NCBI RefSeq assembly: GCF_002160865.1
Contig: NZ_NFLJ01000007.1
Coordinates: forward strand, 1 to 64,000
Length of the DNA: 64,000 nt
DNA from: Massiliimicrobium timonense
GTDB taxonomy: Bacteria > Bacillota_I > Bacilli_A > Erysipelotrichales > Coprobacillaceae
Direction: 5' to 3'
The notes beneath the pieces were generated by a model. That model was not told the DNA's origin. It did no database searches and saw only the letters and a list, made by a program, of their open reading frames with translations. Each line of letters starts with the position of its first letter. Position 1 is the first letter of the stretch. The position numbers and the translations under genes were made by a program. Of this stretch, positions 1 through 64,000 are shown in pieces.

Positions 1-35
1 TTTTTGTTAAACTATATGTAAAGGGGGGGAATATT

Positions 36-866
36 ATGCTTTGTGATTACCATGTACATACTGATTATAGTGATGATAGTACATATCTTATGGAAGATGT
101 TGTTAAAGATGGGATAAAGAAAGGGTTATCTGAAATATGTTTTACTGATCATGTTGATTATGGAATTAAATATGATTGGGATGATCCCAGAGCTTTTCAA
201 ACCAGAGATGGTATGTGTTTTGCGAATGTCAATTATCATGAATACGCTAAAGAAATTGCTGAATTAAAAGAAAAATATAAAAATCAAATCACATTGAAAA
301 TGGGACTGGAATTTGGTATTCAGACACATACAATTGAAAAATATCAAAAATTATTTCATGAATATCCTTTTGATTTTATTATTCTTTCTATTCATCAGGT
401 AGAAGATCAAGAATTTTGGACACAGGATTTTCAAAAAGGCAAAACACAGCTTGAATATAATATGCGCTATTATCAGGAAATGCTTGAGGTTGTAAAAACA
501 TATAAAGATTATAGTGTTTTAGGACACATGGATTTGATTACACGTTATGATTTAAATGGTGTTATTGATTTTGCTTATATTCAAGATATTGTCAAAGACA
601 TTTTAGAGATTGTTATCAAAGATGGTAAAGGCATTGAAATCAATACTTCATATCATCGTTATGGCTTAAAAGATATGACACCTTCTCGAGATATTTTAAA
701 ACTTTATAAGGAATTGGGTGGTCAAATCATTACAATCGGTAGTGATTCACATCAACCCGATCATCTCGGTGCTTATATTGAAGAAGCCAAAGAAGAACTT
801 AAAAAATTAGGATTTCAACATTATTGTACTTTTGATAAGATGCAACCTATATTTCATGAACTTTAA
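36..866 (+). CDS. PHP-domain phosphatase, histidinol-phosphatase (HisJ/HisK) type
   Basis: The 276-residue protein has the PHP metal-binding signatures in order: DYHVHTDYSDDS at the N-terminus (HxH), FTDHVDY near residue 40, GHMDLITRY near residue 165 and SDSHQPDHLG near residue 240. Length and motifs fit the histidinol-phosphatase branch of the PHP family, which hydrolyses histidinol phosphate using a multinuclear metal centre. No other his genes are nearby, so the substrate is uncertain and another phosphoester is possible. The start is set by a strong purine-rich Shine-Dalgarno sequence (AAGGGGGGAA) six bases before ATG. Its promoter would lie at or beyond the window edge. Confidence 0.82.
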   Translation: MLCDYHVHTDYSDDSTYLMEDVVKDGIKKGLSEICFTDHVDYGIKYDWDDPRAFQTRDGMCFANVNYHEYAKEIAELKEKYKNQITLKMGLEFGIQTHTIEKYQKLFHEYPFDFIILSIHQVEDQEFWTQDFQKGKTQLEYNMRYYQEMLEVVKTYKDYSVLGHMDLITRYDLNGVIDFAYIQDIVKDILEIVIKDGKGIEINTSYHRYGLKDMTPSRDILKLYKELGGQIITIGSDSHQPDHLGAYIEEAKEELKKLGFQHYCTFDKMQPIFHEL

Positions 867-892
867 AAGCTAACCCCAGGGTTAGCTTTTCA
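865..892. terminator. Bidirectional intrinsic terminator between convergent genes
   Basis: The inverted repeat AAAAGCTAACC / GGTTAGCTTTT closes a four-base loop. It begins inside the TAA stop of the PHP gene and lies five bases from the stop of the convergent gene, with A and T runs suitable for both directions. Confidence 0.85.
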
Positions 893-897
893 AATAA

Positions 898-1512
898 CTA
901 TTTGATATCAATTTTTAAATCTTTAAAGAAGGCTTCTGTTCCAATATCTACAAAAAATCCAACTGAACCTTTCAAATCTTTCCCATGTTTCATATCTTCT
1001 ACAACAAGAATCAGCTTATCATTGATATAAAATGAAGCATGTTCATCTTCAATAACTGCTTTTAATTGAATCCATTCATTCAAATCAATATCAGCAGGTG
1101 CTTCATATTGTGTAATCTGATGATTTCTAAAATATTCAAAAGTATATTTTGGATATGAAAAATACTGACATCCATGCGTTTTTCTCATAGGATCTTGACA
1201 TTGTTTACCATTTGTTGGTCGTACATAAAATGACTCAAATTGCTTGTCATCATCTGTAATACGATAAGCAATACCTATAAATCCTCTTGCGAAATCTGGT
1301 GCATCAGGTAATAGACGACTTAACATTTTCACTTCGATTGTTCCATTGTGAAATGAAAAATCTTTTAATTTTGCATAAGTATTTTCATCAAATTCCATGA
1401 TTTTTTCAACTTTGATAACTCTTAATACTTTTTCACCATCAAGTTCTACATTTTCAATATTTGTATGAACAGGTATAAAAGACTTTTTATTTAAATCCAT
1501 TTGTTTTTCCAT
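898..1512 (-). CDS. Concanavalin A-like (LamG/DUF1080-type) domain protein
   Basis: This 204-residue cytoplasmic protein has no signal peptide. Its sequence suggests a beta-sandwich of the ConA/DUF1080 type: a C-terminal stretch of the form LNEWIQLKAVIEDEHASFYI and a final GSVGFFVDIGTEAFFKDLKI, typical of laminin-G-like folds. The start at 1512 is preferred over an upstream ATG because GAGGAGAG stands eight bases before it. It is divergent from the HxlR regulator, with a dyad between them, so it is probably the regulator's target. Substrate and enzymatic activity are unknown; it could be only a binding domain. Confidence 0.6.
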   Translation of the reverse strand: MEKQMDLNKKSFIPVHTNIENVELDGEKVLRVIKVEKIMEFDENTYAKLKDFSFHNGTIEVKMLSRLLPDAPDFARGFIGIAYRITDDDKQFESFYVRPTNGKQCQDPMRKTHGCQYFSYPKYTFEYFRNHQITQYEAPADIDLNEWIQLKAVIEDEHASFYINDKLILVVEDMKHGKDLKGSVGFFVDIGTEAFFKDLKIDIK

Positions 1513-1558
1513 TGTTCTTCTCTCCTCTATCATAATATACTCCAAATTTGATAAATTT

Positions 1559-1589
1559 GTAAGTAGGCACTTTTTTGTGCTATAGTTAC
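1559..1589. promoter_or_regulatory. Candidate HxlR operator (imperfect dyad)
   Basis: GTAAGTAGGCAC (1559-1570) and GTGCTATAGTTAC (1577-1589) are inverted repeats, differing by one insertion and one or two bases, around a T6 spacer. The dyad lies between the divergent ConA-like and HxlR genes, just upstream of the likely promoter of the minus-strand gene. Assignment to HxlR is by position. Confidence 0.5.
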
Positions 1590-1627
1590 CAAAAAGTAGG
1601 AATTATAAAAAAAATTGATTTTATGAT

Positions 1628-1657
1628 TTGCATCATGATATGCTTATATCATATAAT
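1628..1657 (+). promoter_or_regulatory. Predicted promoter of the HxlR gene
   Basis: TTGCAT (1628-1633) and TATAAT (1652-1657) are separated by 18 bases. The spacer and flank carry repeated ATATCAT-like words that could also bind a regulator. Confidence 0.5.
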
Positions 1658-1715
1658 TCTTATATACATAACTTTTGGCATATATCATAAAAATTGACTA
1701 TAAGGAGTGTTTGAA

Positions 1716-2045
1716 ATGATCAAAAAAGAAAATTTACCTGAATGTCCTGTTGCGACAACTGTTCAACTTATAGGAAGTAAGTGGAAACTACTCATTTTAA
1801 GAGATTTGATGACTGAAAAAAAACGTTATAATGAACTAAGGAGATCATTAGATGGAATTTCTCAAAAAGTTTTAACTGCTACGCTTAAATCCATGGTAGA
1901 AGATGGTATCGTCATTAGAACGGCTTATCCTGAAGTACCACCAAGAGTTGAATATAGTTTAAGTGAAATAGGTGAATCGCTTCGTCCTATTATTGATATT
2001 ATGGGACAATGGGGAACATATTATAAAGAAACTTTGCAAGAATAA
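1716..2045 (+). CDS. HxlR-family winged-helix transcriptional regulator
   Basis: This 109-residue protein is a typical HxlR/DUF24 regulator: an N-terminal CPVATTVQLIGSKWKLLILR segment, the KRYNELRRSL and GISQKVLTATLKSM helices, and a PPRVEYSLSEIGESL wing. The single Cys near residue 9 is at the place where HxlR proteins such as HypR sense reactive electrophiles or disulfide stress, so redox control is plausible. ATG 1716 is chosen over GTG 1707 because AAGGAG ends eight bases upstream of it and would overlap the GTG. It probably controls the divergent ConA-like gene. Confidence 0.88.
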   Translation: MIKKENLPECPVATTVQLIGSKWKLLILRDLMTEKKRYNELRRSLDGISQKVLTATLKSMVEDGIVIRTAYPEVPPRVEYSLSEIGESLRPIIDIMGQWGTYYKETLQE

Positions 2046-2089
2046 AAGGAAAGTTCAAATGTTGAAAATAACATAAGAACTTTCCTTTT
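2044..2089. terminator. Bidirectional terminator between HxlR and TetR genes
   Basis: AAAAGGAAAGTTC (2044-2056) pairs perfectly with GAACTTTCCTTTT (2077-2089), a 13-bp stem with a 20-base loop. It abuts the HxlR stop and overlaps the TetR stop codon. Confidence 0.85.
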
Positions 2090-2594
2090 ATATATGAGAT
2101 TTATCTGTTTTTTGTGCTTCCATAAAAGCATAAATATCATCCGGACTTTCTTGCATGCCTCGTGCAATCCACTCTTTAATCCAGCCATAAATGCCATAAG
2201 TCATATAAGCGACTGCATAGGCTTCTGGATTAGATAATTGATTATCTTGAATCATTAATTTTTTTAAAGTATTTCTAAATAAATAAAATAAATCTTTTTG
2301 ATAAAGTAAAATATAAAAATCTTTATAAGCTACCAAATGTTCAAATAAAGTTTTCATAATCAATTCAAAGGGCATCTGATCTTGAAGTTTCCATTCTTTG
2401 ATAATTTTGTCAAGATATTGTTTTAAAATATCTTCTTTATCTTTATAGTTACGATAAAAAGAAACTCTCCCAACTTGAGCTTTTTCAGTAATTTCACTAA
2501 TCTTTATATCCTTTAAATTTTTTGTATTTAAAAGTTCTAATAATGCTTTTGTCATTGCCACTTTGACATATTGATTTCTTTCATCATTATCCAT
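2088..2594 (-). CDS. TetR/AcrR-family transcriptional regulator
   Basis: This 168-residue protein has an N-terminal TetR DNA-binding domain: the segment KDIKISEITEKAQVGRVSFY followed by RNYKDKEDIL, where Y-R-N-Y-K-D-K is the family hallmark at the end of the recognition helix. A helical C-terminal ligand domain follows (FELIMKTLFEHLVAYKDFYI region). ATG 2594 is preferred, with AAAGGAGG upstream at a rather long spacing; the open frame continues to 2654 without a ribosome binding site. It is divergent from a small-membrane-protein/esterase operon, and tandem repeats in the divergent promoter are likely its operators. The ligand is unknown. Confidence 0.87.
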   Translation of the reverse strand: MDNDERNQYVKVAMTKALLELLNTKNLKDIKISEITEKAQVGRVSFYRNYKDKEDILKQYLDKIIKEWKLQDQMPFELIMKTLFEHLVAYKDFYILLYQKDLFYLFRNTLKKLMIQDNQLSNPEAYAVAYMTYGIYGWIKEWIARGMQESPDDIYAFMEAQKTDKSHI

Positions 2595-2657
2595 GATGTA
2601 ACACAATCCTCCTTTTCGTATCATTTTTTTAAATAACTTGAATAAGCCAACCAACCA

Positions 2658-2696
2658 TGATACACTTGTTTCATCCGATGATACATATGTTTCATC
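2658..2696. promoter_or_regulatory. Tandem 18-bp repeats, candidate TetR operators
   Basis: TGATACACTTGTTTCATC (2658-2675) and TGATACATATGTTTCATC (2679-2696) match at 16 of 18 positions and start 21 bp apart, two helical turns. Each copy is a partial palindrome (GATACA / TGTTTC-like arms). They sit between the TetR gene and the divergent operon and overlap the predicted -10 of the TetR gene. Confidence 0.65.
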
Positions 2697-2709
2697 AGAA
2701 TTTTAACAA
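2682..2709 (-). promoter_or_regulatory. Candidate promoter of the TetR gene
   Basis: On the minus strand TTGTTA (2709-2704) and TATGTA (2687-2682) are 16 bases apart. The second 18-bp repeat covers the spacer and -10, which would give autorepression. The hexamers are imperfect. Confidence 0.35.
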
Positions 2710-2751
2710 AATACAAACGATCTTGTCAAGATAGAAACGAAAGGAGAACAT

Positions 2752-2886
2752 ATGACTTTAACAAAAACACGTATAATGATTCTTTTGATTATTGCTATTA
2801 TGGCTTTTGTATTAGGAAGATTAGCATTGAGAACTATTTTAAACTTACTTTTAGGTGGTACATTATTTGGAGGAAACTTTTTATGA
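2752..2886 (+). CDS. Small 44-residue membrane peptide
   Basis: ATG at 2752 follows AAGGAG by five bases and opens a 44-codon frame ending TGA at 2884-2886. The peptide starts MTLTKTRIMILLIIAIMAFV, carries one strongly hydrophobic segment (about residues 8-20), then a basic LGRLALR stretch and a Gly-rich hydrophobic tail. It has no recognisable family. The stop region overlaps an in-frame ATG of the following esterase gene (ATGA), indicating translational coupling. It is first in the operon controlled by the divergent TetR. The strong ribosome binding site and the coupling argue that it is real. Confidence 0.6.
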   Translation: MTLTKTRIMILLIIAIMAFVLGRLALRTILNLLLGGTLFGGNFL

Positions 2887-2909
2887 GTTTAAAAAAGGGA
2901 GGCCGCAAA

Positions 2910-3878
2910 ATGTTTATATTTATATGCATAATGACATTTGTCGTTTGTTTTTTACTAGGAATAGGTTCAAAAGTTGTGTTAAAACCTTCATGGGCCAAAA
3001 ATTATGAAGTGAAAATGACACCAGAAGTTGGAACATTGTATACTGATTTATCTTATGGCGAAAAAGAATCAAACCGATTTGATATGTATTTACCTCATGA
3101 TCAGACAAAAAAACATTATGGATTGGTTGTTTATCTCCATGCTGGAGGGTTTACCTCTGGAGACAAATCAGGAGATAAAGATATATTATCATGGCTTTGT
3201 TCCAAAGGATATGTTGCTGTTGGGATTAATTATACACTTTTTAATGAAGACAATCCTGATGCCAATGTCTATACACAATCTCTAGAAATCAAAGACGCTA
3301 TTCCTCACATTATTGAACAAGCCAAACAATATGGTTATTCTATTGACAAAATGGCCATTGCCGGAGGATCAGCAGGACATACTCTTGCGATGATTTATGC
3401 CTATCGTGATGCCAAAACATCCCCTATACCCGTTCAGTTACTCTTTGGTGCTGTAGGTCCATCTAGCTTTTATGTTGAAGATTGGGATAATTATGGCTTT
3501 AATCAAAATACAGATAAAGCCAGACAAGGAGCAGCAGAGTTATTCAGTGTTATGTCTGGAACACAGATTACATCTGAAATGATTCAAGATCAGACCTACC
3601 TTGAAAAAGTCAAACATATATCAGCTCTCATGTGGATTAACGATGAGACTGTGCCAAGTATTGTTGCTTATGGAAAATATGATAAAGTTCAACCCTTTAA
3701 AGGTTCCCAACGTTTATTAAAAGCCTATCAAAAGCATCATGTTGATTATCAATATTTTGTAGCTGAACACTCTGGACATGGCTTGCAAAATGACAATAAA
3801 ATCTATCATCAATATATGCAAACAGTAGAAGCCTATTTAGAAAAATATATGCCTGTAAAGGAGTCAACAAATAAATGA
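2910..3878 (+). CDS. Membrane-anchored alpha/beta hydrolase (carboxylesterase type)
   Basis: This 322-residue protein begins with a hydrophobic signal-anchor (MFIFICIMTFVVCFLLGIGS), so the hydrolase domain should be outside the cytoplasm. Catalytic features are the oxyanion-hole HAGGF near residue 80, the nucleophile elbow AGGSAG near residue 152, an Asp in YGKYDKVQPF near residue 258 and the His in AEHSGHGL near residue 295. This is the hormone-sensitive-lipase/steryl-acetyl-hydrolase arrangement. ATG 2910 has GGGAGG seven bases upstream; an alternative in-frame ATG at 2883 overlaps the stop of the small peptide and also has a nearby GGAGG. The natural ester substrate is unknown. Confidence 0.8.
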   Translation: MFIFICIMTFVVCFLLGIGSKVVLKPSWAKNYEVKMTPEVGTLYTDLSYGEKESNRFDMYLPHDQTKKHYGLVVYLHAGGFTSGDKSGDKDILSWLCSKGYVAVGINYTLFNEDNPDANVYTQSLEIKDAIPHIIEQAKQYGYSIDKMAIAGGSAGHTLAMIYAYRDAKTSPIPVQLLFGAVGPSSFYVEDWDNYGFNQNTDKARQGAAELFSVMSGTQITSEMIQDQTYLEKVKHISALMWINDETVPSIVAYGKYDKVQPFKGSQRLLKAYQKHHVDYQYFVAEHSGHGLQNDNKIYHQYMQTVEAYLEKYMPVKESTNK

Positions 3879-4792
3879 TGAAAAATATAATAAAAATAAT
3901 AGCTATAATTCTTTTGATTTTGATATTGCTTGTTGGTGGCTTACTTTTATTCATATCCACAATTCCATCTGTTCCAACTCATTATACAAGGATTATTAAA
4001 ACAGGTGGCTTAATAGAAGCTAAATATCTTCAATTCGGTCCCAATCATGTCACATATCAAAAAGAAAAAGGAACTGAACTTACAAAATATTTTCATATCT
4101 ATTATCCTCAAGAGTTAGAAAAGACACAAAAACAATATCCTGTTGTGGTTATATTAAATGGGACAGGTATTTTACCTAAAAAATATCCTGCTTTATTTCA
4201 GCATTTGGCCTCATGGGGATTTATTGTCATTGGCAATGATGATCCAAGCACCGGATTTGGTTTATCAGCTGATGAAACAATTGACTACTTAATAAAAATC
4301 AATGATGATCAAAATCATATTCTCTACCATCATATTGATTTCAAACACATTGGCATAACAGGTCATTCTCAAGGTGGTGCAGGTGTATTAACTGCTGTAT
4401 CTCATACAAAACATCAAAATATTTATAAAACAGCCGTTACTTTATCACCTACCCATGAAAAAATGGCTCATGATTTTGGATGGTCCTATGATCTCACCCA
4501 AATTTCTATTCCCCTATTCATGATTGCAGGAACAAAAGGTGATTTTGAAACCAAAGCTGTCATTCCTTTAGAAGCCATGATAGAAATGTATAATAAAGTT
4601 CCTTCATCAAAAGTGATGATGCGAAGAAAAGATACTGATCATGGAGGAATGTTATATTCAACAGATGGATATGTGACAGCATGGTTGATGTGGCAATTAC
4701 AAGATGATATTTATGCTAGTCATGCCTTTTTAGATGACAATGCTGAAATATATCATAATAATTTATATCAAGATGTTCAAATGAATGAATAA
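3875..4792 (+). CDS. Membrane-anchored alpha/beta hydrolase (lipase/cutinase-like)
   Basis: This 305-residue protein has an N-terminal membrane anchor (about residues 4-26, IIKIIAIILLILILLVGGLL). The hydrolase domain carries PVVVILNGTG at about residue 90, the nucleophile elbow GHSQGG near residue 167, an acid region at AGTKGDFETK and the catalytic His in DTDHGGM near residue 252. The arrangement resembles the chlorophyllase/PET-hydrolase-like branch. Its ATG overlaps the stop of the upstream esterase gene (ATGA), so the two are coupled. Two exported ester hydrolases under one TetR suggest response to, and removal of, a specific ester or acylated compound. Confidence 0.8.
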   Translation: MMKNIIKIIAIILLILILLVGGLLLFISTIPSVPTHYTRIIKTGGLIEAKYLQFGPNHVTYQKEKGTELTKYFHIYYPQELEKTQKQYPVVVILNGTGILPKKYPALFQHLASWGFIVIGNDDPSTGFGLSADETIDYLIKINDDQNHILYHHIDFKHIGITGHSQGGAGVLTAVSHTKHQNIYKTAVTLSPTHEKMAHDFGWSYDLTQISIPLFMIAGTKGDFETKAVIPLEAMIEMYNKVPSSKVMMRRKDTDHGGMLYSTDGYVTAWLMWQLQDDIYASHAFLDDNAEIYHNNLYQDVQMNE

Positions 4793-4804
4793 CTTATTGA
4801 TTAG

Positions 4805-4856
4805 AAAAAGAGATTTCTTTTATAACATACAAACTATGTTTTAGAAATCTCTTTTT
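4805..4856. terminator. Bidirectional terminator of the esterase operon and GNAT gene
   Basis: AAAAAGAGATTTCT (4805-4818) pairs with AGAAATCTCTTTTT (4843-4856). The minus-strand acetyltransferase stop codon (4834-4836) lies in the loop, so its last codons form one stem arm. Confidence 0.88.
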
Positions 4857-5298
4857 CAATTCTTTGCATATATAATAAAGGATAAGGTTCTCCCTGTTCA
4901 TCTAACTCTGTACGTTTATAAACTTCAAATCCCATATGTTCATAAAAACCTTTGGCTAGTGGATTTTGCTCATTTACTGCAAGTTTATTAACTGCATAAT
5001 GATCAATCCCATATTGTAGTAACTCTTTACCCATTCCTTGTCCTCTATACTCATCACCAATAAATAACATTTCCAGCATATGATCAGCAATCCCCATAAA
5101 ACCTGTTGGTGTTTTATCTTCTTTTTGAGATACAAGTAATATAGAAATATTTTTTAATGCTTCTGGGACATATTGTTTAATTTGATTAATCTCATCATTG
5201 GATAAAAATAAATGTGTTGCTCTTACAGAACTTTCCCATACCTTCAATAAATCTTGTGTTAATCTTTCATCTCGTTGTTTAACTTCTATAATACCCAT
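4834..5298 (-). CDS. GNAT-family N-acetyltransferase
   Basis: This 154-residue protein has the GNAT fold: beta-4 IADHMLEMLFIGDEYRGQGM leading into the acetyl-CoA pyrophosphate loop RGQGMGKELL near residues 86-95, then the motif NPLAKGFYEHMGFEV near residue 120 and a final LLYMQRI. The combination resembles the YjaB-like branch of small acetyltransferases. The acyl acceptor cannot be told. AAAGGA lies six bases upstream of the chosen ATG. It is a single-gene unit ending in the shared terminator. Confidence 0.85.
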   Translation of the reverse strand: MGIIEVKQRDERLTQDLLKVWESSVRATHLFLSNDEINQIKQYVPEALKNISILLVSQKEDKTPTGFMGIADHMLEMLFIGDEYRGQGMGKELLQYGIDHYAVNKLAVNEQNPLAKGFYEHMGFEVYKRTELDEQGEPYPLLYMQRIEKEISKT

Positions 5299-5316
5299 TT
5301 TTATGTCCTTTCTTTA

Positions 5317-5560
5317 TTAATCAAATTGTGTCTGCCAATTGGAATCATGAAATGCTTGAAAACACATTTCAATCTGTTCTTTTGTTGTTTTTTCATGAGC
5401 TTAAAGATGATGGTAAATCATCTCTATCAAAATATTGTATTTCCGTTGTTTCAATATTATCTATAAACTGACCACTTAACAAATGACACAAAACAAAGAT
5501 TTTACAAATGCTATAGGCATAGACAGGTTGATTATGTTGATTACGATCTTGGACAGCAAT
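5317..5560 (-). pseudogene. Nudix hydrolase C-terminal remnant, frameshifted
   Basis: Reading the minus strand from about 5560, one frame gives AVQDRNQHNQPVYAYSICKI followed by FVLCHLLSGQFIDNIETTEI and QYFDRDDLPSSLS, then a TGA. Shifting frame by one base at about 5395-5401 continues with HEKTTKEQIEMCFQAFHDSN, WQTQFD and TAA at 5317. The joined text matches the part of YjhB/ADP-ribose-pyrophosphatase-like Nudix proteins after the Nudix box, ending in the usual NW-x-TQFD-like tail. The N-terminal domain and Nudix box are missing, so this is a truncated, frameshifted remnant. Confidence 0.68.
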
Positions 5561-5565
5561 TCATT

Positions 5566-6035
5566 TTATAACCATAATCTTCTCAATAATCCCCCATCAT
5601 CATCTGAAAAAATGTCATCATTTTTTACAACATCATCATTTATAACAACATCTATATCACTAAAGCCATAATATTCACTTAAATCCTGATCTGTTCCATT
5701 GGCAGCCAATCTATTTTGTGTAGCAAATGAAACAGGTCTATTCATCTTCTTCGCATTTTTTAAAATGATATCAACATCATATTTCTTTAGTGGATTTGAA
5801 AATATTGTTTTCTCTTTTGAAAAATAATAAGATCTATTATATGTCAAATAAGCATCAAATTCTATGTCTTGAAATTGAGGCACTTGCATTGGTTAGCGTC
5901 CTGTCGCAACACAAAGCTTGATTCCATTATTTTTTAACCTTTTCATTGTTTCTAATATCTTTTTAGATATTTTCTTTTTTGTCATATCTATTAATGTTCC
6001 ATCAATATCAAAGAATATGATTTTTTATTGTTTCA
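5566..6035 (-). pseudogene. Cof-type HAD phosphatase remnant with internal stop
   Basis: The minus strand reads KIIFFDIDGTLIDMTKKKIS, then KKILETMKRLKNNGIKLCVA, TGR, a TAA stop at 5893-5895, and in the same frame PMQVPQFQDIEFDAYLTYNR onward. FDIDGT is HAD motif I and the VATGR segment motif II of Cof/HAD-IIB phosphatases. The initiator ATG is lost, with a stop directly upstream. The C-terminal third, including the GDxxND motif, is replaced by unrelated sequence joining the Nudix remnant. An apparent 107-residue frame at 5566-5889 is only the middle of this dead gene. Confidence 0.72.
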
Positions 6036-6389
6036 CCACCATTTCATTATGTTTTGTAAAATTATAACATATCAATTTCAAAAAACATAAAAAACAATGA
6101 ATATTTTAATCAAAATTACATTTTAGTAAACTCATAGATTTCATATGTAGATATTTTTCATGTAAAAATCATCTATCCATTGAATCACCAAATCCAAATA
6201 TCTTATTCCTCTTAAAATTATCACTTTTCAATTTCATCTATAAATCTTTTTATTTCTTTGTTTTCAAAAGCCATCATAGTCTTGTAGAACAAAATGATTG
6301 AATTATAAAGTTCCTTAGTATTTTGAATGAATATCATAATATGTTTTTAAGCTTTTTACAATGCTCCTATGATAGAAACTTTTGAATAC
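6036..6389. other. Non-coding, degraded stretch between pseudogenes
   Basis: No open frame of useful length is present. On the minus strand short pieces can be read, such as NTKELYNSIILFYKTMMAFE followed by NKEIKRFIDEIEK and a stop (about 6225-6335), which could be the tail of the adjacent dead LysR gene. Between stops lies a weak FGFGDSMD (about 6170-6195) resembling a HAD motif. Neither is strong enough to call alone. I see no promoter or RNA structure here. Confidence 0.4.
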
Positions 6390-6607
6390 TAAATAATATA
6401 TTTTGCATCTTAATATAAAGATTGACCTGTTGGTGTTAATGTTAATCCTTTATATGTACGATGAAATAACAAGATTCCAATACGTTCCTCTAATGAATTG
6501 ATTTGCTTTATAACGGCATTCGTGGAAATATACAATTGTTCAAATACTTTAGAGAAACTTCCTGCATCAGCAACTTTAATAAAAGTATCTCATTGATGAT
6601 TATACAT
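6390..6607 (-). pseudogene. LysR-family regulator N-terminal remnant
   Basis: From ATG at 6607 the minus strand reads MYNHQ, TGA, DTFIKVADAGSFSKVFEQLY, ISTNAVIKQINSLEERIGIL, LFHRTYKGLTLTPTGQSLY, TAA, DAKYI. This is the LysR winged helix-turn-helix: F-x-K-V-A-D-A-G-S-F-S then a recognition helix ending NSLEERIG and the LFHRTxxGLTLTPxG wing. Two nonsense mutations interrupt it and the effector domain is absent or unrecognisable. It is a dead regulator next to other dead genes. Confidence 0.72.
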
Positions 6608-6622
6608 GCTTAATCATTCCTT

Positions 6623-7369
6623 TTATAACATATATTGAGATAGAAAATGATATAAGATATCATTCGTCATATGATTAATCTTTTCATCTTCTTTTAATTG
6701 CCAATAAGATTCATGTAAATCACATTCTCCACAAATATCTACCCCAATCACATTTTGGTGTTTAAAAATATCTTGAAGTATTTTTTCCAATGTCTTAATA
6801 GACATATTTCCTTGATCCCAATTCGTTCTTGCCCAGTAACGATCAAGAACATCTTTATCAATAGAAATATAAGCAGGTAATGTCAAATCTACTTTTTTGA
6901 TTTGTAAGTGAGCGACATCTTCTTCCTGTTCATTGACACTAATGTAAATCACTTTGGATGCTACATCATTATTTTCTATATTTTGTTGACTAGGGCCAAT
7001 AAGAATAAGCTGTTTTAAATAGGCATTTTCATGCAATAATTCTCCTGCCCAACTTCCACAGCTTGTTAAATCATGAATCATAGGTTGAAGCATATCGGTA
7101 TGATGATCAAACAAAACAAGGGAAAATGGCTTTTTGATTTTATCAACAAATACCTTTGTCATATAATGGTAATTTCCATTATCCAAAAAATGAATACCTT
7201 CAGGTCCATAATTATTTAAACGTCTTTGAATTTCTAACATAGCTTCATGACTACAATACATATCAGTCCCTTCAATATCACTTAAATCTATTCGTATAAG
7301 ATGATTAACATCATTTCCAATATTAGCAGGATATATATGTGAAAAATCTAATAATAAATTCTGTTCCAA
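6623..7369 (-). CDS. Arginase/ureohydrolase-fold metal-dependent protein
   Basis: This 248-residue protein keeps ureohydrolase metal ligands in order: a His in GNYHY (position of GG-D-H-S) near residue 67, the FDHHTD form of DxHxD near residue 88, SIDKDVLD for SxDxDxxD near residue 170, and an acidic DICGEC near residue 212. It therefore probably binds a binuclear Mn centre. It is shorter and more divergent than true arginases, agmatinases or formiminoglutamases, so the substrate is open. The start is TTG 7369, supported by GGGGTGA six bases upstream. It stands alone between two pseudogene regions yet is intact. Confidence 0.7.
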   Translation of the reverse strand: MEQNLLLDFSHIYPANIGNDVNHLIRIDLSDIEGTDMYCSHEAMLEIQRRLNNYGPEGIHFLDNGNYHYMTKVFVDKIKKPFSLVLFDHHTDMLQPMIHDLTSCGSWAGELLHENAYLKQLILIGPSQQNIENNDVASKVIYISVNEQEEDVAHLQIKKVDLTLPAYISIDKDVLDRYWARTNWDQGNMSIKTLEKILQDIFKHQNVIGVDICGECDLHESYWQLKEDEKINHMTNDILYHFLSQYML

Positions 7370-7470
7370 AATACGTCACCCCTATTTATATCTTAACATG
7401 AAAGACAAAAAAAGTGAAAATAGAGTACTAAACTTTTGATAATGAAAATAAGATAGATAAAGTAATAATT

Positions 7471-7600
7471 TTATCTACCTTCCTGTAATATCCATCCAAT
7501 AATAATATGAGCATTATTTTTATGCCAATCTTGTTAAAACTGGTTCATTAAGCATATCTTGATTCTGAACAAGATCTTCCTCAATTTCAATCTTAATTGA
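7471..7600 (-). pseudogene. Aldo/keto reductase C-terminal remnant
   Basis: The minus strand reads KIEIEEDLVQNQDMLNEPVL then TRLA and a stop, and one frame over WHKNNAHIIIGWILQEGR and a stop at 7471. Together these resemble the aldo/keto reductase segment L-N-E-P-V-L-x-x-L-A ... A-Q-I-I-I-R-W-x-L-Q. Only the C-terminal part survives, and it is frameshifted. The rest of 7376-7723 shows no gene; it otherwise contains only the downstream terminator. Confidence 0.5.
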
Positions 7601-7671
7601 ATAAAAATTTTATGTCAATGAATTAAAATTCATATGAAAATATAGATATTGAAACTCATTATTTATATATG

Positions 7672-7704
7672 AAAAAACTGTACCTTTATAAAGTACAGTT
7701 TTTT
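7672..7704 (-). terminator. Intrinsic terminator of the GntR/ABC operon
   Basis: AAAAAACTGTAC (7672-7683) and GTACAGTTTTTT (7693-7704) form a 12-bp stem with a nine-base loop, followed by a T run on the minus strand, 20 bases after the permease stop. Confidence 0.85.
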
Positions 7705-7723
7705 CATCAAATTAATAACAACA

Positions 7724-8326
7724 TCACAAATCTCTTATCAACAATACCTTTTTTGTCAAAATCCAAGATATGATATAAACAACAAGGGATACAGTTAAAA
7801 CAATAAGATATGTTGATAAATGATTTCCTAAAAGAAGGAACAATCCAATGAATATACCTGCAGACACAGGATAAGAAATAATTGAGCCTAGAATACTTTT
7901 TGTTTCATCAGTAAGAAAATAGAACGGTAAAATGATTCCACCAGCAAGTAAAGCCATGGCAACACTAATACAAACAAATATCATCACTCCATCATTGTTT
8001 GAACCAATGACAGTTGAAGCAATATATCCAAAAACAATTCCAAAAACCAATCCAATTAAACTTATTCCTAAATAAGAAATATATTTACTATCAACATAAG
8101 TTCTTCTAGAAATCCTTGTTGTAAGAACTGTTTTAATCCATCTAGATGTTTTATCTAAAGTAATTGTCGTTGTTACAATCATTCCTAATAAGACTGTTGC
8201 CAGTACCGTTAATACCCATGGTGTTGAAAGATAAGATAGACTTGCTCCAATAATGATAAATACAACCGTTAAAATCAATAAACTATTTTTGACAATGTAA
8301 TAATCTTTTAATAATAAGCCTTTCAT
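7724..8326 (-). CDS. ABC-2 type transporter permease
   Basis: This 200-residue integral membrane protein has about six hydrophobic segments, beginning after MKGLLLKDYYIVKNSLLIL. The N-terminal L-L-L-K-D-x-Y/W signature followed by paired transmembrane helices is typical of small ABC-2 permeases of the YtrC/YtrD and BcrB kind. It starts directly after the stop of the ATPase gene. Since that ATPase is frameshifted, the permease may be without a partner in this strain. Exported substrates of YtrA-controlled pumps are often cell-envelope drugs or peptides, but nothing here identifies one. Confidence 0.8.
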   Translation of the reverse strand: MKGLLLKDYYIVKNSLLILTVVFIIIGASLSYLSTPWVLTVLATVLLGMIVTTTITLDKTSRWIKTVLTTRISRRTYVDSKYISYLGISLIGLVFGIVFGYIASTVIGSNNDGVMIFVCISVAMALLAGGIILPFYFLTDETKSILGSIISYPVSAGIFIGLFLLLGNHLSTYLIVLTVSLVVYIISWILTKKVLLIRDL

Positions 8327-9180
8327 TTAACAAGCCCCCTTTACATACATCAACATAATTTCATCAATATTGGCTGGTATAACCATTGCTTTTGGATATT
8401 TCTTTTCAGCTTTCTGTCTATCAGCAACCAATACCTGCCATTCATAATCTTGTTTTCTATATGCAATCATATCTTCCTTATCCAATGCATCAAATTGAGC
8501 CGCACCACATTTCATAATACCATATTTTTCTAACAGTTCATCTTTAGGTTTTGAAAAAATAATCTTACCTTCATGAATAAATACAATATAATCAGCTACT
8601 TTTTCTAAATCACTTGTAATATGAGATGAAATCAAAACAGAATGTTCTTCATCTTGAATAAAGTCTAATAACATATCCAATATCTCATCTCTCACAATTG
8701 GATCCAAACCACTTGTGGCTTCATCAAGAACCAGTAATTTTGAATGATGTGAAAAAGCTACAGATATAGAATATTTCATCTTCATTCCTTTAGAAAAATT
8801 CTTGATTTTTTTATTCATTGGCAATTGAAATTTGACTAACATTTTTTCATATGTGTTCATATCCCATGTTTTATAAATATTCGCAAAAACTTTTCCTAAC
8901 TGCTTTGGATTGAGTTCATCAGGATAATTATTACCATCAAAAACAACACCAATTTCATCTTTAGAAACTTCATCAATGTTAGAACTTCCTAACATTGTGA
9001 TTGTTCCACTTTCTATATTTGTCAAACCCAATATCGAATGAATCGTTGTACTTTTTCCTGCCCCATTTCACCAATTAAACCTACGATACTTCCTTCAGGC
9101 ACATGAAAAGAAATATTATCTAAAGTAAAGTCCTTATAATGTTTTGTAACACCATCAAGTTTTAATGCTAATTTCTCCAT
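8327..9180 (-). pseudogene. ABC transporter ATP-binding protein, frameshifted in Walker A
   Basis: Translation starts well at 9180 (AGGAGG nine bases upstream) as MEKLALKLDGVTKHYKDFTL and reaches GSIVGLIGE, then runs out of frame. One missing base in the T run at 9066-9068 (A run on the coding strand) explains it: restoring it gives GENGAGKSTTIHSILGLTN, a perfect Walker A that continues into the long frame to 8327. That part holds the signature NFSKGMKMK, Walker B KLLVLDEATSGLD and H-loop SSHI. Everything except this indel looks intact, so the mutation is recent, a sequencing error, or a reversible slippage tract. Confidence 0.82.
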
Positions 9181-9184
9181 AATC

Positions 9185-9559
9185 TTAATCCTCCTCATAT
9201 AACAAAGATAATAAAGACTGTAGTTGTTCAAGTTTGATTCCACTAACTTTTGCTATTTCTATCGCTTCAGTCAAATGTTCTTCAATTCTTTTTTGTTGTT
9301 CTTCTAAATAGAAATCTTGATTTTGAGCTGACACAAAGCAACCTTTTCCAGCTGTGGTTTCAATAAAACCATCTGACTGAAGTGTATCGTATGCTTTTTG
9401 CACTGTTAAAACACTAATATGCAATGATTTAGCTAATCCTCGAATAGAAGGAAGTGCTTCACCTGCTTTTAACTCTCCACTCATGATTAAAGCTTTTATT
9501 TGTGATGAAATCTGCTCATAGATGGGAACACTTGCATGATTATTAATAAATATTTCCAT
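9185..9559 (-). CDS. GntR-family regulator, YtrA subfamily
   Basis: This 124-residue protein has the GntR winged helix (PIYEQISSQIKALIMSGELK, then LPSIRGLAKSLHISVLTVQK with the following AYDTLQSDGFIETTAGKG) and only a short C-terminal helix pair of about 45 residues. That is the YtrA architecture, which is usually linked to ABC exporters. Its stop is four bases before the ABC gene start, and GAGGAGGA within its last codons serves as the next ribosome binding site. It probably represses its own operon through a dyad at the promoter. Confidence 0.88.
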   Translation of the reverse strand: MEIFINNHASVPIYEQISSQIKALIMSGELKAGEALPSIRGLAKSLHISVLTVQKAYDTLQSDGFIETTAGKGCFVSAQNQDFYLEEQQKRIEEHLTEAIEIAKVSGIKLEQLQSLLSLLYEED

Positions 9560-9574
9560 TCAATCACATCCTTT

Positions 9575-9629
9575 TGTATTATACTGTATTACTATTACAA
9601 GTACATAATACTATCATATACAGATGTCA
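9575..9629 (-). promoter_or_regulatory. Promoter and candidate YtrA-type operator of the ABC operon
   Basis: On the minus strand TTGACA (9629-9624) and TATGTA (9606-9601) are 17 bases apart. GTATTAT (coding strand, 9610-9604) and its inverted partner ATAATAC (9581-9575) flank a 22-base centre that itself holds repeated GTAATA words. The dyad runs from the -10 through the start site, a position suited to repression. Confidence 0.55.
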
Positions 9630-9840
9630 ATATCTTTTTAAATAATCTCAAATTATTCTTTATTATTAATAGCTAATAAACAATTTTTCCAAAGGCAATA
9701 CAACATGATTTATTCGAATAAAACAAAAAAAGATTTTATAAATGCATTTATATTTTAATAAAATTTCATTTATCTATAAAATCGTTATAAATAATCGTAT
9801 ATCATTTTCATTATCTAGAATACACATAAAAATCACTGTA
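9630..9840. other. AT-rich spacer without recognisable features
   Basis: This stretch between the GntR promoter and the fakA terminator has no open frame, no convincing protein remnant in the frames inspected and no strong stem-loop. Confidence 0.4.
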
Positions 9841-9875
9841 AAAAAAAGAACAAAACGTTAATTCGTTTGCTCTTA
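9841..9875 (-). terminator. Intrinsic terminator of asp23-fakA
   Basis: On the minus strand AAGAGCAAACG and CGTTTTGTTCTT pair, with one bulge or G-T pair, around AATTAA and are followed by a T run. It lies eight bases after the fakA stop. Confidence 0.78.
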
Positions 9876-9882
9876 ATTTTAT

Positions 9883-11544
9883 TTATTCAACACCTACGAT
9901 AAATGAATATACTGGTTGTTGACCATCTACACATTCTATTTCAGCTTCAAAATGATCTTCTACATAATCTTCAATTTCTTGAACTTCATCTTCTGTAACA
10001 TCTTCGCCATAGATTAATGTAATAATTTCAGAATCATCATCAACCAAATTGTTTAAAGTTTCCTTTAATGCATCCACTTTATTAGGAACACAAGCAACAA
10101 TATCTTTTTCACATAATGCCATATATTGATTAGCTTTAATATCAACACCATCAATATTTGTATCTTTAATTGCAAATGTGACCTGTCCTGTTTTGACATG
10201 AGCAATCGCATCATTCATTTCAGCAAGATTATCTTCTAAAGATACTTCCGGATTAAACATAATACATGCTGATAATCCTTGTGGTATAGTTTTAGAAGGT
10301 ACAACTTTGACATCTACTTCATCTTCTAATATAATCGCTGCCTGTTGTGCTGTCATCACAATATTTGAATTATTAGGTAAAATAATCACATGTTTAGCGT
10401 TGACATCTCTAATCGCTTGAACGATATCTTCGGCAGATGGATTCATTGTCTGTCCACCACTGACAACATAGTCACAATGTAATTCTAAGAACATATCTTT
10501 GATACCTTTACCAGCAGCCACACTAATAATAGAAACTTCTTTTGGTTCTTCTTTAGGTGCAGTCAAAGTTGCTTTAGCATTGGCAGCAGGTGTATTATTA
10601 GCTTCTAAGATAGAATTATGCTGTTCCTGCATATTTTCAATCTTTAACTTAACAAATTCACCATATCTTTGAGCTGTATTTAAAGCATTACCCGGTTTTA
10701 ATGTATGCACATGTACTTTGACAATATCTTCATCCTGAACCACAACAATACTATTTCCAGGTAATCTTTCTAATTCATTTCTTAAGTTTTCTTCTTTAAA
10801 GACTTTAATTTTTGCAGGATCTAATCGTAAGATAAACTCTGTACAATAACCATAAGCTTCTTCACTATCTGATTCTACATCAACAAGTGCTTCTTTTGCA
10901 GCTTCTCCTTTAATATCTACTCGTTCAATTTCTTCTCCTGCAAGAGCTGCCATAAATCCTGTCATAATTAACAATAATCCAGCTCCCCCACTATCAACCA
11001 CACCAACTTCTTTGAGTACAGGTAAAAGTTCTGGCGTTCTTTCCAGTGATTCTTCAGCTTCTTTAACAAAGTAAGAAAAAACATCTTCAATCTCCATTCC
11101 CGGTTTCGCATATTGAACAACAGCTTCACTTGATTCTCTAATAACTGTTAAAATTGTCCCTTCAACTGGACGCATAACAGCTTTATAAGCCACTTTAGCT
11201 CCATTTTGTAGAGCTTGTGCTAATTCTACAGCATCTACTTGTTTTTTCCCTTCAAAAGCCATAGAAATTCCTCTAAAGATTTGTGAAAGAATAACACCAG
11301 AATTTCCTCTTGCTCCCATCAATAAACCTTTAGATAACTTCTTTGAAATTTCATATATATCGTTAGAATCTAATTTTTCAATTTCACTTGCACCAGAACT
11401 AAATGTCAAAGACATATTTGTTCCTGTATCTCCATCTGGTACAGGAAAGACGTTCAATGCATCAATCTCTGGATGGTTATTATGCAAAACAGTTGCTCCA
11501 GTTATAACCATCTCTTTAAACAGTTTACCATCAATGATTCTCAT
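9883..11544 (-). CDS. fakA: Fatty acid kinase catalytic subunit (DAK2/YloV family)
   Basis: This 553-residue protein begins with a DhaL/DAK2 kinase domain. It contains NVFPVPDGDTGTNMS near residue 30, the Mg-ATP binding Asp cluster of the family, and GLLMGARGNSGVILSQIFRG near residue 72. A middle domain and a C-terminal DegV-like part (IISVAAGKGIKDMF, ILPNNSNIVMTA) follow. Length and order match FakA, which phosphorylates exogenous fatty acids held by a FakB carrier for phospholipid synthesis. No fakB is in the window. It lies 12 bases behind an Asp23-family gene, the conserved yloU-yloV pairing. Confidence 0.92.
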   Translation of the reverse strand: MRIIDGKLFKEMVITGATVLHNNHPEIDALNVFPVPDGDTGTNMSLTFSSGASEIEKLDSNDIYEISKKLSKGLLMGARGNSGVILSQIFRGISMAFEGKKQVDAVELAQALQNGAKVAYKAVMRPVEGTILTVIRESSEAVVQYAKPGMEIEDVFSYFVKEAEESLERTPELLPVLKEVGVVDSGGAGLLLIMTGFMAALAGEEIERVDIKGEAAKEALVDVESDSEEAYGYCTEFILRLDPAKIKVFKEENLRNELERLPGNSIVVVQDEDIVKVHVHTLKPGNALNTAQRYGEFVKLKIENMQEQHNSILEANNTPAANAKATLTAPKEEPKEVSIISVAAGKGIKDMFLELHCDYVVSGGQTMNPSAEDIVQAIRDVNAKHVIILPNNSNIVMTAQQAAIILEDEVDVKVVPSKTIPQGLSACIMFNPEVSLEDNLAEMNDAIAHVKTGQVTFAIKDTNIDGVDIKANQYMALCEKDIVACVPNKVDALKETLNNLVDDDSEIITLIYGEDVTEDEVQEIEDYVEDHFEAEIECVDGQQPVYSFIVGVE

Positions 11545-11556
11545 GTTAACCCTCCA

Positions 11557-11913
11557 CTAATCTGTCACACGAATGCTTTGTACAAACACATTCACTGCTT
11601 CAATATCAATATCTAAAGTTGTTTCTAATACATATTTCACTTTCTTTTGTACTTCATAAACAACTTCAGAAATTTTCACTCCATATCCAACGATAATATA
11701 AACATTTAAAATGATTCCTGTTTCCCCATCTTCTACGACAATCCCTTTAGCATAATTATCTTTACCCAAAAGACCATAAAAACCATCTTTCATAATCTTT
11801 TGACTTGCCATTCCAACAACACCATAACACTCTGTTGCAGCACCCCCAGTAATACTTGCAACAACATCTAATGAAAGATGTATATCTCCTAAATCAGTTG
11901 TTTTCGTTATCAT
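11557..11913 (-). CDS. Asp23/Gls24-family protein (YloU-like)
   Basis: This 118-residue protein shows the Asp23 pattern: DLGDIHLSLDVVASITGGAA, then YGVVGMASQ, and the terminal VQKKVKYVLETTLDIDIEAV followed by NVFVQSIRV. Asp23/YloU proteins associate with the membrane or envelope in Firmicutes; their biochemical role is unsettled, and YloU is nearly always upstream of fakA. It is the first gene of the two-gene operon, with a good promoter upstream. Confidence 0.88.
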   Translation of the reverse strand: MITKTTDLGDIHLSLDVVASITGGAATECYGVVGMASQKIMKDGFYGLLGKDNYAKGIVVEDGETGIILNVYIIVGYGVKISEVVYEVQKKVKYVLETTLDIDIEAVNVFVQSIRVTD

Positions 11914-11958
11914 AACTATTCCTCCGTTCTTATCATAAATTTATAAATAGTTACCTAT

Positions 11959-11987
11959 ATTATATCTCATTTTTAAATTATTGACAA
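11959..11987 (-). promoter_or_regulatory. Sigma-A-type promoter of asp23-fakA
   Basis: TTGTCA (11987-11982) and TATAAT (11964-11959) on the minus strand are spaced 17 bases, about 45 bases before the start codon. Confidence 0.75.
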
Positions 11988-12132
11988 TTATTTCATGGCA
12001 ATGCATACGCATTATAACCCACTTATATTCTCTTGTAAATAAAATTTAAAAAAATATTGAAATATTCATCTTTTTCAGATATTATAAAAACGTTCAAATA
12101 CAATATTTTTTTATTTTTATATGAAAAAGTAT

Positions 12133-12161
12133 TTGCATTTTCTTTTTATTAATGATATTAT
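12133..12161 (+). promoter_or_regulatory. Promoter of rpmB
   Basis: TTGCAT (12133-12138) and TATTAT (12156-12161) are spaced 17 bases, 43 bases before the rpmB start. The region from 11988 to here is AT-rich and otherwise featureless. Confidence 0.65.
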
Positions 12162-12204
12162 ACTTAGGTATGTGAAAGACACTTTGTAAAGGATGGTGAA
12201 TATA

Positions 12205-12390
12205 ATGGCTAGAAAATGTGAAGTGAGCGGAAAAGGACCTATGTCTGGTAATTCTCGTTCTCATGCATTAAATGCAACTAAGAGAAAATGGAATGTTAAC
12301 TTACAAAAAGCTACTATTTTAGTCAATGGTAAACCAAAAAAAGTAAAAATTTCAGCAAGAGAATTAAGAAGTCTTAGAAAGAGTGCTTAA
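12205..12390 (+). CDS. rpmB: Large ribosomal subunit protein bL28
   Basis: This 61-residue basic protein starts [20 protein letters not shown] and ends with the [16 protein letters not shown] helix, a complete bL28 of usual bacterial length. ATG 12205 begins the conserved M-A-R-K sequence; an ATG at 12193 is upstream but gives a non-family extension. A single Cys remains near residue 5, so it is the zinc-free C-minus form. It is monocistronic with its own promoter and terminator and is the only plus-strand gene in a long minus-strand region. Confidence 0.95.
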
Positions 12391-12401
12391 TGATAAAGAT
12401 T

Positions 12402-12426
12402 GCATCCCACTGGGATGCTTTTTTTA
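12402..12426 (+). terminator. Intrinsic terminator of rpmB
   Basis: GCATCCC (12402-12408) and GGGATGC (12412-12418) close a three-base loop, followed by a T run. Confidence 0.9.
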
Positions 12427-12462
12427 TATATTTTATCATATGTTTTTTTCTTATTTTATACA

Positions 12463-12490
12463 AAAAAAGAAGATAGTCCAAACTATCTTC
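12463..12490 (-). terminator. Intrinsic terminator of dnaJ, overlapping its stop codon
   Basis: On the minus strand GAAGATAGT and ACTATCTTC form a nine-bp stem followed by T7. The stem's first arm contains the last Arg codons and the TAG stop of dnaJ. Confidence 0.88.
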
Positions 12491-13607
12491 TAAAGCCTTT
12501 TTTAAATTGATCAAAGATTGATTCTTTTTTTGTAGCTTTTTTCAATTTATGATAAAGTTCTTTTTCCTCACGAGATAATTTTGTAGGAATTTTCACATCA
12601 ATCTTAACATACTGATCTCCATAATTATCACTACGTAAGTCTTTAACACCTTTACCTTTTAAACGTAATGTTGTTCCGGGTTGTGTTCCTTCTGGAACTT
12701 TTAATGTCACATCTCCATAAACTGTTGGTACATCTACGTCACAACCAAGCGTTGCATCAACTGCTGAAATTGGAATGGAAATATAAATGTTTTTTCCATC
12801 ACGCTGGAAGTGTTGATGTGGTCTAACATAAATTTCAACATATAAGTCACCATTTGGTCCTCCATTTGTACCACGATGACCTTTTCCTTGAACACGTAAC
12901 TGTTGATGTGTATTGATACCAGCAGGTATATTTAATTCAACTGTTATATTTTTATTAACATATCCATTCCCATGACAATGTGGACATTTTTCTTTAACAA
13001 CTTTTCCTGTTCCATGACAGTCTGGACATGTTGTCTGATTAACAAATGTTCCAAATGGAGAACGTTGCTGTGTACGGATTGTTCCTGTTCCTCCACAGCG
13101 TGAACATGTCTGATAATCATTTGGTGTTTTTGCACCTGTTCCATGACAATGTGAACATTGTTCATCATAATTGATCTTAATTTCTGTTTTCTTTCCTTTA
13201 ATCGCATCCATGAAGTCGATTTCCAATTGTACAAAACGATCTTCACCACGCATTGGACCACTCTTTCTTTGACGTGATCCTCCACCACCAAAGAATGAAC
13301 CAAAAATATCTCCTAAGTCAACATCTTCAAAGCCACCAAAGCCACCAAAACCTCCGGCTCCACCACCGAATCCACCAGTTTGATCAAATGCAGCATGACC
13401 ATAACGATCATAGGCAGCTTTTTTATTGTCATCTGACAAAACATCATAGGCTTCCTGAACTTCTTTAAATTTTTCTTCAGCTCCAGGTTCCTTATTGACA
13501 TCAGGGTGATATTTTTTAGCCATTTTTCGATAAGCTCTTTTGATTTCATCAGCACTGGCATTTTTTGATACACCAAGCACTTCATAATAATCTCTCTTTT
13601 CAGCCAT
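12483..13607 (-). CDS. dnaJ: Chaperone DnaJ (Hsp40)
   Basis: This 374-residue type I J-protein has a J domain with HPD (KKYHPDVNK near residue 33), a Gly/Phe-rich linker (about 75-105), the zinc-binding region with four CxxCxGxG repeats ([32 protein letters not shown], about residues 150-210) and two C-terminal substrate-binding domains. It stimulates DnaK ATPase and delivers clients. It is last in the hrcA operon, and a hairpin between dnaK and dnaJ may lower its expression relative to dnaK. GAGGTGA precedes the ATG. Confidence 0.97.
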
Positions 13608-13629
13608 AATCTCACCTCTTGACTAGATA

Positions 13630-13653
13630 AAACCAAGGCAAAGCCTTGGCTTT
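13630..13653 (-). terminator. Terminator-like hairpin between dnaK and dnaJ
   Basis: On the minus strand AAAGCCAAGGC and GCCTTGGTTTT pair over 11 bp, including one G-T pair, around TTT. The T-rich end is short. It could act as a partial terminator or an RNA-stability element that reduces dnaJ relative to dnaK. Confidence 0.65.
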
Positions 13654-13656
13654 ATG

Positions 13657-16046
<2,390 letters not shown>

Positions 16047-16056
16047 TATTTCACCT

Positions 16057-17088
16057 CTATTCATCATCTTCTTGATTACTTAGAACTTCTTCCAAGCTCT
16101 TTGAAATATACTCAACTAAAGAAACGACTTTTTCATAAGGCATACGTGTAGGCCCAATGACTGAAATAGATCCTTTAGACTCATTCCCTGTTTTAAATGA
16201 AGCTGATATAACTGATACATCATTTAAATCCTGAATTGGTGAATCACTTCCAATTCTCACTGTGACACCATCTTCCAATGCGATTGGTTCCAGACTTTTC
16301 CATGATTGAGAATTTTCAAAAGCACTGACTAAACGACGTAATTTATTCACATCATTATATTCAGGCTGATACAATAAATTTTCTTTACCAGAGAAATAAA
16401 CATTATTGTTTGCAAATTTCATAAACGCCTCTAAAAAAGCATTAAACAAAACTTCATGTTCTTTAATTCTTGCACTCAATATAGGTTTGACATCTCTTTC
16501 CAATCGAAAAGCCACTTGATTAATAGGTGTTCCATCTAATAACTCATTCATGACATTCACACAACTTGTCAAGTCTTCCATATAGGCATTATTTTTAATA
16601 TTGAAATTACGATTTTCAACATGCCCTTTATCTGTCACAATAATTGCGGTAACCGTATGTTCTGATAATGGAACAAGTGTAATGTTCTGTAAATGTTCAT
16701 AAATGGCATTAGGACCCAAAGCCACTGTTGTTAAATGGGTAAGCTGACTTAAAATTTGACAGCTTTCTTTAATAATCTCATTTAACGAACGATGACGATT
16801 TCCTAAAAGTGTGGACACTTGATTCTTGACTTCATCATCTACACTAGGCTGCATCAATGTATCGACATAAAAACGATATCCTTTGGTTGAAGGAACACGC
16901 CCCGAAGATGTATGTGTCTTTTCAAGATAACCATGTTCTTCAAGAAATGACATTTCATTTCTAATTGTCGCACTTGAATAAGGAAGCTGATACTTCGTCA
17001 TCAAGGTTTTTGATCCTACTGGTTCAGCCGTTTCTACGAACTCCTCAACTATACATTTTAGAATCAGTAACTGTCTAGCTGTCAGCAT
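16057..17088 (-). CDS. hrcA: Heat-inducible transcription repressor HrcA
   Basis: This 343-residue protein has an N-terminal winged helix (LTARQLLILKCIVEEFVETA, then PVGSKTLMTKYQLPYSSATI followed by RNEMSFLEEHGYLEKTHTSS) and the GAF-like HrcA core ending in SVIGPTRMPYEKVVSLVEYI. It represses class I heat-shock genes by binding CIRCE and is kept active by GroEL. It is first in the operon hrcA-grpE-dnaK-dnaJ and two CIRCE sites overlie its promoter. No groESL is in the window. Confidence 0.96.
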   Translation of the reverse strand: MLTARQLLILKCIVEEFVETAEPVGSKTLMTKYQLPYSSATIRNEMSFLEEHGYLEKTHTSSGRVPSTKGYRFYVDTLMQPSVDDEVKNQVSTLLGNRHRSLNEIIKESCQILSQLTHLTTVALGPNAIYEHLQNITLVPLSEHTVTAIIVTDKGHVENRNFNIKNNAYMEDLTSCVNVMNELLDGTPINQVAFRLERDVKPILSARIKEHEVLFNAFLEAFMKFANNNVYFSGKENLLYQPEYNDVNKLRRLVSAFENSQSWKSLEPIALEDGVTVRIGSDSPIQDLNDVSVISASFKTGNESKGSISVIGPTRMPYEKVVSLVEYISKSLEEVLSNQEDDE

Positions 17089-17101
17089 ATCTCAACCTCC
17101 T

Positions 17102-17128
17102 TTAGCACTCCTTTTACCTCTGTGCTAA
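17102..17128. promoter_or_regulatory. CIRCE element, gene-proximal copy
   Basis: TTAGCACTC-N9-CTGTGCTAA. The left arm is a perfect CIRCE half-site; the right arm differs from GAGTGCTAA at two bases. It lies just downstream of the -10 of the hrcA promoter. Confidence 0.88.
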
Positions 17129-17132
17129 TTAC

Positions 17133-17160
17133 ATTATACTCATCTTTTTAGCACTGTCAA
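17133..17160 (-). promoter_or_regulatory. Sigma-A promoter of the hrcA operon
   Basis: Perfect consensus boxes on the minus strand: TTGACA (17160-17155) and TATAAT (17138-17133), spaced 16 bases. The -35 lies inside the distal CIRCE and the -10 just upstream of the proximal one. Confidence 0.9.
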
Positions 17161-17174
17161 CACTTTTGTGCTAA
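17148..17174. promoter_or_regulatory. CIRCE element, distal copy over the -35
   Basis: TTAGCACTG-N9-TTGTGCTAA, both arms one to two bases off consensus. It covers the -35 box, so HrcA bound here would block polymerase. The centres of the two CIRCE copies are 46 bp apart. Confidence 0.85.
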
Positions 17175-17182
17175 TAAATAAA

Positions 17183-17203
17183 GAAAAACAGACTAAGTCT
17201 GTT
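17183..17203 (-). terminator. Intrinsic terminator of hemW, stop codon in the loop
   Basis: On the minus strand AACAGAC-TTA-GTCTGTT is followed by T5. The hemW TAG stop forms the loop. Confidence 0.85.
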
Positions 17204-18290
17204 CGTCATCCAAAAAATCTATTAATATACTATTTAAATAATTGATTCCTAATGATGTTGTTTTTAAATATCCATTCTCTATTTCCAGCAAATTCATCTT
17301 TTGATATTTTTCAATTACATGATGATATCGCTTTTGAAAATCAATTCCATATAATTGATTGATGTGTGAAATAGATATACCTTCATTCAAACGCAGTCCC
17401 ATCATTATTTTTTCAAATAACCGATCACTCTCTGTCAAAATGATATCATTTTCCAAATAATGATGTTCTAAATAACGAGTCAATGATTTGGTATTTTCAT
17501 ATCTGTGTCCATTTTTCAAAGAATGTGCCGAAACCCCAATCCCATCATAATCTTCATAGTGCCAATACACTAGATTATGTAATGAAGGTTTATATGCATA
17601 AAAATTACTCACTTCATATTGATGATAGCCGTGCTGTTGTAATCTTTCTCTAATCAATGCATATATCTTGGCATCTTCTTCATCATTTAATGGCTGATAA
17701 TGTTCATTTTTTAAAATCGTATGATCTTCCAAAATCAATGAATAATAAGACACATGTCCAACCTTTAACTTTACCAGTTCATCAATATCTTCACAAACAT
17801 CTTGAATCGTCTGTTCTGGCAAACCATACATTAAATCAATATTGATATCCTGAACACCTTTATTTTGTGCCTCTAAAATAAAAGATTTCACCTGTTCACA
17901 AGTATGAACACGTCCAATCTTTTTTAATAAATGATTATGAAATGTCTGAACACCTATACTCAAACGATTCACTCCATTTTGCACACATAACTCTAATTTT
18001 TCATGATTCATTGTTTCTGGGTTAATCTCCATACTCCATTCCTGACAATGATGGGCATAAGGTTTTAAGAGTTCAAATAAATATTGTAATTGTTCATAAG
18101 TCAGTGCTGTGGGTGTTCCTCCACCAATATAAATTGTTTTATAATCATGAGATAATTGTTTTTGCTGAATTTCAAATGCTAAAGCATCTAAATACTGCCA
18201 TGCCCACTTTTCATTATAAAAAACTTTACAAAAATCACAATATGTACAGATATGTTGACAAAAAGGAATATGAACATACAAAGCACTCAT
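17193..18290 (-). CDS. hemW: HemW-like radical SAM protein (heme chaperone family)
   Basis: This 365-residue protein opens with ALYVHIPFCQHICTYCDFC, where Cys-x3-Cys-x2-Cys binds the 4Fe-4S cluster; the family's further Cys is also present. YIGGGTPTAL near residue 55 and MEINPETMN near residue 92 are radical SAM/HemW motifs, and a HemN C-terminal domain follows. Proteins of this length were annotated as oxygen-independent coproporphyrinogen oxidase but are now seen as heme carriers. It precedes hrcA, as in Bacillus. Its ATG overlaps the sdaA stop by four bases. Confidence 0.9.
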   Translation of the reverse strand: MSALYVHIPFCQHICTYCDFCKVFYNEKWAWQYLDALAFEIQQKQLSHDYKTIYIGGGTPTALTYEQLQYLFELLKPYAHHCQEWSMEINPETMNHEKLELCVQNGVNRLSIGVQTFHNHLLKKIGRVHTCEQVKSFILEAQNKGVQDINIDLMYGLPEQTIQDVCEDIDELVKLKVGHVSYYSLILEDHTILKNEHYQPLNDEEDAKIYALIRERLQQHGYHQYEVSNFYAYKPSLHNLVYWHYEDYDGIGVSAHSLKNGHRYENTKSLTRYLEHHYLENDIILTESDRLFEKIMMGLRLNEGISISHINQLYGIDFQKRYHHVIEKYQKMNLLEIENGYLKTTSLGINYLNSILIDFLDDEQT

Positions 18291-19492
18291 GATAAACCAA
18301 ATTCCTTTGCTAATCCACCTAATGATGTTTCCTTATAATCACTGGATAAATCTTTTCCAGTTTCTTTCATAACTTTCACAATCGTATCAAAAGATACTTT
18401 ATTTTTTCTTAAATAACCTAGCTGCTTTGCTAACATGGCCGCATCTAAGGCACGTAATGAACCATATCCATTACGTTCAATACAAGGAATTTGAACATAA
18501 CCTCCTACGGGATCACATGTCAAACCTAAATTATGTTCCAGTCCCATTTCAGCTGCATATTCAATCAAAGAATTATTCAATTCATAAATCCATGCCATTG
18601 TTGCTGCTGCCATAGCACACGCTGTTCCAACCTCTGCCTGACATCCTCCATCGGCTCCCGAAATCGTTCCATTGGTTTTCACAACATTTCCAAAAAGTCC
18701 CCCAATGGCTAATGCTTTAATCAAATCTTTCTTTTCAATATGCAACTGCTTATAACAATAATACAATACAGCTGGCATAATACCACTTGCACCACAAGTT
18801 GGTGCTGTAACAATCTTTCCGCCATCCGCATTTTCTTCTGAAACAGCATAAGCATAGCTGGAAATAAATAATCTTTCTCGATCAGCTTCACGACGTGTAT
18901 TTTGAGCCTGTTGAAACATTGATTTCGCTACTCTTTTTAATTTTAATTTCCCTTGAATCAGTCCTTCTTTTTTCAAGCCATTTTCAACACTTTCAAACAT
19001 GGCTCCTAAAATATCTGAAAGAAAATGATCAAAATCATCTCCTTCATTTTCTAAAACATAATCATATAAAGATATTCCATGTTCATCTACATAATGTAAG
19101 ATTTCTTTCATCGTATTTTGTTTATAAACTTGAACAGGTTCCTGTGCCAGATCTCCTTTAAATAAAATTGAACCCCCACCAATTGAATAAACTTCAATCT
19201 GTTTCATTTCCTGATCACCTTGAAAAACATGGACTATCATCCCATTAGGATGTTCTGGTAATTCTTCACTTTTAAAAGAAAAGTCTACAGGTTTTGGTGC
19301 AAATGTCTTTTCAATAATATAATCAGTTAAATGTCCTTTTCCAGTTAAAGCTAACGAACCATGTAAATCAACATGAAAACGTGTCGCTTCAGGGTACATT
19401 TCCTTAATTTTCAAAGCCGCTCTTTGTGGTCCCATTGTATGTGATGATGAAGGTCCAAATCCGACCTTAAATAATTCTCTCATTGATTCCAT
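18287..19492 (-). CDS. sdaA: L-serine ammonia-lyase, iron-sulfur type, single chain
   Basis: This 401-residue enzyme converts L-serine to pyruvate and ammonia using a 4Fe-4S cluster. The beta domain is at the N-terminus (FKVGFGPSSSHTMGPQRAAL) and the alpha domain follows from about residue 165, containing APTCGASGIMPA, GADGGCQAEVGTACAMA and LTCDPVGGYVQIPCIERN with the cluster Cys. Bacillus splits these domains into SdaAB and SdaAA; here they are fused. It overlaps holA by 13 bases and hemW by four, so it is firmly within the comEA-hemW operon, supplying pyruvate from serine in an anaerobic lifestyle. Confidence 0.92.
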   Translation of the reverse strand: MESMRELFKVGFGPSSSHTMGPQRAALKIKEMYPEATRFHVDLHGSLALTGKGHLTDYIIEKTFAPKPVDFSFKSEELPEHPNGMIVHVFQGDQEMKQIEVYSIGGGSILFKGDLAQEPVQVYKQNTMKEILHYVDEHGISLYDYVLENEGDDFDHFLSDILGAMFESVENGLKKEGLIQGKLKLKRVAKSMFQQAQNTRREADRERLFISSYAYAVSEENADGGKIVTAPTCGASGIMPAVLYYCYKQLHIEKKDLIKALAIGGLFGNVVKTNGTISGADGGCQAEVGTACAMAAATMAWIYELNNSLIEYAAEMGLEHNLGLTCDPVGGYVQIPCIERNGYGSLRALDAAMLAKQLGYLRKNKVSFDTIVKVMKETGKDLSSDYKETSLGGLAKEFGLS

Positions 19493-20457
19493 GATTCATT
19501 TCCTCCCATTCTCATTAAAAATAGTTCTAAACCTTTATATTTATCTATTTTCCCTGTCTTCACAGCAATATCCAGCTGTGATAGTTCATCAATATGTGCC
19601 AATAATTCTTTCAAATCAAAATCCTTACCATCACGTCTAATATATTTTAAACGATAGGGATTCATAGATAAAATTTGAGCAATTTCTCTATCATTATAAC
19701 CTTTTCTATCTAATAATTTCACTTGATATAATAAACGCATGGCATTACCAATCAAAACAATTAATTTGACAGGTTCTTCATTATTCATAATCAAATCTTT
19801 ATAAATTCGAAAACTTCTCGCTGTTTCTTTATTTAAAATCGCCTGACTTAATTCAAAAACATTTTCTTCAACCTGCTTTGTCACCAATAAATCAATCGTT
19901 TCTACAGTAATATGTTTTGTATACAGGCATAATTTGTTCACTTCCTGTGAAATTTCCAGAAGATGAGAAGGCATACGTGATAAAAACAGTCTTAATGCTT
20001 CTTCATCTATTTCACACCCTCGACTCTTAATCGCTTGATGCGTCGCTTTATATAACTGATGCTCATCCATTTTTTCAATATCATAAAAATGAGCATACTT
20101 GCGTAATGTTTTCACTACTTTTTTTCTTTCATCAAAATTTCTTTGATCATGATAAATCACAAATATTGTTGTGGGATTATCTAAAGGGAGATAATCCATA
20201 AACTTTTGAATATCTGCATCATTCATTGTTTTTTGTTTTTGAGCCGTTAAAAAAAGTGGATTTTTTAAAACAATCATCTTATATTCCGTTAAAAATGGTG
20301 GTGTTAAAGCATCCTCAATAATCGTTGACATACTGCTGTCCTGACACCAATATGTCACCATATTCATATCTTCCTCACAAATATGATACTTCTTTTTGAG
20401 TGTCTTTAATCTTTGTTCCATCAACAATTTATCTTCACCATAGATGACAAAATTCAT
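19480..20457 (-). CDS. holA: DNA polymerase III delta subunit
   Basis: This 325-residue clamp-loader subunit begins MNFVIYGEDKLLMEQRLKTL and shows HolA features: MIVLKNPLFLTA near residue 70, DNPTTIFVIYHDQ near residue 100, and the helical region ILNKETARSFRIYKDLIMNN, followed by EEPVKLIVLIGNAMRLLYQV, near residue 225. It opens the beta clamp during loading. ATG 20457 is chosen because AGAGGTGA precedes it; the frame extends to 20487 without a site. It follows comEC, as in many Firmicutes. Confidence 0.9.
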   Translation of the reverse strand: MNFVIYGEDKLLMEQRLKTLKKKYHICEEDMNMVTYWCQDSSMSTIIEDALTPPFLTEYKMIVLKNPLFLTAQKQKTMNDADIQKFMDYLPLDNPTTIFVIYHDQRNFDERKKVVKTLRKYAHFYDIEKMDEHQLYKATHQAIKSRGCEIDEEALRLFLSRMPSHLLEISQEVNKLCLYTKHITVETIDLLVTKQVEENVFELSQAILNKETARSFRIYKDLIMNNEEPVKLIVLIGNAMRLLYQVKLLDRKGYNDREIAQILSMNPYRLKYIRRDGKDFDLKELLAHIDELSQLDIAVKTGKIDKYKGLELFLMRMGGNESWNQ

Positions 20458-20490
20458 GGTATCACCTCTATCTTTATCATTATACATGAA

Positions 20491-22482
20491 TCAACGCAAA
20501 ATGTAACGTTCTTTTCCATAAAATCTTAGATGAAACATTCCATCCTGATCGGTTCTTAAAATCGTGATACCTTTTCTTTGTAAACGTTCAATAACCTGAG
20601 GTGAAGGGTGCTTATACATATTATTCTTTTTAACTCCAATCATCGCAATATCAGGATGAATCGCTGATAAAAGTAACGCAGAAGTGGCACTGGCACTGCC
20701 ATGATGTGAAACCTTTAAAACATCGACATCCAATGTCTGTAATTGTGGTAAAAGGTCAGCTTCAACTTGACTGGACATATCCCCTGTCATCAAGATATTC
20801 ATTGCCGGTAAGGAAATATACATAACGAGTGACTGATCATTAGAATCAGTATAAACCTGATGACTCTTAAACATTTGAATTTGAGCACAGCCAATCTGTC
20901 TGGTCGCTTCAAATTCATCAATGACCTGCCCTATAGAAAAATGTTCCAATAAAGAAGGAAGTGCCCCACAATGATCAAAATCATCATGTGAAATATACAC
21001 ATAATCCAAATGTGAAATACCTACCGATTTCAAATAAGGTATAATCGTCTGGGTTGCTAAGTCATAATCCTGTGTTCCTCCCGTATCAATCAAAATATTT
21101 CCTTGATTCATAGGTAGACGTATGAGGGTACAATCACCTTGTCCTACATCAATCATTGTCACCTCACCATAGATTTTATGTTGACTCCAGAAATGGAAAA
21201 CAAGCATTAACGAAAGCAAGGCACAAGCGTCTTTTCGATAAGATTGTTGGAGTTCTTTAGCAATAATGATACGAAAATAGAAAAAATAAAAAAGAATCAG
21301 ACATGCTAAGGTTGGTTTAGAAAAAATAAGGAAAGCATTCATAACCGTCATAAAAGATAACATATTTTGAAAAAGAATGACGGTATATTTTAAAACAATT
21401 TCAAGAACAGGGAAAAATATAGAAAGCACACATAAGCTATAAAAGATTTCAATAAAGACATTTAAAATATCGCTGACAAAAAATGAAATAAAAGGAATTT
21501 GGGCATTTAATGTTAAAATGATGGGTAATGAGGAAAGATAAATCCAAAATGATGAAAAGCGTAAACGCTGTGTTAATAAAACGATAAAATAAATAAAATA
21601 GGAAAATACAAAGGAAATATTGTAAATGATATAGGGATTATAAAATAAGGATAATATAATCAGGAAAGCAAAGATATCTAATTTATGAAACCATTTTTTT
21701 AATAGTTCATATAATAATAAAATAAAGAAAGCACGATACAAAGACACAAGCATAGGAATAGAAAAAATATAAAAGCCAATCATCATAAACGTTAAAACCT
21801 TTGCTAGTTGACGTGGTAAAAACAAAGCCAGTACATTTTTAATTAATGCATATAAGATATGGATATGCATTCCTGATAAAGCAAACATATGAACAAGTGA
21901 AAGTTCTGTTAATAACTGATAGTCTTCGCCAATAGTCAAGCTTCTTTCACCTAAAATAAATAATCGCTGATAATCTTGAACATCCTGTTGTGAAGAAAAA
22001 CGTTGTTCTAACCAGCGATAAAATGTTGGTTGTTTTTGTTGTGAAATCAGTTTTTTAACATAAGCTTTATGAAAAATCTTTTGTCCATAGAGATAATCCT
22101 TTTCACAAAAAGCATTGTCATTTGTATTTTCATAGAGTTCTAATGGCTCAATCTCTACTTCTAATAAATCCCCATATTCAATATTGGATAAATCATGATA
22201 AAGCTTTACAGTCCCTGCATTTGTTTTCAAATAACAGTTATTTTCAGCAGTTTTAACAACAACACCCTGCAAAGAAGAAGATAATGGTTGAATTTCATGA
22301 GGTTGTATCCATAGGGCCAAACAAAGTAGTATTGCAATCATGAAATGTATGATAGACAATCTTCGATATAGAAAATAACAGTATAAGATAAAGAATAAAT
22401 AAAAAAGCGGATGGACAATATCCGCTATAACAAAGCATAATAAAGCCGTTGCATAATAAATAACATGATATCTTATAAGCAT
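20491..22482 (-). CDS. comEC: ComEC/Rec2 competence DNA channel
   Basis: This 663-residue polytopic membrane protein has an N-terminal DUF4131 part, a competence domain (about residues 180-420, marked by SLVHMFALSGMHIHIL) with many membrane segments, and a C-terminal metallo-beta-lactamase domain with ISHDDFDHCGALPSLLEHFS (HxDxDH near residue 505) and KVSHHGS near residue 595. It imports single-stranded DNA during transformation and the lactamase domain may degrade the other strand. It overlaps comEA by ten bases. With dprA in the same window it suggests a working or ancestral uptake pathway. Confidence 0.93.
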   Translation of the reverse strand: MLIRYHVIYYATALLCFVIADIVHPLFYLFFILYCYFLYRRLSIIHFMIAILLCLALWIQPHEIQPLSSSLQGVVVKTAENNCYLKTNAGTVKLYHDLSNIEYGDLLEVEIEPLELYENTNDNAFCEKDYLYGQKIFHKAYVKKLISQQKQPTFYRWLEQRFSSQQDVQDYQRLFILGERSLTIGEDYQLLTELSLVHMFALSGMHIHILYALIKNVLALFLPRQLAKVLTFMMIGFYIFSIPMLVSLYRAFFILLLYELLKKWFHKLDIFAFLIILSLFYNPYIIYNISFVFSYFIYFIVLLTQRLRFSSFWIYLSSLPIILTLNAQIPFISFFVSDILNVFIEIFYSLCVLSIFFPVLEIVLKYTVILFQNMLSFMTVMNAFLIFSKPTLACLILFYFFYFRIIIAKELQQSYRKDACALLSLMLVFHFWSQHKIYGEVTMIDVGQGDCTLIRLPMNQGNILIDTGGTQDYDLATQTIIPYLKSVGISHLDYVYISHDDFDHCGALPSLLEHFSIGQVIDEFEATRQIGCAQIQMFKSHQVYTDSNDQSLVMYISLPAMNILMTGDMSSQVEADLLPQLQTLDVDVLKVSHHGSASATSALLLSAIHPDIAMIGVKKNNMYKHPSPQVIERLQRKGITILRTDQDGMFHLRFYGKERYILR

Positions 22483-22946
22483 AGATGTTCTCGCAATCTT
22501 AAATAAGTTTTTTCACCAATCCCATTAATATCCATAATATCTTCAATCGTTTCAAAAGGTTGTTGCTGACGATAATCGATGATTTTTAAAGCTGTCTTTT
22601 CTCCTACACCTTCTAAAGTCATGAGTTCTTCCTGTGAAGCATGATTTAAAGATACAGCTCCCTCATGAAGGGATGGTAAGTACAAACGACTTTCATCTTC
22701 AACTTTTTTATCCATAACCAAAGACTGCATATTAGCCTTTGGGGATACTCCAACTTCATCCACCAGTTCTTGAATAGTTTTTTCTCCCTCAAATTCGTAT
22801 TTTCCATTTTTTAAAAATTCTCCTTCTAAAATCACATAAGATAAAGACACAACATTTTTCTTTACAACCTCAGGTTTTTGAAAATCATAAACAATAGAAC
22901 AAATCATTAAAACAACAAGTCCAATTATCTGATATATTTTTTTCAT
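22473..22946 (-). CDS. comEA: ComEA competence DNA-binding protein
   Basis: This 157-residue protein has an N-terminal membrane anchor (IYQIIGLVVLMICSIVYDF), a middle SLBB-like part (YEFEGEKTIQELVDEVGVSP) and C-terminal paired helix-hairpin-helix motifs (LNHASQEELMTLEGVGEKTA then ALKIIDYRQQQPFETIEDIM) that bind double-stranded DNA. The anchor and order match Bacillus ComEA. It heads the operon comEA-comEC-holA-sdaA-hemW. Confidence 0.92.
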   Translation of the reverse strand: MKKIYQIIGLVVLMICSIVYDFQKPEVVKKNVVSLSYVILEGEFLKNGKYEFEGEKTIQELVDEVGVSPKANMQSLVMDKKVEDESRLYLPSLHEGAVSLNHASQEELMTLEGVGEKTALKIIDYRQQQPFETIEDIMDINGIGEKTYLRLREHLCL

Positions 22947-22961
22947 GTTTTTCCTCCAAAC

Positions 22962-22985
22962 AAAAAAAGAATCCTAAGATTCTTT
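22962..22985 (-). terminator. Intrinsic terminator of ruvB, overlapping its stop codon
   Basis: On the minus strand AAAGAATC-TTAG-GATTCTTT is followed by further T residues. The ruvB TAG stop is in the loop. Confidence 0.86.
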
Positions 22986-23972
22986 TGAAATATGAAAATG
23001 CTGATACGCCAATTCTGTAACAACACGCCCTCTTGGTGTTCTTTTAATTAAACCTTTTTGTAAGAGATAAGGTTCATAGACATCTTCCAATGTTAGTGGT
23101 TCTTCGCCAATACTGGCAGCAATAGCTTCTAAACCAACCGGTCCACCACGAAAACGCTGAATAATTCCTAATAGATATTTATGATCCACATCATCCAGTC
23201 CCAGCTCATCAACTTTTAAAGATTGTAACGCTTCAATTGTTCTTGATTTCGTAATCGTATCATCCCCATTGTATTGAGCAAAATCTCTGACACGACGGAA
23301 CAAACGATTAGCAATACGTGGTGTCCCACGTGAACGTCTGGCTAGTTCTCTTTTGGCTTGTTCATCCATATCCATATGATAAACTTGACTCGTACGATCA
23401 ATGATCGCTGTCAATTCACTTTCATTATAATATTCAAGTTTAGATACAATACCAAAACGATCCCTTAAGGGAGCAGATAAATCTCCAGCTCGTGTTGTCG
23501 CTCCAACCAATGTAAAAGGAGGTAAATCAATTCTAATGGAACGTGTAGAAGCTTCTTTACCAATCACAACATCGACATAAAAATCTTCCATCGCTGGATA
23601 TAGAATTTCTTCAACAACTTTATTTAAACGATGAATTTCATCAATAAACAAAACATCACCCGGTTCCAATGATGTCAAAATAGCAACCAGATCACCAGTC
23701 TTTTCAATACTTGGTCCCGTTGTGGCTTTCAAATGTGTCCCCATTTCATTAGCTATGATCATTGACATCGTTGTTTTTCCTAAACCAGGTGGTCCATATA
23801 ATAATACATGATCTAAAGTTTCATTTCTTAATTTGGCTGCTCCAACAAAAACCTTGAGATTCTTTTTTAAATCAGTCTGACCAATATATTCATCAAAGGA
23901 TTGTGGTCTTAGCTGATTTTCTTCATCCTCAATATGTTCATTTGTATCTAAAATACGTTCATTCAAATCCAT
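22974..23972 (-). CDS. ruvB: Holliday junction branch-migration helicase RuvB
   Basis: This 332-residue AAA+ ATPase has Walker [14 protein letters not shown] near residue 58, Walker [12 protein letters not shown] near residue 106, sensor [20 protein letters not shown] near residue 155 and a C-terminal winged helix ending [20 protein letters not shown]. It forms a hexamer that drives branch migration with RuvA. TAGGAGGG precedes the ATG, ten bases after ruvA. Confidence 0.97.
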
Positions 23973-23982
23973 AGCGACCCTC

Positions 23983-24549
23983 CTATAATTTTACTAATAA
24001 ACCTAATGCTTTTTTCACATAACCATTTGTATCCAATGTTTCATGAACAAGCGTATTCATCACACGATCCACATCCTGTTTCTTATATCCCAGTGCAATT
24101 AAAACTTCAATGGCTTCATCAAACTCTACTGATGTCATAAGCATTGGAGATATCTGTACATCAAATTTACCTTGTAAATCTAAAACAATCTGTTGTGCTG
24201 CCTTTGGTCCGATACCCGGAATCTTTCTTAAATAACTAATATTCTTAGATTCAATAGCTGATATAATGGCCTGAACATCTCCAGTTGCTAAAATACCAAT
24301 GGCTGTTTTACAACCAATGCCTTTTACAAGAATCAGCTTTAAAAATAAATCTTTTTCTTCCAGTGTCAAAAAGCCAAAAAGAGCAATGCCATCTTCTTTG
24401 ACCTGCTGATAAACATAGACCAATGTTTCTTTACCACGCTGAAACTGATAAGGATTGGAAACATAAATCAAATATCCGATTCCTTGATTATCAACAACAA
24501 TATGATCTTGACGCATATCCACAATAATACCTTTTATATAACTATACAT
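23983..24549 (-). CDS. ruvA: Holliday junction-binding protein RuvA
   Basis: This 188-residue protein has an N-terminal OB fold ([20 protein letters not shown]), central helix-hairpin-helix motifs ([14 protein letters not shown] near residue 75 and [19 protein letters not shown] near residue 108) and a C-terminal three-helix domain III that contacts RuvB. It pairs with ruvB. No ruvC is present, as expected in Firmicutes, where RecU serves as the resolvase. Confidence 0.95.
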
Positions 24550-24606
24550 ATTAAAACTCCCATTTCATAATATCCTCATCATTATAGCACACTTTTAAGG
24601 CAAATA

Positions 24607-24635
24607 AAAAATGAGAAACATTTTTTCTCATTTTT
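24607..24635 (-). terminator. Intrinsic terminator of obg
   Basis: AAAAATGAGAAA (24607-24618) pairs with TTTCTCATTTTT (24624-24635), 12 bp with a five-base loop. It overlaps the obg TAA stop and separates obg from ruvAB. Confidence 0.85.
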
Positions 24636-25920
24636 ATTCATAAAATTCAAATTCAAAATCTAAAATAGATACAGTATCTCCTGCCTGAACACCAGCTACA
24701 CGCAAAGCATCATCCAAACCAATATGACGCATCTTTTGAGCAAAGCGTTTGATACCGTCATCACTTCCCAGTGAAGCCATCTGAACAATTTTTTCAACAC
24801 GTTCACCTGTTACGTGCCATTGACCATTACCCATATTATGAATTTCAAATCCAATTTCATCTGGTTTTTGATATGTATATAAAACAGTATTTTCTACTTC
24901 CTCGTCTTGAGAAGCAAATGATGGTGTACGGTCCAATAAATCAGCAATCGCATATAAAACCATGTCTACACCTTCTTGAATCAACGCAATCACAGGAAAA
25001 ACAGGAATATCTTCACCAAGTTGCTCTTTAAAACGTTTTAAATTTTCTTCGGCTTCAGGTTCATCCATCTTATTAGCCACAATAATCTGAGGTCTTTCCA
25101 ATAAACGATATTTATATTCACCTAATTCTTTATTAATAGCCAGATAATCCTCATAAGGATCACGACCTTCACTACCACCCATATCAATCACATGAACAAT
25201 CACACGACATCTTTCAATATGACGTAAAAATTGATGACCTAACCCTTTTCCTTGACTGGCTCCTTCAATTAATCCCGGTAAGTCAGCCATGACAAATGAA
25301 CGACCATCTTTCGACTGTGCTACACCTAAATTAGGTACAATCGTCGTAAAATGATAATCAGCAATTTCTGGTCTAGCACGTGTTACAACTGATAGAAGCG
25401 TTGATTTCCCAACTGATGGAAAACCTACTAATCCCACATCTGCAAGTAATTTTAACTCACAGATTAAATTGTATTTTTCACCTGGTTCTCCATGTTCACA
25501 AATAGTTGGAGCTGGATTACGGCTTGTCGCAAAACGGGCATTTCCACGTCCACCACGTCCACCTTTAGCGATAACAGCTCTTTGTTTATCTTGTGTTAAA
25601 TCCGCCAGAACACGACCACTATCTTCATCATAAATAACTGTTCCTACAGGAACTTTTAAAATCATGTCTGCCCCATCAGCTCCATGCATCTTTTTTGCCA
25701 TTCCCTGACCACCATTTTTTGCTTTATACTCACGGTGATATCTAAAATCCAATAAAGTCGATAAAGAAGTTGTGGCTTCAAAAATGATACTGCCACCTTT
25801 TCCACCATCACCACCGGCTGGACCACCTTTAGGAACATAGGCTTCTCGACGAAAAGCAACAACACCATCGCCACCTTTTCCAGCTTCAACATATATATGT
25901 ACCTTATCAATAAATTTCAT
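24634..25920 (-). CDS. obg: GTPase Obg/CgtA
   Basis: This 428-residue protein has the glycine-rich Obg fold (about 1-158, with GGKGGSIIFEATTSLSTLLD), a central G domain (GFPSVGKSTLLSVV near 165, DLPGLIEG near 212, NKMDEPEA near 283) and the C-terminal OCT domain ending VSILDFEFEFYE. It acts in 50S assembly and stress signalling. GAAGGTGA before ATG 25920 sets the start. A terminator-like hairpin separates it from rpmA; spo0B, which lies here in Bacillus, is absent. Confidence 0.96.
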   Translation of the reverse strand: MKFIDKVHIYVEAGKGGDGVVAFRREAYVPKGGPAGGDGGKGGSIIFEATTSLSTLLDFRYHREYKAKNGGQGMAKKMHGADGADMILKVPVGTVIYDEDSGRVLADLTQDKQRAVIAKGGRGGRGNARFATSRNPAPTICEHGEPGEKYNLICELKLLADVGLVGFPSVGKSTLLSVVTRARPEIADYHFTTIVPNLGVAQSKDGRSFVMADLPGLIEGASQGKGLGHQFLRHIERCRVIVHVIDMGGSEGRDPYEDYLAINKELGEYKYRLLERPQIIVANKMDEPEAEENLKRFKEQLGEDIPVFPVIALIQEGVDMVLYAIADLLDRTPSFASQDEEVENTVLYTYQKPDEIGFEIHNMGNGQWHVTGERVEKIVQMASLGSDDGIKRFAQKMRHIGLDDALRVAGVQAGDTVSILDFEFEFYE

Positions 25921-25945
25921 CTTTTCACCTTCTTTCTCTTTTTTC

Positions 25946-25974
25946 AAAAAAAAGAACCCCTCTATAAGGGATTC
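25946..25974 (-). terminator. Terminator-like hairpin between rpmA and obg
   Basis: On the minus strand GAATCCC and GGGGTTC pair, with one T-G pair, around TTATAGA, followed by T8. It lies right after the rpmA stop and would reduce read-through into obg. Confidence 0.78.
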
Positions 25975-25977
25975 CTA

Positions 25978-26262
25978 TTAAGCAGCTGGGTAAACAGAAA
26001 CTTTCTTTCTTGATCTTCCATCTCTTTCAAATTTCACAACACCATCTACTTTTGCAAATAAAGTGTCATCTCCACCTTTTCCAACATTTACACCTGGATG
26101 AATTTTTGTTCCTCTTTGTCTGTAAATGATAGAACCAGCAGTACAGAATTGCCCATCAGATAATTTAGCTCCTAATCTTTTAGATTTAGAATCACGACCA
26201 TTCTTTGTTGATCCTACCCCTTTTTTAGAAGCGAATAATTGTAAATCTAACTTAAACATCAT
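25978..26262 (-). CDS. rpmA: Large ribosomal subunit protein bL27, with Prp cleavage leader
   Basis: This 94-residue bL27 starts [20 protein letters not shown]. In Firmicutes the leader ending in LQLF is removed by Prp between Phe and Ala, exposing the functional tail near the peptidyl transferase centre; the cleavage sequence is intact here and the prp gene is immediately upstream. The rest ([20 protein letters not shown], then [10 protein letters not shown]) is standard bL27. GGAGGT stands eight bases before ATG 26262. Confidence 0.95.
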
Positions 26263-26266
26263 GGTT

Positions 26267-26590
26267 TCATACCTCCATCTTCTCAATTTTCATGTATTTT
26301 GAATAAGATTCCTCAACCGTTTTCAGCATCACTTCAAATGTCCCTAGCACCACTTGAATCTGTTCGTTGTCTTGATGAACCTTTATATCAATCAATCCTT
26401 CTTTTAAATCTATTGTTCCTAAATGCTGTAATAAAAATTGATATTGAACCAAAGTGTTCGCTATCCCAACACAAATTGTACTCACACCAGCACATACCAA
26501 ATCCTTACCATATTCAGCACTTTGTGCATGACCTGAAACAGTCACCTGCACAATCGATTGATTATGTTTTTTGATTACTGCTTTAATCAT
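26267..26590 (-). CDS. prp: Ribosomal-processing cysteine protease Prp
   Basis: This 107-residue protein shows the Prp pattern: [20 protein letters not shown], with catalytic His near residue 21 and Cys near residue 33, followed by a long helix and a C-terminal [20 protein letters not shown]. It cleaves the N-terminal extension from bL27. It lies between rplU and rpmA in the conserved order, and its ATG shares one base with the rplU stop (TAATG). Confidence 0.93.
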
Positions 26591-26940
26591 TATTCAGCAG
26601 CTTCACTAGCTTCTTGTTTTGCTTTTCTAGCTGTTTTTTTAATATCTTTGATCACTAATTTTGTATAAGGTTGTCTATGTCCTTGTTTTTTGTGATAATG
26701 TTTCTTAGGATTGTATTTATAAATTAATACTTTCTTTTCTTTTCCATGTTTTTCAACTTGAGCCGTTACAGTTGCTCCTTTAATATAAGGATTCCCAATT
26801 TTATTTGTTTTATCTCCAATAAATAAAACTTTATCTAAAACAACTTCTTCTCCTTCAGCAACATCTAATTTTTCAACAAAAATAGTATCTCCAACTTCAA
26901 CTTTTAATTGTTTTCCACCAGTTTCAATAATTGCGTACAT
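26590..26940 (-). CDS. rplU: Large ribosomal subunit protein bL21
   Basis: This 116-residue protein begins [20 protein letters not shown] and contains [20 protein letters not shown], typical of bL21, plus a short Ala/Lys/Glu-rich tail. AAGGAGGT precedes the ATG. It is first of rplU-prp-rpmA and lies behind a structured leader. Confidence 0.96.
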
Positions 26941-27045
26941 GATGTACCTCCTTCTTTTCTATAATAATCTCAGACTCGCCAATCAAGGCAGCTATGCTTT
27001 AATACCTTGCATGTGCGGTTGTAGCTAGAGGTCTACAACATGAGT
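26941..27045 (-). ncRNA. L21-type ribosomal protein leader
   Basis: Between the predicted start site and rplU, the minus strand forms a GTTGTAG / CTACAAC hairpin over ACCTCTAG, then a CAAGG...CCTTG stem around an A-rich loop, then GGCGAGTCTGAG before the ribosome binding site. Position, size and the two-stem layout agree with the Firmicute L21 leader, which is thought to autoregulate rplU-prp-rpmA. Match to the Rfam family is from memory. Confidence 0.7.
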
Positions 27046-27074
27046 ATATTATCATTTTATCATCTTATCGTCAA
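27046..27074 (-). promoter_or_regulatory. Promoter of rplU-prp-rpmA
   Basis: TTGACG (27074-27069) and TAATAT (27051-27046) on the minus strand are spaced 17 bases, just upstream of the L21-type leader. Confidence 0.75.
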
Positions 27075-27082
27075 TATTTTTT

Positions 27083-27124
27083 TAAAACATTCTCATTTCT
27101 TTATTGATTTCTTGGATGAGAATG
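27083..27124 (-). terminator. Terminator of the xer recombinase gene, stop codon in the loop
   Basis: CATTCTCAT (27088-27096) and ATGAGAATG (27116-27124) form a nine-bp stem with a 19-base loop holding the TAA stop, followed by TTTT on the minus strand. Confidence 0.65.
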
Positions 27125-28006
27125 ATCATAAACCTCTTTTAAATGCTGATTGGTAATATGAGTATAGACTTGGGTTGTTGATAAATTGGCATGTCCTAAC
27201 AACTCTTGAACAACACGAATATCAAGACCCTGTTCCAATAAATGAGTTGCAAAAGAATGACGAATCGTATGTGGATGAATCTTCTTAGTTGGATCATAAT
27301 TTTTCACAACCCGATCCACAATATCTTCAACACCACGATTTGTAAGTGGTTTTCCTAATTTATTAACAAATACATAATTATGATCTTGATGTGCTTTCAT
27401 CATGATTTCATAACGATCATTTTCAATATAATCTTTCAGCCACTTGGCAGCCAAATCATGAAAAGGCACATAACGATCCTTCCCACCTTTTCCATGAATA
27501 AACAATAACTGTCTGGAAAAATCAATTTGTGACAACTGCATTTCAACGACTTCCAGACAACGTAGCCCTGAGGCATACATCAATTCCAACATAGCTTTAT
27601 TACGACGCCCTAAAACTGTATGTGTATCAATACTATCTAATAAATCCAACATTTCATCCATATAAAGAAAGTCTGGTTGACGCTGTGGTTCTTTTAAAGA
27701 CTCAACCAAAAGGAATGGATTATCATCAAGCAATTCTTCTTTTTGTAAATAACGATATAATCCTCTTAAACTGCTCATTTTATGATTAATCGTTTTAGGT
27801 GATAAACTTTTAGTATGTAAATATGCCAGATAACCTCTTAAAAAAGAATATTGAACAGCCCCAAAGCTTTCTATACCTTCACGATGACAATAGTCAATAA
27901 ATTCATAAATATCTCTTTGATACCCCGTAACTGTTAAAGCAGAATACTTTTTGACATATTGTAAATAAGACAAGTAGTCATTTGCCATTTTTGCAAAATC
28001 AGACAT
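27101..28006 (-). CDS. Xer-type tyrosine recombinase (XerC/XerD)
   Basis: This 301-residue recombinase has an N-terminal SAM-like core-binding domain ([20 protein letters not shown]) and a catalytic domain with Arg in [15 protein letters not shown] near 148, Lys in [12 protein letters not shown] near 175, [20 protein letters not shown] near 247 with the H-x-x-R motif, and nucleophile Tyr in TTQVYTH near 282. Downstream of trmFO this is the position of B. subtilis codV (xerC). It likely resolves chromosome dimers at dif. It overlaps trmFO by eight bases. Confidence 0.9.
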
Positions 28007-29288
28007 GACTTAAAAAATCCTCCATCACTGTTATTGCACGATTTGCATAAGCTTCTTTACGTTCTTTTTTCTTCACACGTGTCAAAAGATCTGGCAAAAT
28101 ACCAAAATTAGCTTTCATAGGTTGAAAATTATTTTCATCCCCATGTGTAATATAATAAGCCAATGATCCCATCACTGTTTCACGAGGGAAAATAAGCAGT
28201 GGCTGTTTTTGTAAATATCTTGCCATATTCATTCCCGCAACCATACCACTTTGCGCAGACTCTACATATCCTTCTACTCCTGTCATTTGTCCAGCAAAAA
28301 ACAAATCATCACGATTTATAAATTGATAAGTTTCTCGAAGATAACGTGGCGAACATATAAAGCAATTACGATGCATCACACCATAACGCACAATTTTCGC
28401 ATTTTCTAAACCGGGAATCATATGAATAATACGTTCCTGTTCTCCCCATTTTAAATGTGTCTGAAAACCAACGATGTTGTATAATGAACCCACTGCATTA
28501 TCCTGTCTTAACTGAACAACCGCATAGGGTCTTTGTCCGTCTTTTTCTAATCCTACTGGTTTCATTGGTCCAAAAAGCAATGTCTGTTGACCACGTCTGG
28601 CAATTTCTTCAAAAGGCATACAACCTTCAAAAAACTTTTCTTCAAAATCTTTGGGTTTGACAACTTCAGCATTGATTAAAGCATCATAAAAAGCTTCAAA
28701 TTCTTCTTTGGTCATTGGACAATTAATATATTCGGCATCACCTTTATCATAACGAGATTTCATATAAGCTTTTGAAAAATCAATACTTTCTTTTTCAATG
28801 ATAGGAGCTGCCGCATCATAAAAATAGAAATAATCTTGTTGTAATAAATCTTGAATCTTTTGTGACAAATGAGTACTTGTCAACGGACCTGAAGCAATGA
28901 TTGTCGGTCCTGCTGGAATCTCAGTAACTTCTTCTCTTACAATCTCAATAAGAGGTTGAGATTCAATATATTCAGTAATCGCTTTTGAAAAACCCTCACG
29001 GTCAACAGCCAGCGAACCACCCGCTGGTACTTGATGTTCCCTTGCAAATTTGATAATGAGGCTGTTATTCATTTCCATCTCTTTTTTTAAGACACCCACT
29101 GCATTATTTAATCCATCCGCTCTTAATGAATTAGAACAGACCAGTTCCGCAAAATATTCTGTTTTATGAGCTCCCGTTGTCTGATGTGGACGCATTTCAT
29201 AGAGGCGAACAGGAATCTGACGTAAAATCAGCTGATGTGCCGCTTCCACTCCTGCTAATCCACCACCAATAATATTGACTCTTTCCAT
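27999..29288 (-). CDS. trmFO: TrmFO, folate-dependent tRNA uridine-54 methyltransferase
   Basis: This 429-residue flavoprotein starts with a Rossmann dinucleotide motif [20 protein letters not shown], followed by [20 protein letters not shown] and CSNSLR, which is specific to TrmFO/Gid. Later motifs are [20 protein letters not shown] near residue 330 and the NFGILPDL tail. It uses methylene-tetrahydrofolate and FADH2 to make ribothymidine at tRNA position 54. It sits between topA and xer as in Bacillus. Confidence 0.95.
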
Positions 29289-29303
29289 ATTTTTTCCTTT
29301 CTA

Positions 29304-29325
29304 AAAAGTCCCATATGGGACTTTT
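29304..29325. terminator. Palindromic terminator after topA
   Basis: The 22-bp perfect palindrome AAAAGTCCCAT / ATGGGACTTTT overlaps the topA TAA stop, with T residues following on the minus strand. Confidence 0.82.
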
Positions 29326-31399
29326 ATTTAATAATTGTTTTGCATTTTGGATAAGCTGAACAAGCTTTAAATTCTCCAAAACGTCCTTTTTTAATGACAA
29401 TAGGACTACCACAATTAGGACAAACTTCATCCGTCATAACTGGTTCAGCTTTCTTCTTTTCACTTTTAATATATTTACATTCAGGATAATTAGAACAAGC
29501 TTCAAACTTGCCATAGCGTCCTGTCTTATACACCATTGGACTACCACATTTTGGACAGTTTTCTCCTGTATATTCAATCGTTTCTGGCTCTTTTTTAATA
29601 TACTTACAAGTTGGATAATTTGAACAAGCAACAAATGAACCATATTTTCCTTTACGAATAACTAAATCCCCACCACATTCTGGACACGTTTCTCCTGTTT
29701 TTTGTGGTTGAATCTGCTCCATTTTCTCATAAGCATTAGCAAGTAATGGTTCAAACTTATCTTCAAAAGTTGTTAAAGCATGTACATAATCATCATGCCC
29801 TTCCGCAATTTCATCTAACTCCTGTTCCATTTGTGCTGTATATTCAACATTAATAATACTATCAAAAAATTCAACCAGTTTATCATTCGTTAAAATACCA
29901 GATTCAGTAGGTTTAAATGCCTTATCAATGACTTCAACATATTGTCTTGTCACAATTGTATCAATAATACTTGCATAAGTACTTGGACGTCCAATTCCTA
30001 AATCTTCAAGTTCTTTAATCAATTTTGCTTCACTATAACGTGCTGGTGGTTTTGTAAAGTGTTGTGACTTTTGAATATCTTGGCTTAAAAGTTTTTCATC
30101 CACCACAACTTCTGGAAGCAATTCATCATTTTGCTTTTCATAAGCTCCATAAACTCTTAAATATCCATCAAATTGAATAACCGAACCACTCGCTCTAAAT
30201 TCATAGCCATTGTTATCTAATGAAAGTGTTGTTGCATTTAACTTAGCCGGTGCCATCAAAGAAGCCATCGCTCTAGCATAAATTAAAGCATATAATTTAT
30301 ATTCATCATGACTTAAATATTCTTTCACACTTTCTGGTGTACGCATAATACTTGTTGGTCTAATTCCTTCATGGGCATCTTGGACATTTTCTTTTTTCTT
30401 AGAAACCTTGACATTACCTACATAATCTTTTCCGTATTTTTCACTAATATACTGCTTTGTTTCATGAATAAAACTTTCTGATAAACGAATCGAATCCGTT
30501 CTCATATACGTAATCAAACCAACTGTTTCATTTCCAATATCTACCCCTTCATAAAGCTTTTGAGCAATCATCATTGTACGTTTTGCCTTAAAGTTTAATT
30601 TAGAAGAAGCTTCCTGTTGTAAAGTTGATGTAATAAACGGTGGTTTAGATGCACGTTTCTTTTGTGATTTTTTAACATCACTAACAATAAATTCTTTATT
30701 TAAAGATTCATATACCGCATTTGTTTCTTCTTCATTATGAAGCTCAATCTTATGATGATTATGTTTAGCCAATTCAGCTTCAAACATGATATCATCTTTT
30801 TCAAAGATAGCTTTGACTTTCCAGTATTCTTCTGGAACAAACGCTTCTATTTCTTTTTCTCTTTCACAAATCAATCTCAATGCCACTGATTGAACACGTC
30901 CAGCTGATTTTGATTTAATCTTCTTTTGTAATAATTTAGAAAGTTTAAATCCAATAATACGATCTAAAACCCTTCTTGTCTCCTGAGATTTCACAAGATT
31001 CTGATCAATTGTACGAGGATTTTTTAAAGCATTAATAACAGCATCATGTGTAATCTCATTAAAAACGATACGATTCGTTAAAGTTTCATCCAAGCCTAAA
31101 ACTTCAGCCAGATGCCATGAAATAGCTTCCCCTTCACGGTCAGGGTCAGTTGCCAAATAAACATAATCTGCTTCTTTGACACATTTCTTCAATTCCTTAA
31201 CAACATCTTTTTTATCCTTATTAATGACATAATGTGGTTTAAAATCATTTTCCACATCAACTCCTAAACCACCTTTTCCAGTGGTTGCCAAGTCCCTAAT
31301 ATGTCCTTTTGATGAAGTCACTTCAAAATCAGCACCCAAATACTTTTGAATTGTTTTTGATTTTGAAGGTGATTCGACAATCACTAAATTCTTACCCAT
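29324..31399 (-). CDS. topA: DNA topoisomerase I
   Basis: This 691-residue type IA topoisomerase has a Toprim domain (NLVIVESPSKSKTIQKYLGA and TDPDREGEAISWHLAEVLGL), the active Tyr in GLITYMRTDSIRLSE near residue 300, and three C-terminal four-Cys zinc ribbons (CPECGGDL, CPKCGSPM, CPNCGSPI). It relaxes negative supercoils. ATG 31399 is chosen since TAGGAGGT lies a few bases upstream; the open frame extends to 31495 and would overlap dprA. Confidence 0.96.
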   Translation of the reverse strand: MGKNLVIVESPSKSKTIQKYLGADFEVTSSKGHIRDLATTGKGGLGVDVENDFKPHYVINKDKKDVVKELKKCVKEADYVYLATDPDREGEAISWHLAEVLGLDETLTNRIVFNEITHDAVINALKNPRTIDQNLVKSQETRRVLDRIIGFKLSKLLQKKIKSKSAGRVQSVALRLICEREKEIEAFVPEEYWKVKAIFEKDDIMFEAELAKHNHHKIELHNEEETNAVYESLNKEFIVSDVKKSQKKRASKPPFITSTLQQEASSKLNFKAKRTMMIAQKLYEGVDIGNETVGLITYMRTDSIRLSESFIHETKQYISEKYGKDYVGNVKVSKKKENVQDAHEGIRPTSIMRTPESVKEYLSHDEYKLYALIYARAMASLMAPAKLNATTLSLDNNGYEFRASGSVIQFDGYLRVYGAYEKQNDELLPEVVVDEKLLSQDIQKSQHFTKPPARYSEAKLIKELEDLGIGRPSTYASIIDTIVTRQYVEVIDKAFKPTESGILTNDKLVEFFDSIINVEYTAQMEQELDEIAEGHDDYVHALTTFEDKFEPLLANAYEKMEQIQPQKTGETCPECGGDLVIRKGKYGSFVACSNYPTCKYIKKEPETIEYTGENCPKCGSPMVYKTGRYGKFEACSNYPECKYIKSEKKKAEPVMTDEVCPNCGSPIVIKKGRFGEFKACSAYPKCKTIIK

Positions 31400-31448
31400 C
31401 ATATTACCTCCTACGTGTTTTCTATTATTAAGTCTTTTTTCTAATTTG

Positions 31449-32213
31449 TCAACCATAATCTTCATCTTCCATAATATCCTGAGCACTTGAAACAAGTCTG
31501 GCTCCCTGTTTAATCAATTCATTACAACCTTCATAATCATCAAAACGTCCGGGAATACAATAAATCTCCTTTCCCTGTTCTAAAGCATAACCTGCAGTAA
31601 TCATTGTTCCACTTTTCTGTTTGGCTTCGCTAATCAATAAACTATAGGACAGGCCAGCAATAATACGATTACGAAAAGGAAATAGACGCTTTTGTGGTGC
31701 CGTATAAAAAGGATATTCACTTAAAACCAATTGATGTTTTTTCAGTTCCTCATATAACAATCCATTTTCCTTAGGATAGCAATATTCAATCCCAGTTCCT
31801 AGAACAGCAATTGTTTTCCCACCATAAGCAATCGCATTCTGATGAGCTACTGTATCAATACCTCGTGCCATTCCACTGACAATGGTATACCCATTTTGAA
31901 CCAAATCTTTCACAAAAAGATGCGTTGCACGTTTCCCATAATCACTCATCTGACGCATTCCTACCACACCAATCGTCTTTGTTTTCAACAAAGATAAATC
32001 ACCATAGTAGTATAAAACAAATGGTGGACAGTTAATCTGTTTTAATAACTCTGGATACTCATCACTAAAGATTGTTATGTACTGACATTTCATTTGTTTT
32101 ATTAACTCCACTTTTAATCTTTCATTCACTCTTTCTTTATTCATTAAAGCATTATAGATTTTTTGAAAATCTCCATCATACTTTAAAGAAAAATACAATA
32201 CTAATTCTTCCAT
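31449..32213 (-). CDS. dprA: DNA-processing protein DprA
   Basis: This 254-residue protein has the DprA Rossmann fold: KTIGVVGMRQMSDYGKRATH near residue 80, SGMARGIDTVAHQNAIAYGG near residue 115, AVLGTGIEYCYPKEN near 140 and SGTMITAGYALEQGKEIYCI near 200. It loads RecA onto incoming single strands in transformation. The winged-helix domain of longer DprA proteins is missing. It precedes topA as in Bacillus and belongs functionally with comEA/comEC. Confidence 0.93.
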   Translation of the reverse strand: MEELVLYFSLKYDGDFQKIYNALMNKERVNERLKVELIKQMKCQYITIFSDEYPELLKQINCPPFVLYYYGDLSLLKTKTIGVVGMRQMSDYGKRATHLFVKDLVQNGYTIVSGMARGIDTVAHQNAIAYGGKTIAVLGTGIEYCYPKENGLLYEELKKHQLVLSEYPFYTAPQKRLFPFRNRIIAGLSYSLLISEAKQKSGTMITAGYALEQGKEIYCIPGRFDDYEGCNELIKQGARLVSSAQDIMEDEDYG

Positions 32214-32289
32214 ATAATTACCCTCCTATTATTTATATACGCAAAAATTTTGTATTTTTCTTTTTTTCTATGAAAATTTTTTTAAAATT

Positions 32290-32320
32290 AAAAACAATTC
32301 ATACTTTTTGAATTGTTTTT
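32290..32320 (-). terminator. Intrinsic terminator after rnhB
   Basis: AAAAACAATTC (32290-32300) pairs with GAATTGTTTTT (32310-32320), extended by an A-T pair, with a small loop. It lies 15 bases after the rnhB stop and separates rnhB from dprA, which would then need its own promoter in the AT-rich gap to 32214. Confidence 0.82.
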
Positions 32321-32335
32321 AATCAATTATACATC

Positions 32336-32968
32336 TTAAAAATCATCAAACAAACTCATTTGCTGATTCAAAACATCAATAACAGGTTGAAAAGAACGTC
32401 GATGAATAGGAGTCACTCCGTATGCTTTTAAAGCTTCTTTATGTTGTTTTGTTGGATAGCCTTTATGTTTTTCAAAACCATATTCGGGATAAATCTTGGC
32501 ATAATCATTCATGATATGGTCACGTGTCACTTTTGCTAAAATACTGGCAGCACCAATACTCAAAGACTTAGCATCTCCTTTGACAATCGCTTGATGTTCA
32601 ATCACATCACCTAGTGGCATAGCATCTGTCAAAGCATAATCTGGTCGAATAGAAAGATGATCAATCGCATCAATCATCCCTTTTTTACTGGCTTGATAAA
32701 CATTAAGGCGATCTACATCTGCAACATCAATAATTTCAATCTGATAGGCCAATGCTTCTTGAATAATAATCTGATAGAGTTCTTCACGCTTTTTTTCAGT
32801 AAGTTTTTTAGAATCGTTAATCTTATCATTATAATATCCTTGAGGGAAAATGACTGCTCCTACAACTAAAGGTCCTGCCATTGGTCCACGTCCTGCTTCA
32901 TCCAGTCCTACAATATATTTCTTTCCTAAATCATAAGCCTGTTGTTCAAACTTTAAACGTTCACACAT
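32336..32968 (-). CDS. rnhB: Ribonuclease HII
   Basis: This 210-residue protein has IVGLDEAGRGPMAGPLVVGA near residue 18, carrying the catalytic DEAGRG, then DSKKLTEKKREELY, the acidic YALTDAMPLGD near residue 115 and GYPTKQHKEALKAYGVTPIH with the C-terminal family signature. It removes ribonucleotides from DNA. ATG 32968 follows GGGAGGA by about seven bases; it overlaps rbgA by 16 bases. Confidence 0.95.
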   Translation of the reverse strand: MCERLKFEQQAYDLGKKYIVGLDEAGRGPMAGPLVVGAVIFPQGYYNDKINDSKKLTEKKREELYQIIIQEALAYQIEIIDVADVDRLNVYQASKKGMIDAIDHLSIRPDYALTDAMPLGDVIEHQAIVKGDAKSLSIGAASILAKVTRDHIMNDYAKIYPEYGFEKHKGYPTKQHKEALKAYGVTPIHRRSFQPVIDVLNQQMSLFDDF

Positions 32969-33840
32969 GAAAGATCCTCCCAAGTGATTTTTCCAATACT
33001 ACCATCATTAATTTCACTGAAGAAAACTTCCATAACTCGATCATAATCCGTTTCACCTTTCAAAGGTTTGATTTTTCTCACTTTAGCAATATGATCAAAT
33101 GCATCAACAATCCAGTTTTCATTTTCTAAATCAATTTCCAATTGATATCGGTCTTTTAATAATTGAGGATAATGCAAAGATAAATAACGCATGGCCGCAA
33201 TAAATAAATCATCTAAAGGTAAAATACTTTGTTTAATTGAACCAAGTAAAGCTATGTTTTGTGCAACATGTGCATCATCTAATTTAGGCCATAGAACACC
33301 CGGTGTATCAAACAATTCAAAATCTTTCGCAACTCTAATGATTTGTTGTGCTTTTGTCACACCCGGTTTATTCCCCGTGACTGTTGCCTTTCGATTAGCC
33401 AGTCTATTAATAAAAGTAGATTTACCTACATTAGGTATTCCTAACACCATTGCTCTCATAGCACGTGGTTTTAAACCTCTGGCTTTTTCTTTTTCCATTT
33501 TATCCTTTAATACATAACGACATTTTTCAATGATTTTTTGATATTCATTAAAATTTTTCAAGTTCACACTCATAGCCTGATAACCACATTGTTCATAATA
33601 TTGTACCCATTGTTTGGTATATTGATCATCAGCCATATCTTTTTTTGTTAAAATGATAAAACGAGGTTTATTTTTGATGATTTCATTAATCATTGGATTT
33701 TTAGAAGAATACGGAGCACGTGCATCTACCAGTTCAATCACAATATCAACAACTTTGATTTTTTCACTGATTTCCCTTCTGGCTTTTGCCATATGACCCG
33801 GAAACCAATGAATATTCATTTTTGTATTTTCATTAGCCAT
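32953..33840 (-). CDS. rbgA: Ribosome biogenesis GTPase RbgA (YlqF)
   Basis: This 295-residue GTPase has circularly permuted motifs: G4 (ILTKKDMAD) near residue 61 comes before G1 (GIPNVGKSTFINRL) near residue 134 and G3 (LFDTPGVLWP) near residue 178. IHWFPGHMAKARREI at the N-terminus is diagnostic of YlqF. It takes part in late 50S maturation. It lies between lepB and rnhB; Bacillus has rplS-rbgA-rnhB without lepB. Confidence 0.95.
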   Translation of the reverse strand: MANENTKMNIHWFPGHMAKARREISEKIKVVDIVIELVDARAPYSSKNPMINEIIKNKPRFIILTKKDMADDQYTKQWVQYYEQCGYQAMSVNLKNFNEYQKIIEKCRYVLKDKMEKEKARGLKPRAMRAMVLGIPNVGKSTFINRLANRKATVTGNKPGVTKAQQIIRVAKDFELFDTPGVLWPKLDDAHVAQNIALLGSIKQSILPLDDLFIAAMRYLSLHYPQLLKDRYQLEIDLENENWIVDAFDHIAKVRKIKPLKGETDYDRVMEVFFSEINDGSIGKITWEDLSCVNV

Positions 33841-33852
33841 AACGACACCTCC

Positions 33853-34395
33853 TTAATCAATCCACTGAATATCAGAAAAAGGATAAATCACTAACCCTTT
33901 CATACCCACAATATCATCCAATCGAAAAGGTCCTAATTCTCTTGAATCGGTTGAACGCAAACGATTATCACCCATTACAAAATATTCACCATCTGCTAAA
34001 GTCACTTCAAAATCATCAGTAAATTGATCAACATTATAAGTAATTTTTGCTTTTTCAACAAAATCATCATCTAAAAAATCTTGTTCAATATGATTTCCAT
34101 TAATATACAATTCATCATTCATAAACTTCACTGTTTCATTAGGTAAACCAATCACTCTTTTAATGATTTTTTCATTCAACTGTTGACTATTTAAAACAAC
34201 GATATCAAAACGTTGAATATTATCTTCTTGAATACCTGTTGCATTAATCATAGCAATACTGTGATCATGGAGAGTATTCTCCATTGAAACACCTTCTATT
34301 CTCACAGGAATAACGACAAACTTAAAAATACCAATTGTCAGTGCAATCACAACAATAATTTCAATAAGAGAAATATATATTTTCTTTTTATTCAC
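33853..34395 (-). CDS. lepB: Signal peptidase I
   Basis: This 180-residue type I signal peptidase has one N-terminal membrane helix (IYISLIEIIVVIALTIGIFK), catalytic Ser in GVSMENTLHD near residue 36, catalytic Lys in KIIKRVIGLPNE near residue 76, and the conserved box YFVMGDNRLRSTDSRELGPF near residue 140. It cleaves signal peptides of exported proteins at the outer membrane face. The start is GTG 34395 with AAGGAG eight bases upstream; the frame is open to 34422 but lacks a site there. Confidence 0.93.
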   Translation of the reverse strand: MNKKKIYISLIEIIVVIALTIGIFKFVVIPVRIEGVSMENTLHDHSIAMINATGIQEDNIQRFDIVVLNSQQLNEKIIKRVIGLPNETVKFMNDELYINGNHIEQDFLDDDFVEKAKITYNVDQFTDDFEVTLADGEYFVMGDNRLRSTDSRELGPFRLDDIVGMKGLVIYPFSDIQWID

Positions 34396-34461
34396 ACTTA
34401 TCGCTCCTTGTATCATATTCAAACACTTTTTATTATAACTTTAAATAATCAAAAAGGCTAG

Positions 34462-34490
34462 AAAAAAAAGTATGGGAAAATCCCATACTT
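34462..34490 (-). terminator. Intrinsic terminator of rplS
   Basis: AAGTATGGGA (34468-34477) and TCCCATACTT (34481-34490) close a three-base loop and are followed by a T run on the minus strand, two bases after the rplS stop. Confidence 0.9.
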
Positions 34491-34491
34491 C

Positions 34492-34842
34492 CTATTTACG
34501 AATTTCTTTAATTCTTGCAGCTTTTCCAGATAATCCACGTAAGTAATGTAATTTAGCTCTACGTACTTTACCAATTTTAGCAACTTCAATTCTATCAATA
34601 ATTGGTGAATGAAGTGGGAAAACTCTTTCTACACCAACTTGGTAAGAAATTTTTCTGACTGTAAAAGTTTCAGAAATTCCTCCACCTTTTCTAGCGATAC
34701 AAACACCTTCAAATAACTGAGTACGTGTTTTGTCACCTTCTTGAATTTTAACATAAACTTTTAAAGTATCTCCAGGTTTAAAATCTGGAATGTCATTTCT
34801 TAATTGTTTTTTTGTAATTTCTTGTACTAATTGCATATTCAT
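34492..34842 (-). CDS. rplS: Large ribosomal subunit protein bL19
   Basis: This 116-residue protein contains [20 protein letters not shown] and [20 protein letters not shown], then [20 protein letters not shown], the bL19 core, ending [13 protein letters not shown] 34842 follows AGGAGG by ten bases; the open frame reaches 34884 with a non-family extension that overlaps the candidate leader. It has a strong terminator directly after the stop. Confidence 0.96.
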
Positions 34843-34849
34843 GATATGA

Positions 34850-34940
34850 CTTCCTCCTTCACAATATTTATCTACGAAGTTCATACGTTATGTAACCAGC
34901 GGAGCTTCTGCGTCCAAAGACTTAAAGATATTATCATTTT
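34850..34940 (-). ncRNA. Candidate L19-type ribosomal leader
   Basis: The gap between trmD and rplS reads on the minus strand TTTGGACGCAGAAGCTCCGC, then TGGTTACATAACGTATGAAC, with short pairing segments and then the AAGGAGGA site. Its position and GC-richer content compared with other gaps suggest a structured leader like the Firmicute L19 leader. I cannot confirm the fold by eye. Confidence 0.4.
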
Positions 34941-34952
34941 TCATCATGAAAA

Positions 34953-35672
34953 TCAATCTTTTTTTGTGATTTTCTCTAATATTTTCAATTCTTCATCACT
35001 CAACACTCTATTTTTTAATAAATCTGGACGTTTGAGATAAGTTTTTCTTAAAGACTGTTCTAAACGCCATTGACGAATATTTTCATGATGACCACTCATC
35101 AAAACATCTGGAACACAATTGCCATCGTATTCATAGGGACGGGTATATTGAGGATATTCTAACAACCCTTGACTAAATGAATCATCTTCGTGTGAAGCTT
35201 CACGAATAGCACCATCTAATAAACGAATAATCGCATCACAGCATACCATACTGGCTAATTCTCCACCCGTTAAGACATAATCACCAATTGATAACTCCAT
35301 ATCCACATAATCACGGATACGTTCATCGAAACCTTCATAATGACCACAAATAAAGATAAGATGTTTTTCCAAAGACAACTGATAACTTAACTGCTGATGG
35401 AGAGTCTGACCTTGTGGTGACATCAAAATCACAAGACTGTCAGGAGTTGTCAATGTCTTTAAACAATCAATAATAGGTTGACACATCAAAACCATCCCCT
35501 GTCCTCCACCATAAGGATAATCATCTACTTTTTTATGTTTATTATCAGCAAATTCACGAAAATTATGAATATGAACATCCACAACCTGTGAATCAATAGC
35601 ACGTTTGATAATAGAAGTCTTTAAAAAGCCATCAAACATCTCTGGAAACAATGAAAGAATATCAATCTTCAT
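34953..35672 (-). CDS. trmD: tRNA (guanine-37-N1)-methyltransferase TrmD
   Basis: This 239-residue SPOUT methyltransferase starts [20 protein letters not shown]. The SAM-binding deep knot is seen in [16 protein letters not shown] near residue 55, [20 protein letters not shown] near residue 110 and [15 protein letters not shown] near residue 130. It makes m1G37, which prevents frameshifting. The start lies within the last codons of rimM (11-base overlap), with GAAGG upstream. Confidence 0.95.
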
Positions 35673-36165
35673 CATAGAAACCTTCAATCAAATGAACATC
35701 GATACGTTGATGTTCAATATCTTCATTTGTTATAAAAGCATCCACATAAGGAATCATGATTTTTTGTTGACCTTGTACAACTAAAATATCATGATGATCA
35801 TATAATTGAACATCTTGAACTTTCCCAATATATTTTCCATCATTATAGACTTCGCATCCAATAATATCACTAATATAATATTCATTTTCATCCAACAAAC
35901 TCTCATCCTTCATCGCATAAAGTAAACATCCTTTATACTTTTCAACTAAATTAATGTCACGATAACCTTCAAAAGTCACAAGAATATGTCCTTTATGAAT
36001 ACGATATGAAGCCACAGTCATTTCCATCTTTTGTCCCTGATAATCAATAAAAAGCTGAGCTCCTCTCGCAAATCTTTCAGCCACAAAATCCGTTGAAGAT
36101 TTCACTTTTAATTCTCCTTTAATACCATGTGTATTGACAATTTTACCCACAATCACTTGATCCAT
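35662..36165 (-). CDS. rimM: Ribosome maturation factor RimM
   Basis: This 167-residue protein begins [20 protein letters not shown], the RimM N-terminal barrel, and has a PRC-barrel C-terminal domain ([20 protein letters not shown], then MIPYVDAFI). It acts in 30S head maturation with protein S19. GGGAGG precedes ATG 36165. The open frame to 36207 would reach the khpA stop. Confidence 0.94.
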
Positions 36166-36207
36166 AATGAGCCTCCCTGATATAAAAAATAGATGTGCCA
36201 ACCACAT

Positions 36208-36459
36208 CTATTCTCCATAAGATTCAAATTTGATGTCTAATTTTTGATGATTTAAACGTCCACTTACTGACATAAATTGACGTATAGAATTAGCCATCAT
36301 ACCTTTTCTACCAATAAGTCTTGCAATATCACTCTTTGAAGCATAGACATATAATACAATTGTATCTTCATCTAATGAAGGCATCTGTCTGACTTCTAAT
36401 TTATCTTTTTCAACAACAAGTTCTCTTGCAAGATCCTGTAAAGTTTTGACGTAATCCAC
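36208..36459 (-). CDS. khpA: KH-domain RNA-binding protein KhpA (YlqC)
   Basis: This 83-residue protein is a single KH domain with the Gly-rich loop RLIGRKGMMANSIRQFMSVS near residue 53. In other Firmicutes KhpA pairs with KhpB/EloR and affects cell elongation and RNA binding. It sits between rpsP and rimM in the conserved order. The start is GTG 36459 with GGTGAT five bases upstream. Confidence 0.92.
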   Translation of the reverse strand: MDYVKTLQDLARELVVEKDKLEVRQMPSLDEDTIVLYVYASKSDIARLIGRKGMMANSIRQFMSVSGRLNHQKLDIKFESYGE

Positions 36460-36473
36460 TTTTTATCACCAGC

Positions 36474-36746
36474 TTATTTTTTTGCTTTTAAATCAGCAAA
36501 TTTTTTCATAATACCTTTTTGGCTTAATAAGTTTCTTACAGTATCAGATGGTTGAGCACCTTTGCTTAACCAAGCTAAAGTTTCTTCTTCTTTAATTGTG
36601 ACAACTGCTGGATTTTGTCTAGGATCATAAGTTCCTAATTGTTCTAAGAAACGTCCATCTCTAGGCATTCTTGAATCAGCTGCTACAATTCTATAAAATG
36701 GTGATTTTTTTGCACCCATTCTTTTTAATCTAATTTTTACTGCCAT
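36474..36746 (-). CDS. rpsP: Small ribosomal subunit protein bS16
   Basis: This 90-residue protein starts [20 protein letters not shown], followed by [20 protein letters not shown], the bS16 signature. TGGAGGA sets ATG 36746. It is the first gene after the P-type ATPase and has its own strong promoter. Confidence 0.96.
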
Positions 36747-36780
36747 TAAATTTTCCTCCATTTATTGATTTTGCTTTCCT

Positions 36781-36808
36781 AGTATAACACATATAAATCA
36801 TCTGTCAA
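36781..36808 (-). promoter_or_regulatory. Promoter of the rpsP operon
   Basis: TTGACA (36808-36803) and TATACT (36786-36781) on the minus strand are spaced 16 bases, close to consensus, about 35 bases before rpsP. The -35 ends seven bases from the stop of the ATPase gene. Confidence 0.85.
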
Positions 36809-36814
36809 GTATTT

Positions 36815-39133
36815 TTACTTAACATCTTTTGTTTTTAGCGAAATGATATATCTTACAACTTCTTTAAATAATAGACCAATACATGTAATGATGATTGTTA
36901 AAATCATTTGAGCATATGTCAACATTGTTAAATGTAATAACTGATGGAACAAGATAATTGCCAAGATAAACCCTAAAACCATTGTCACACAGACAAACAG
37001 ACGTAATTTATTCATTGGAAAACTGCTGACAATGACTGCCTGCATACTTATACATGCCAGTGCCAGATACATCATTGTTACACTTTGTTCCATTGGAATA
37101 TGGAAAAGTGGACGTCCTGTATAAATTAATAGGAAACACAATAAAACACCTGAAGCATGAGGAATTGTATTTTTAAAAACTGTTGGTAAAAATTTTCCTT
37201 TGATTTTGTGTGTTTGAGGCTCTAATAATGTTAAAAATGATGGATAAGCTTCAATAGCAAAGTCAATCAAAGTGATCTGGATAGGAATAAACGGAAATGG
37301 AATATTACAGATAGCACAGGCAATCGTTAAAATAATAGAATATATGGTTTTAATAAAGAAAACACTTGCAACTCTTGTTAAGTTATTAACAACACGACGG
37401 CCTTCTAAAACAACATGAGGTAAACATGAAAATTCTGAATTCAATAAAACAATCTGTGATAACTGTTTGACTGCTTCACTTCCTTCAGCAATCGCAATAC
37501 TACAGTCCGCTTCTTTTAAAGCCAACATATCATTGACACCATCACCTGTCATTGCGACAGTATGTCCCTGTCTTTTTAAAGCTTCTACCAGCCATTTCTT
37601 TTGTTGAGGTGTCACACGTCCAAAGACAGAATATTGGTTGACCAATTCATCCATATGACTTTGTCCGTTTTGATATTCACTCATATCAATATAACGATCA
37701 TAATTTTTTAATCCAGCCATTTGAGCAATTTTAGAAACCGCCAAAACATGATCTCCTGAAATGATTTTAACATCAACCCCTTGACTATCAAAGTACGCTA
37801 ATGTTTTTTCTACATCTTTACGAATCATATCTGTTAAAATAATCGCCAATATTGGTGTTACTTCTGGTAATGTTTTTTTAGCATCAACGACATTTTGAGT
37901 ATAAGCAATAATAATAACACGTTTTCCTGATTCAATTTGTTGCATTAAAGAAGCAGGTAATTCTTTCATCAAACGTTCTGGTGCTCCCATGACAATGCTT
38001 CCAAAACCCTCAAAAGTCATAGCACTCCATTTTCTCTGTGAAGAAAAGGCAACTTTCTGACTTGGCAGATGATGGTCATTCAATGTGAAATCTTCACATA
38101 TCGCCTGATATGTTGCATTATTATCATCACTATAATGCAAATAAGAACCAAAATAATCTAAAAATTGTTGAGAAGGTTGAGTAGATAAATTCTCTACTTT
38201 TTCAACTTTCATTTTTCCATTAGTAATTGTCCCTGTCTTATCCAAACATAAAGTATCGACATGAGCCAATGTTTCTAAAGAATAAATATCTTGAATCAAT
38301 ATTTTTTGTTTTGCCAGTTTAGTAACCCCAGCTGCTAAACTAACACTCATTAATAAGACAAGACCTTTCGGTAACATTCCTAGCAATCCTGCTGAAGAAC
38401 TAATAACGGCTTCTGATAAAAGATCATGTCTTAAAAAATAAGCTTCTAAAAACAAAATAATACCTAAAGGGACAATCATAAAGCTTGTCACTTTTGTGAC
38501 TTTTCGCATTGAGTTTAATAACTCTGATTGTAATTCTTTGGCTTTTTTGACTTCATTTGTTAAACGTGATGTATAATTATCATCCCCAACATGAACAACT
38601 TGAGCATAGCATTTTCCACTAATAACACTACTTCCTGAAAGCAGACTGCTTTCTATTGTTTTATGAATAGCATCAGATTCTCCTGTCAATAAAGATTCAT
38701 TGGCTTCAATCTCACCATCAATCACAACACTGTCACAACAAATCTGATCTCCTGCCTCTAAAACCATCACATCATCCATAACAATTTCATTGACATCAAT
38801 AGTCTGTTGTTTTTGATCTCTTAAGACTTTGACATGAGGAATCATTAATAATGATAATTCATCAACCAGTTTTTTAGCATGAATTTCCTGAATAATACCA
38901 ATACAGACATTCGTAATAATAATAACAATAAAAACCAGATTTGACCATGCTCCAACAAGAGCTAAAGCAATCGCAATCAAAACATTTAATAAGTTGAATA
39001 ATGTACATATATTTTCACGAAAAATCTGTGAATAACTCTTACTGATTGTTTTTTGTTGCTGATTAACAGCACCCGCTTGCTGACGTTCAAAAACCTCCTG
39101 CTGGGTTAAACCATATTCTCGCTTTTGTTCCAT
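36815..39133 (-). CDS. Cation-translocating P-type ATPase (CtpE-like)
   Basis: This 772-residue protein has the actuator motif NESLLTGESDAIHK near residue 145, the TM4 segment GLLGMLPKGLVLLMSVSLAA near residue 255, the phosphorylation site LCLDKTGTITNGKM near residue 300, and the hinge MTGDGVNDMLALKEADCSIA near residue 530, followed by C-terminal membrane helices. The PKGL variant of PEGL and the length resemble CtpE, a calcium-related pump of Actinobacteria and Firmicutes. The ion is inferred only loosely. It is inserted between ffh and rpsP, which adjoin in Bacillus. Start 39133 has GGAGA nine bases upstream. Confidence 0.87.
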   Translation of the reverse strand: MEQKREYGLTQQEVFERQQAGAVNQQQKTISKSYSQIFRENICTLFNLLNVLIAIALALVGAWSNLVFIVIIITNVCIGIIQEIHAKKLVDELSLLMIPHVKVLRDQKQQTIDVNEIVMDDVMVLEAGDQICCDSVVIDGEIEANESLLTGESDAIHKTIESSLLSGSSVISGKCYAQVVHVGDDNYTSRLTNEVKKAKELQSELLNSMRKVTKVTSFMIVPLGIILFLEAYFLRHDLLSEAVISSSAGLLGMLPKGLVLLMSVSLAAGVTKLAKQKILIQDIYSLETLAHVDTLCLDKTGTITNGKMKVEKVENLSTQPSQQFLDYFGSYLHYSDDNNATYQAICEDFTLNDHHLPSQKVAFSSQRKWSAMTFEGFGSIVMGAPERLMKELPASLMQQIESGKRVIIIAYTQNVVDAKKTLPEVTPILAIILTDMIRKDVEKTLAYFDSQGVDVKIISGDHVLAVSKIAQMAGLKNYDRYIDMSEYQNGQSHMDELVNQYSVFGRVTPQQKKWLVEALKRQGHTVAMTGDGVNDMLALKEADCSIAIAEGSEAVKQLSQIVLLNSEFSCLPHVVLEGRRVVNNLTRVASVFFIKTIYSIILTIACAICNIPFPFIPIQITLIDFAIEAYPSFLTLLEPQTHKIKGKFLPTVFKNTIPHASGVLLCFLLIYTGRPLFHIPMEQSVTMMYLALACISMQAVIVSSFPMNKLRLFVCVTMVLGFILAIILFHQLLHLTMLTYAQMILTIIITCIGLLFKEVVRYIISLKTKDVK

Positions 39134-39170
39134 GATAAACATTCTCCATTTCCAAAATTCATATTTATAT

Positions 39171-39207
39171 AAAAGACTTATTGATTATAACACCAATAAG
39201 TCTTTTT
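39171..39207 (-). terminator. Intrinsic terminator of ffh
   Basis: AAAAGACTTATTG (39171-39183) pairs with CAATAAGTCTTTT (39194-39206), 13 bp with a ten-base loop, three bases after the ffh stop. Confidence 0.88.
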
Positions 39208-39209
39208 GA

Positions 39210-40601
39210 CTATCTTTTCTTTTTCTTCTTATGTCTTTCTTTTTTACGATTAGGATTGATAGGTGCACGTTTTTGTGGCTTTTGCGTAGGTAACCCTGTT
39301 GTTGGATCAAGATTACCCATTTGTTTCATCATCTGTTTAGAAGCTTCAAACTGCTTTAAAAGACGATTGATATCTGCAACGCTTCTTCCACATCCTTTCG
39401 CAATTCTTTCTTTACGTTTGGCATTTAAAATAGAAGGATCACGTCTTTCTTCCAACGTCATCGAATAAATGATAGATTCTGTCATTTTTAACTTTTTATC
39501 AGTATCTTCATCATTGATCTGTGGCATTTTAGGCATTCCCGGAATCATCTTTAAAATACCTGATAAAGGTCCTAATTTACGAACTTGATGCATTTGTTCA
39601 AGCATATCATCCAAGCCGAATGTTCCACGTTTCATACGTTCAAAAGTTTTCATTGTTTCTTTTTCATCATAAACATCTTGAACTTTTTCAACTAATGAAA
39701 CAACATCCCCCATACCTAAAATACGATCAGCCATACGATCTGGATAGAATAAATCAATCGCATCCAGTTTTTCACCTGTTCCAATAAATTTAATAGGTAC
39801 ATGTGTAATATGACGAATAGATAAGGCACCCCCACCACGAGAATCCCCATCTAATTTTGTTAAAACTGCCCCTGTAATTTGTAAATGATCATGGAATGAT
39901 TGGGCAACATTGACAATATCCTGTCCTGTTAAAGCATCGACAACCAATAAAATTTCATTAGGATGAACAATATCTTTAATATTTTGTAATTCATTCATCA
40001 AAGGTTCATCAATATGTAAACGTCCTGCTGTATCGATCAAAATCACATCATGATGATTTTGTGAAGCATATGTCATAGCTTCACTCACGATTTGTTCAGC
40101 TTTGACATCAGTTCCTTTTTCAAACACTGAAATATCTAGCTGTTCTCCTAGTGTTTTTAACTGATCTACTGCTGCAGGACGATAAATATCCGCAGCTACC
40201 AGCAATGGATTTTTACTATATTTTTGAGCCAGTAATTTAGCGATTTTTCCAGATGTTGTTGTTTTCCCTGAGCCTTGTAAACCAACCATCATAATGACAG
40301 TAGGCTTAGAAGATAAATCCAATTCACTAACAGTAGTCCCTAATAATTCTACCAGTTCATCATGAACAATTTTAACAACAACCTGCCCCGGTTTTAATGA
40401 CCCCAGTACATCTTGTCCTAAAGCCTTTTCTTTTGTATTAGCAATAAACTCTTTAACAACCTGAAAGTTAACATCTGCTTCAAGTAATGCCAAACGAATT
40501 TCTCGAAGCATTTCATCCATGTTTTCTTCTGTTAAAGTCGCCTGTCCTCTAATCTTTTTTAAGCTCTCCTGCAATCTTTCTGAAAGAGATTCAAAAGCCA
40601 T
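39210..40601 (-). CDS. ffh: Signal recognition particle protein Ffh (SRP54)
   Basis: This 463-residue protein has an N domain, a G domain (MMVGLQGSGKTTTSGKIAKL near residue 105, DTAGRLHIDEPLM near residue 190, LTKLDGDSRGGGALSI near residue 247) and a Met-rich M domain (MLEQMHQVRKLGPLSGILKM, then MIPGMP) that binds 4.5S RNA and signal peptides, with a very basic end KKERHKKKKKR. It targets membrane proteins with FtsY. The 4.5S RNA gene is not in the window. Confidence 0.97.
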   Translation of the reverse strand: MAFESLSERLQESLKKIRGQATLTEENMDEMLREIRLALLEADVNFQVVKEFIANTKEKALGQDVLGSLKPGQVVVKIVHDELVELLGTTVSELDLSSKPTVIMMVGLQGSGKTTTSGKIAKLLAQKYSKNPLLVAADIYRPAAVDQLKTLGEQLDISVFEKGTDVKAEQIVSEAMTYASQNHHDVILIDTAGRLHIDEPLMNELQNIKDIVHPNEILLVVDALTGQDIVNVAQSFHDHLQITGAVLTKLDGDSRGGGALSIRHITHVPIKFIGTGEKLDAIDLFYPDRMADRILGMGDVVSLVEKVQDVYDEKETMKTFERMKRGTFGLDDMLEQMHQVRKLGPLSGILKMIPGMPKMPQINDEDTDKKLKMTESIIYSMTLEERRDPSILNAKRKERIAKGCGRSVADINRLLKQFEASKQMMKQMGNLDPTTGLPTQKPQKRAPINPNRKKERHKKKKKR

Positions 40602-40612
40602 AATTCATCCTC

Positions 40613-40936
40613 CTATATTTTCTTCAACATTTCTAAATAATCCTGCAACTCACTACCTATTTGTTGATTTTCAATCTTTTCAATCAAAGCCATACGTTGT
40701 AAATGTTTCTCCATCAAATGAAGTTTGGCTTCATATTCTTCTAAACTTTTCACTGCACGTTTTAATTGATCATAAACGGCATTACGAGAAACATGAAAAT
40801 CATCGGCGATTTCCGATAAAGACAAATCTTCTTCATAATACAAAGACAAATATTGCCTTTGCTTATCCGTCAACAAATCTTCATAACAATCCATTAACAA
40901 ATTCACACGTTGTGTTTTTTCTAAATCCACAGTCAT
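40613..40936 (-). CDS. ylxM: YlxM/p13-family HTH protein, SRP-associated
   Basis: This 107-residue protein has a sigma-70 region-4-like helix-turn-helix: [20 protein letters not shown], then [20 protein letters not shown], followed by a helix. The position between ftsY and ffh identifies YlxM, reported to modulate SRP GTPase assembly in Streptococcus. ATG 40936 lies two bases after the ftsY stop, with TTGGAGA upstream. Confidence 0.9.
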
Positions 40937-40937
40937 C

Positions 40938-41918
40938 TTATTTCTCCAATAATCCTTTGCATAAACCATAAATATATTGTTCAAGATCAAATTCCTGTAA
41001 ATCATCCATTTGTTCTCCAAGTCCAACAAATTTAACAGGAATATTCAAAGCATCTTTAATAGATAAAACAATACCTCCTTTGGCTGTTCCATCCATCTTT
41101 GTCAAAACAAGACCAGTAATATTCGTAATTTTAGAGAATTCCTGTGCCTGTGAAACACCATTTTGACCTGTTGTGGCATCAATAACCAATAACGTTTCCT
41201 GCGGTCCTTGAGGAACAACACGTTTAATGATACGGTTCATCTTTTCTAATTCATTCATTAAGTTGACTTTATTTTGTAAACGTCCTGCTGTATCACAAAT
41301 AAGAACATCGACATTTTTTTCTTTAGCTCGTTTTAAAGCATCAAAGACAACCGAAGATGGATCACCACCCTCTTTTCCTTTGACACATTCAATTCCTAAA
41401 CGTTTGGCCCAGACATCCAGCTGATCAATCGCTCCAGCTCTGAATGTATCACCAGCTGCAACCATAACCGTTTTGCCTTCATTTAACATCATATGAGCCA
41501 GTTTTGCTATCGTTGTTGTCTTTCCAGCCCCATTGACACCAATCATTAAAATCACAGTTAAATCCTCAGAGTCATAATTAATCTTTGTTGTCATATAAGA
41601 ATCATTAGCATAAATGACAAACATTTTATCAATAATAATTTCATTAATCTCCTTAGGATCCCTTATATTCTGTAAACGTACTTCCTTCTTGATTTCATCA
41701 ACAATTGTCATCACCATGTTGACACCAACATCACTCATAATCAAAATATTTTCAAGTTCTTCAAAATAATCATCATCAATTTCACGATAACGTGCTGCTA
41801 ATTCATTGATTTTTGAAGAAAAAGATGTATTTGATTTATCTAAACCAGCAACATATTTATCATTTTGCTTGGCAGACTTTCCCACTAATGTTTCTTTAAT
41901 TTTACTAAAAAAACCCAT
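40938..41918 (-). CDS. ftsY: Signal recognition particle receptor FtsY
   Basis: This 326-residue NG-domain GTPase starts with an amphipathic [14 protein letters not shown] membrane-binding helix and has no acidic A domain. G motifs are [20 protein letters not shown] near residue 128, [14 protein letters not shown] near residue 215 and [20 protein letters not shown] near residue 275. It docks SRP-ribosome complexes at the membrane. GAGGAGG precedes ATG 41918. A consensus-like promoter enclosed in a long dyad lies just upstream. Confidence 0.96.
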
Positions 41919-41937
41919 AGACATCCTCCTCAAGTTG

Positions 41938-41980
41938 ATTGACATATCATTAAGATAACACTTCTTGATGATATGTCAAT
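41938..41980 (-). promoter_or_regulatory. ftsY promoter enclosed by a perfect 13-bp inverted repeat
   Basis: ATTGACATATCAT (41938-41950) and ATGATATGTCAAT (41968-41980) are perfect inverted repeats 17 bases apart. On the minus strand the distal arm supplies -35 TTGACA (41979-41974) and the spacer supplies -10 TATCTT (41957-41952), 16 bases apart. There is no T run, so it is not a standard terminator for smc. Confidence 0.6.
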
Positions 41981-41984
41981 ATTT

Positions 41985-44933
41985 TTATGATGCATTTTGT
42001 GCTAAATCAATTGCATCTTTTAATTTAACACTCACTAATTTTGTCACACCTTTTTGTTGCATTGTTGCCCCATATAAAAGATCACATTCTTCCATTGTTC
42101 CTTCACGATGAGTAACAACAATAAATTGTGTCTGTCCCGAAAATTCTCTTAAATATTTTGCAAAACGTTCTACGTTTGCAACATCCAAAGCAGCTTCCAC
42201 CTCATCTAAAATACACATTGGAACCGGTCTGACACGTAAAATCGCAAACAGACAGGAAATTGCAATCAATGCCTTTTCTCCTCCTGAAAACAAGGTAATA
42301 TTTTGAACAGCTTTACCCGGTGGCTGAACATCAATATCAACCCCTGTTTCTAAGATATTGTCTGGATCACTATATTTTAACTTGGCTTTTCCACCACCAA
42401 ATAAATTTCTAAAAACAATGTTAAATTCATGATTGATTTTTTCAAAAGTTTCACTGAAGCGTGAAATCATAATCTCATCCATTTCATCAATAGCTTTTAA
42501 AATACTATCTTGAGCGTGAATCAAATCTAAACGCTGATGATTTAATGTTTCATAACGTGTTGAAACTTCCTGATAATCTTCTATGGCCTGTAAATTCACA
42601 TGTCCCAATGATTCAATCTGATGTCTTAATAGACGAACTTCCTCTTTAGCCTTTTGCATATTGACTTCCTGTGAATATTCTTCCTTAGCAAATTCAAAAG
42701 TCATCTTATATTCTTCATTTAAACGTTGTAAATGATTGTTCAATTCTGTTTCCTGTTTAGCTTTATCCACTTGCTTTTGTGTCATATCAGCCTGTATTTC
42801 TCTTAAATGAGCGCGTGTCATCTTTAAAGCATCTTCCAGCTGATCATTTTCATTAACAAAACTCATACGCAATTCACGCTTAGCTTGAATACTTTCCGTT
42901 AAACGATCTCGTATCTTTTTTGCTTCATTTAATTCCTGTAGTAAGTGGTTATTTTCTGTTCCTTTTTCCATCTCTGACAATTCAACACTTTGATGAGTTA
43001 AACTTTCATACTCACTTTTGGCAATCTGCAGTTCACTTTTCTTGTTTGTGACAACAAGTTCCAGTTTTGCAAATGACATTTGTTTTTGAAGCAGATTATG
43101 TGAAATTTCTCTTGCCAGATTATCTAATTCATTGAGTTTAGCTTTCTTTTGAGTCATATCTTTTTCACTTTGACGAATCTTTTCTACCAGCAATTCTAAT
43201 TCACGTTTACTTGTCAATAAAGACGTTGACTGTTTCAAACTTCCTCCTGTCAGTGATCCACCAACATTAATCACTTCGCCATCTAAAGTCACGACTTTAT
43301 ATCTGGCAAATGTTGCTTTTGACAACAGAGAAGCATGATCCAATGTATCTGCCACAATGACATGTCCTAACTGATTATCAACAATACGTTGTATCTCTTG
43401 AGGATATTTGACAAAATCACTCATAACGCCTAAAAAACCTTTTGTATTTTGACAAACCAATAAATGTTCTTCACGCAAATGTCTTTCTTTCATTGTTGTG
43501 ATAGGAAGAAAAGTGGCACGACCAGATTTATTATTCTTTAAAAAACGAATCGCATTTCTGGCATCCTCATCTTGCTTAGTGACAACAAATTGAACAGCAC
43601 TCCCTAAGGCAACAGATAAGGCTGTTTCATATTCTGGAGCTGTTTCTAATAAATCACCTAAAACACCGACAATGCCTTGCATAGAATCCTTTGCTTTGAT
43701 GATTGAACGAACACCATAGCTATAACCCGTTTTATTTTCAATCAGATCCACAAGCTGTTCCTTACGATGACGATCATTATGTAATTGAAGATTTAAATTT
43801 TCAATACTCTGTCTTAAATTATTCATTTGGGCTCGATTTTTTTCCTGTGCTGCTTCCAATGTCATCTTTTCTTCTTTGGTTTCATTATAGCGATGAACAC
43901 GGTCATTGTATTCACTAATCGCATCCTGTAAAATCGCTTTTAATTGTTCTATACGTGCCTGTAAATCTTCTTTATTCGTTGTTTCTAAAATATGTTTACG
44001 ATTAGCATCAATTTCTACTTTTTGTGTTTCCAGCTGATTGACATTATTCATAGCCGTTAAAAGTTTACCCTGCAAGGCATTCACTTCCTGATCTAAATCA
44101 AACATCTTTTTCTTTAAACTCTCATTTTGTTGTTCATTGATTAAAATTTGCCCTTCAATCGTTACTTTCTCTTTATCTAATAAATCTAATGACTGATTTA
44201 AATCTTTTAATGACGTTGATAAACTTTCAATTCCCTTCACCAGCACACTGACTTCAACAGATTGTAACTGATTTTTTAAATCGACATAAATTTCTGCTTT
44301 TTCCTTTTGACGTTTTAAAGGTGAAAGCTGCTTTTCTAACTCCAGGCAGATATCCTCAACACGATCTAAATTATCCTTTGTTCTTTCCAGTTTTCTAATC
44401 GATTCCAGTTTTCTTTTTTTATACTTTGCAACTCCTGCTGCTTCCTCAAACATCCCACGTCTTTCTTCAGGCTTACTATCAGCAAAAGTTGAAATATTTC
44501 CCTGTGAAATAATCGAAAGTGAATCTCGTCCTAAACCCGTATCCATAATCAAATCAACTATATCCTTTAAACGACATGGTTCTTTATTGATTAAATATTC
44601 TGCTTCATTATTTTGACGATATAAACGTCTTGTCAACTCCACTTCATTATAATCCACATTCATGAAACGATCTTCATTATCAAAAACCAGTGTCACTTCA
44701 GCAACATTTTGAGCCTTACGATCTTCACTGCCATTAAAAATAACATCGGACATATTAGACCCACGCAGTGATTTGACTGACTGTTCACCTAAAACCCATC
44801 TTACAGCATCACTAATATTCGATTTTCCACAACCATTCGGTCCCACAATACCTGTAATACCTGGTTGAAATTCAATCACTGATTTATCTGCAAATGATTT
44901 AAAACCATGTAATTCAATTCTTTTTAAATACAT
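41985..44933 (-). CDS. smc: Chromosome segregation ATPase Smc, short-arm form
   Basis: This 982-residue Smc has the N-terminal head with Walker A GIVGPNGCGKSNISDAVRWV near residue 30, a coiled coil, a hinge beginning about residue 398 (SYGVRSIIKAKDSMQGIVGV) and containing VGGSLTGGSLK near residue 560, a second coiled coil, and the C-terminal head with signature LFSGGEKALIAISCLFAILR and Walker B PMCILDEVEAALD. All motifs are intact, but it is about 200 residues shorter than B. subtilis Smc; the hinge starts about 100 residues early, so each arm is shorter. It follows the histidine kinase gene by 14 bases. Confidence 0.95.
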   Translation of the reverse strand: MYLKRIELHGFKSFADKSVIEFQPGITGIVGPNGCGKSNISDAVRWVLGEQSVKSLRGSNMSDVIFNGSEDRKAQNVAEVTLVFDNEDRFMNVDYNEVELTRRLYRQNNEAEYLINKEPCRLKDIVDLIMDTGLGRDSLSIISQGNISTFADSKPEERRGMFEEAAGVAKYKKRKLESIRKLERTKDNLDRVEDICLELEKQLSPLKRQKEKAEIYVDLKNQLQSVEVSVLVKGIESLSTSLKDLNQSLDLLDKEKVTIEGQILINEQQNESLKKKMFDLDQEVNALQGKLLTAMNNVNQLETQKVEIDANRKHILETTNKEDLQARIEQLKAILQDAISEYNDRVHRYNETKEEKMTLEAAQEKNRAQMNNLRQSIENLNLQLHNDRHRKEQLVDLIENKTGYSYGVRSIIKAKDSMQGIVGVLGDLLETAPEYETALSVALGSAVQFVVTKQDEDARNAIRFLKNNKSGRATFLPITTMKERHLREEHLLVCQNTKGFLGVMSDFVKYPQEIQRIVDNQLGHVIVADTLDHASLLSKATFARYKVVTLDGEVINVGGSLTGGSLKQSTSLLTSKRELELLVEKIRQSEKDMTQKKAKLNELDNLAREISHNLLQKQMSFAKLELVVTNKKSELQIAKSEYESLTHQSVELSEMEKGTENNHLLQELNEAKKIRDRLTESIQAKRELRMSFVNENDQLEDALKMTRAHLREIQADMTQKQVDKAKQETELNNHLQRLNEEYKMTFEFAKEEYSQEVNMQKAKEEVRLLRHQIESLGHVNLQAIEDYQEVSTRYETLNHQRLDLIHAQDSILKAIDEMDEIMISRFSETFEKINHEFNIVFRNLFGGGKAKLKYSDPDNILETGVDIDVQPPGKAVQNITLFSGGEKALIAISCLFAILRVRPVPMCILDEVEAALDVANVERFAKYLREFSGQTQFIVVTHREGTMEECDLLYGATMQQKGVTKLVSVKLKDAIDLAQNAS

Positions 44934-44947
44934 AGATCAATTCCTTT

Positions 44948-46336
44948 CTAAGAGTGATTTTCTTTTTTCATCAATTTATCACTAATATGAAATGTTTTAT
45001 TTTGTGGTAAATAAACTGTAAAACGACTGCCTCCTTCTTCACGAGAAACAACATCAATACGTCCATGATGTAAATCAACAATCCTTTTGACAATTGATAA
45101 ACCTAAACCATTTCCTTCCACACTTCTTGATTTATCTTGACGATAAAAACGTTCAAAAATATGTGAAATCGCTTCTTTACTCATTCCTACACCCGTATCT
45201 TCAATCACAACTTCTACTTCTTTAGATGTTTTTTTCACATGAATCATGACCACACCATTATCCTGTGTATACTTAATCGCATTATTAATTAAATTAATCC
45301 ACACCTGTTCTAGACGTGATTCATCTCCAACAATACGGATATCATTTTTAGGCACTTCAAATTCAATTTCAATATTCTTACTCAATGCAAAATTATCCTG
45401 TGTTTCAATCACACGATTTAACTGTTCAATCAAAGAAAATTCACTTGTTTCCAGTTTTACATCTTCACCTTCTAATAAAGTCAGCTGTAACATGTTCTTT
45501 GATAAAGTCGATAAACGTTTACTATGAAACAAGATAATATCAGCATATTTTTGTCGTTGTTCATCACTTAACTGTTCATTCTTTAAAATTGTTGCAAAAC
45601 CTTGAATGGCTGTAAGAGGTGTCTGAAATTCATGAGAAACATCTGAAATAAATTGCTGACGTGTTTCATCCTGTTTAGCCAATTGTTGTGCCATTTGATT
45701 GAAACTGCGATTTAAACGAGCAATTTCATCTTTTCCTGTATAATTGACACGCACGCGATAATTCCCCTTAGATAACTCATTGGTAGCCTTCGTTAAACGA
45801 GAAATAGGTTTGACAATAATATCAGCAATCACTAAAAAAGTAATACTTCCAGCAATCAACATACAAAATACAGCAATCAAAGCAGAATCAAGAAAAATCA
45901 TTTCTCTTTTACTCATATCTTTTTGGACATAAACAATATAATCTTGATTCTTCACACGAATAGATTTTGCAAATATACGAATAGAAGAATCTTTTAAAAC
46001 AATGCTTTGACCAATATTTTCTTTTAAAAACTCAACATCCTTTAATGATAAATGCTGTTCCTTCATGTTTCCATAAATATATTTTTGTTGATTGGATTCA
46101 ATATAAAAACTCACTTCTGAAGTGGCTGCATACCCCTGTAAGATTTTATCTAAATCATCTGAATCAATCAGATTCATAAAGTCTTCTATTAATTCGGTAG
46201 AATTTTGCAATTCTTCAACAGCCAACAATCCTAATTCATTCGCATTTTTACGTAATGAAAAATATCCAGCAATCGAAAAACTAAATAAAATACTGACTAA
46301 AAAACCAATAATCAATTTTCCATAAATGGATTTCAT
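44948..46336 (-). CDS. Membrane sensor histidine kinase
   Basis: This 462-residue kinase has TM1 (about 7-29), an extracytoplasmic sensor of about 120 residues, TM2 (about 150-172), HAMP (VKPISRLTKATNELSKGNYR), HisKA with the phospho-His in SDVSHEFQTPLTAIQGFATI near residue 235, and HATPase with N box NLINNAIKYTQ, G1 IEDTGVGMS and G2 GNGLGLSIVKRIV. The F-Q in place of the usual L-R or I-K after the catalytic E is notable. It overlaps its response regulator gene by four bases and lies directly before smc. The signal is unknown. Confidence 0.93.
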   Translation of the reverse strand: MKSIYGKLIIGFLVSILFSFSIAGYFSLRKNANELGLLAVEELQNSTELIEDFMNLIDSDDLDKILQGYAATSEVSFYIESNQQKYIYGNMKEQHLSLKDVEFLKENIGQSIVLKDSSIRIFAKSIRVKNQDYIVYVQKDMSKREMIFLDSALIAVFCMLIAGSITFLVIADIIVKPISRLTKATNELSKGNYRVRVNYTGKDEIARLNRSFNQMAQQLAKQDETRQQFISDVSHEFQTPLTAIQGFATILKNEQLSDEQRQKYADIILFHSKRLSTLSKNMLQLTLLEGEDVKLETSEFSLIEQLNRVIETQDNFALSKNIEIEFEVPKNDIRIVGDESRLEQVWINLINNAIKYTQDNGVVMIHVKKTSKEVEVVIEDTGVGMSKEAISHIFERFYRQDKSRSVEGNGLGLSIVKRIVDLHHGRIDVVSREEGGSRFTVYLPQNKTFHISDKLMKKENHS

Positions 46337-47007
46337 GGTTCAACCTCAATCTTATACCCCAGTCCTCTCACTGTCACGACTTTAAAACCTGGTAAATGTC
46401 CCAGATTTTCACGAATACGTTTAATATGAACATCTACTGTACGATCAAACCCATCATAATCCATTCCCCATATTTTTTCAATAAGCTGTTCTCGGGTAAA
46501 AATCTGATTAGGATTTTTCGCCAGTTCAAATGCCAATTCAAATTGTTTTAATGGTAAATGGATTGTCTGATCATGATAACGGATTTCATATTTATCACCA
46601 TCAAAAACAACATCATGTAAAGTCACAATATTTTGACTATTGATACTATATCTTTTTAAGATTGTTTTGACTCTTGCCAATAATTCATCTGGATCAAAAG
46701 GCTTTGTGACATAATCATCAATTCCTAATGAAAAACCTCTTAATTTATCAGCAGACTGTGATTTTGCTGTTAACATGATAACAGGGATATCTTTCATTTC
46801 TTTCATTTCTTCAACAAGTTGAAAACCATCCATCACAGGCATCATAATATCAACAATCGCCAAATCAATATATTCATTTTCTAAAAGTTGCAATGCTTCT
46901 TGACCACTTGCTGCCTGTACAACAGAAAATCCTTCTTTATCTAAATAAAAACGTATTAACTCTCTAATATGTTCCTCATCATCCACAATTAAAATCTTTG
47001 ATTTCAT
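46333..47007 (-). CDS. OmpR/PhoB-family response regulator
   Basis: This 224-residue regulator has a receiver domain (ILIVDDEEHIRELIRFYLDK; phospho-Asp in LAIVDIMMPVMDGF near residue 52; Lys in YVTKPFDP near residue 101) and a C-terminal winged helix (LPLKQFELAFELAKNPNQIF, then DRTVDVHIKRIRENLG). It is partnered with the overlapping kinase. A 12-bp dyad overlaps the -35 region of its own promoter and may be an autoregulatory site. Confidence 0.95.
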   Translation of the reverse strand: MKSKILIVDDEEHIRELIRFYLDKEGFSVVQAASGQEALQLLENEYIDLAIVDIMMPVMDGFQLVEEMKEMKDIPVIMLTAKSQSADKLRGFSLGIDDYVTKPFDPDELLARVKTILKRYSINSQNIVTLHDVVFDGDKYEIRYHDQTIHLPLKQFELAFELAKNPNQIFTREQLIEKIWGMDYDGFDRTVDVHIKRIRENLGHLPGFKVVTVRGLGYKIEVEP

Positions 47008-47034
47008 AATCTTTCCACCTCAATTCATTTTGTT

Positions 47035-47090
47035 ATTATATCATAATTATCATGGAATTCCTATATTTATTGTAGATGAATATAGGAATT
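47035..47090 (-). promoter_or_regulatory. Promoter and 12-bp dyad upstream of the two-component system
   Basis: On the minus strand -10 TATAAT is at 47040-47035; the -35 position (TAGGAA, 47063-47058) is poor and lies in the perfect inverted repeat AATTCCTATATT (47056-47067) / AATATAGGAATT (47079-47090) with an 11-base spacer. A weak -35 covered by a dyad suggests an activator site, possibly for the adjacent regulator. Confidence 0.55.
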
Positions 47091-47099
47091 TACAAAAAT

Positions 47100-47124
47100 A
47101 AAACAACACGCAATGTGTTGTTTT
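47100..47124 (-). terminator. Intrinsic terminator of the Sel1-repeat gene
   Basis: AAAACAACAC and GTGTTGTTTT close the loop GCAAT, overlapping the TAA stop of the Sel1 gene. Confidence 0.85.
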
Positions 47125-50100
47125 ACGAGTTCTTAAAAGGATGAACAAAAGATTTTCTTTTAATCACTTTCATTAATTCTTTGGCCCCTTCAACCTGAGC
47201 ATCCAATGCCTTTTGACACCAGTATTTGGCATCTTTTATAGACACCTTTGTCCCCTGACCATAAGTATAAGCTCTTGCCAAATTCAAATAAGCATTTTCA
47301 TTATCTAATTTAGCAGCCTGTAAAAATAATGCAAAAGATTTTTCAAGATCAACAGCAACCCCATCACCTTCTTTATAGCAGACACCTAAATTATTCATTG
47401 CACCGGGATGTCCTTGATCAACTGCTTTTTGATAATAAAGAATCGCCTTGTCTTTATCCTGCCATTTTTCTCCTGCTTCAAAATCATATAAAACAGCCAG
47501 ATTATAAAGTGATGAAGGATGATTTCTATTGGCTCCTTGTTTAAAAAAGGCAATGGCTTTTTGAAAATCCTGTTCAACACCTTTTCCAGCTTTATACATA
47601 TTTCCTAAAAAGTAACTGGCACGAGGAGAATCCATATCTAATGCTTTTTGATAATACATCAGTGCCTGTGCGTAAGATTGCTTTAAAAGTCCATCTTCAT
47701 ACATTCTTCCAATTTCGATATAACCATCAGCTATACCATTTTGACCAGCAAGTTCATAATAATGCAAAGCCTGTTGTAAGTCTTGACTGACAGCTAATCC
47801 TTCTTCATAAAAGCGTCCGACATGATACATTCCACGTCCCCAATTTTCATTAGCAGCCATTAAATAGTATTCCAGTGCCTTTTGAATATTTGTTTTTGTC
47901 CCTACACCATATTCATAACAATAAGCCACATTGCAAAGAGCTGGTCCATATTTCTGTTTAGCAGCTTCTTGATACAAATGAAAAGCCTTTATTTCATCTT
48001 TTGAACAACCCAGTCCTTCTTCATAAAGAATACCTAGCTGAGATAATGCTCTTGGATAATTCTTTTGGGCTGCCAGTTCGTAATAATACTTAGCCTGCGT
48101 ATAATCTTGTGTTACTCCAATACCATTAGCATAGCAGAAAGCCAAATTACATTGACAGACATCATCATTTTGATTAGCTCCCTGTTGATAATAATCTACA
48201 GCCTTTGTAAAATCAACAGGAACACCACGTCCATCTTCATACATTAATCCAAGTGAACACAAAGCTCTGACATTCCCCTGCTTTACTGCCAATTCATAAT
48301 AGTGCAATGCCTGTTGATAATCCTGTTCAACATAGATTCCATCTTCATAACAGTATCCTAGTCGCCACAACGCCACATCAAAACCAGCATCAGCACCTTT
48401 TTGATAACACTCTACAGCTTTCTTCAAATCAATATCTACACCAATTCCCATTTCATAACAACACCCAAGATTTGTTAATCCACGTAAATTGCCATATTCA
48501 CTAGATTGACGATAACATTCTATAGCTTTTGTTAAATCTTTTTGACAGCCCATTCCTGTTTCATAATAATAGCCTAAATTACACAAGGCAGCTCCATCAT
48601 GAAGCAAAGCGGCCTGTTGATAATAATCAAAAGCTTTTTTCAAATCAACCTGTCCATCTAAAAGTCCTTCTTCATAAATATAACCCAGACAGCAAAGAGC
48701 ACGTGGATATTCATAGGAAGCTGCTTTTTCATACCATTTGACAGCTTCTTGGTAATCGGCTTTACCATTGATTCCCTGTTCATATAAATAAGCCAGATTA
48801 CACATAGCTCTTAAGTTGCCTTGATTGGATGCCTGTATATAATAATCACGTGATTTTTCAAAATTCTTTTCTACACCAATACCCATTTCATAGCAGTAAC
48901 CAAGATTACATAGTGCCACATCATAATCTTGTTTAGCTGCTTCTTGATAAATCTCAACAGCTTTTGAGGCATTCTGTTCTGTACCAATTCCTGCTTCAAA
49001 ACAATAACCTAAGTTTGTCATTCCTCGTAGACTACCCGCCTTGGCAGCCTGTTCATAATAAGCAAAGGCTTGTTTTTCATTTTTATCTACCCCAATACCC
49101 ATTTCATAGTAATATCCTAGTGTACATAGTGATTGGGCATCATGTAAAGATGCACCTTTTTGGACATAGTCAAAAGCCAATTTTTCATCTTTATCAACAT
49201 AGATGCCATTTTCCAGATAGTAGGCATATTTATTTATTGCATAAACATATCCTAAATCAGCACTACGTTTTAAATAATCCATTGACAACTGTGGCTGTTC
49301 TTGTTCAATCATATGACCATAAGCCATCATGGCTCTTGGATAACCCATATTCGCACTTTGTAAATAGAGTTCTTTGGCACGAGTAAGATCAACAGGAACA
49401 CCTATTCCCATTTCATAACAATATCCCAAATAACAGTGAGCAGGTGCATAATTTTGATTAGATGCCTGTTGATACCAGTAAACAGCCTGTTCACTATCCT
49501 GTTCAACACCTTCCCCCACTTCATACAGATAACCCATTTGAAGTTGAGCAACTGGCAATCCATCTTTGGCGCAATCTAAATACCATGAAGCCGCTTTTGT
49601 TAAATCTTGAGATACGCCTAGTCCACACTCATAACAATAACCAATCGCATATTTGGCTTGTGTATAACCTAAATCCGCTGCCTGTTTATAATATGTCATG
49701 GCTTTGACTTCATCTTTTAATGTTCCATATCCAAAACAATAACATTCTCCTAAATAATATAAAGCACGAGGAAACTGATCTTGTGCAGATTTTTCAAAAT
49801 ATTCAAATGCTTGTTGTAAATCAACTTGACAGCCAATTCCTTCCAGACAACAATAAGCATAGTTACAGGCTGATAAACTATCTCCTAAATCTGCCGCCTG
49901 TTTATAATAAACAAGAGCCTGTTGTGGATTTTTTTGTGTTCCTAAACCAATCTCATTCATATAACCTAATGAACAAATCGCTTTTGCATGAAAATGATAA
50001 GCTGCTTTTTCAAACAGATGATAAGCACGATATTCATCCTGTACTTTGTCCTGTCCATTCATATATTGCAATCCTAATCGACATAATTCATCATCAGATA

Positions 50101-50446
50101 ACAACTGTTCATTTTCTTCTTCTAAAGGATATGCAGATAATAAACAGATATCTACCCCTATGACTTGTTGATGATCTTCAATATAATAATGTTCTTCCTG
50201 TAAATAAGGAGAATGACTCAAATCAGGAAAATGAGAAATATCATATAAATTCATTAAATCATAGACAGCATTTTCAACTTCTTCTTCCGAACAAAACACA
50301 GTTTTGACTTTCATCAAAGCATCTTGACCATAATCATCTTTTAAATAAACCCACGCCATATCCTCATAAGATATTGCTACAAAATCAACTTTCCACTTAC
50401 CAAAAAGAGGTTCATATAATTTCAAACGTTCCCATGTTTCCTCCAT
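47123..50446 (-). CDS. Giant cytoplasmic protein of 27 Sel1-like repeats
   Basis: This 1107-residue protein has no signal peptide or membrane segment. A unique N-terminal part of about 115 residues (starting MEETWERLKLYEPLFGKWKV) is followed by 27 consecutive Sel1-like repeats of about 36 residues, consensus A-L-C-N-L-G-Y-C-Y-E-x-G-I-G-V-x-x-D-x-x-K-A-x-x-Y-Y-x-x-A-A, ending in a basic tail. Repeats 8 and 23 are slightly short and 14 and 25 slightly long. Sel1 solenoids are protein-binding scaffolds; the concave surface here would be unusually long. The gene follows the membrane-protein gene by 11 bases, with TAGGAGGGG before ATG. Partners and function are unknown. Confidence 0.92.
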   Translation of the reverse strand: MEETWERLKLYEPLFGKWKVDFVAISYEDMAWVYLKDDYGQDALMKVKTVFCSEEEVENAVYDLMNLYDISHFPDLSHSPYLQEEHYYIEDHQQVIGVDICLLSAYPLEEENEQLLSDDELCRLGLQYMNGQDKVQDEYRAYHLFEKAAYHFHAKAICSLGYMNEIGLGTQKNPQQALVYYKQAADLGDSLSACNYAYCCLEGIGCQVDLQQAFEYFEKSAQDQFPRALYYLGECYCFGYGTLKDEVKAMTYYKQAADLGYTQAKYAIGYCYECGLGVSQDLTKAASWYLDCAKDGLPVAQLQMGYLYEVGEGVEQDSEQAVYWYQQASNQNYAPAHCYLGYCYEMGIGVPVDLTRAKELYLQSANMGYPRAMMAYGHMIEQEQPQLSMDYLKRSADLGYVYAINKYAYYLENGIYVDKDEKLAFDYVQKGASLHDAQSLCTLGYYYEMGIGVDKNEKQAFAYYEQAAKAGSLRGMTNLGYCFEAGIGTEQNASKAVEIYQEAAKQDYDVALCNLGYCYEMGIGVEKNFEKSRDYYIQASNQGNLRAMCNLAYLYEQGINGKADYQEAVKWYEKAASYEYPRALCCLGYIYEEGLLDGQVDLKKAFDYYQQAALLHDGAALCNLGYYYETGMGCQKDLTKAIECYRQSSEYGNLRGLTNLGCCYEMGIGVDIDLKKAVECYQKGADAGFDVALWRLGYCYEDGIYVEQDYQQALHYYELAVKQGNVRALCSLGLMYEDGRGVPVDFTKAVDYYQQGANQNDDVCQCNLAFCYANGIGVTQDYTQAKYYYELAAQKNYPRALSQLGILYEEGLGCSKDEIKAFHLYQEAAKQKYGPALCNVAYCYEYGVGTKTNIQKALEYYLMAANENWGRGMYHVGRFYEEGLAVSQDLQQALHYYELAGQNGIADGYIEIGRMYEDGLLKQSYAQALMYYQKALDMDSPRASYFLGNMYKAGKGVEQDFQKAIAFFKQGANRNHPSSLYNLAVLYDFEAGEKWQDKDKAILYYQKAVDQGHPGAMNNLGVCYKEGDGVAVDLEKSFALFLQAAKLDNENAYLNLARAYTYGQGTKVSIKDAKYWCQKALDAQVEGAKELMKVIKRKSFVHPFKNS

Positions 50447-50457
50447 AATCTCCCCTC

Positions 50458-52113
50458 CTATTTCACGGTGATTGCAGAAACAGTCTGTGAAGTCGATTCA
50501 TCATCAATATATTCAATCGTTACAGTATCACCAGCTTTTAAAAATGGTAATTGGGCATTTAAAGAAACAGGTGCAATAAAGATTTTTTGAGAATCCTTTA
50601 ATTGAAAATAATACTGTGAATTGCCATTGACAACCACTTCATGAATCTCAGTAATCACTGAACTCAATTCACTGTTATCATAATCAACCTGTGTTTTTCC
50701 ATTATCTTTTAGCAATGCATAATATGCCTTTTCAGCTTCAGCAACACTGTCCCCTACTGAAACAATCTGATAATTTTCAACACTGACGAAAGCATATTTT
50801 TTAACAAGACCAGCACTATCTTTTAAAGACATAAAGTAAGTCGGTTCACCCCCAGCATTAATCAAAATTGGGAATGTTGCCGTATATTTTAAATCTGTCA
50901 CCTTTCCTTCAGCTGAAGACATAGCAGAAAATTCCTCAGCCCCACTAATAGCATAATATTTGGCTTCTTTGGTACGCATATTAATTAAGGCAAAACCAAC
51001 ATTTGATGCATCATTAGAAACAGATGTTAAACCTGTATATAAATAAACATCATCATTTAAAGCAATATAGTTATATCCATCCGTAGGTTTTAAAACCCCT
51101 TTTTGAGAAAAAATAGTATTAAAGAAACCATGTGTATATTTTCCCCAGTTATTTAACTGTTCTAACAATAATTCAGAAGGATAAACACGATCAATCCATG
51201 TTGGCACATCTTCAATAGCATAATATTGACATTCCCCACTCACAGCATCTACCAGCACAGCTCCGGTAATATCTTTTCCACCAAACAATCCAATTTTATA
51301 AGTATATGTTGGTGCAACCCAATAAGGATGTCCATTATCATCAATTTCAAAAGAAGGTGATTCAAACATCTTTGTTGGATAATGAATACGTAAATGACGA
51401 TCAATATTTCTAAAGAATAAATCTGAATGAGAATATTTCATTCCTTCTTCTAAACGCACCACTTCACTTTCCTGTGTCACCATATCAACACGAATATAAG
51501 CAGGAAGACCTTCACGATGATTTGTAAACCATTTAATCAAATCACTATAAGAAATTGTCGTCACTCTAAAAGGTTTATCTTGATAATTGATTTGTACATA
51601 ATCATTATCAACTTCAAACTGTGAAACATAATCAACAATTTCGCCCATCTTACGATCTCCTAGACGCTCAGCACTTTCTTTATCAACAACAGGAATAGAC
51701 TGAAAATCTACTTTTGGATTATCTTTATAAAAATCAGCATTTTTATCAACATTTAACTGTTTTTGATAACTTGATGCAAAAAAGACTGGTGAACTTATCA
51801 ATTGTCCAGCAAAAACATAAACAAGCAACAAAGCCACAATGGCACTCATGATTTTATTGGCTTTATCAAATGAAGCCAGAAATAAAAATCTTAATGCTAT
51901 AAATATAACTAATTCAATACTTAAAAAGAATATAAAATCCGGTGATCTTAAATTAATTGGAATTAAAACAAAATATTCCACAACCAAAAAGACAACCATT
52001 ACAATCAACAAAGCCTTAAGCGTTCCACCCTTTTGAGGATGCGATTGATGAAAAAACTGACGTTGTCTGTTTTCCGTCATTTTTGTAAAAAATTTTTCAA
52101 ATAAATTATCCAT
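50458..52113 (-). CDS. Conserved membrane protein of unknown function
   Basis: This 551-residue protein has a short cytoplasmic start, three hydrophobic segments (about residues 33-53, 60-80 and 87-108), and a large C-terminal region of about 430 residues that should lie outside. The latter has repeated beta-rich stretches such as DNGHPYWVAPTYTYKIGLFG, YNYIALNDDVYLYTGLTSVS and GEPTYFMSLKDSAGLVKKYA, which may be PepSY-like modules, and an OB-like end (PFLKAGDTVTIEYIDD). I recognise it as a type widespread in Firmicutes but know no function. It overlaps nrnA by eight bases. Confidence 0.7.
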   Translation of the reverse strand: MDNLFEKFFTKMTENRQRQFFHQSHPQKGGTLKALLIVMVVFLVVEYFVLIPINLRSPDFIFFLSIELVIFIALRFLFLASFDKANKIMSAIVALLLVYVFAGQLISSPVFFASSYQKQLNVDKNADFYKDNPKVDFQSIPVVDKESAERLGDRKMGEIVDYVSQFEVDNDYVQINYQDKPFRVTTISYSDLIKWFTNHREGLPAYIRVDMVTQESEVVRLEEGMKYSHSDLFFRNIDRHLRIHYPTKMFESPSFEIDDNGHPYWVAPTYTYKIGLFGGKDITGAVLVDAVSGECQYYAIEDVPTWIDRVYPSELLLEQLNNWGKYTHGFFNTIFSQKGVLKPTDGYNYIALNDDVYLYTGLTSVSNDASNVGFALINMRTKEAKYYAISGAEEFSAMSSAEGKVTDLKYTATFPILINAGGEPTYFMSLKDSAGLVKKYAFVSVENYQIVSVGDSVAEAEKAYYALLKDNGKTQVDYDNSELSSVITEIHEVVVNGNSQYYFQLKDSQKIFIAPVSLNAQLPFLKAGDTVTIEYIDDESTSQTVSAITVK

Positions 52114-53029
52114 TGATTTTCTCCTTTATTTTTTCAATCAGTTGATTCAATTCGTCCAAAGACTGCAATGTCGCTCCAGAAGCATAAGCATGTCCACCAC
52201 CATGAAACGACGCTGCAATATCATTAATAGGTATTTGACGACTACGCATACTGACACGATAGTTATTCTCTTTTTTATTTTGAGTCACTGCTAACCATAC
52301 TTGAAATTCCTCAAAGTTCGCTAAAGTATTAACATAAGATGATCCTTGTTCTCTCGTCATCTGTAAAGCCTGTAAATCATCATCACTTAAATAATACCAT
52401 GCAACCCCACCATCTTCGTGGTAATGATTATAAATAAACTTGATAATTTCTAAATCTTTTTGGGTACGCATATATAAACGTTGATACAAATCCTCAATAT
52501 GAATACCCATATCTAATAGATAGGATGCTGCCTCAAATGTTTTCTTTGAAGTAGAGCTATACAAAAAGCGATTGCTGTCACCGACAATACCTAAATACAA
52601 CGCATTGGCTGCTTCTAATGGAATCAGTGCCTTTGCCTGTTTAAATAATAGTGTCACAATCTCACTGCATGAAGAAGCTGCTTCATCTTCAATATTAATA
52701 TCACCATAAGAATCAACAACAATATGATGATCAATCTTTAAAATCTGATCACAGCATGTAATATCTCCATCTATACGTTCTCGATTGGCTGTATCTAAAA
52801 CAATACCTAAGGTATACCCTTTTTGAACTTCACCACATTCAAATGAAGGATAATATTTTAATAAATCACTTTCCATTTGTCCTGCTAAAACAATATTTTT
52901 TTGAGGATATAAAGCTTTTAATGTCCAATACATCCCAAATTGAGAACCAAATGCATCTAAATCAGGATTAACATGTCTATATATAATAATCTGATCAAAT
53001 TCTTTTCTTATTTTTAATATCTTATCCAT
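52106..53029 (-). CDS. nrnA: DHH/DHHA1 phosphoesterase, NrnA-like
   Basis: This 307-residue protein has DHH-superfamily motifs: IYRHVNPDLDAFGSQFG near residue 17, VLDTANRERIDG near residue 77, KIDHHIVVDSYGD near residue 98 and the DHHA1 RNA-binding GGGHAYASGATLQ near residue 280. Such proteins degrade nano-RNA and pAp and may act on dinucleotides such as pApA. The N-P-D-L-D motif retains both metal Asp residues. It is first in the unit with the membrane protein and Sel1 gene. Confidence 0.88.
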   Translation of the reverse strand: MDKILKIRKEFDQIIIYRHVNPDLDAFGSQFGMYWTLKALYPQKNIVLAGQMESDLLKYYPSFECGEVQKGYTLGIVLDTANRERIDGDITCCDQILKIDHHIVVDSYGDINIEDEAASSCSEIVTLLFKQAKALIPLEAANALYLGIVGDSNRFLYSSTSKKTFEAASYLLDMGIHIEDLYQRLYMRTQKDLEIIKFIYNHYHEDGGVAWYYLSDDDLQALQMTREQGSSYVNTLANFEEFQVWLAVTQNKKENNYRVSMRSRQIPINDIAASFHGGGHAYASGATLQSLDELNQLIEKIKEKING

Positions 53030-53105
53030 TTTTCATCACCTTTGTTTATCATAATACCATATTATCACAAAAATATGAACTTTTAAAAAATATATTCTTT
53101 AGACA

Positions 53106-53134
53106 ATAAAAAGAGTTGAATTCTTTCAACTCTT
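53106..53134 (-). terminator. Intrinsic terminator of ackA
   Basis: AAGAGTTGAA (53111-53120) and TTCAACTCTT (53125-53134) form a ten-bp stem with a four-base loop, overlapping the ackA TAA stop, followed by T-rich sequence on the minus strand. Confidence 0.87.
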
Positions 53135-54329
53135 ATAACCCAAGTAATCTCACTGTATCTCTGGCAATCATAACTTCTTCGTTTGTTGGAATAACCATAA
53201 CTTTAATCTGTGAGAACTGATGTGAAATGACTCTGTTTTCATCACTTCTAATCGCATTCAGTTTTTCATCAAGGAAAACACCAAATGCCTTTGAAACATC
53301 ATCAATAATTAATCTTCTTAAATATGCAGCATTTTCTCCTACACCAGCTGTAAAAGCAATCGCATCACAACCACCTAATTCAGCATAATAAGCACCAATG
53401 TATTTAGAAACAATACGTGCATATAATAAACTTGTCAACAAGGCACGATCATCACCATCATTAAACAAAGCATTTTCAATATCACGTGAATCTGAAGAAA
53501 TACCAGAAATACCTAACATTCCTGATTTTTTATTGTAGATTTCCAAAACTTCATCAGGTGTTTTATTTAATTTTTTACATAAATAAGGCATAATAGATGG
53601 ATCAACATCTCCACAACGTGTTCCCATCATTACACCAGCAAGAGGTGTAAATCCCATTGAAGTATCAATACACTCTCCATTTAATACTGCTGAAATACTT
53701 GCTCCATTTCCTAAGTGACAAACAATAATACGTGAATCTTTAGGATTCCCTAACATATTCATCACTTGTTCTGAAACATATTTATGACTTGTTCCATGTG
53801 CACCATAACGTCTGACTTTTAAGTCTGTATAATATTCTAAAGGTAATGGATATAAATAACGTTCTTTATCTAAAGTCTGATGGAAAGCTGTATCAAAAGT
53901 AAAGACATGTTGAACTTCAGGTAATTCAGCTTTGAAAGCACGATAACCAATTAAATGAGCCGGATTATGTAATGGTGCCAATTCACAAAGTTCTTCAACC
54001 TTTGCAACAACATCTTCATCAACAACAGCACTATCACTAAAATATTCTCCACCATGAACAATACGATGTCCAACAGCATCAATTTCTTTTAATTCTTTGA
54101 CAACACCTTCATCAATCAAAGCTTCTAACAACATTTCCACAGCAACTTGATGATCAGGGATTGGGCGTGTTGTTGTTTTCTTTTCCCCATTATATTTTAT
54201 TGTAAAAATACCATCATCCATTCCAATTCTTTCAACAATTCCAGAAGTAATGACTGTTTCTTCTGGCATTTCAAATAATTGAAATTTTAAAGATGAACTT
54301 CCAGCATTGACTGCCATAATTTTTGTCAT
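53133..54329 (-). CDS. ackA: Acetate kinase
   Basis: This 398-residue kinase begins MTKIMAVNAGSSSLKFQLFE (family signature 1), has RIVHGGEYFSDSAVVDE near residue 90, HLGNGASISAVLNGECIDTS near residue 208 and AFTAGVGENAAYLRR near residue 325. It makes ATP and acetate from acetyl phosphate, a fermentation end step; acetyl phosphate can also phosphorylate response regulators. No pta gene is in the window. It has its own promoter and terminator. Confidence 0.97.
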   Translation of the reverse strand: MTKIMAVNAGSSSLKFQLFEMPEETVITSGIVERIGMDDGIFTIKYNGEKKTTTRPIPDHQVAVEMLLEALIDEGVVKELKEIDAVGHRIVHGGEYFSDSAVVDEDVVAKVEELCELAPLHNPAHLIGYRAFKAELPEVQHVFTFDTAFHQTLDKERYLYPLPLEYYTDLKVRRYGAHGTSHKYVSEQVMNMLGNPKDSRIIVCHLGNGASISAVLNGECIDTSMGFTPLAGVMMGTRCGDVDPSIMPYLCKKLNKTPDEVLEIYNKKSGMLGISGISSDSRDIENALFNDGDDRALLTSLLYARIVSKYIGAYYAELGGCDAIAFTAGVGENAAYLRRLIIDDVSKAFGVFLDEKLNAIRSDENRVISHQFSQIKVMVIPTNEEVMIARDTVRLLGL

Positions 54330-54363
54330 AATTTTTTCCTCCTATAATACATCACATATATTT

Positions 54364-54392
54364 ATTGTACATAAATTATGGCATAAACTCAA
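54364..54392 (-). promoter_or_regulatory. Promoter of ackA
   Basis: TTGAGT (54392-54387) and TACAAT (54369-54364) on the minus strand, spaced 17 bases, about 35 bases before the start codon. Confidence 0.7.
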
Positions 54393-54429
54393 CAAAAACT
54401 TGAAAGCGAATACACTTTTTCTTAATCAT

Positions 54430-54472
54430 AAAAAAACCCTACTCATAATTAGAATTATGATTAGGATTTTTT
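54430..54472 (-). terminator. Intrinsic terminator of the spore protein gene
   Basis: A long imperfect stem, AAACCCTACTCATAATT (plus strand) with AATTATGATTAGGATTT, closes a two-to-four-base loop and has T runs on both sides. It lies about ten bases after the ssp stop. Confidence 0.82.
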
Positions 54473-54480
54473 ATTTGAGC

Positions 54481-54696
54481 TTAACGATTTTGAGATTGTT
54501 TACCTGCCATCTGATTTTGACCCATTTCAACTAATCTCTTAGTGATTTCACCACCAACAGATCCATTAGCACGAGCTGTGGCATCCGGTCCAAGATTAAC
54601 ACCAAATTCATTAGCGATTTCGTATTTCATTTGATCAATAGCATTTTGAGCACCAGGAACAACTAATCTATTTTTACTTGAATTATTTGAGTTCAT
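54481..54696 (-). CDS. Alpha/beta-type small acid-soluble spore protein
   Basis: This 71-residue protein matches the SASP family: [20 protein letters not shown] near residue 9, then [20 protein letters not shown] and [12 protein letters not shown]. These proteins coat and protect spore DNA; the E-I-A-N-E-F-G segment contains the germination protease (GPR) cleavage site. ATG 54696 follows AGGAGGTGA. It lies next to thiI as sspA does in Bacillus. Its presence implies a spore-forming lineage, though no other sporulation gene is in the window. Confidence 0.94.
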
Positions 54697-54702
54697 TGCT
54701 TT

Positions 54703-54732
54703 CACCTCCTGACACAATTAGTTTGTGTCAGG
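54703..54732 (-). promoter_or_regulatory. Perfect dyad overlapping the spore-protein ribosome binding site
   Basis: On the minus strand CCTGACACAA (54732-54723), loop ACTAA, TTGTGTCAGG (54717-54708) form a ten-bp stem whose last bases are the first AGG of the AGGAGGTGA site (54711-54703). A sigma-G-like promoter may overlap it: GAATA, 17 bases, CAAACTA (one mismatch to CATnnTA) within the loop region. Confidence 0.5.
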
Positions 54733-54770
54733 ATGACAAAATTATTCATTTCTTTTCAATTTTTTTCAAA

Positions 54771-55967
54771 TTAAAATAAATCTTCAACTTCCTTATAATG
54801 ATCATCAACAATAATTGTTTCACATTGGTCAATACATGCATTCACCATAGACTGATAATCCCACGTTTCTTCCAACGCTTCTGCTTTATAGCTTTTAGGT
54901 TTTGTTGCTGGTTGTTTTGGTGTGAAGATTGTACAACAATCTTCATGAGGACGAATAGAAATGTCATATGTACCAATCTTTTGAGCAACATCAATAATTT
55001 CTAGTTTATCCATACATGCAACTGGGCGAATAACTGGCATAGAAATCACTTCATTAATGACAGACATACTTTCTAAAGTTTGTGAAGCCACCTGTCCAAT
55101 GCTTTCACCATTGACTAATGCCAGACATTGATTCTTTTTCGCTACACCTTCAGCGATACGATACATCATACGACGCATAATCGTCATGGCATAACTTTCA
55201 TCACAGTGATCATAAACAGCTAACTGCAAATCTGTAAATGGCACGATATGAATTGTCATTTTACCATGTGTATAATGTCTTAATACATTCACCAAATCCA
55301 AAACTTTTTCCCTAGCTAATTCATTCGTATAAGGTGGAGAGGCATAATGAATGCATTCAATATCCACTCCTCTTTTTAATGTTAAATATCCCGCTACTGG
55401 TGAATCAATACCACCTGAAAGCATCAGTAAAGCTTTACCACCAATACCAACAGGATATCCACCCGCACCTTTTATGACATTATCCATAACATATGTGACA
55501 TCTTTACGCAATTCTACTTTAATCAAAATATCAGGATGATGAACATCTACTTTTAAATCTTTAGATGTATGATGGAAAATATGGCCAGCAATCGCTGTAT
55601 TGATATCATGTGAGTGCATAGGATAATCTTTATCATTACGTTTTGTCTGAATTTTAAAAGTTTTTCCTTCACTCTTTTCAATAACTTCTAAACACACTTC
55701 TTTAATCTTTTCCAAATCACTTTCTACTTGATAACATAAAGAAAAAGAGTGGATTCCAAAGACTGTCTGTAATTTTTCACACACAGCCTCTGGATTTTCA
55801 CCATTAAGAATAATATACAAACGGTCAAATGACATGTCATATCTTAAATGTTGAAATTCTTTCAACATCTCTTTTGTATTTTGTGTTAATTTTCGAATAA
55901 AAAGTTTACGATTTTTTCCTTTTGTTGTGAGTTCTCCAAATCTCACCAAAATATGATTACATTCCAT
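54771..55967 (-). CDS. thiI: tRNA 4-thiouridine synthase ThiI
   Basis: This 398-residue protein has an N-terminal ferredoxin-like and THUMP region (ILVRFGELTTKGKNRKLFIR) and a PP-loop ATPase domain with KALLMLSGGIDSPVAGYL near residue 180, then MMYRIAEGVAKKNQCLALVN and GESIGQVASQ. There is no rhodanese domain, as in Bacillus, so sulfur comes from a partner cysteine desulfurase, whose gene is six bases upstream. It makes s4U8 in tRNA and may supply sulfur for thiamine. Confidence 0.95.
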   Translation of the reverse strand: MECNHILVRFGELTTKGKNRKLFIRKLTQNTKEMLKEFQHLRYDMSFDRLYIILNGENPEAVCEKLQTVFGIHSFSLCYQVESDLEKIKEVCLEVIEKSEGKTFKIQTKRNDKDYPMHSHDINTAIAGHIFHHTSKDLKVDVHHPDILIKVELRKDVTYVMDNVIKGAGGYPVGIGGKALLMLSGGIDSPVAGYLTLKRGVDIECIHYASPPYTNELAREKVLDLVNVLRHYTHGKMTIHIVPFTDLQLAVYDHCDESYAMTIMRRMMYRIAEGVAKKNQCLALVNGESIGQVASQTLESMSVINEVISMPVIRPVACMDKLEIIDVAQKIGTYDISIRPHEDCCTIFTPKQPATKPKSYKAEALEETWDYQSMVNACIDQCETIIVDDHYKEVEDLF

Positions 55968-55972
55968 AATAA

Positions 55973-57112
55973 TTACCTCTGTTTCTTAATTGTCTTTAAA
56001 ACTTGTTTCAAATAAAATAAAAATTCATCTATTTCATCACGTGTCGTATAATGAGAAAAACTGATACGAATAGCACTTTTAGCTATTTTTTCATCAATTC
56101 CCATCGCTTCTAATGTTCTTGAAACATCATGCTTATGTGAAGCACATGTACTTTTCGTTGATACATAGCATTCATGCATTTCTAGTGCATGCAAAATAAC
56201 TTCTGGCTTATATCCTACACATGAAAAGTTTAAAATATAAGGTGTTACGTGATCTTGTGGTGTATTCATAACAATATCTGGAATCTGTTGTAACTGTTCC
56301 CTGACATATTGATTCAACATCATCACATATTGATAATGTTCATCTAAATTTTCTAAAGCCAGTCGTAATGTTTTAGCAAACATCGTATGTGTTGCTGTAT
56401 TCGATGTGCCACCTCTTAATTGTTGTTCTTGTTGACCTCCATTAATTAAAGGAACAATGGATGTGGAAGATTTTTTATATAAAACACCGCTTCCTTTTAA
56501 ACCATATATCTTATGAGCAGAAAAACTTGCTAAATCAACATATGACAAATCGATTGGAAGTTTTCCTAAAGCCTGAACCATATCAACATGGAATTTAACT
56601 TTAGGATTTTTCTTTTGAATGATTTGATAAACTTCTCTAATAGGGAAAACCATTCCCACTTCATTATTGACATACATCATTGTGACAAGAATTGTATCTT
56701 CTCTGATTTTATTTTCTAATTCCGCTAAGTTCAATTCTCCCTTATCGTTTACTGAAATAAAATCAACATCATAACCAAAAACATCTCTTAACTGTAGACA
56801 TGACTGATACACACTAGAATGCTCTACAGCTGTTGTGATAATATGTTTTCCTCTGTTTTGATATTGAAAAGCACATCCTTTAATCGCTGTACTGTTTGAT
56901 TCACTGGCACCACTTGTAAAAATAATTTCTTCGGGTAAAACACCTAACATTCGGGCAGTTAATTCTCTTGATTTTTCCATTAAAGCACTTGTTTTTAAAC
57001 CTAAAGAATATAATGAATCAGCATTTGCAAAATAATCATTTAAAAGTGATTGATACATATGATTCACTTCTTGATTTAATGGTGTTGTTGATACATAATC
57101 TAAATAAATCAT
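55973..57112 (-). CDS. Cysteine desulfurase (NifS/IscS-like)
   Basis: This 379-residue PLP enzyme starts IYLDYVSTTPLNQEVNHMYQ, has FTSGASESNSTAIKG near residue 66, HVDMVQALGK near residue 174, the PLP Lys in SFSAHKIYGLKGSGVLYK near residue 198 and the catalytic Cys in STKSTCASHKHDVSRTLEAM near residue 322. The pairing with thiI matches B. subtilis nifZ-thiI, where it delivers persulfide sulfur for tRNA s4U. GGAGGAAAG precedes the ATG. Confidence 0.93.
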   Translation of the reverse strand: MIYLDYVSTTPLNQEVNHMYQSLLNDYFANADSLYSLGLKTSALMEKSRELTARMLGVLPEEIIFTSGASESNSTAIKGCAFQYQNRGKHIITTAVEHSSVYQSCLQLRDVFGYDVDFISVNDKGELNLAELENKIREDTILVTMMYVNNEVGMVFPIREVYQIIQKKNPKVKFHVDMVQALGKLPIDLSYVDLASFSAHKIYGLKGSGVLYKKSSTSIVPLINGGQQEQQLRGGTSNTATHTMFAKTLRLALENLDEHYQYVMMLNQYVREQLQQIPDIVMNTPQDHVTPYILNFSCVGYKPEVILHALEMHECYVSTKSTCASHKHDVSRTLEAMGIDEKIAKSAIRISFSHYTTRDEIDEFLFYLKQVLKTIKKQR

Positions 57113-57171
57113 ATCTTTCCTCCATAGTCCATTATATGTATATATACCATTTTTATTAAGAAAAAGCCACT

Positions 57172-57196
57172 AAAAAAGTCCAAATTAGGACTTTTT
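57172..57196 (-). terminator. Intrinsic terminator of ezrA, stop codon in the loop
   Basis: AAAAAGTCC and GGACTTTTT pair around a six-base loop that contains the ezrA TAA stop. Confidence 0.87.
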
Positions 57197-58924
57197 ACTT
57201 GTTTTTTGAATTAAATTTTCATAAGAACCCGGTTTAATCTTTTCAATAATATCAACCGCTGTAGATAAAGCTTTCGTATATTCGCCATTTCTAAATAAAA
57301 CTTCAGCTTTTGTCAGTTCCGTATTGACCTCTAAGAAACTAGAACGATAACGATTTCCAAAAACAATCGCTTCTTCTACCATTTCTGCAGTTACAATCAA
57401 ATTATGAACATTATCATATAATTTATAAATAATATCTCTGGCACTGTCTACTCGCTTAGAAAGTTCTGATAATTCAACAGGACGATGCATACGATAAGCC
57501 TGTATCTGTGCTGCTTTATCATAAGAATCTTGAATATAATCTTTATAAGATTCATTAATCATTGGTAAATGCTTATTTTTAATTTCAGATTTAATCTCCA
57601 GCAAAACAATATTAATATTTTCTAATTCATCTATCGCACGTTGTTCCTGTAAGTATAAATGATCTCTAAATGCAAAGAAAGCATCTAAATCATCTTGATG
57701 ACTTAACGCATCATTCTTCACTTTTTCAACTTTATCAATCATTTGTAAATAAGAGAAATTTCCCGCATTCATTTCTTCTTCTAATTCATAGGAAGTTCTT
57801 AATATTTGGTCAAAATCCTTATATTTTTCTTGGATATCAACATAATCCTCATTAATCAAATATAAATTTTCAATACGATTTTGATCAATTAAAGCCTGTT
57901 TATATTGATCATATATTTGAGTAATCTTTGTATAAGCATCTTCCCACTTATTTTTAAACACTTCATAAGATTGTTTTTCCACTTCCAAATCTTTCATTAA
58001 AGCATCGATATCATCAACAAGCTTTTGCAGTACTTCTCCAACATTTTCCAGCTGTAACTGTTGAATATGTTGAGTTGTTGTTTCTAAAGTTGATTGAATG
58101 GCTTGATAACGATCAGAAACATGTAGCTGATCCAATGCAAATTCGCCATGTGACATGTCTTGAAGTAAAGCATCTAAATGATGAATCTTTTTAGGAATAT
58201 ATTGTCTGACAATCGCAATATAATCAGGTAATTCCTGTAAACGTTCTGTTAACCAATCTACTTTTTTATCAATATCCTGCGTTAAAGTCTTCGCATCTTC
58301 AAATCTTTGATTGTTCATCATATCTTCCAGTTTCACAAAAGAATCATCCAAATTATTAAAAATATTTTTAATACCCTTTACAAAATCTTCAACCTTAAAA
58401 CGAATAGTTTCATAATGATCAATCAATTGACGATATTTTTCTTTTACACGAATAATTTCAATTCTTTGAATATTTTCAATTTCAGTAATCTTTTCAATCT
58501 TTTCTAACAAAGCCTGTGAATCATCTTCATAAACTTTTAACATGTTCTCCAGTTCTTTCATCTTTGTAGAAATCTTTCGTAGTTTACCATAAAAAAGCTG
58601 TTCATCAACTTCGTTGACAAGAACCCCAAGTTCATTTTTCTGATAATCTGAAATACGCTCAAATTCTTTTGCATATTCTTCATACAGTTCTACAACTTCA
58701 GGCATATTTTTAGAAATACTATGAACTCTCCCCAAACGATACTGTAAAGGTAATGATTTGATTCCATTCATACGATTTTCTACATCAACAATTAATTTTC
58801 TATATTTTCTTAATCTCATTCCCCTATAAAACAACAAAAGCATCACAATAACAACAAGACCAATACCTATAAAAATGAGATTACGTAATCCAATTTGTTC
58901 TATAAACCTCATGATATTATCCAT
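57185..58924 (-). CDS. ezrA: Septation ring formation regulator EzrA
   Basis: This 579-residue protein has one N-terminal membrane helix (LIFIGIGLVVIVMLLLFYRG) followed by a cytoplasmic part that is nearly all coiled coil in spectrin-like repeats, for example ELENMLKVYEDDSQALLEKI. Length, topology and location near nifS-thiI match EzrA, which binds FtsZ and tunes Z-ring assembly in Firmicutes. It ends ENLIQKTSKKS. It lies between rpsD and the nifS-thiI pair, roughly as in B. subtilis. Confidence 0.92.
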   Translation of the reverse strand: MDNIMRFIEQIGLRNLIFIGIGLVVIVMLLLFYRGMRLRKYRKLIVDVENRMNGIKSLPLQYRLGRVHSISKNMPEVVELYEEYAKEFERISDYQKNELGVLVNEVDEQLFYGKLRKISTKMKELENMLKVYEDDSQALLEKIEKITEIENIQRIEIIRVKEKYRQLIDHYETIRFKVEDFVKGIKNIFNNLDDSFVKLEDMMNNQRFEDAKTLTQDIDKKVDWLTERLQELPDYIAIVRQYIPKKIHHLDALLQDMSHGEFALDQLHVSDRYQAIQSTLETTTQHIQQLQLENVGEVLQKLVDDIDALMKDLEVEKQSYEVFKNKWEDAYTKITQIYDQYKQALIDQNRIENLYLINEDYVDIQEKYKDFDQILRTSYELEEEMNAGNFSYLQMIDKVEKVKNDALSHQDDLDAFFAFRDHLYLQEQRAIDELENINIVLLEIKSEIKNKHLPMINESYKDYIQDSYDKAAQIQAYRMHRPVELSELSKRVDSARDIIYKLYDNVHNLIVTAEMVEEAIVFGNRYRSSFLEVNTELTKAEVLFRNGEYTKALSTAVDIIEKIKPGSYENLIQKTSKKS

Positions 58925-59009
58925 AACTTAAAATTCCTCTCTTTTCCTAAGTTATATTCTACCATAAATAGAAAGCTATTTCATCATCTTTTTCCAAAAT
59001 ACTACATAG

Positions 59010-59042
59010 AAAAAAGTATTGAACATAAGTCCAATACTTTTT
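59010..59042 (-). terminator. Intrinsic terminator of rpsD
   Basis: AAAAAGTATTG (59011-59021) and CAATACTTTTT (59032-59042) form an 11-bp stem with a ten-base loop, nine bases after the rpsD stop. Confidence 0.87.
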
Positions 59043-59051
59043 GTGTCCATC

Positions 59052-59657
59052 TTATCCTAAACGGTTGTAGTATTCTACAATTAATGATTCGTTGATTTCT
59101 TGATTTAATTCTGATCTTTCAGGTAATCTTAATAATTTTCCTTCCATTTTATCAGCATCAACTTCAACAAATCCTGGTACATGTGTTTGAGAAGCTAAGG
59201 CGTTTTTAATCACTTCTAATGAACGAGAACGTTCTTTAACAGAAATCACATCTCCAACTTTAACTTGACAAGAAGCGATATCAGTTTTAACTCCATTTAA
59301 TAAGATATGACCATGATTAACTAATTGTCTTGCTTGTCTTCTTGTTGTAGCAAAACCTAATCTATAAACAACATTGTCTAATCTAGATTCTAGTAAACAG
59401 AAGAAATTGTAACCAGTAACTCCTTCCATTTTTCCAGCTCTTTTGAATGTGTTATGGAATTGTTTTTCATTAACTCCATACATATGTCTTACTTTTTGTT
59501 TTTCAGCTAACTGTAATCCATATTCTGTTAATTTTTTTCTTTTTTGACCATGTTGACCAGGTGCATATGGTCTTCTTGCTAATTCTCTACCAGTTTCTAA
59601 TGTAGAAAAACCTAAACGTCTAGATTTTTTCCATTGTGGTCCAGTATAACGTGACAT
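59052..59657 (-). CDS. rpsD: Small ribosomal subunit protein uS4
   Basis: This 201-residue protein starts [20 protein letters not shown] and has the S4 RNA-binding module [20 protein letters not shown] followed by [14 protein letters not shown], ending [11 protein letters not shown]. It nucleates 30S assembly and in many Firmicutes represses its own mRNA. TAGGAGG sets ATG 59657. It lacks Cys-based zinc motifs. A structured leader precedes it. Confidence 0.97.
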
Positions 59658-59820
59658 TTTCTTTCCTCCTATTGTTTTATTTGGCATAAAACAATAACAT
59701 GCATAGATCAGTTAGGTTGTGTTTGTATTAAGTATTTCTCTTTGCAGCAAGATACTCTACATCCCATTGTCACAAACGCATGGGCTAACCCTCTATGTGC
59801 TGCTATTATTTATTGCACTA
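59658..59820 (-). ncRNA. Candidate S4 (rpsD) autoregulatory leader
   Basis: About 160 bases separate the predicted start site from rpsD. The minus strand carries local pairing such as AGCAGCACATAGAGGGTTAG ... and TGCTGC, GTATC/GATAC-like and GTGTTTGT/ACAAACAC-like segments, and a final TTGTTTTATGCC...AAAACAA hairpin before the ribosome binding site. Position and length fit Firmicute S4 leaders. The fold is not verified. Confidence 0.5.
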
Positions 59821-59824
59821 GTAT

Positions 59825-59852
59825 ATTATAGCAATTTCTTTGATATTGTCAA
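59825..59852 (-). promoter_or_regulatory. Sigma-A promoter of rpsD
   Basis: Perfect TTGACA (59852-59847) and TATAAT (59830-59825) on the minus strand, spaced 16 bases. Confidence 0.88.
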
Positions 59853-59859
59853 ACATTTT

Positions 59860-60618
59860 TTATTTTGATTTCCATAAATAATCCATAAAGAGTGGTATTT
59901 GCACTTGCCATGAAATCATATGATGACGACCATTCACTAATAAATACGGATATGTCTGTACACCTTTTAAATTCAATAAATGTGAAATATCAAGCTGATT
60001 CATAGAAGCATAGGCTAAAGCGCGTTTATTTCTTGATTCTTCACTGCCCCAGCTCAAAAAAAGACGTGTATCTTTTAATGAATCATGCTGGTTAATTTCA
60101 TCTTTCAATGCCTCTAAACAAATACCAATAGAACTGGATAAACAAGCTGCTTTAGAAAAATATGTATGATATGAAATCACTGCATACAATGCCATTAAAC
60201 CACCCATTGAAAATCCACCAATCATTGTATATTCACGTAAAGACAAAGTTCTATAATGAGTATCTATATAAGGTTTAACTGTATGAACAATAAATTCCAT
60301 CAATGCCTGACCATAACCATGAATCATTTGATAGTGACTCTTCTCAACATCATACGGACAATATTCTGCTAAGCGACAAGAACTTTCATCAGGGCTATCT
60401 ATACCTATCACAATAAATGATTGATCGTATTTATCTAAAAAGTTATCTAAACACATAACATGTTCAGATGTTTTAACATCATCAAATAAATATTGACCAT
60501 CAAACATATAGATGACTGGATAACGTTCTTGACTTATCTGATAAGACGGTGGTAAATAAATACGAATTGTTCGATAACAATGTTTAGCTTCAAACAATAA
60601 TTCTCTTTTTTCTACCAT
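59860..60618 (-). CDS. Esterase D/enterochelin-esterase-like alpha/beta hydrolase
   Basis: This 252-residue cytoplasmic hydrolase has YPVIYMFDGQYLFDD near residue 31, the nucleophile elbow GGFSMGGLMALYAV near residue 134, an acid region RLFLSWGSEESRN near residue 185 and the catalytic His in VNGRHHMISWQVQIPLFMDY near residue 230. This is the putative-esterase (PF00756) layout. Its ATG overlaps the upstream gene by seven bases, so the two are coupled. Substrate unknown; siderophore or acyl esters are possible but not indicated. Confidence 0.85.
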   Translation of the reverse strand: MVEKRELLFEAKHCYRTIRIYLPPSYQISQERYPVIYMFDGQYLFDDVKTSEHVMCLDNFLDKYDQSFIVIGIDSPDESSCRLAEYCPYDVEKSHYQMIHGYGQALMEFIVHTVKPYIDTHYRTLSLREYTMIGGFSMGGLMALYAVISYHTYFSKAACLSSSIGICLEALKDEINQHDSLKDTRLFLSWGSEESRNKRALAYASMNQLDISHLLNLKGVQTYPYLLVNGRHHMISWQVQIPLFMDYLWKSK

Positions 60619-61445
60619 AAATCTTCATCTTGATCTTCATAAACATGTCTTAAAAACTCAAAATCTTCCATAAACATCTCATTAGCGATATCTTGATCAA
60701 ACTCATTAAAAATAAAATCATCTTCATCCAATCCATAATCTTCAATTCTCATTAAAAACTCATCATAATTTTTATAATACATTTCCAGTAATTCATGTTC
60801 ATCTTCCCAAATACCATAACCTTTACCAGCTATAATTTGACTATCCTCAAGGACAAACAAATCTGACTGTATCTGAATATTTAAAACTTCTATATCAAAT
60901 ACATAATCTTCTCCAAAATCATACCATAAAGAGAATTGATGATCTTTTTCTAAATGAAGATCACTTAAAAAGACATTGGCTGCATAATCATCTAACATCT
61001 CTTGATCGCATTGTTCACATCCAAATCTTCCGCAATTGGATTCAATTTTAAACAAATGATGACCTTCAGCTTGAAAAATAGCTAAAACAGCATAAGCCAA
61101 ATCAGCTAACGTTATAAAATAAGGTAAAATAATCTCTCGATTCATTTCTTTCTCCAATCCTCTTAAAGAAACACGTAATTGAATCGTTTTTTTCATTTCC
61201 GGAATATGTCGTATCATATACTCCAGATTTTCTTGTAATAATCCTTCAAATAACTCATCTTGAAACTGCACTTGATTAAAACAAATGGTCATAGATAGCA
61301 TAATTCCTTTTTTAATAACTGAAGGCGTATTATGTCCAGCTATTTTTTCTAAATCACAAATCGTTCTTTTTAATTCATCAGAGCCATGATTCACCACCTC
61401 ATCATAAATATCATCTACACATTGAAAAACATGTTCCATCAACAT
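60612..61445 (-). CDS. pRiA4b ORF-3-like domain protein
   Basis: This 277-residue acidic protein has a helical N-terminal part of about 110 residues, then a region resembling the pRiA4b ORF-3 domain: TIQLRVSLRGLEKEMNREII, then LPYFITLADLAYAVLAIFQA, EGHHLFKIES and the later FSLWYDFGEDYVFDIEVLNI. A Cys pair in FGCEQCDQ follows the HLFKI strand. The C-terminus is very acidic (Asp/Glu-rich, ending EDQDEDLW). The domain occurs in many bacteria and in some transposon passengers; its function is unknown. Start 61445 has GGAGGTG upstream. Confidence 0.68.
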   Translation of the reverse strand: MLMEHVFQCVDDIYDEVVNHGSDELKRTICDLEKIAGHNTPSVIKKGIMLSMTICFNQVQFQDELFEGLLQENLEYMIRHIPEMKKTIQLRVSLRGLEKEMNREIILPYFITLADLAYAVLAIFQAEGHHLFKIESNCGRFGCEQCDQEMLDDYAANVFLSDLHLEKDHQFSLWYDFGEDYVFDIEVLNIQIQSDLFVLEDSQIIAGKGYGIWEDEHELLEMYYKNYDEFLMRIEDYGLDEDDFIFNEFDQDIANEMFMEDFEFLRHVYEDQDEDLW

Positions 61446-61617
61446 ATTTCTACACCTCCTGTTTTTATTTTACAGTATTTTTCAAATAAGGCGAGTCTTT
61501 TAGATTTTTTTCACTTATTTTTTCTTTTTTTCGTCTTTTTTTCTTGATGAATTTTGTCAATATCTTTTATTATTTGTCGTATTCTATCAAATTTCAGCTA
61601 CCTTACTTTCATCTAAT

Positions 61618-61645
61618 AAAAAACCAGACAAAATACTTTGCCTGG
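61618..61645 (-). terminator. Terminator of tRNA-Leu
   Basis: CCAGACAAA (61624-61632) and TTTGCCTGG (61637-61645) pair with one G-T pair; T6 follows on the minus strand. It lies about 50 bases after the tRNA end. Confidence 0.75.
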
Positions 61646-61695
61646 ATATATGCTTACGAAAAGAGCTTATCATCTCAAATCGCCTTCTATTCAAT

Positions 61696-61781
61696 TGGTG
61701 CCTGAGGTCGGACTCGAACCGACATGACATAGGTCGCAGCATTTTGAGTGCTGTGCGTATACCAGTTTCGCCACTCAGGCA
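61696..61781 (-). tRNA. tRNA-Leu (anticodon CAA)
   Basis: The 86-base minus-strand sequence has acceptor stem TGCCTGA / TCAGGCA, an encoded CCA end, anticodon stem CAGCA / TGCTG enclosing CTCAAAA (anticodon CAA, reads UUG), a long class II variable arm and the T arm GTCGG-TTCGAGT-CCGAC. All Leu features are intact. Confidence 0.96.
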
Positions 61782-61798
61782 AATCAAACTACTCGCAT

Positions 61799-61827
61799 AG
61801 TATACTATATATTTTTTTAAAAATCAA
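61799..61827 (-). promoter_or_regulatory. Promoter of tRNA-Leu
   Basis: TTGATT (61827-61822) and TATACT (61804-61799) on the minus strand, spaced 17 bases, overlapping the last codons of tag. Confidence 0.65.
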
Positions 61828-62369
61828 TAAAAATCGCAATTAATTTCATGATCATTATAGATACCTATAGCTTGTAGATAACTGTATATGATTGTTGGTC
61901 CAACAAAAGAAAAGCCATGTTTTTTTAAATCTTTTGAAATTTGTGCTGATAAATCATCAAATGAAGGAACATCTTTTGATGATTGATAATGATGTTGAAT
62001 AGGTTGATTATCTACATATGACCATATAAATGTATCAAAACTCCCATACTGTTTTTGAATTTCAAGAAAAGCCTTAGCATTTTTAATAATAGCTTTCATT
62101 TTTAATTTATTCTTAATTAACCCTTCTGTTTGCATTAATGTCTGATATTTATCATCATCATATGAAGCAATCAAATGATAATCAAAATGATCTAAAGCCT
62201 GATCATATAAACCTTCCTTTTTTAAAATAATATCCCAGCTTAACCCTGCCTGTAATCCTTCTAAAATTAACATTTTATACAATTGTCTTTCATCATGTTC
62301 CGGTTTTCCCCAGACTTCGTCATGATATTTCATTAATCTTTCATTATAAGCCCATTGACATCTTTTCAT
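61824..62369 (-). CDS. tag: DNA-3-methyladenine glycosylase I
   Basis: This 181-residue protein has the Tag pattern: MKRCQWAYNERLMKYHDEVW, then GKPEHDERQLYKMLILEGLQ, AGLSWDIILKKE near residue 48, and KKHGFSFVGPTIIYSYLQAI near residue 150. It removes 3-methyladenine from DNA. The zinc ligands (Cys near 4, His near 17) are seen; the C-terminal His/Cys ligands of E. coli Tag appear as HEINCDF. It is divergent from the rRNA methyltransferase gene. Confidence 0.93.
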   Translation of the reverse strand: MKRCQWAYNERLMKYHDEVWGKPEHDERQLYKMLILEGLQAGLSWDIILKKEGLYDQALDHFDYHLIASYDDDKYQTLMQTEGLIKNKLKMKAIIKNAKAFLEIQKQYGSFDTFIWSYVDNQPIQHHYQSSKDVPSFDDLSAQISKDLKKHGFSFVGPTIIYSYLQAIGIYNDHEINCDFY

Positions 62370-62406
62370 ATTCTCACCATTGACTATTTTAACATATGAA
62401 TTTTAG

Positions 62407-62435
62407 TTTACACAAACATTTTTCACTTGTATAAT
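62407..62435 (+). promoter_or_regulatory. Promoter of the rRNA methyltransferase gene
   Basis: TTTACA (62407-62412) and TATAAT (62430-62435), spaced 17 bases. The predicted start site falls near 62442, after the ATG at 62440, which supports ATG 62452 as the true start and gives a very short 5' leader. Confidence 0.75.
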
Positions 62436-62451
62436 AAAAATGGTGAAAATA

Positions 62452-63774
62452 ATGAACGAAATATTTGAAAAAGAAATAAAAACAATTTTAAAAGATGAAT
62501 ACCTTGATTTTATGGGATCATTGCAGCTACCGCCAGTGAAAGCTTTTTATTTGAATCCACTTAAACAAGACCCTAACAAATATTTAAATCAGCAGTACAT
62601 TCAACCTCATCCCGTGGTACAGGGAGGATATTATTTTGATTATGAAAAATATCCGTTAGGAAAATCTCCATTTTTTTCATGTGGTCTTTACTACATTCAA
62701 GAACCAAGTGCAATGTTAGTCGCTCATTTTTTAGATGTACAAGAAGACGATTATGTTTTGGATATGTGTGGTGCTCCGGGTGGCAAGAGCTGTGCAATCG
62801 CCAGTCGTTTAGGAAATCAAGGTTTAATGATTACTAATGATATCAATACTTTAAGAGCCAAAATCCTTTCTGAAAATATCGAAAGATTTGGTTTAAAAAA
62901 TACTATTGTGACAAACTGTGATCCGATTCAATTGACAAAAGTCTTGCCAGAATTTTTTGATAAAATCATTTTAGATGCTCCTTGTTCTGGTGAAGGAATG
63001 TTTAGAAAAGATGATCAAGCCATTGAAACATGGTCACCACAAAAGGTACAGGAATGTGCTCATATTCAAAGACAATTAATGGATGCAGCAATGAAATTAT
63101 TAAAACCAGGTGGTATATTGATGTATTCTACATGTACATACAATACCAAAGAAAATGAAGAACAGATTAATTATTTACTCAAACATTATGATTGTCAGCT
63201 CATTCCTTTAAGAAGAAGTCATGGAATGGCTCCGGGTATTCATATGGATGAAGCCATTCGTTTATACCCACATCGTTATCGTGGAGAAGGCCATTTTATC
63301 GCATGTATTCAAAAAAATGGTCAATCATCAACGAAAAAATATAAACCGATGAAAGCTTCGATTTCTAAGCAGAACCAAAAACTTGTGAATACCTTTTATC
63401 AAGAATATCTTCAGATTCCTACACCACATTATCTTTATGACAATCATAATCATATCTATGCTTTACTTCCACAATTTCCAGATTTGCAAGGTATTCGTAT
63501 CTTAAGAAATGGCCTCTATTTAGGTGAATGTAAGAAAAACAGATTTGAACCTAGTCTTGCATTAGCATTAACACTCACTCAAAAAGATGTGAAACAGTTT
63601 TATCGCTTTCATGAAAATGATCCGGAAGTTAAACAGTATCTGCATGGTGAAGCGATTGCTGGAACGAATCAAAAAGGTTATGGAGTTATCTTTGTTGAAG
63701 ACTATCCACTTTCATTTTATAAAGAAAGTCAAGGTTTAGCTAAAAACTTATATCCAAAGGGGTTGAGAAGATGA
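62452..63774 (+). CDS. RsmB/RsmF-type rRNA cytosine-C5 methyltransferase
   Basis: This 440-residue enzyme has the SAM motif YVLDMCGAPGGKSCAIASRL near residue 105, motif IV ILDAPCSGEGMFRKDD near residue 180 and motif VI MYSTCTYNTKENEEQI near residue 225, where Cys in STCT is the methylating nucleophile and Cys in PCSGEG aids release. A C-terminal extension of about 150 residues resembles the RsmF/YebU PUA-like region. It probably makes m5C in 16S rRNA. GGTGA lies a few bases before ATG 62452; ATG 62440 lies before the predicted transcript start. Confidence 0.9.
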   Translation: MNEIFEKEIKTILKDEYLDFMGSLQLPPVKAFYLNPLKQDPNKYLNQQYIQPHPVVQGGYYFDYEKYPLGKSPFFSCGLYYIQEPSAMLVAHFLDVQEDDYVLDMCGAPGGKSCAIASRLGNQGLMITNDINTLRAKILSENIERFGLKNTIVTNCDPIQLTKVLPEFFDKIILDAPCSGEGMFRKDDQAIETWSPQKVQECAHIQRQLMDAAMKLLKPGGILMYSTCTYNTKENEEQINYLLKHYDCQLIPLRRSHGMAPGIHMDEAIRLYPHRYRGEGHFIACIQKNGQSSTKKYKPMKASISKQNQKLVNTFYQEYLQIPTPHYLYDNHNHIYALLPQFPDLQGIRILRNGLYLGECKKNRFEPSLALALTLTQKDVKQFYRFHENDPEVKQYLHGEAIAGTNQKGYGVIFVEDYPLSFYKESQGLAKNLYPKGLRR

Positions 63775-64000
63775 ATCGTTATGAAACATTAAAAGATTAT
63801 TTCTTTGTCCATATTGACGAACATTGTCATGGAATGTATAAACAAAAAGCTTTGCTGCATAGTATTCAAGTGTCTGTTTTATGTCAAAAATTAGCCTTAA
63901 AGCAACACTTGGATATTGAATTAGCTGGTATCATGGGCCTTTTTCACGATTATATTCAATTCACTCAACACACCTCGTTTCAACATGGCCCTAGATGTAG
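63771..64000 (+). CDS. HD-domain phosphohydrolase, truncated by the window end
   Basis: The frame opens MNRYETLKDYFFVHIDEHCH, overlapping the upstream stop (ATGA), and runs open to the window edge (76 codons). It shows the first HD features: the His in LLHSIQVSVLCQKLALKQHL near residue 31 and AGIMGLFHDYIQFTQHTSFQ with HD near residue 60. Such proteins are metal-dependent phosphohydrolases. The substrate cannot be inferred from this part. Confidence 0.75.
   Translation, partial: MNRYETLKDYFFVHIDEHCHGMYKQKALLHSIQVSVLCQKLALKQHLDIELAGIMGLFHDYIQFTQHTSFQHGPRC

Follow-up and report, generated by a model that had tools for sequence, protein, structure and literature searches.

The locus raises the question of what a gut bacterium does with a very long Sel1-repeat protein that seems not to be exported. 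In the window, i.e. the whole stretch of 64,000 nucleotides analysed, this protein, here called SEL, is encoded by a complete open reading frame of 1107 aa (47123..50446, minus strand), which is supported as a Sel1 solenoid by Pfam and the AlphaFold2 model. The start codon is ATG with a strong ribosome site, AGGAGGGG, directly before it; the ribosome-binding site AGGAGGGGA (50451..50459, minus strand) overlaps the TAG stop of the preceding gene. At the stop codon of SEL an intrinsic terminator-like hairpin with a 12 bp stem and a T tail was detected by consensus match only (47098..47126, minus strand).

Pfam recognised 26 Sel1 (PF08238) stretches in SEL, with an E value of 2.4e-205 for the whole protein. 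A 27th repeat was recognised from the register only. This short degenerate repeat, R8 (residues 371-401; 49244..49336, minus strand), consists of 31 residues, lacks the G-x-G loop and fills a gap of 67 residues between Pfam matches. It is retained in each orthologue at the nrnA site with a readable array, and the spacing of 67 residues was found in each of them. AlphaFold2, run with nine sequences, predicted 27 helix hairpins between residues 118 and 1082, mostly with pLDDT above 90. Taken together, Pfam, the repeat register and the model place 27 Sel1-like repeats at residues 119-1086 (47189..50092, minus strand). The closest solved folds found with Foldseek were bacterial Sel1 proteins (E 2e-22). 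With tandem repeats of about 36 residues and a helix-hairpin solenoid, SEL is a genuine Sel1-repeat protein. The original prediction, made from the letters of the DNA, had counted 27 repeats. This number is right because R8 adds to the 26 Pfam stretches; of the two checks proposed at that time, structure prediction gives 27 and HMM repeat counting 26. The repeats were also correctly described as diverged, since their identity within the protein averages 34% and does not exceed 56%. An array of this kind lies far outside what chance would produce.

An exceptional repeat number, which had been claimed as well, could not be confirmed. Longer Sel1 arrays occur elsewhere, in a deltaproteobacterial ORF with 47 repeats (2038 aa; locus L064, from 3706, plus strand) and in one of Amoebophilus, which has 29 or more. 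A record length was therefore rejected, and the length of SEL alone is not new. Furthermore, the number varies between genera. The length of SEL is unusual, but no record.

Bacterial Sel1 proteins are mostly known as exported or injected factors. In the whole of SEL, no 19-residue window exceeded a Kyte-Doolittle mean of 0.9 (maximum 0.89). Hence, by this measure the protein has neither a signal peptide nor a transmembrane segment. The N-terminus reads MEETWERLKLYEP, and no signal peptide, lipobox or transmembrane anchor was seen in the hydropathy analysis. SEL apparently stands outside the exported Sel1 proteins and is cytosolic. This is in line with the cytoplasmic protein without export signal that had been expected; its unique N-terminal part, given as about 115 residues, was measured at about 118.

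Judged from the predicted fold, a scaffold-type role would be the natural reading of such a solenoid. The conservation of the array was examined within the genus and between genera. Within the genus all four complete copies have 27 repeats, and these are collinear, with 25-27 of 27 being reciprocal best matches. Other genera showed 28, 23, 24, 20 and about 30 repeats at the nrnA site. At a second site the number was 14-16, and a copy at a third place (genome G006) has 25. From genus to genus, repeats close to either terminus hold their position, and the middle turns over. In the full alignment R13-R16 (residues 546-690; 48377..48811, minus strand) were aligned in only about 40-48% of the orthologues from other genera. 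According to the alignments, only the middle of the array turns over; the low conservation values of the middle repeats are partly a gap effect. The best conserved non-consensus positions lie on the first helix of each of the repeats R2-R4, R7, R9 and R25-R26. Within the N-terminal block R2-R9 (residues 155-437; 49136..49984, minus strand) such positions are kept on the first, groove-side helices. Groove-side positions are likewise conserved in R25-R26 (residues 978-1050; 47297..47515, minus strand).

Within the genus, dN/dS of SEL was 0.135-0.143, which is only a rough value because dS was above 1. The dN of SEL was two to three times that of nrnA, the histidine kinase gene and the gene of the neighbouring 551-aa protein (551aa), and SEL evolves faster than all neighbours. 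This speed and the differing repeat numbers between genera would suit a selfish or fast-turning array, kept for fold stability only and with no particular conserved partner. Such an array is quite improbable here. The number is fixed in the genus with collinear repeats, the short R8 is kept everywhere at the nrnA site, and non-consensus positions are conserved at both ends; the conserved end blocks already weaken this explanation. Purifying selection on SEL is supported. The description of the array as old and under selection gains support from repeats that are collinear across species, from the conserved positions and from dN/dS of about 0.135. Homologues with widely varying repeat number and no conserved surface had been named as an outcome that would speak against the original prediction. 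The number does vary (20-30 at the nrnA site, 14-16 at the second), but a conserved surface is present, since R2-R9 and R25-R26 retain non-consensus positions.

The nearest named genomes are those of Massilimicrobiota, in the Erysipelotrichales. Of 43 genomes of the bacterial family, 32 gave a match to the N-terminal domain of SEL; they represent 12 of 20 genera. A sample of 395 genomes from across the class gave one marginal partial match (E 6e-4) outside the family. According to these searches the domain appears to be practically restricted to one bacterial family. A homology search had been proposed to see whether the N-terminal part and the repeat number are conserved; the N-terminal part is conserved within the family, the repeat number only within the genus. 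Genera g4, g12 and g14 carry the SEL gene at another place, where its neighbours are a divergent RodA/FtsW-like gene and, downstream, an M29 aminopeptidase gene; domain searches at this second site covered one representative locus (L153). The two site groups are split by one branch (94/86) in the N-domain tree. In the open-access literature, no published function was found for any protein with this domain. Some further Sel1 genes were observed. Genus g8 has a second, shorter Sel1 copy that begins, in frame, directly after the stop of the first (L147, 5335-6510 and 6511-9513), and the same arrangement occurs at L145 (38-973 and 974-3970). The second Sel1 copy of genome G026 is broken. The genome that contains the window encodes, on contig C39, a second Sel1 protein (369 aa; L158, 3025-4134, minus strand), whose N-terminus is different and whose gene adjoins that of a SpoU-type methylase.

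Upstream of SEL lies the gene of 551aa (50458..52113, minus strand), a protein for which three transmembrane segments are predicted. Neither Pfam nor NCBIfam gave a family above the cut-off for it, and no PDB sequence match was significant. Its large C-terminal domain is conserved, and 551aa is present order-wide, with or without the SEL gene. Its gene is overlapped by 8 nt by that of a DHH/DHHA1 phosphoesterase (52106..53029, minus strand), NrnA-like and below the NCBIfam cut-off. A terminator-like hairpin, again a consensus match only, follows ackA (53111..53134, minus strand). Because such hairpins follow both ackA and SEL, a three-gene transcript nrnA-551aa-SEL with SEL as last gene is suggested. 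Downstream, a response regulator (RR; 46333..47007, minus strand) belongs to a separate predicted transcript. It is followed by a histidine kinase (HK; 44948-46336), smc and ftsY.

Most of the orthologue loci examined for the nrnA site show the order nrnA-551aa-SEL-RR-HK-smc-ftsY. Together with the short distance between 551aa and SEL and the bounding terminators, this could indicate an operon-tied membrane signalling scaffold, by which SEL connects 551aa and NrnA with the two-component system encoded downstream. We regard such a role as unlikely. In other genera of the family the response regulator directly follows 551aa, and the 551aa-RR-HK-smc block exists without a SEL gene. The relocation of the SEL gene in g4, g12 and g14, the separate transcript predicted for RR-HK and the evolution of SEL, faster than that of all neighbours, also argue against it. 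An obligate partnership of SEL and 551aa was rejected, since 551aa exists where the SEL gene is absent.

The N-terminal domain (residues 1-118; 50093..50446, minus strand) is predicted as b1-b2-b3-alphaC-b4-b5 from AlphaFold2, Foldseek, the alignment and the divergent relative L266. Both AlphaFold runs gave a helix, strands at 19-26, 31-36 and 42-47, a helix at 56-67 and strands at 87-91 and 94-98. This predicted order of elements is that of a protein-kinase N-lobe. Confidence for this domain was low in the full-length run; in the domain run the mean pLDDT was 60, with about 75 over residues 1-50. All 50 PDB matches listed by Foldseek were kinase-fold proteins (best E 0.12, probability 0.95), including AAK1, SRPK1, entries from Mycobacterium PknA/B work, APH(2'') and MerTK; these matches are not mutually independent. 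With the viral fold library the two top matches were kinases, followed by a mixed list. Neither the PDB nor the viral library gave a match below E 0.001. Lys46 in ALMKVK is nearly invariant in the alignment and stands where the beta-3 lysine would be, a placement that depends on the N-lobe reading. The kinase resemblance had been proposed by eye, on reading the sequence, ahead of the structure predictions, and the later tests thus examine a prior guess.

Other kinase features are missing. At the place corresponding to the glycine loop SEL has SYEDMAW, and no C-lobe, HRD or DFG is present, with the Sel1 repeats starting at residue 119. Judged from these absences, SEL is not a catalytic protein kinase. 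For residues 1-118, Pfam and PDB sequence searches gave no family, and Pfam gave no Pkinase match. Comparison of the N-domain profile with Bacillota kinases by hhalign was no better than with controls. An approximate Firmicutes kinase probe, searched against genomes, viral contigs and plasmids, yielded nothing significant bearing on a kinase origin.

The relative L266 from another genus has 720 aa and 16 repeats. It reads VDQILNKGSFGQEF, in which GSFG resembles a glycine loop, a remnant seen in L266 only. The only PDB sequence matches of L266 were to the glycine-loop region of PKC theta, with E about 0.3 (0.33). The beta-3 lysine is absent from L266, which has E at the place of Lys46. What ties L266 to the family is a weak match of the N-domain (E about 1e-5 at Z=3000; 2.4e-5), and its branch is very long. 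With its N-domain as query for intermediates, only weak or chance matches were obtained. No kinase-Sel1 fusion was found in seven regions read from family members without the SEL gene. These regions instead hold Sel1 proteins with unrelated N-termini, namely a MobL relaxase and a zinc-ribbon-like start. In genome G013 of the same family a single ORF of 983 aa joins the MobL relaxase (PF18555, E 4e-31) to 12 or more Sel1 repeats (L264, 1937-4885, minus strand). This domain pairing is unusual; a second, split copy occurs in L265.

The tests of the kinase link are each weak and all point in one direction; no single one is significant. Because no profile comparison with kinases reached significance, the link is likely, not proven, and we lean moderately towards an origin of the N-domain from a kinase N-lobe. 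Otherwise, SEL would be an ordinary long Sel1 adaptor whose N-domain, of a small alpha/beta type, has no relation to kinases, and the resemblance would be that of any beta-hairpins plus a helix. The modest pLDDT of the domain, the lack of significance in sequence and profile comparisons with kinases and the lack of Foldseek matches below E 0.001 are what this explanation would lead one to expect. The listed PDB matches, however, are exclusively kinase-fold and come from many subfamilies. Moreover, the strand-strand-strand-helix-strand-strand order, the third-strand lysine and GSFG of L266 are three separate kinase-like features. An unrelated domain is thus a serious alternative, although a rather unlikely one. 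The N-lobe-like character of this domain, the most interesting part of SEL, and the confinement of turnover to the middle were both overlooked in the original prediction.

With a rough probability of 0.55, we favour SEL as a cytosolic Sel1 adaptor or scaffold with a non-catalytic cap derived from a kinase N-lobe, two partner-binding grooves and a middle spacer. The 27 helix hairpins would form a long superhelix. Fold and conservation suggest that the grooves of R2-R9, around the short R8, and of R25-R26 may bind partner proteins, and that the middle repeats may act as a tolerant spacer gaining and losing units. The N-terminal residues, about 105 in number, would be a degenerate N-lobe, its glycine loop lost and a C-lobe lacking, and for these reasons could not catalyse phosphotransfer. 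This part may serve as a folded cap or, putatively, as a docking module. SEL may also be linked to the predicted co-transcribed membrane protein or to envelope or division processes. Only tentatively, at somewhat less than even odds, do we go further and propose a pseudokinase-headed cytosolic scaffold, in which an N-lobe without C-lobe caps a length-variable Sel1 solenoid with two docking grooves and an evolving spacer.

As a chromosomally conserved, apparently cytosolic protein of 27 repeats, SEL is a natural system for the gain and loss of repeats with binding ends kept. If the kinase-N-lobe origin is true, half a kinase fold can persist as a domain of its own, a point of relevance to the emergence of pseudokinases and adaptor proteins.

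Repeat and solenoid fold are shared by SEL with structures of Oxalobacter (6ok3), E. coli c5321 (4bwr), Legionella LceB (8sxq) and HcpC (1ouv). These four have far fewer repeats and several are exported or injected, whereas SEL has no export segment and an extra N-domain. For LceB eight SLRs were reported (PMC10868440). The eukaryotic SEL1L/Hrd3 is, like SEL, a large Sel1 protein, an adaptor that selects and positions protein partners. In contrast to SEL, it is an ER-lumenal ERAD component without a kinase-like domain; no orthology is implied. EssB is a bacterial serine/threonine pseudokinase with degraded glycine loop and catalytic motifs, in which the kinase fold is reused as an interaction module (PMC12599244). 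Sel1 is not mentioned in the text of that paper. Pseudokinases of the EssB type retain the whole kinase fold, whereas SEL has no C-lobe. A kinase domain together with four C-terminal SEL1-like motifs was described for eEF2K (PMC5742810). Both proteins combine a kinase-type domain, predicted in the case of SEL, with Sel1-like repeats. However, eEF2K is an active eukaryotic alpha-kinase with few repeats, and SEL has a degenerate N-lobe-like half and 27 repeats. While Sel1 repeats and long arrays were already known, the probable kinase-derived cap and the pattern of fixed ends and variable middle are new in SEL.
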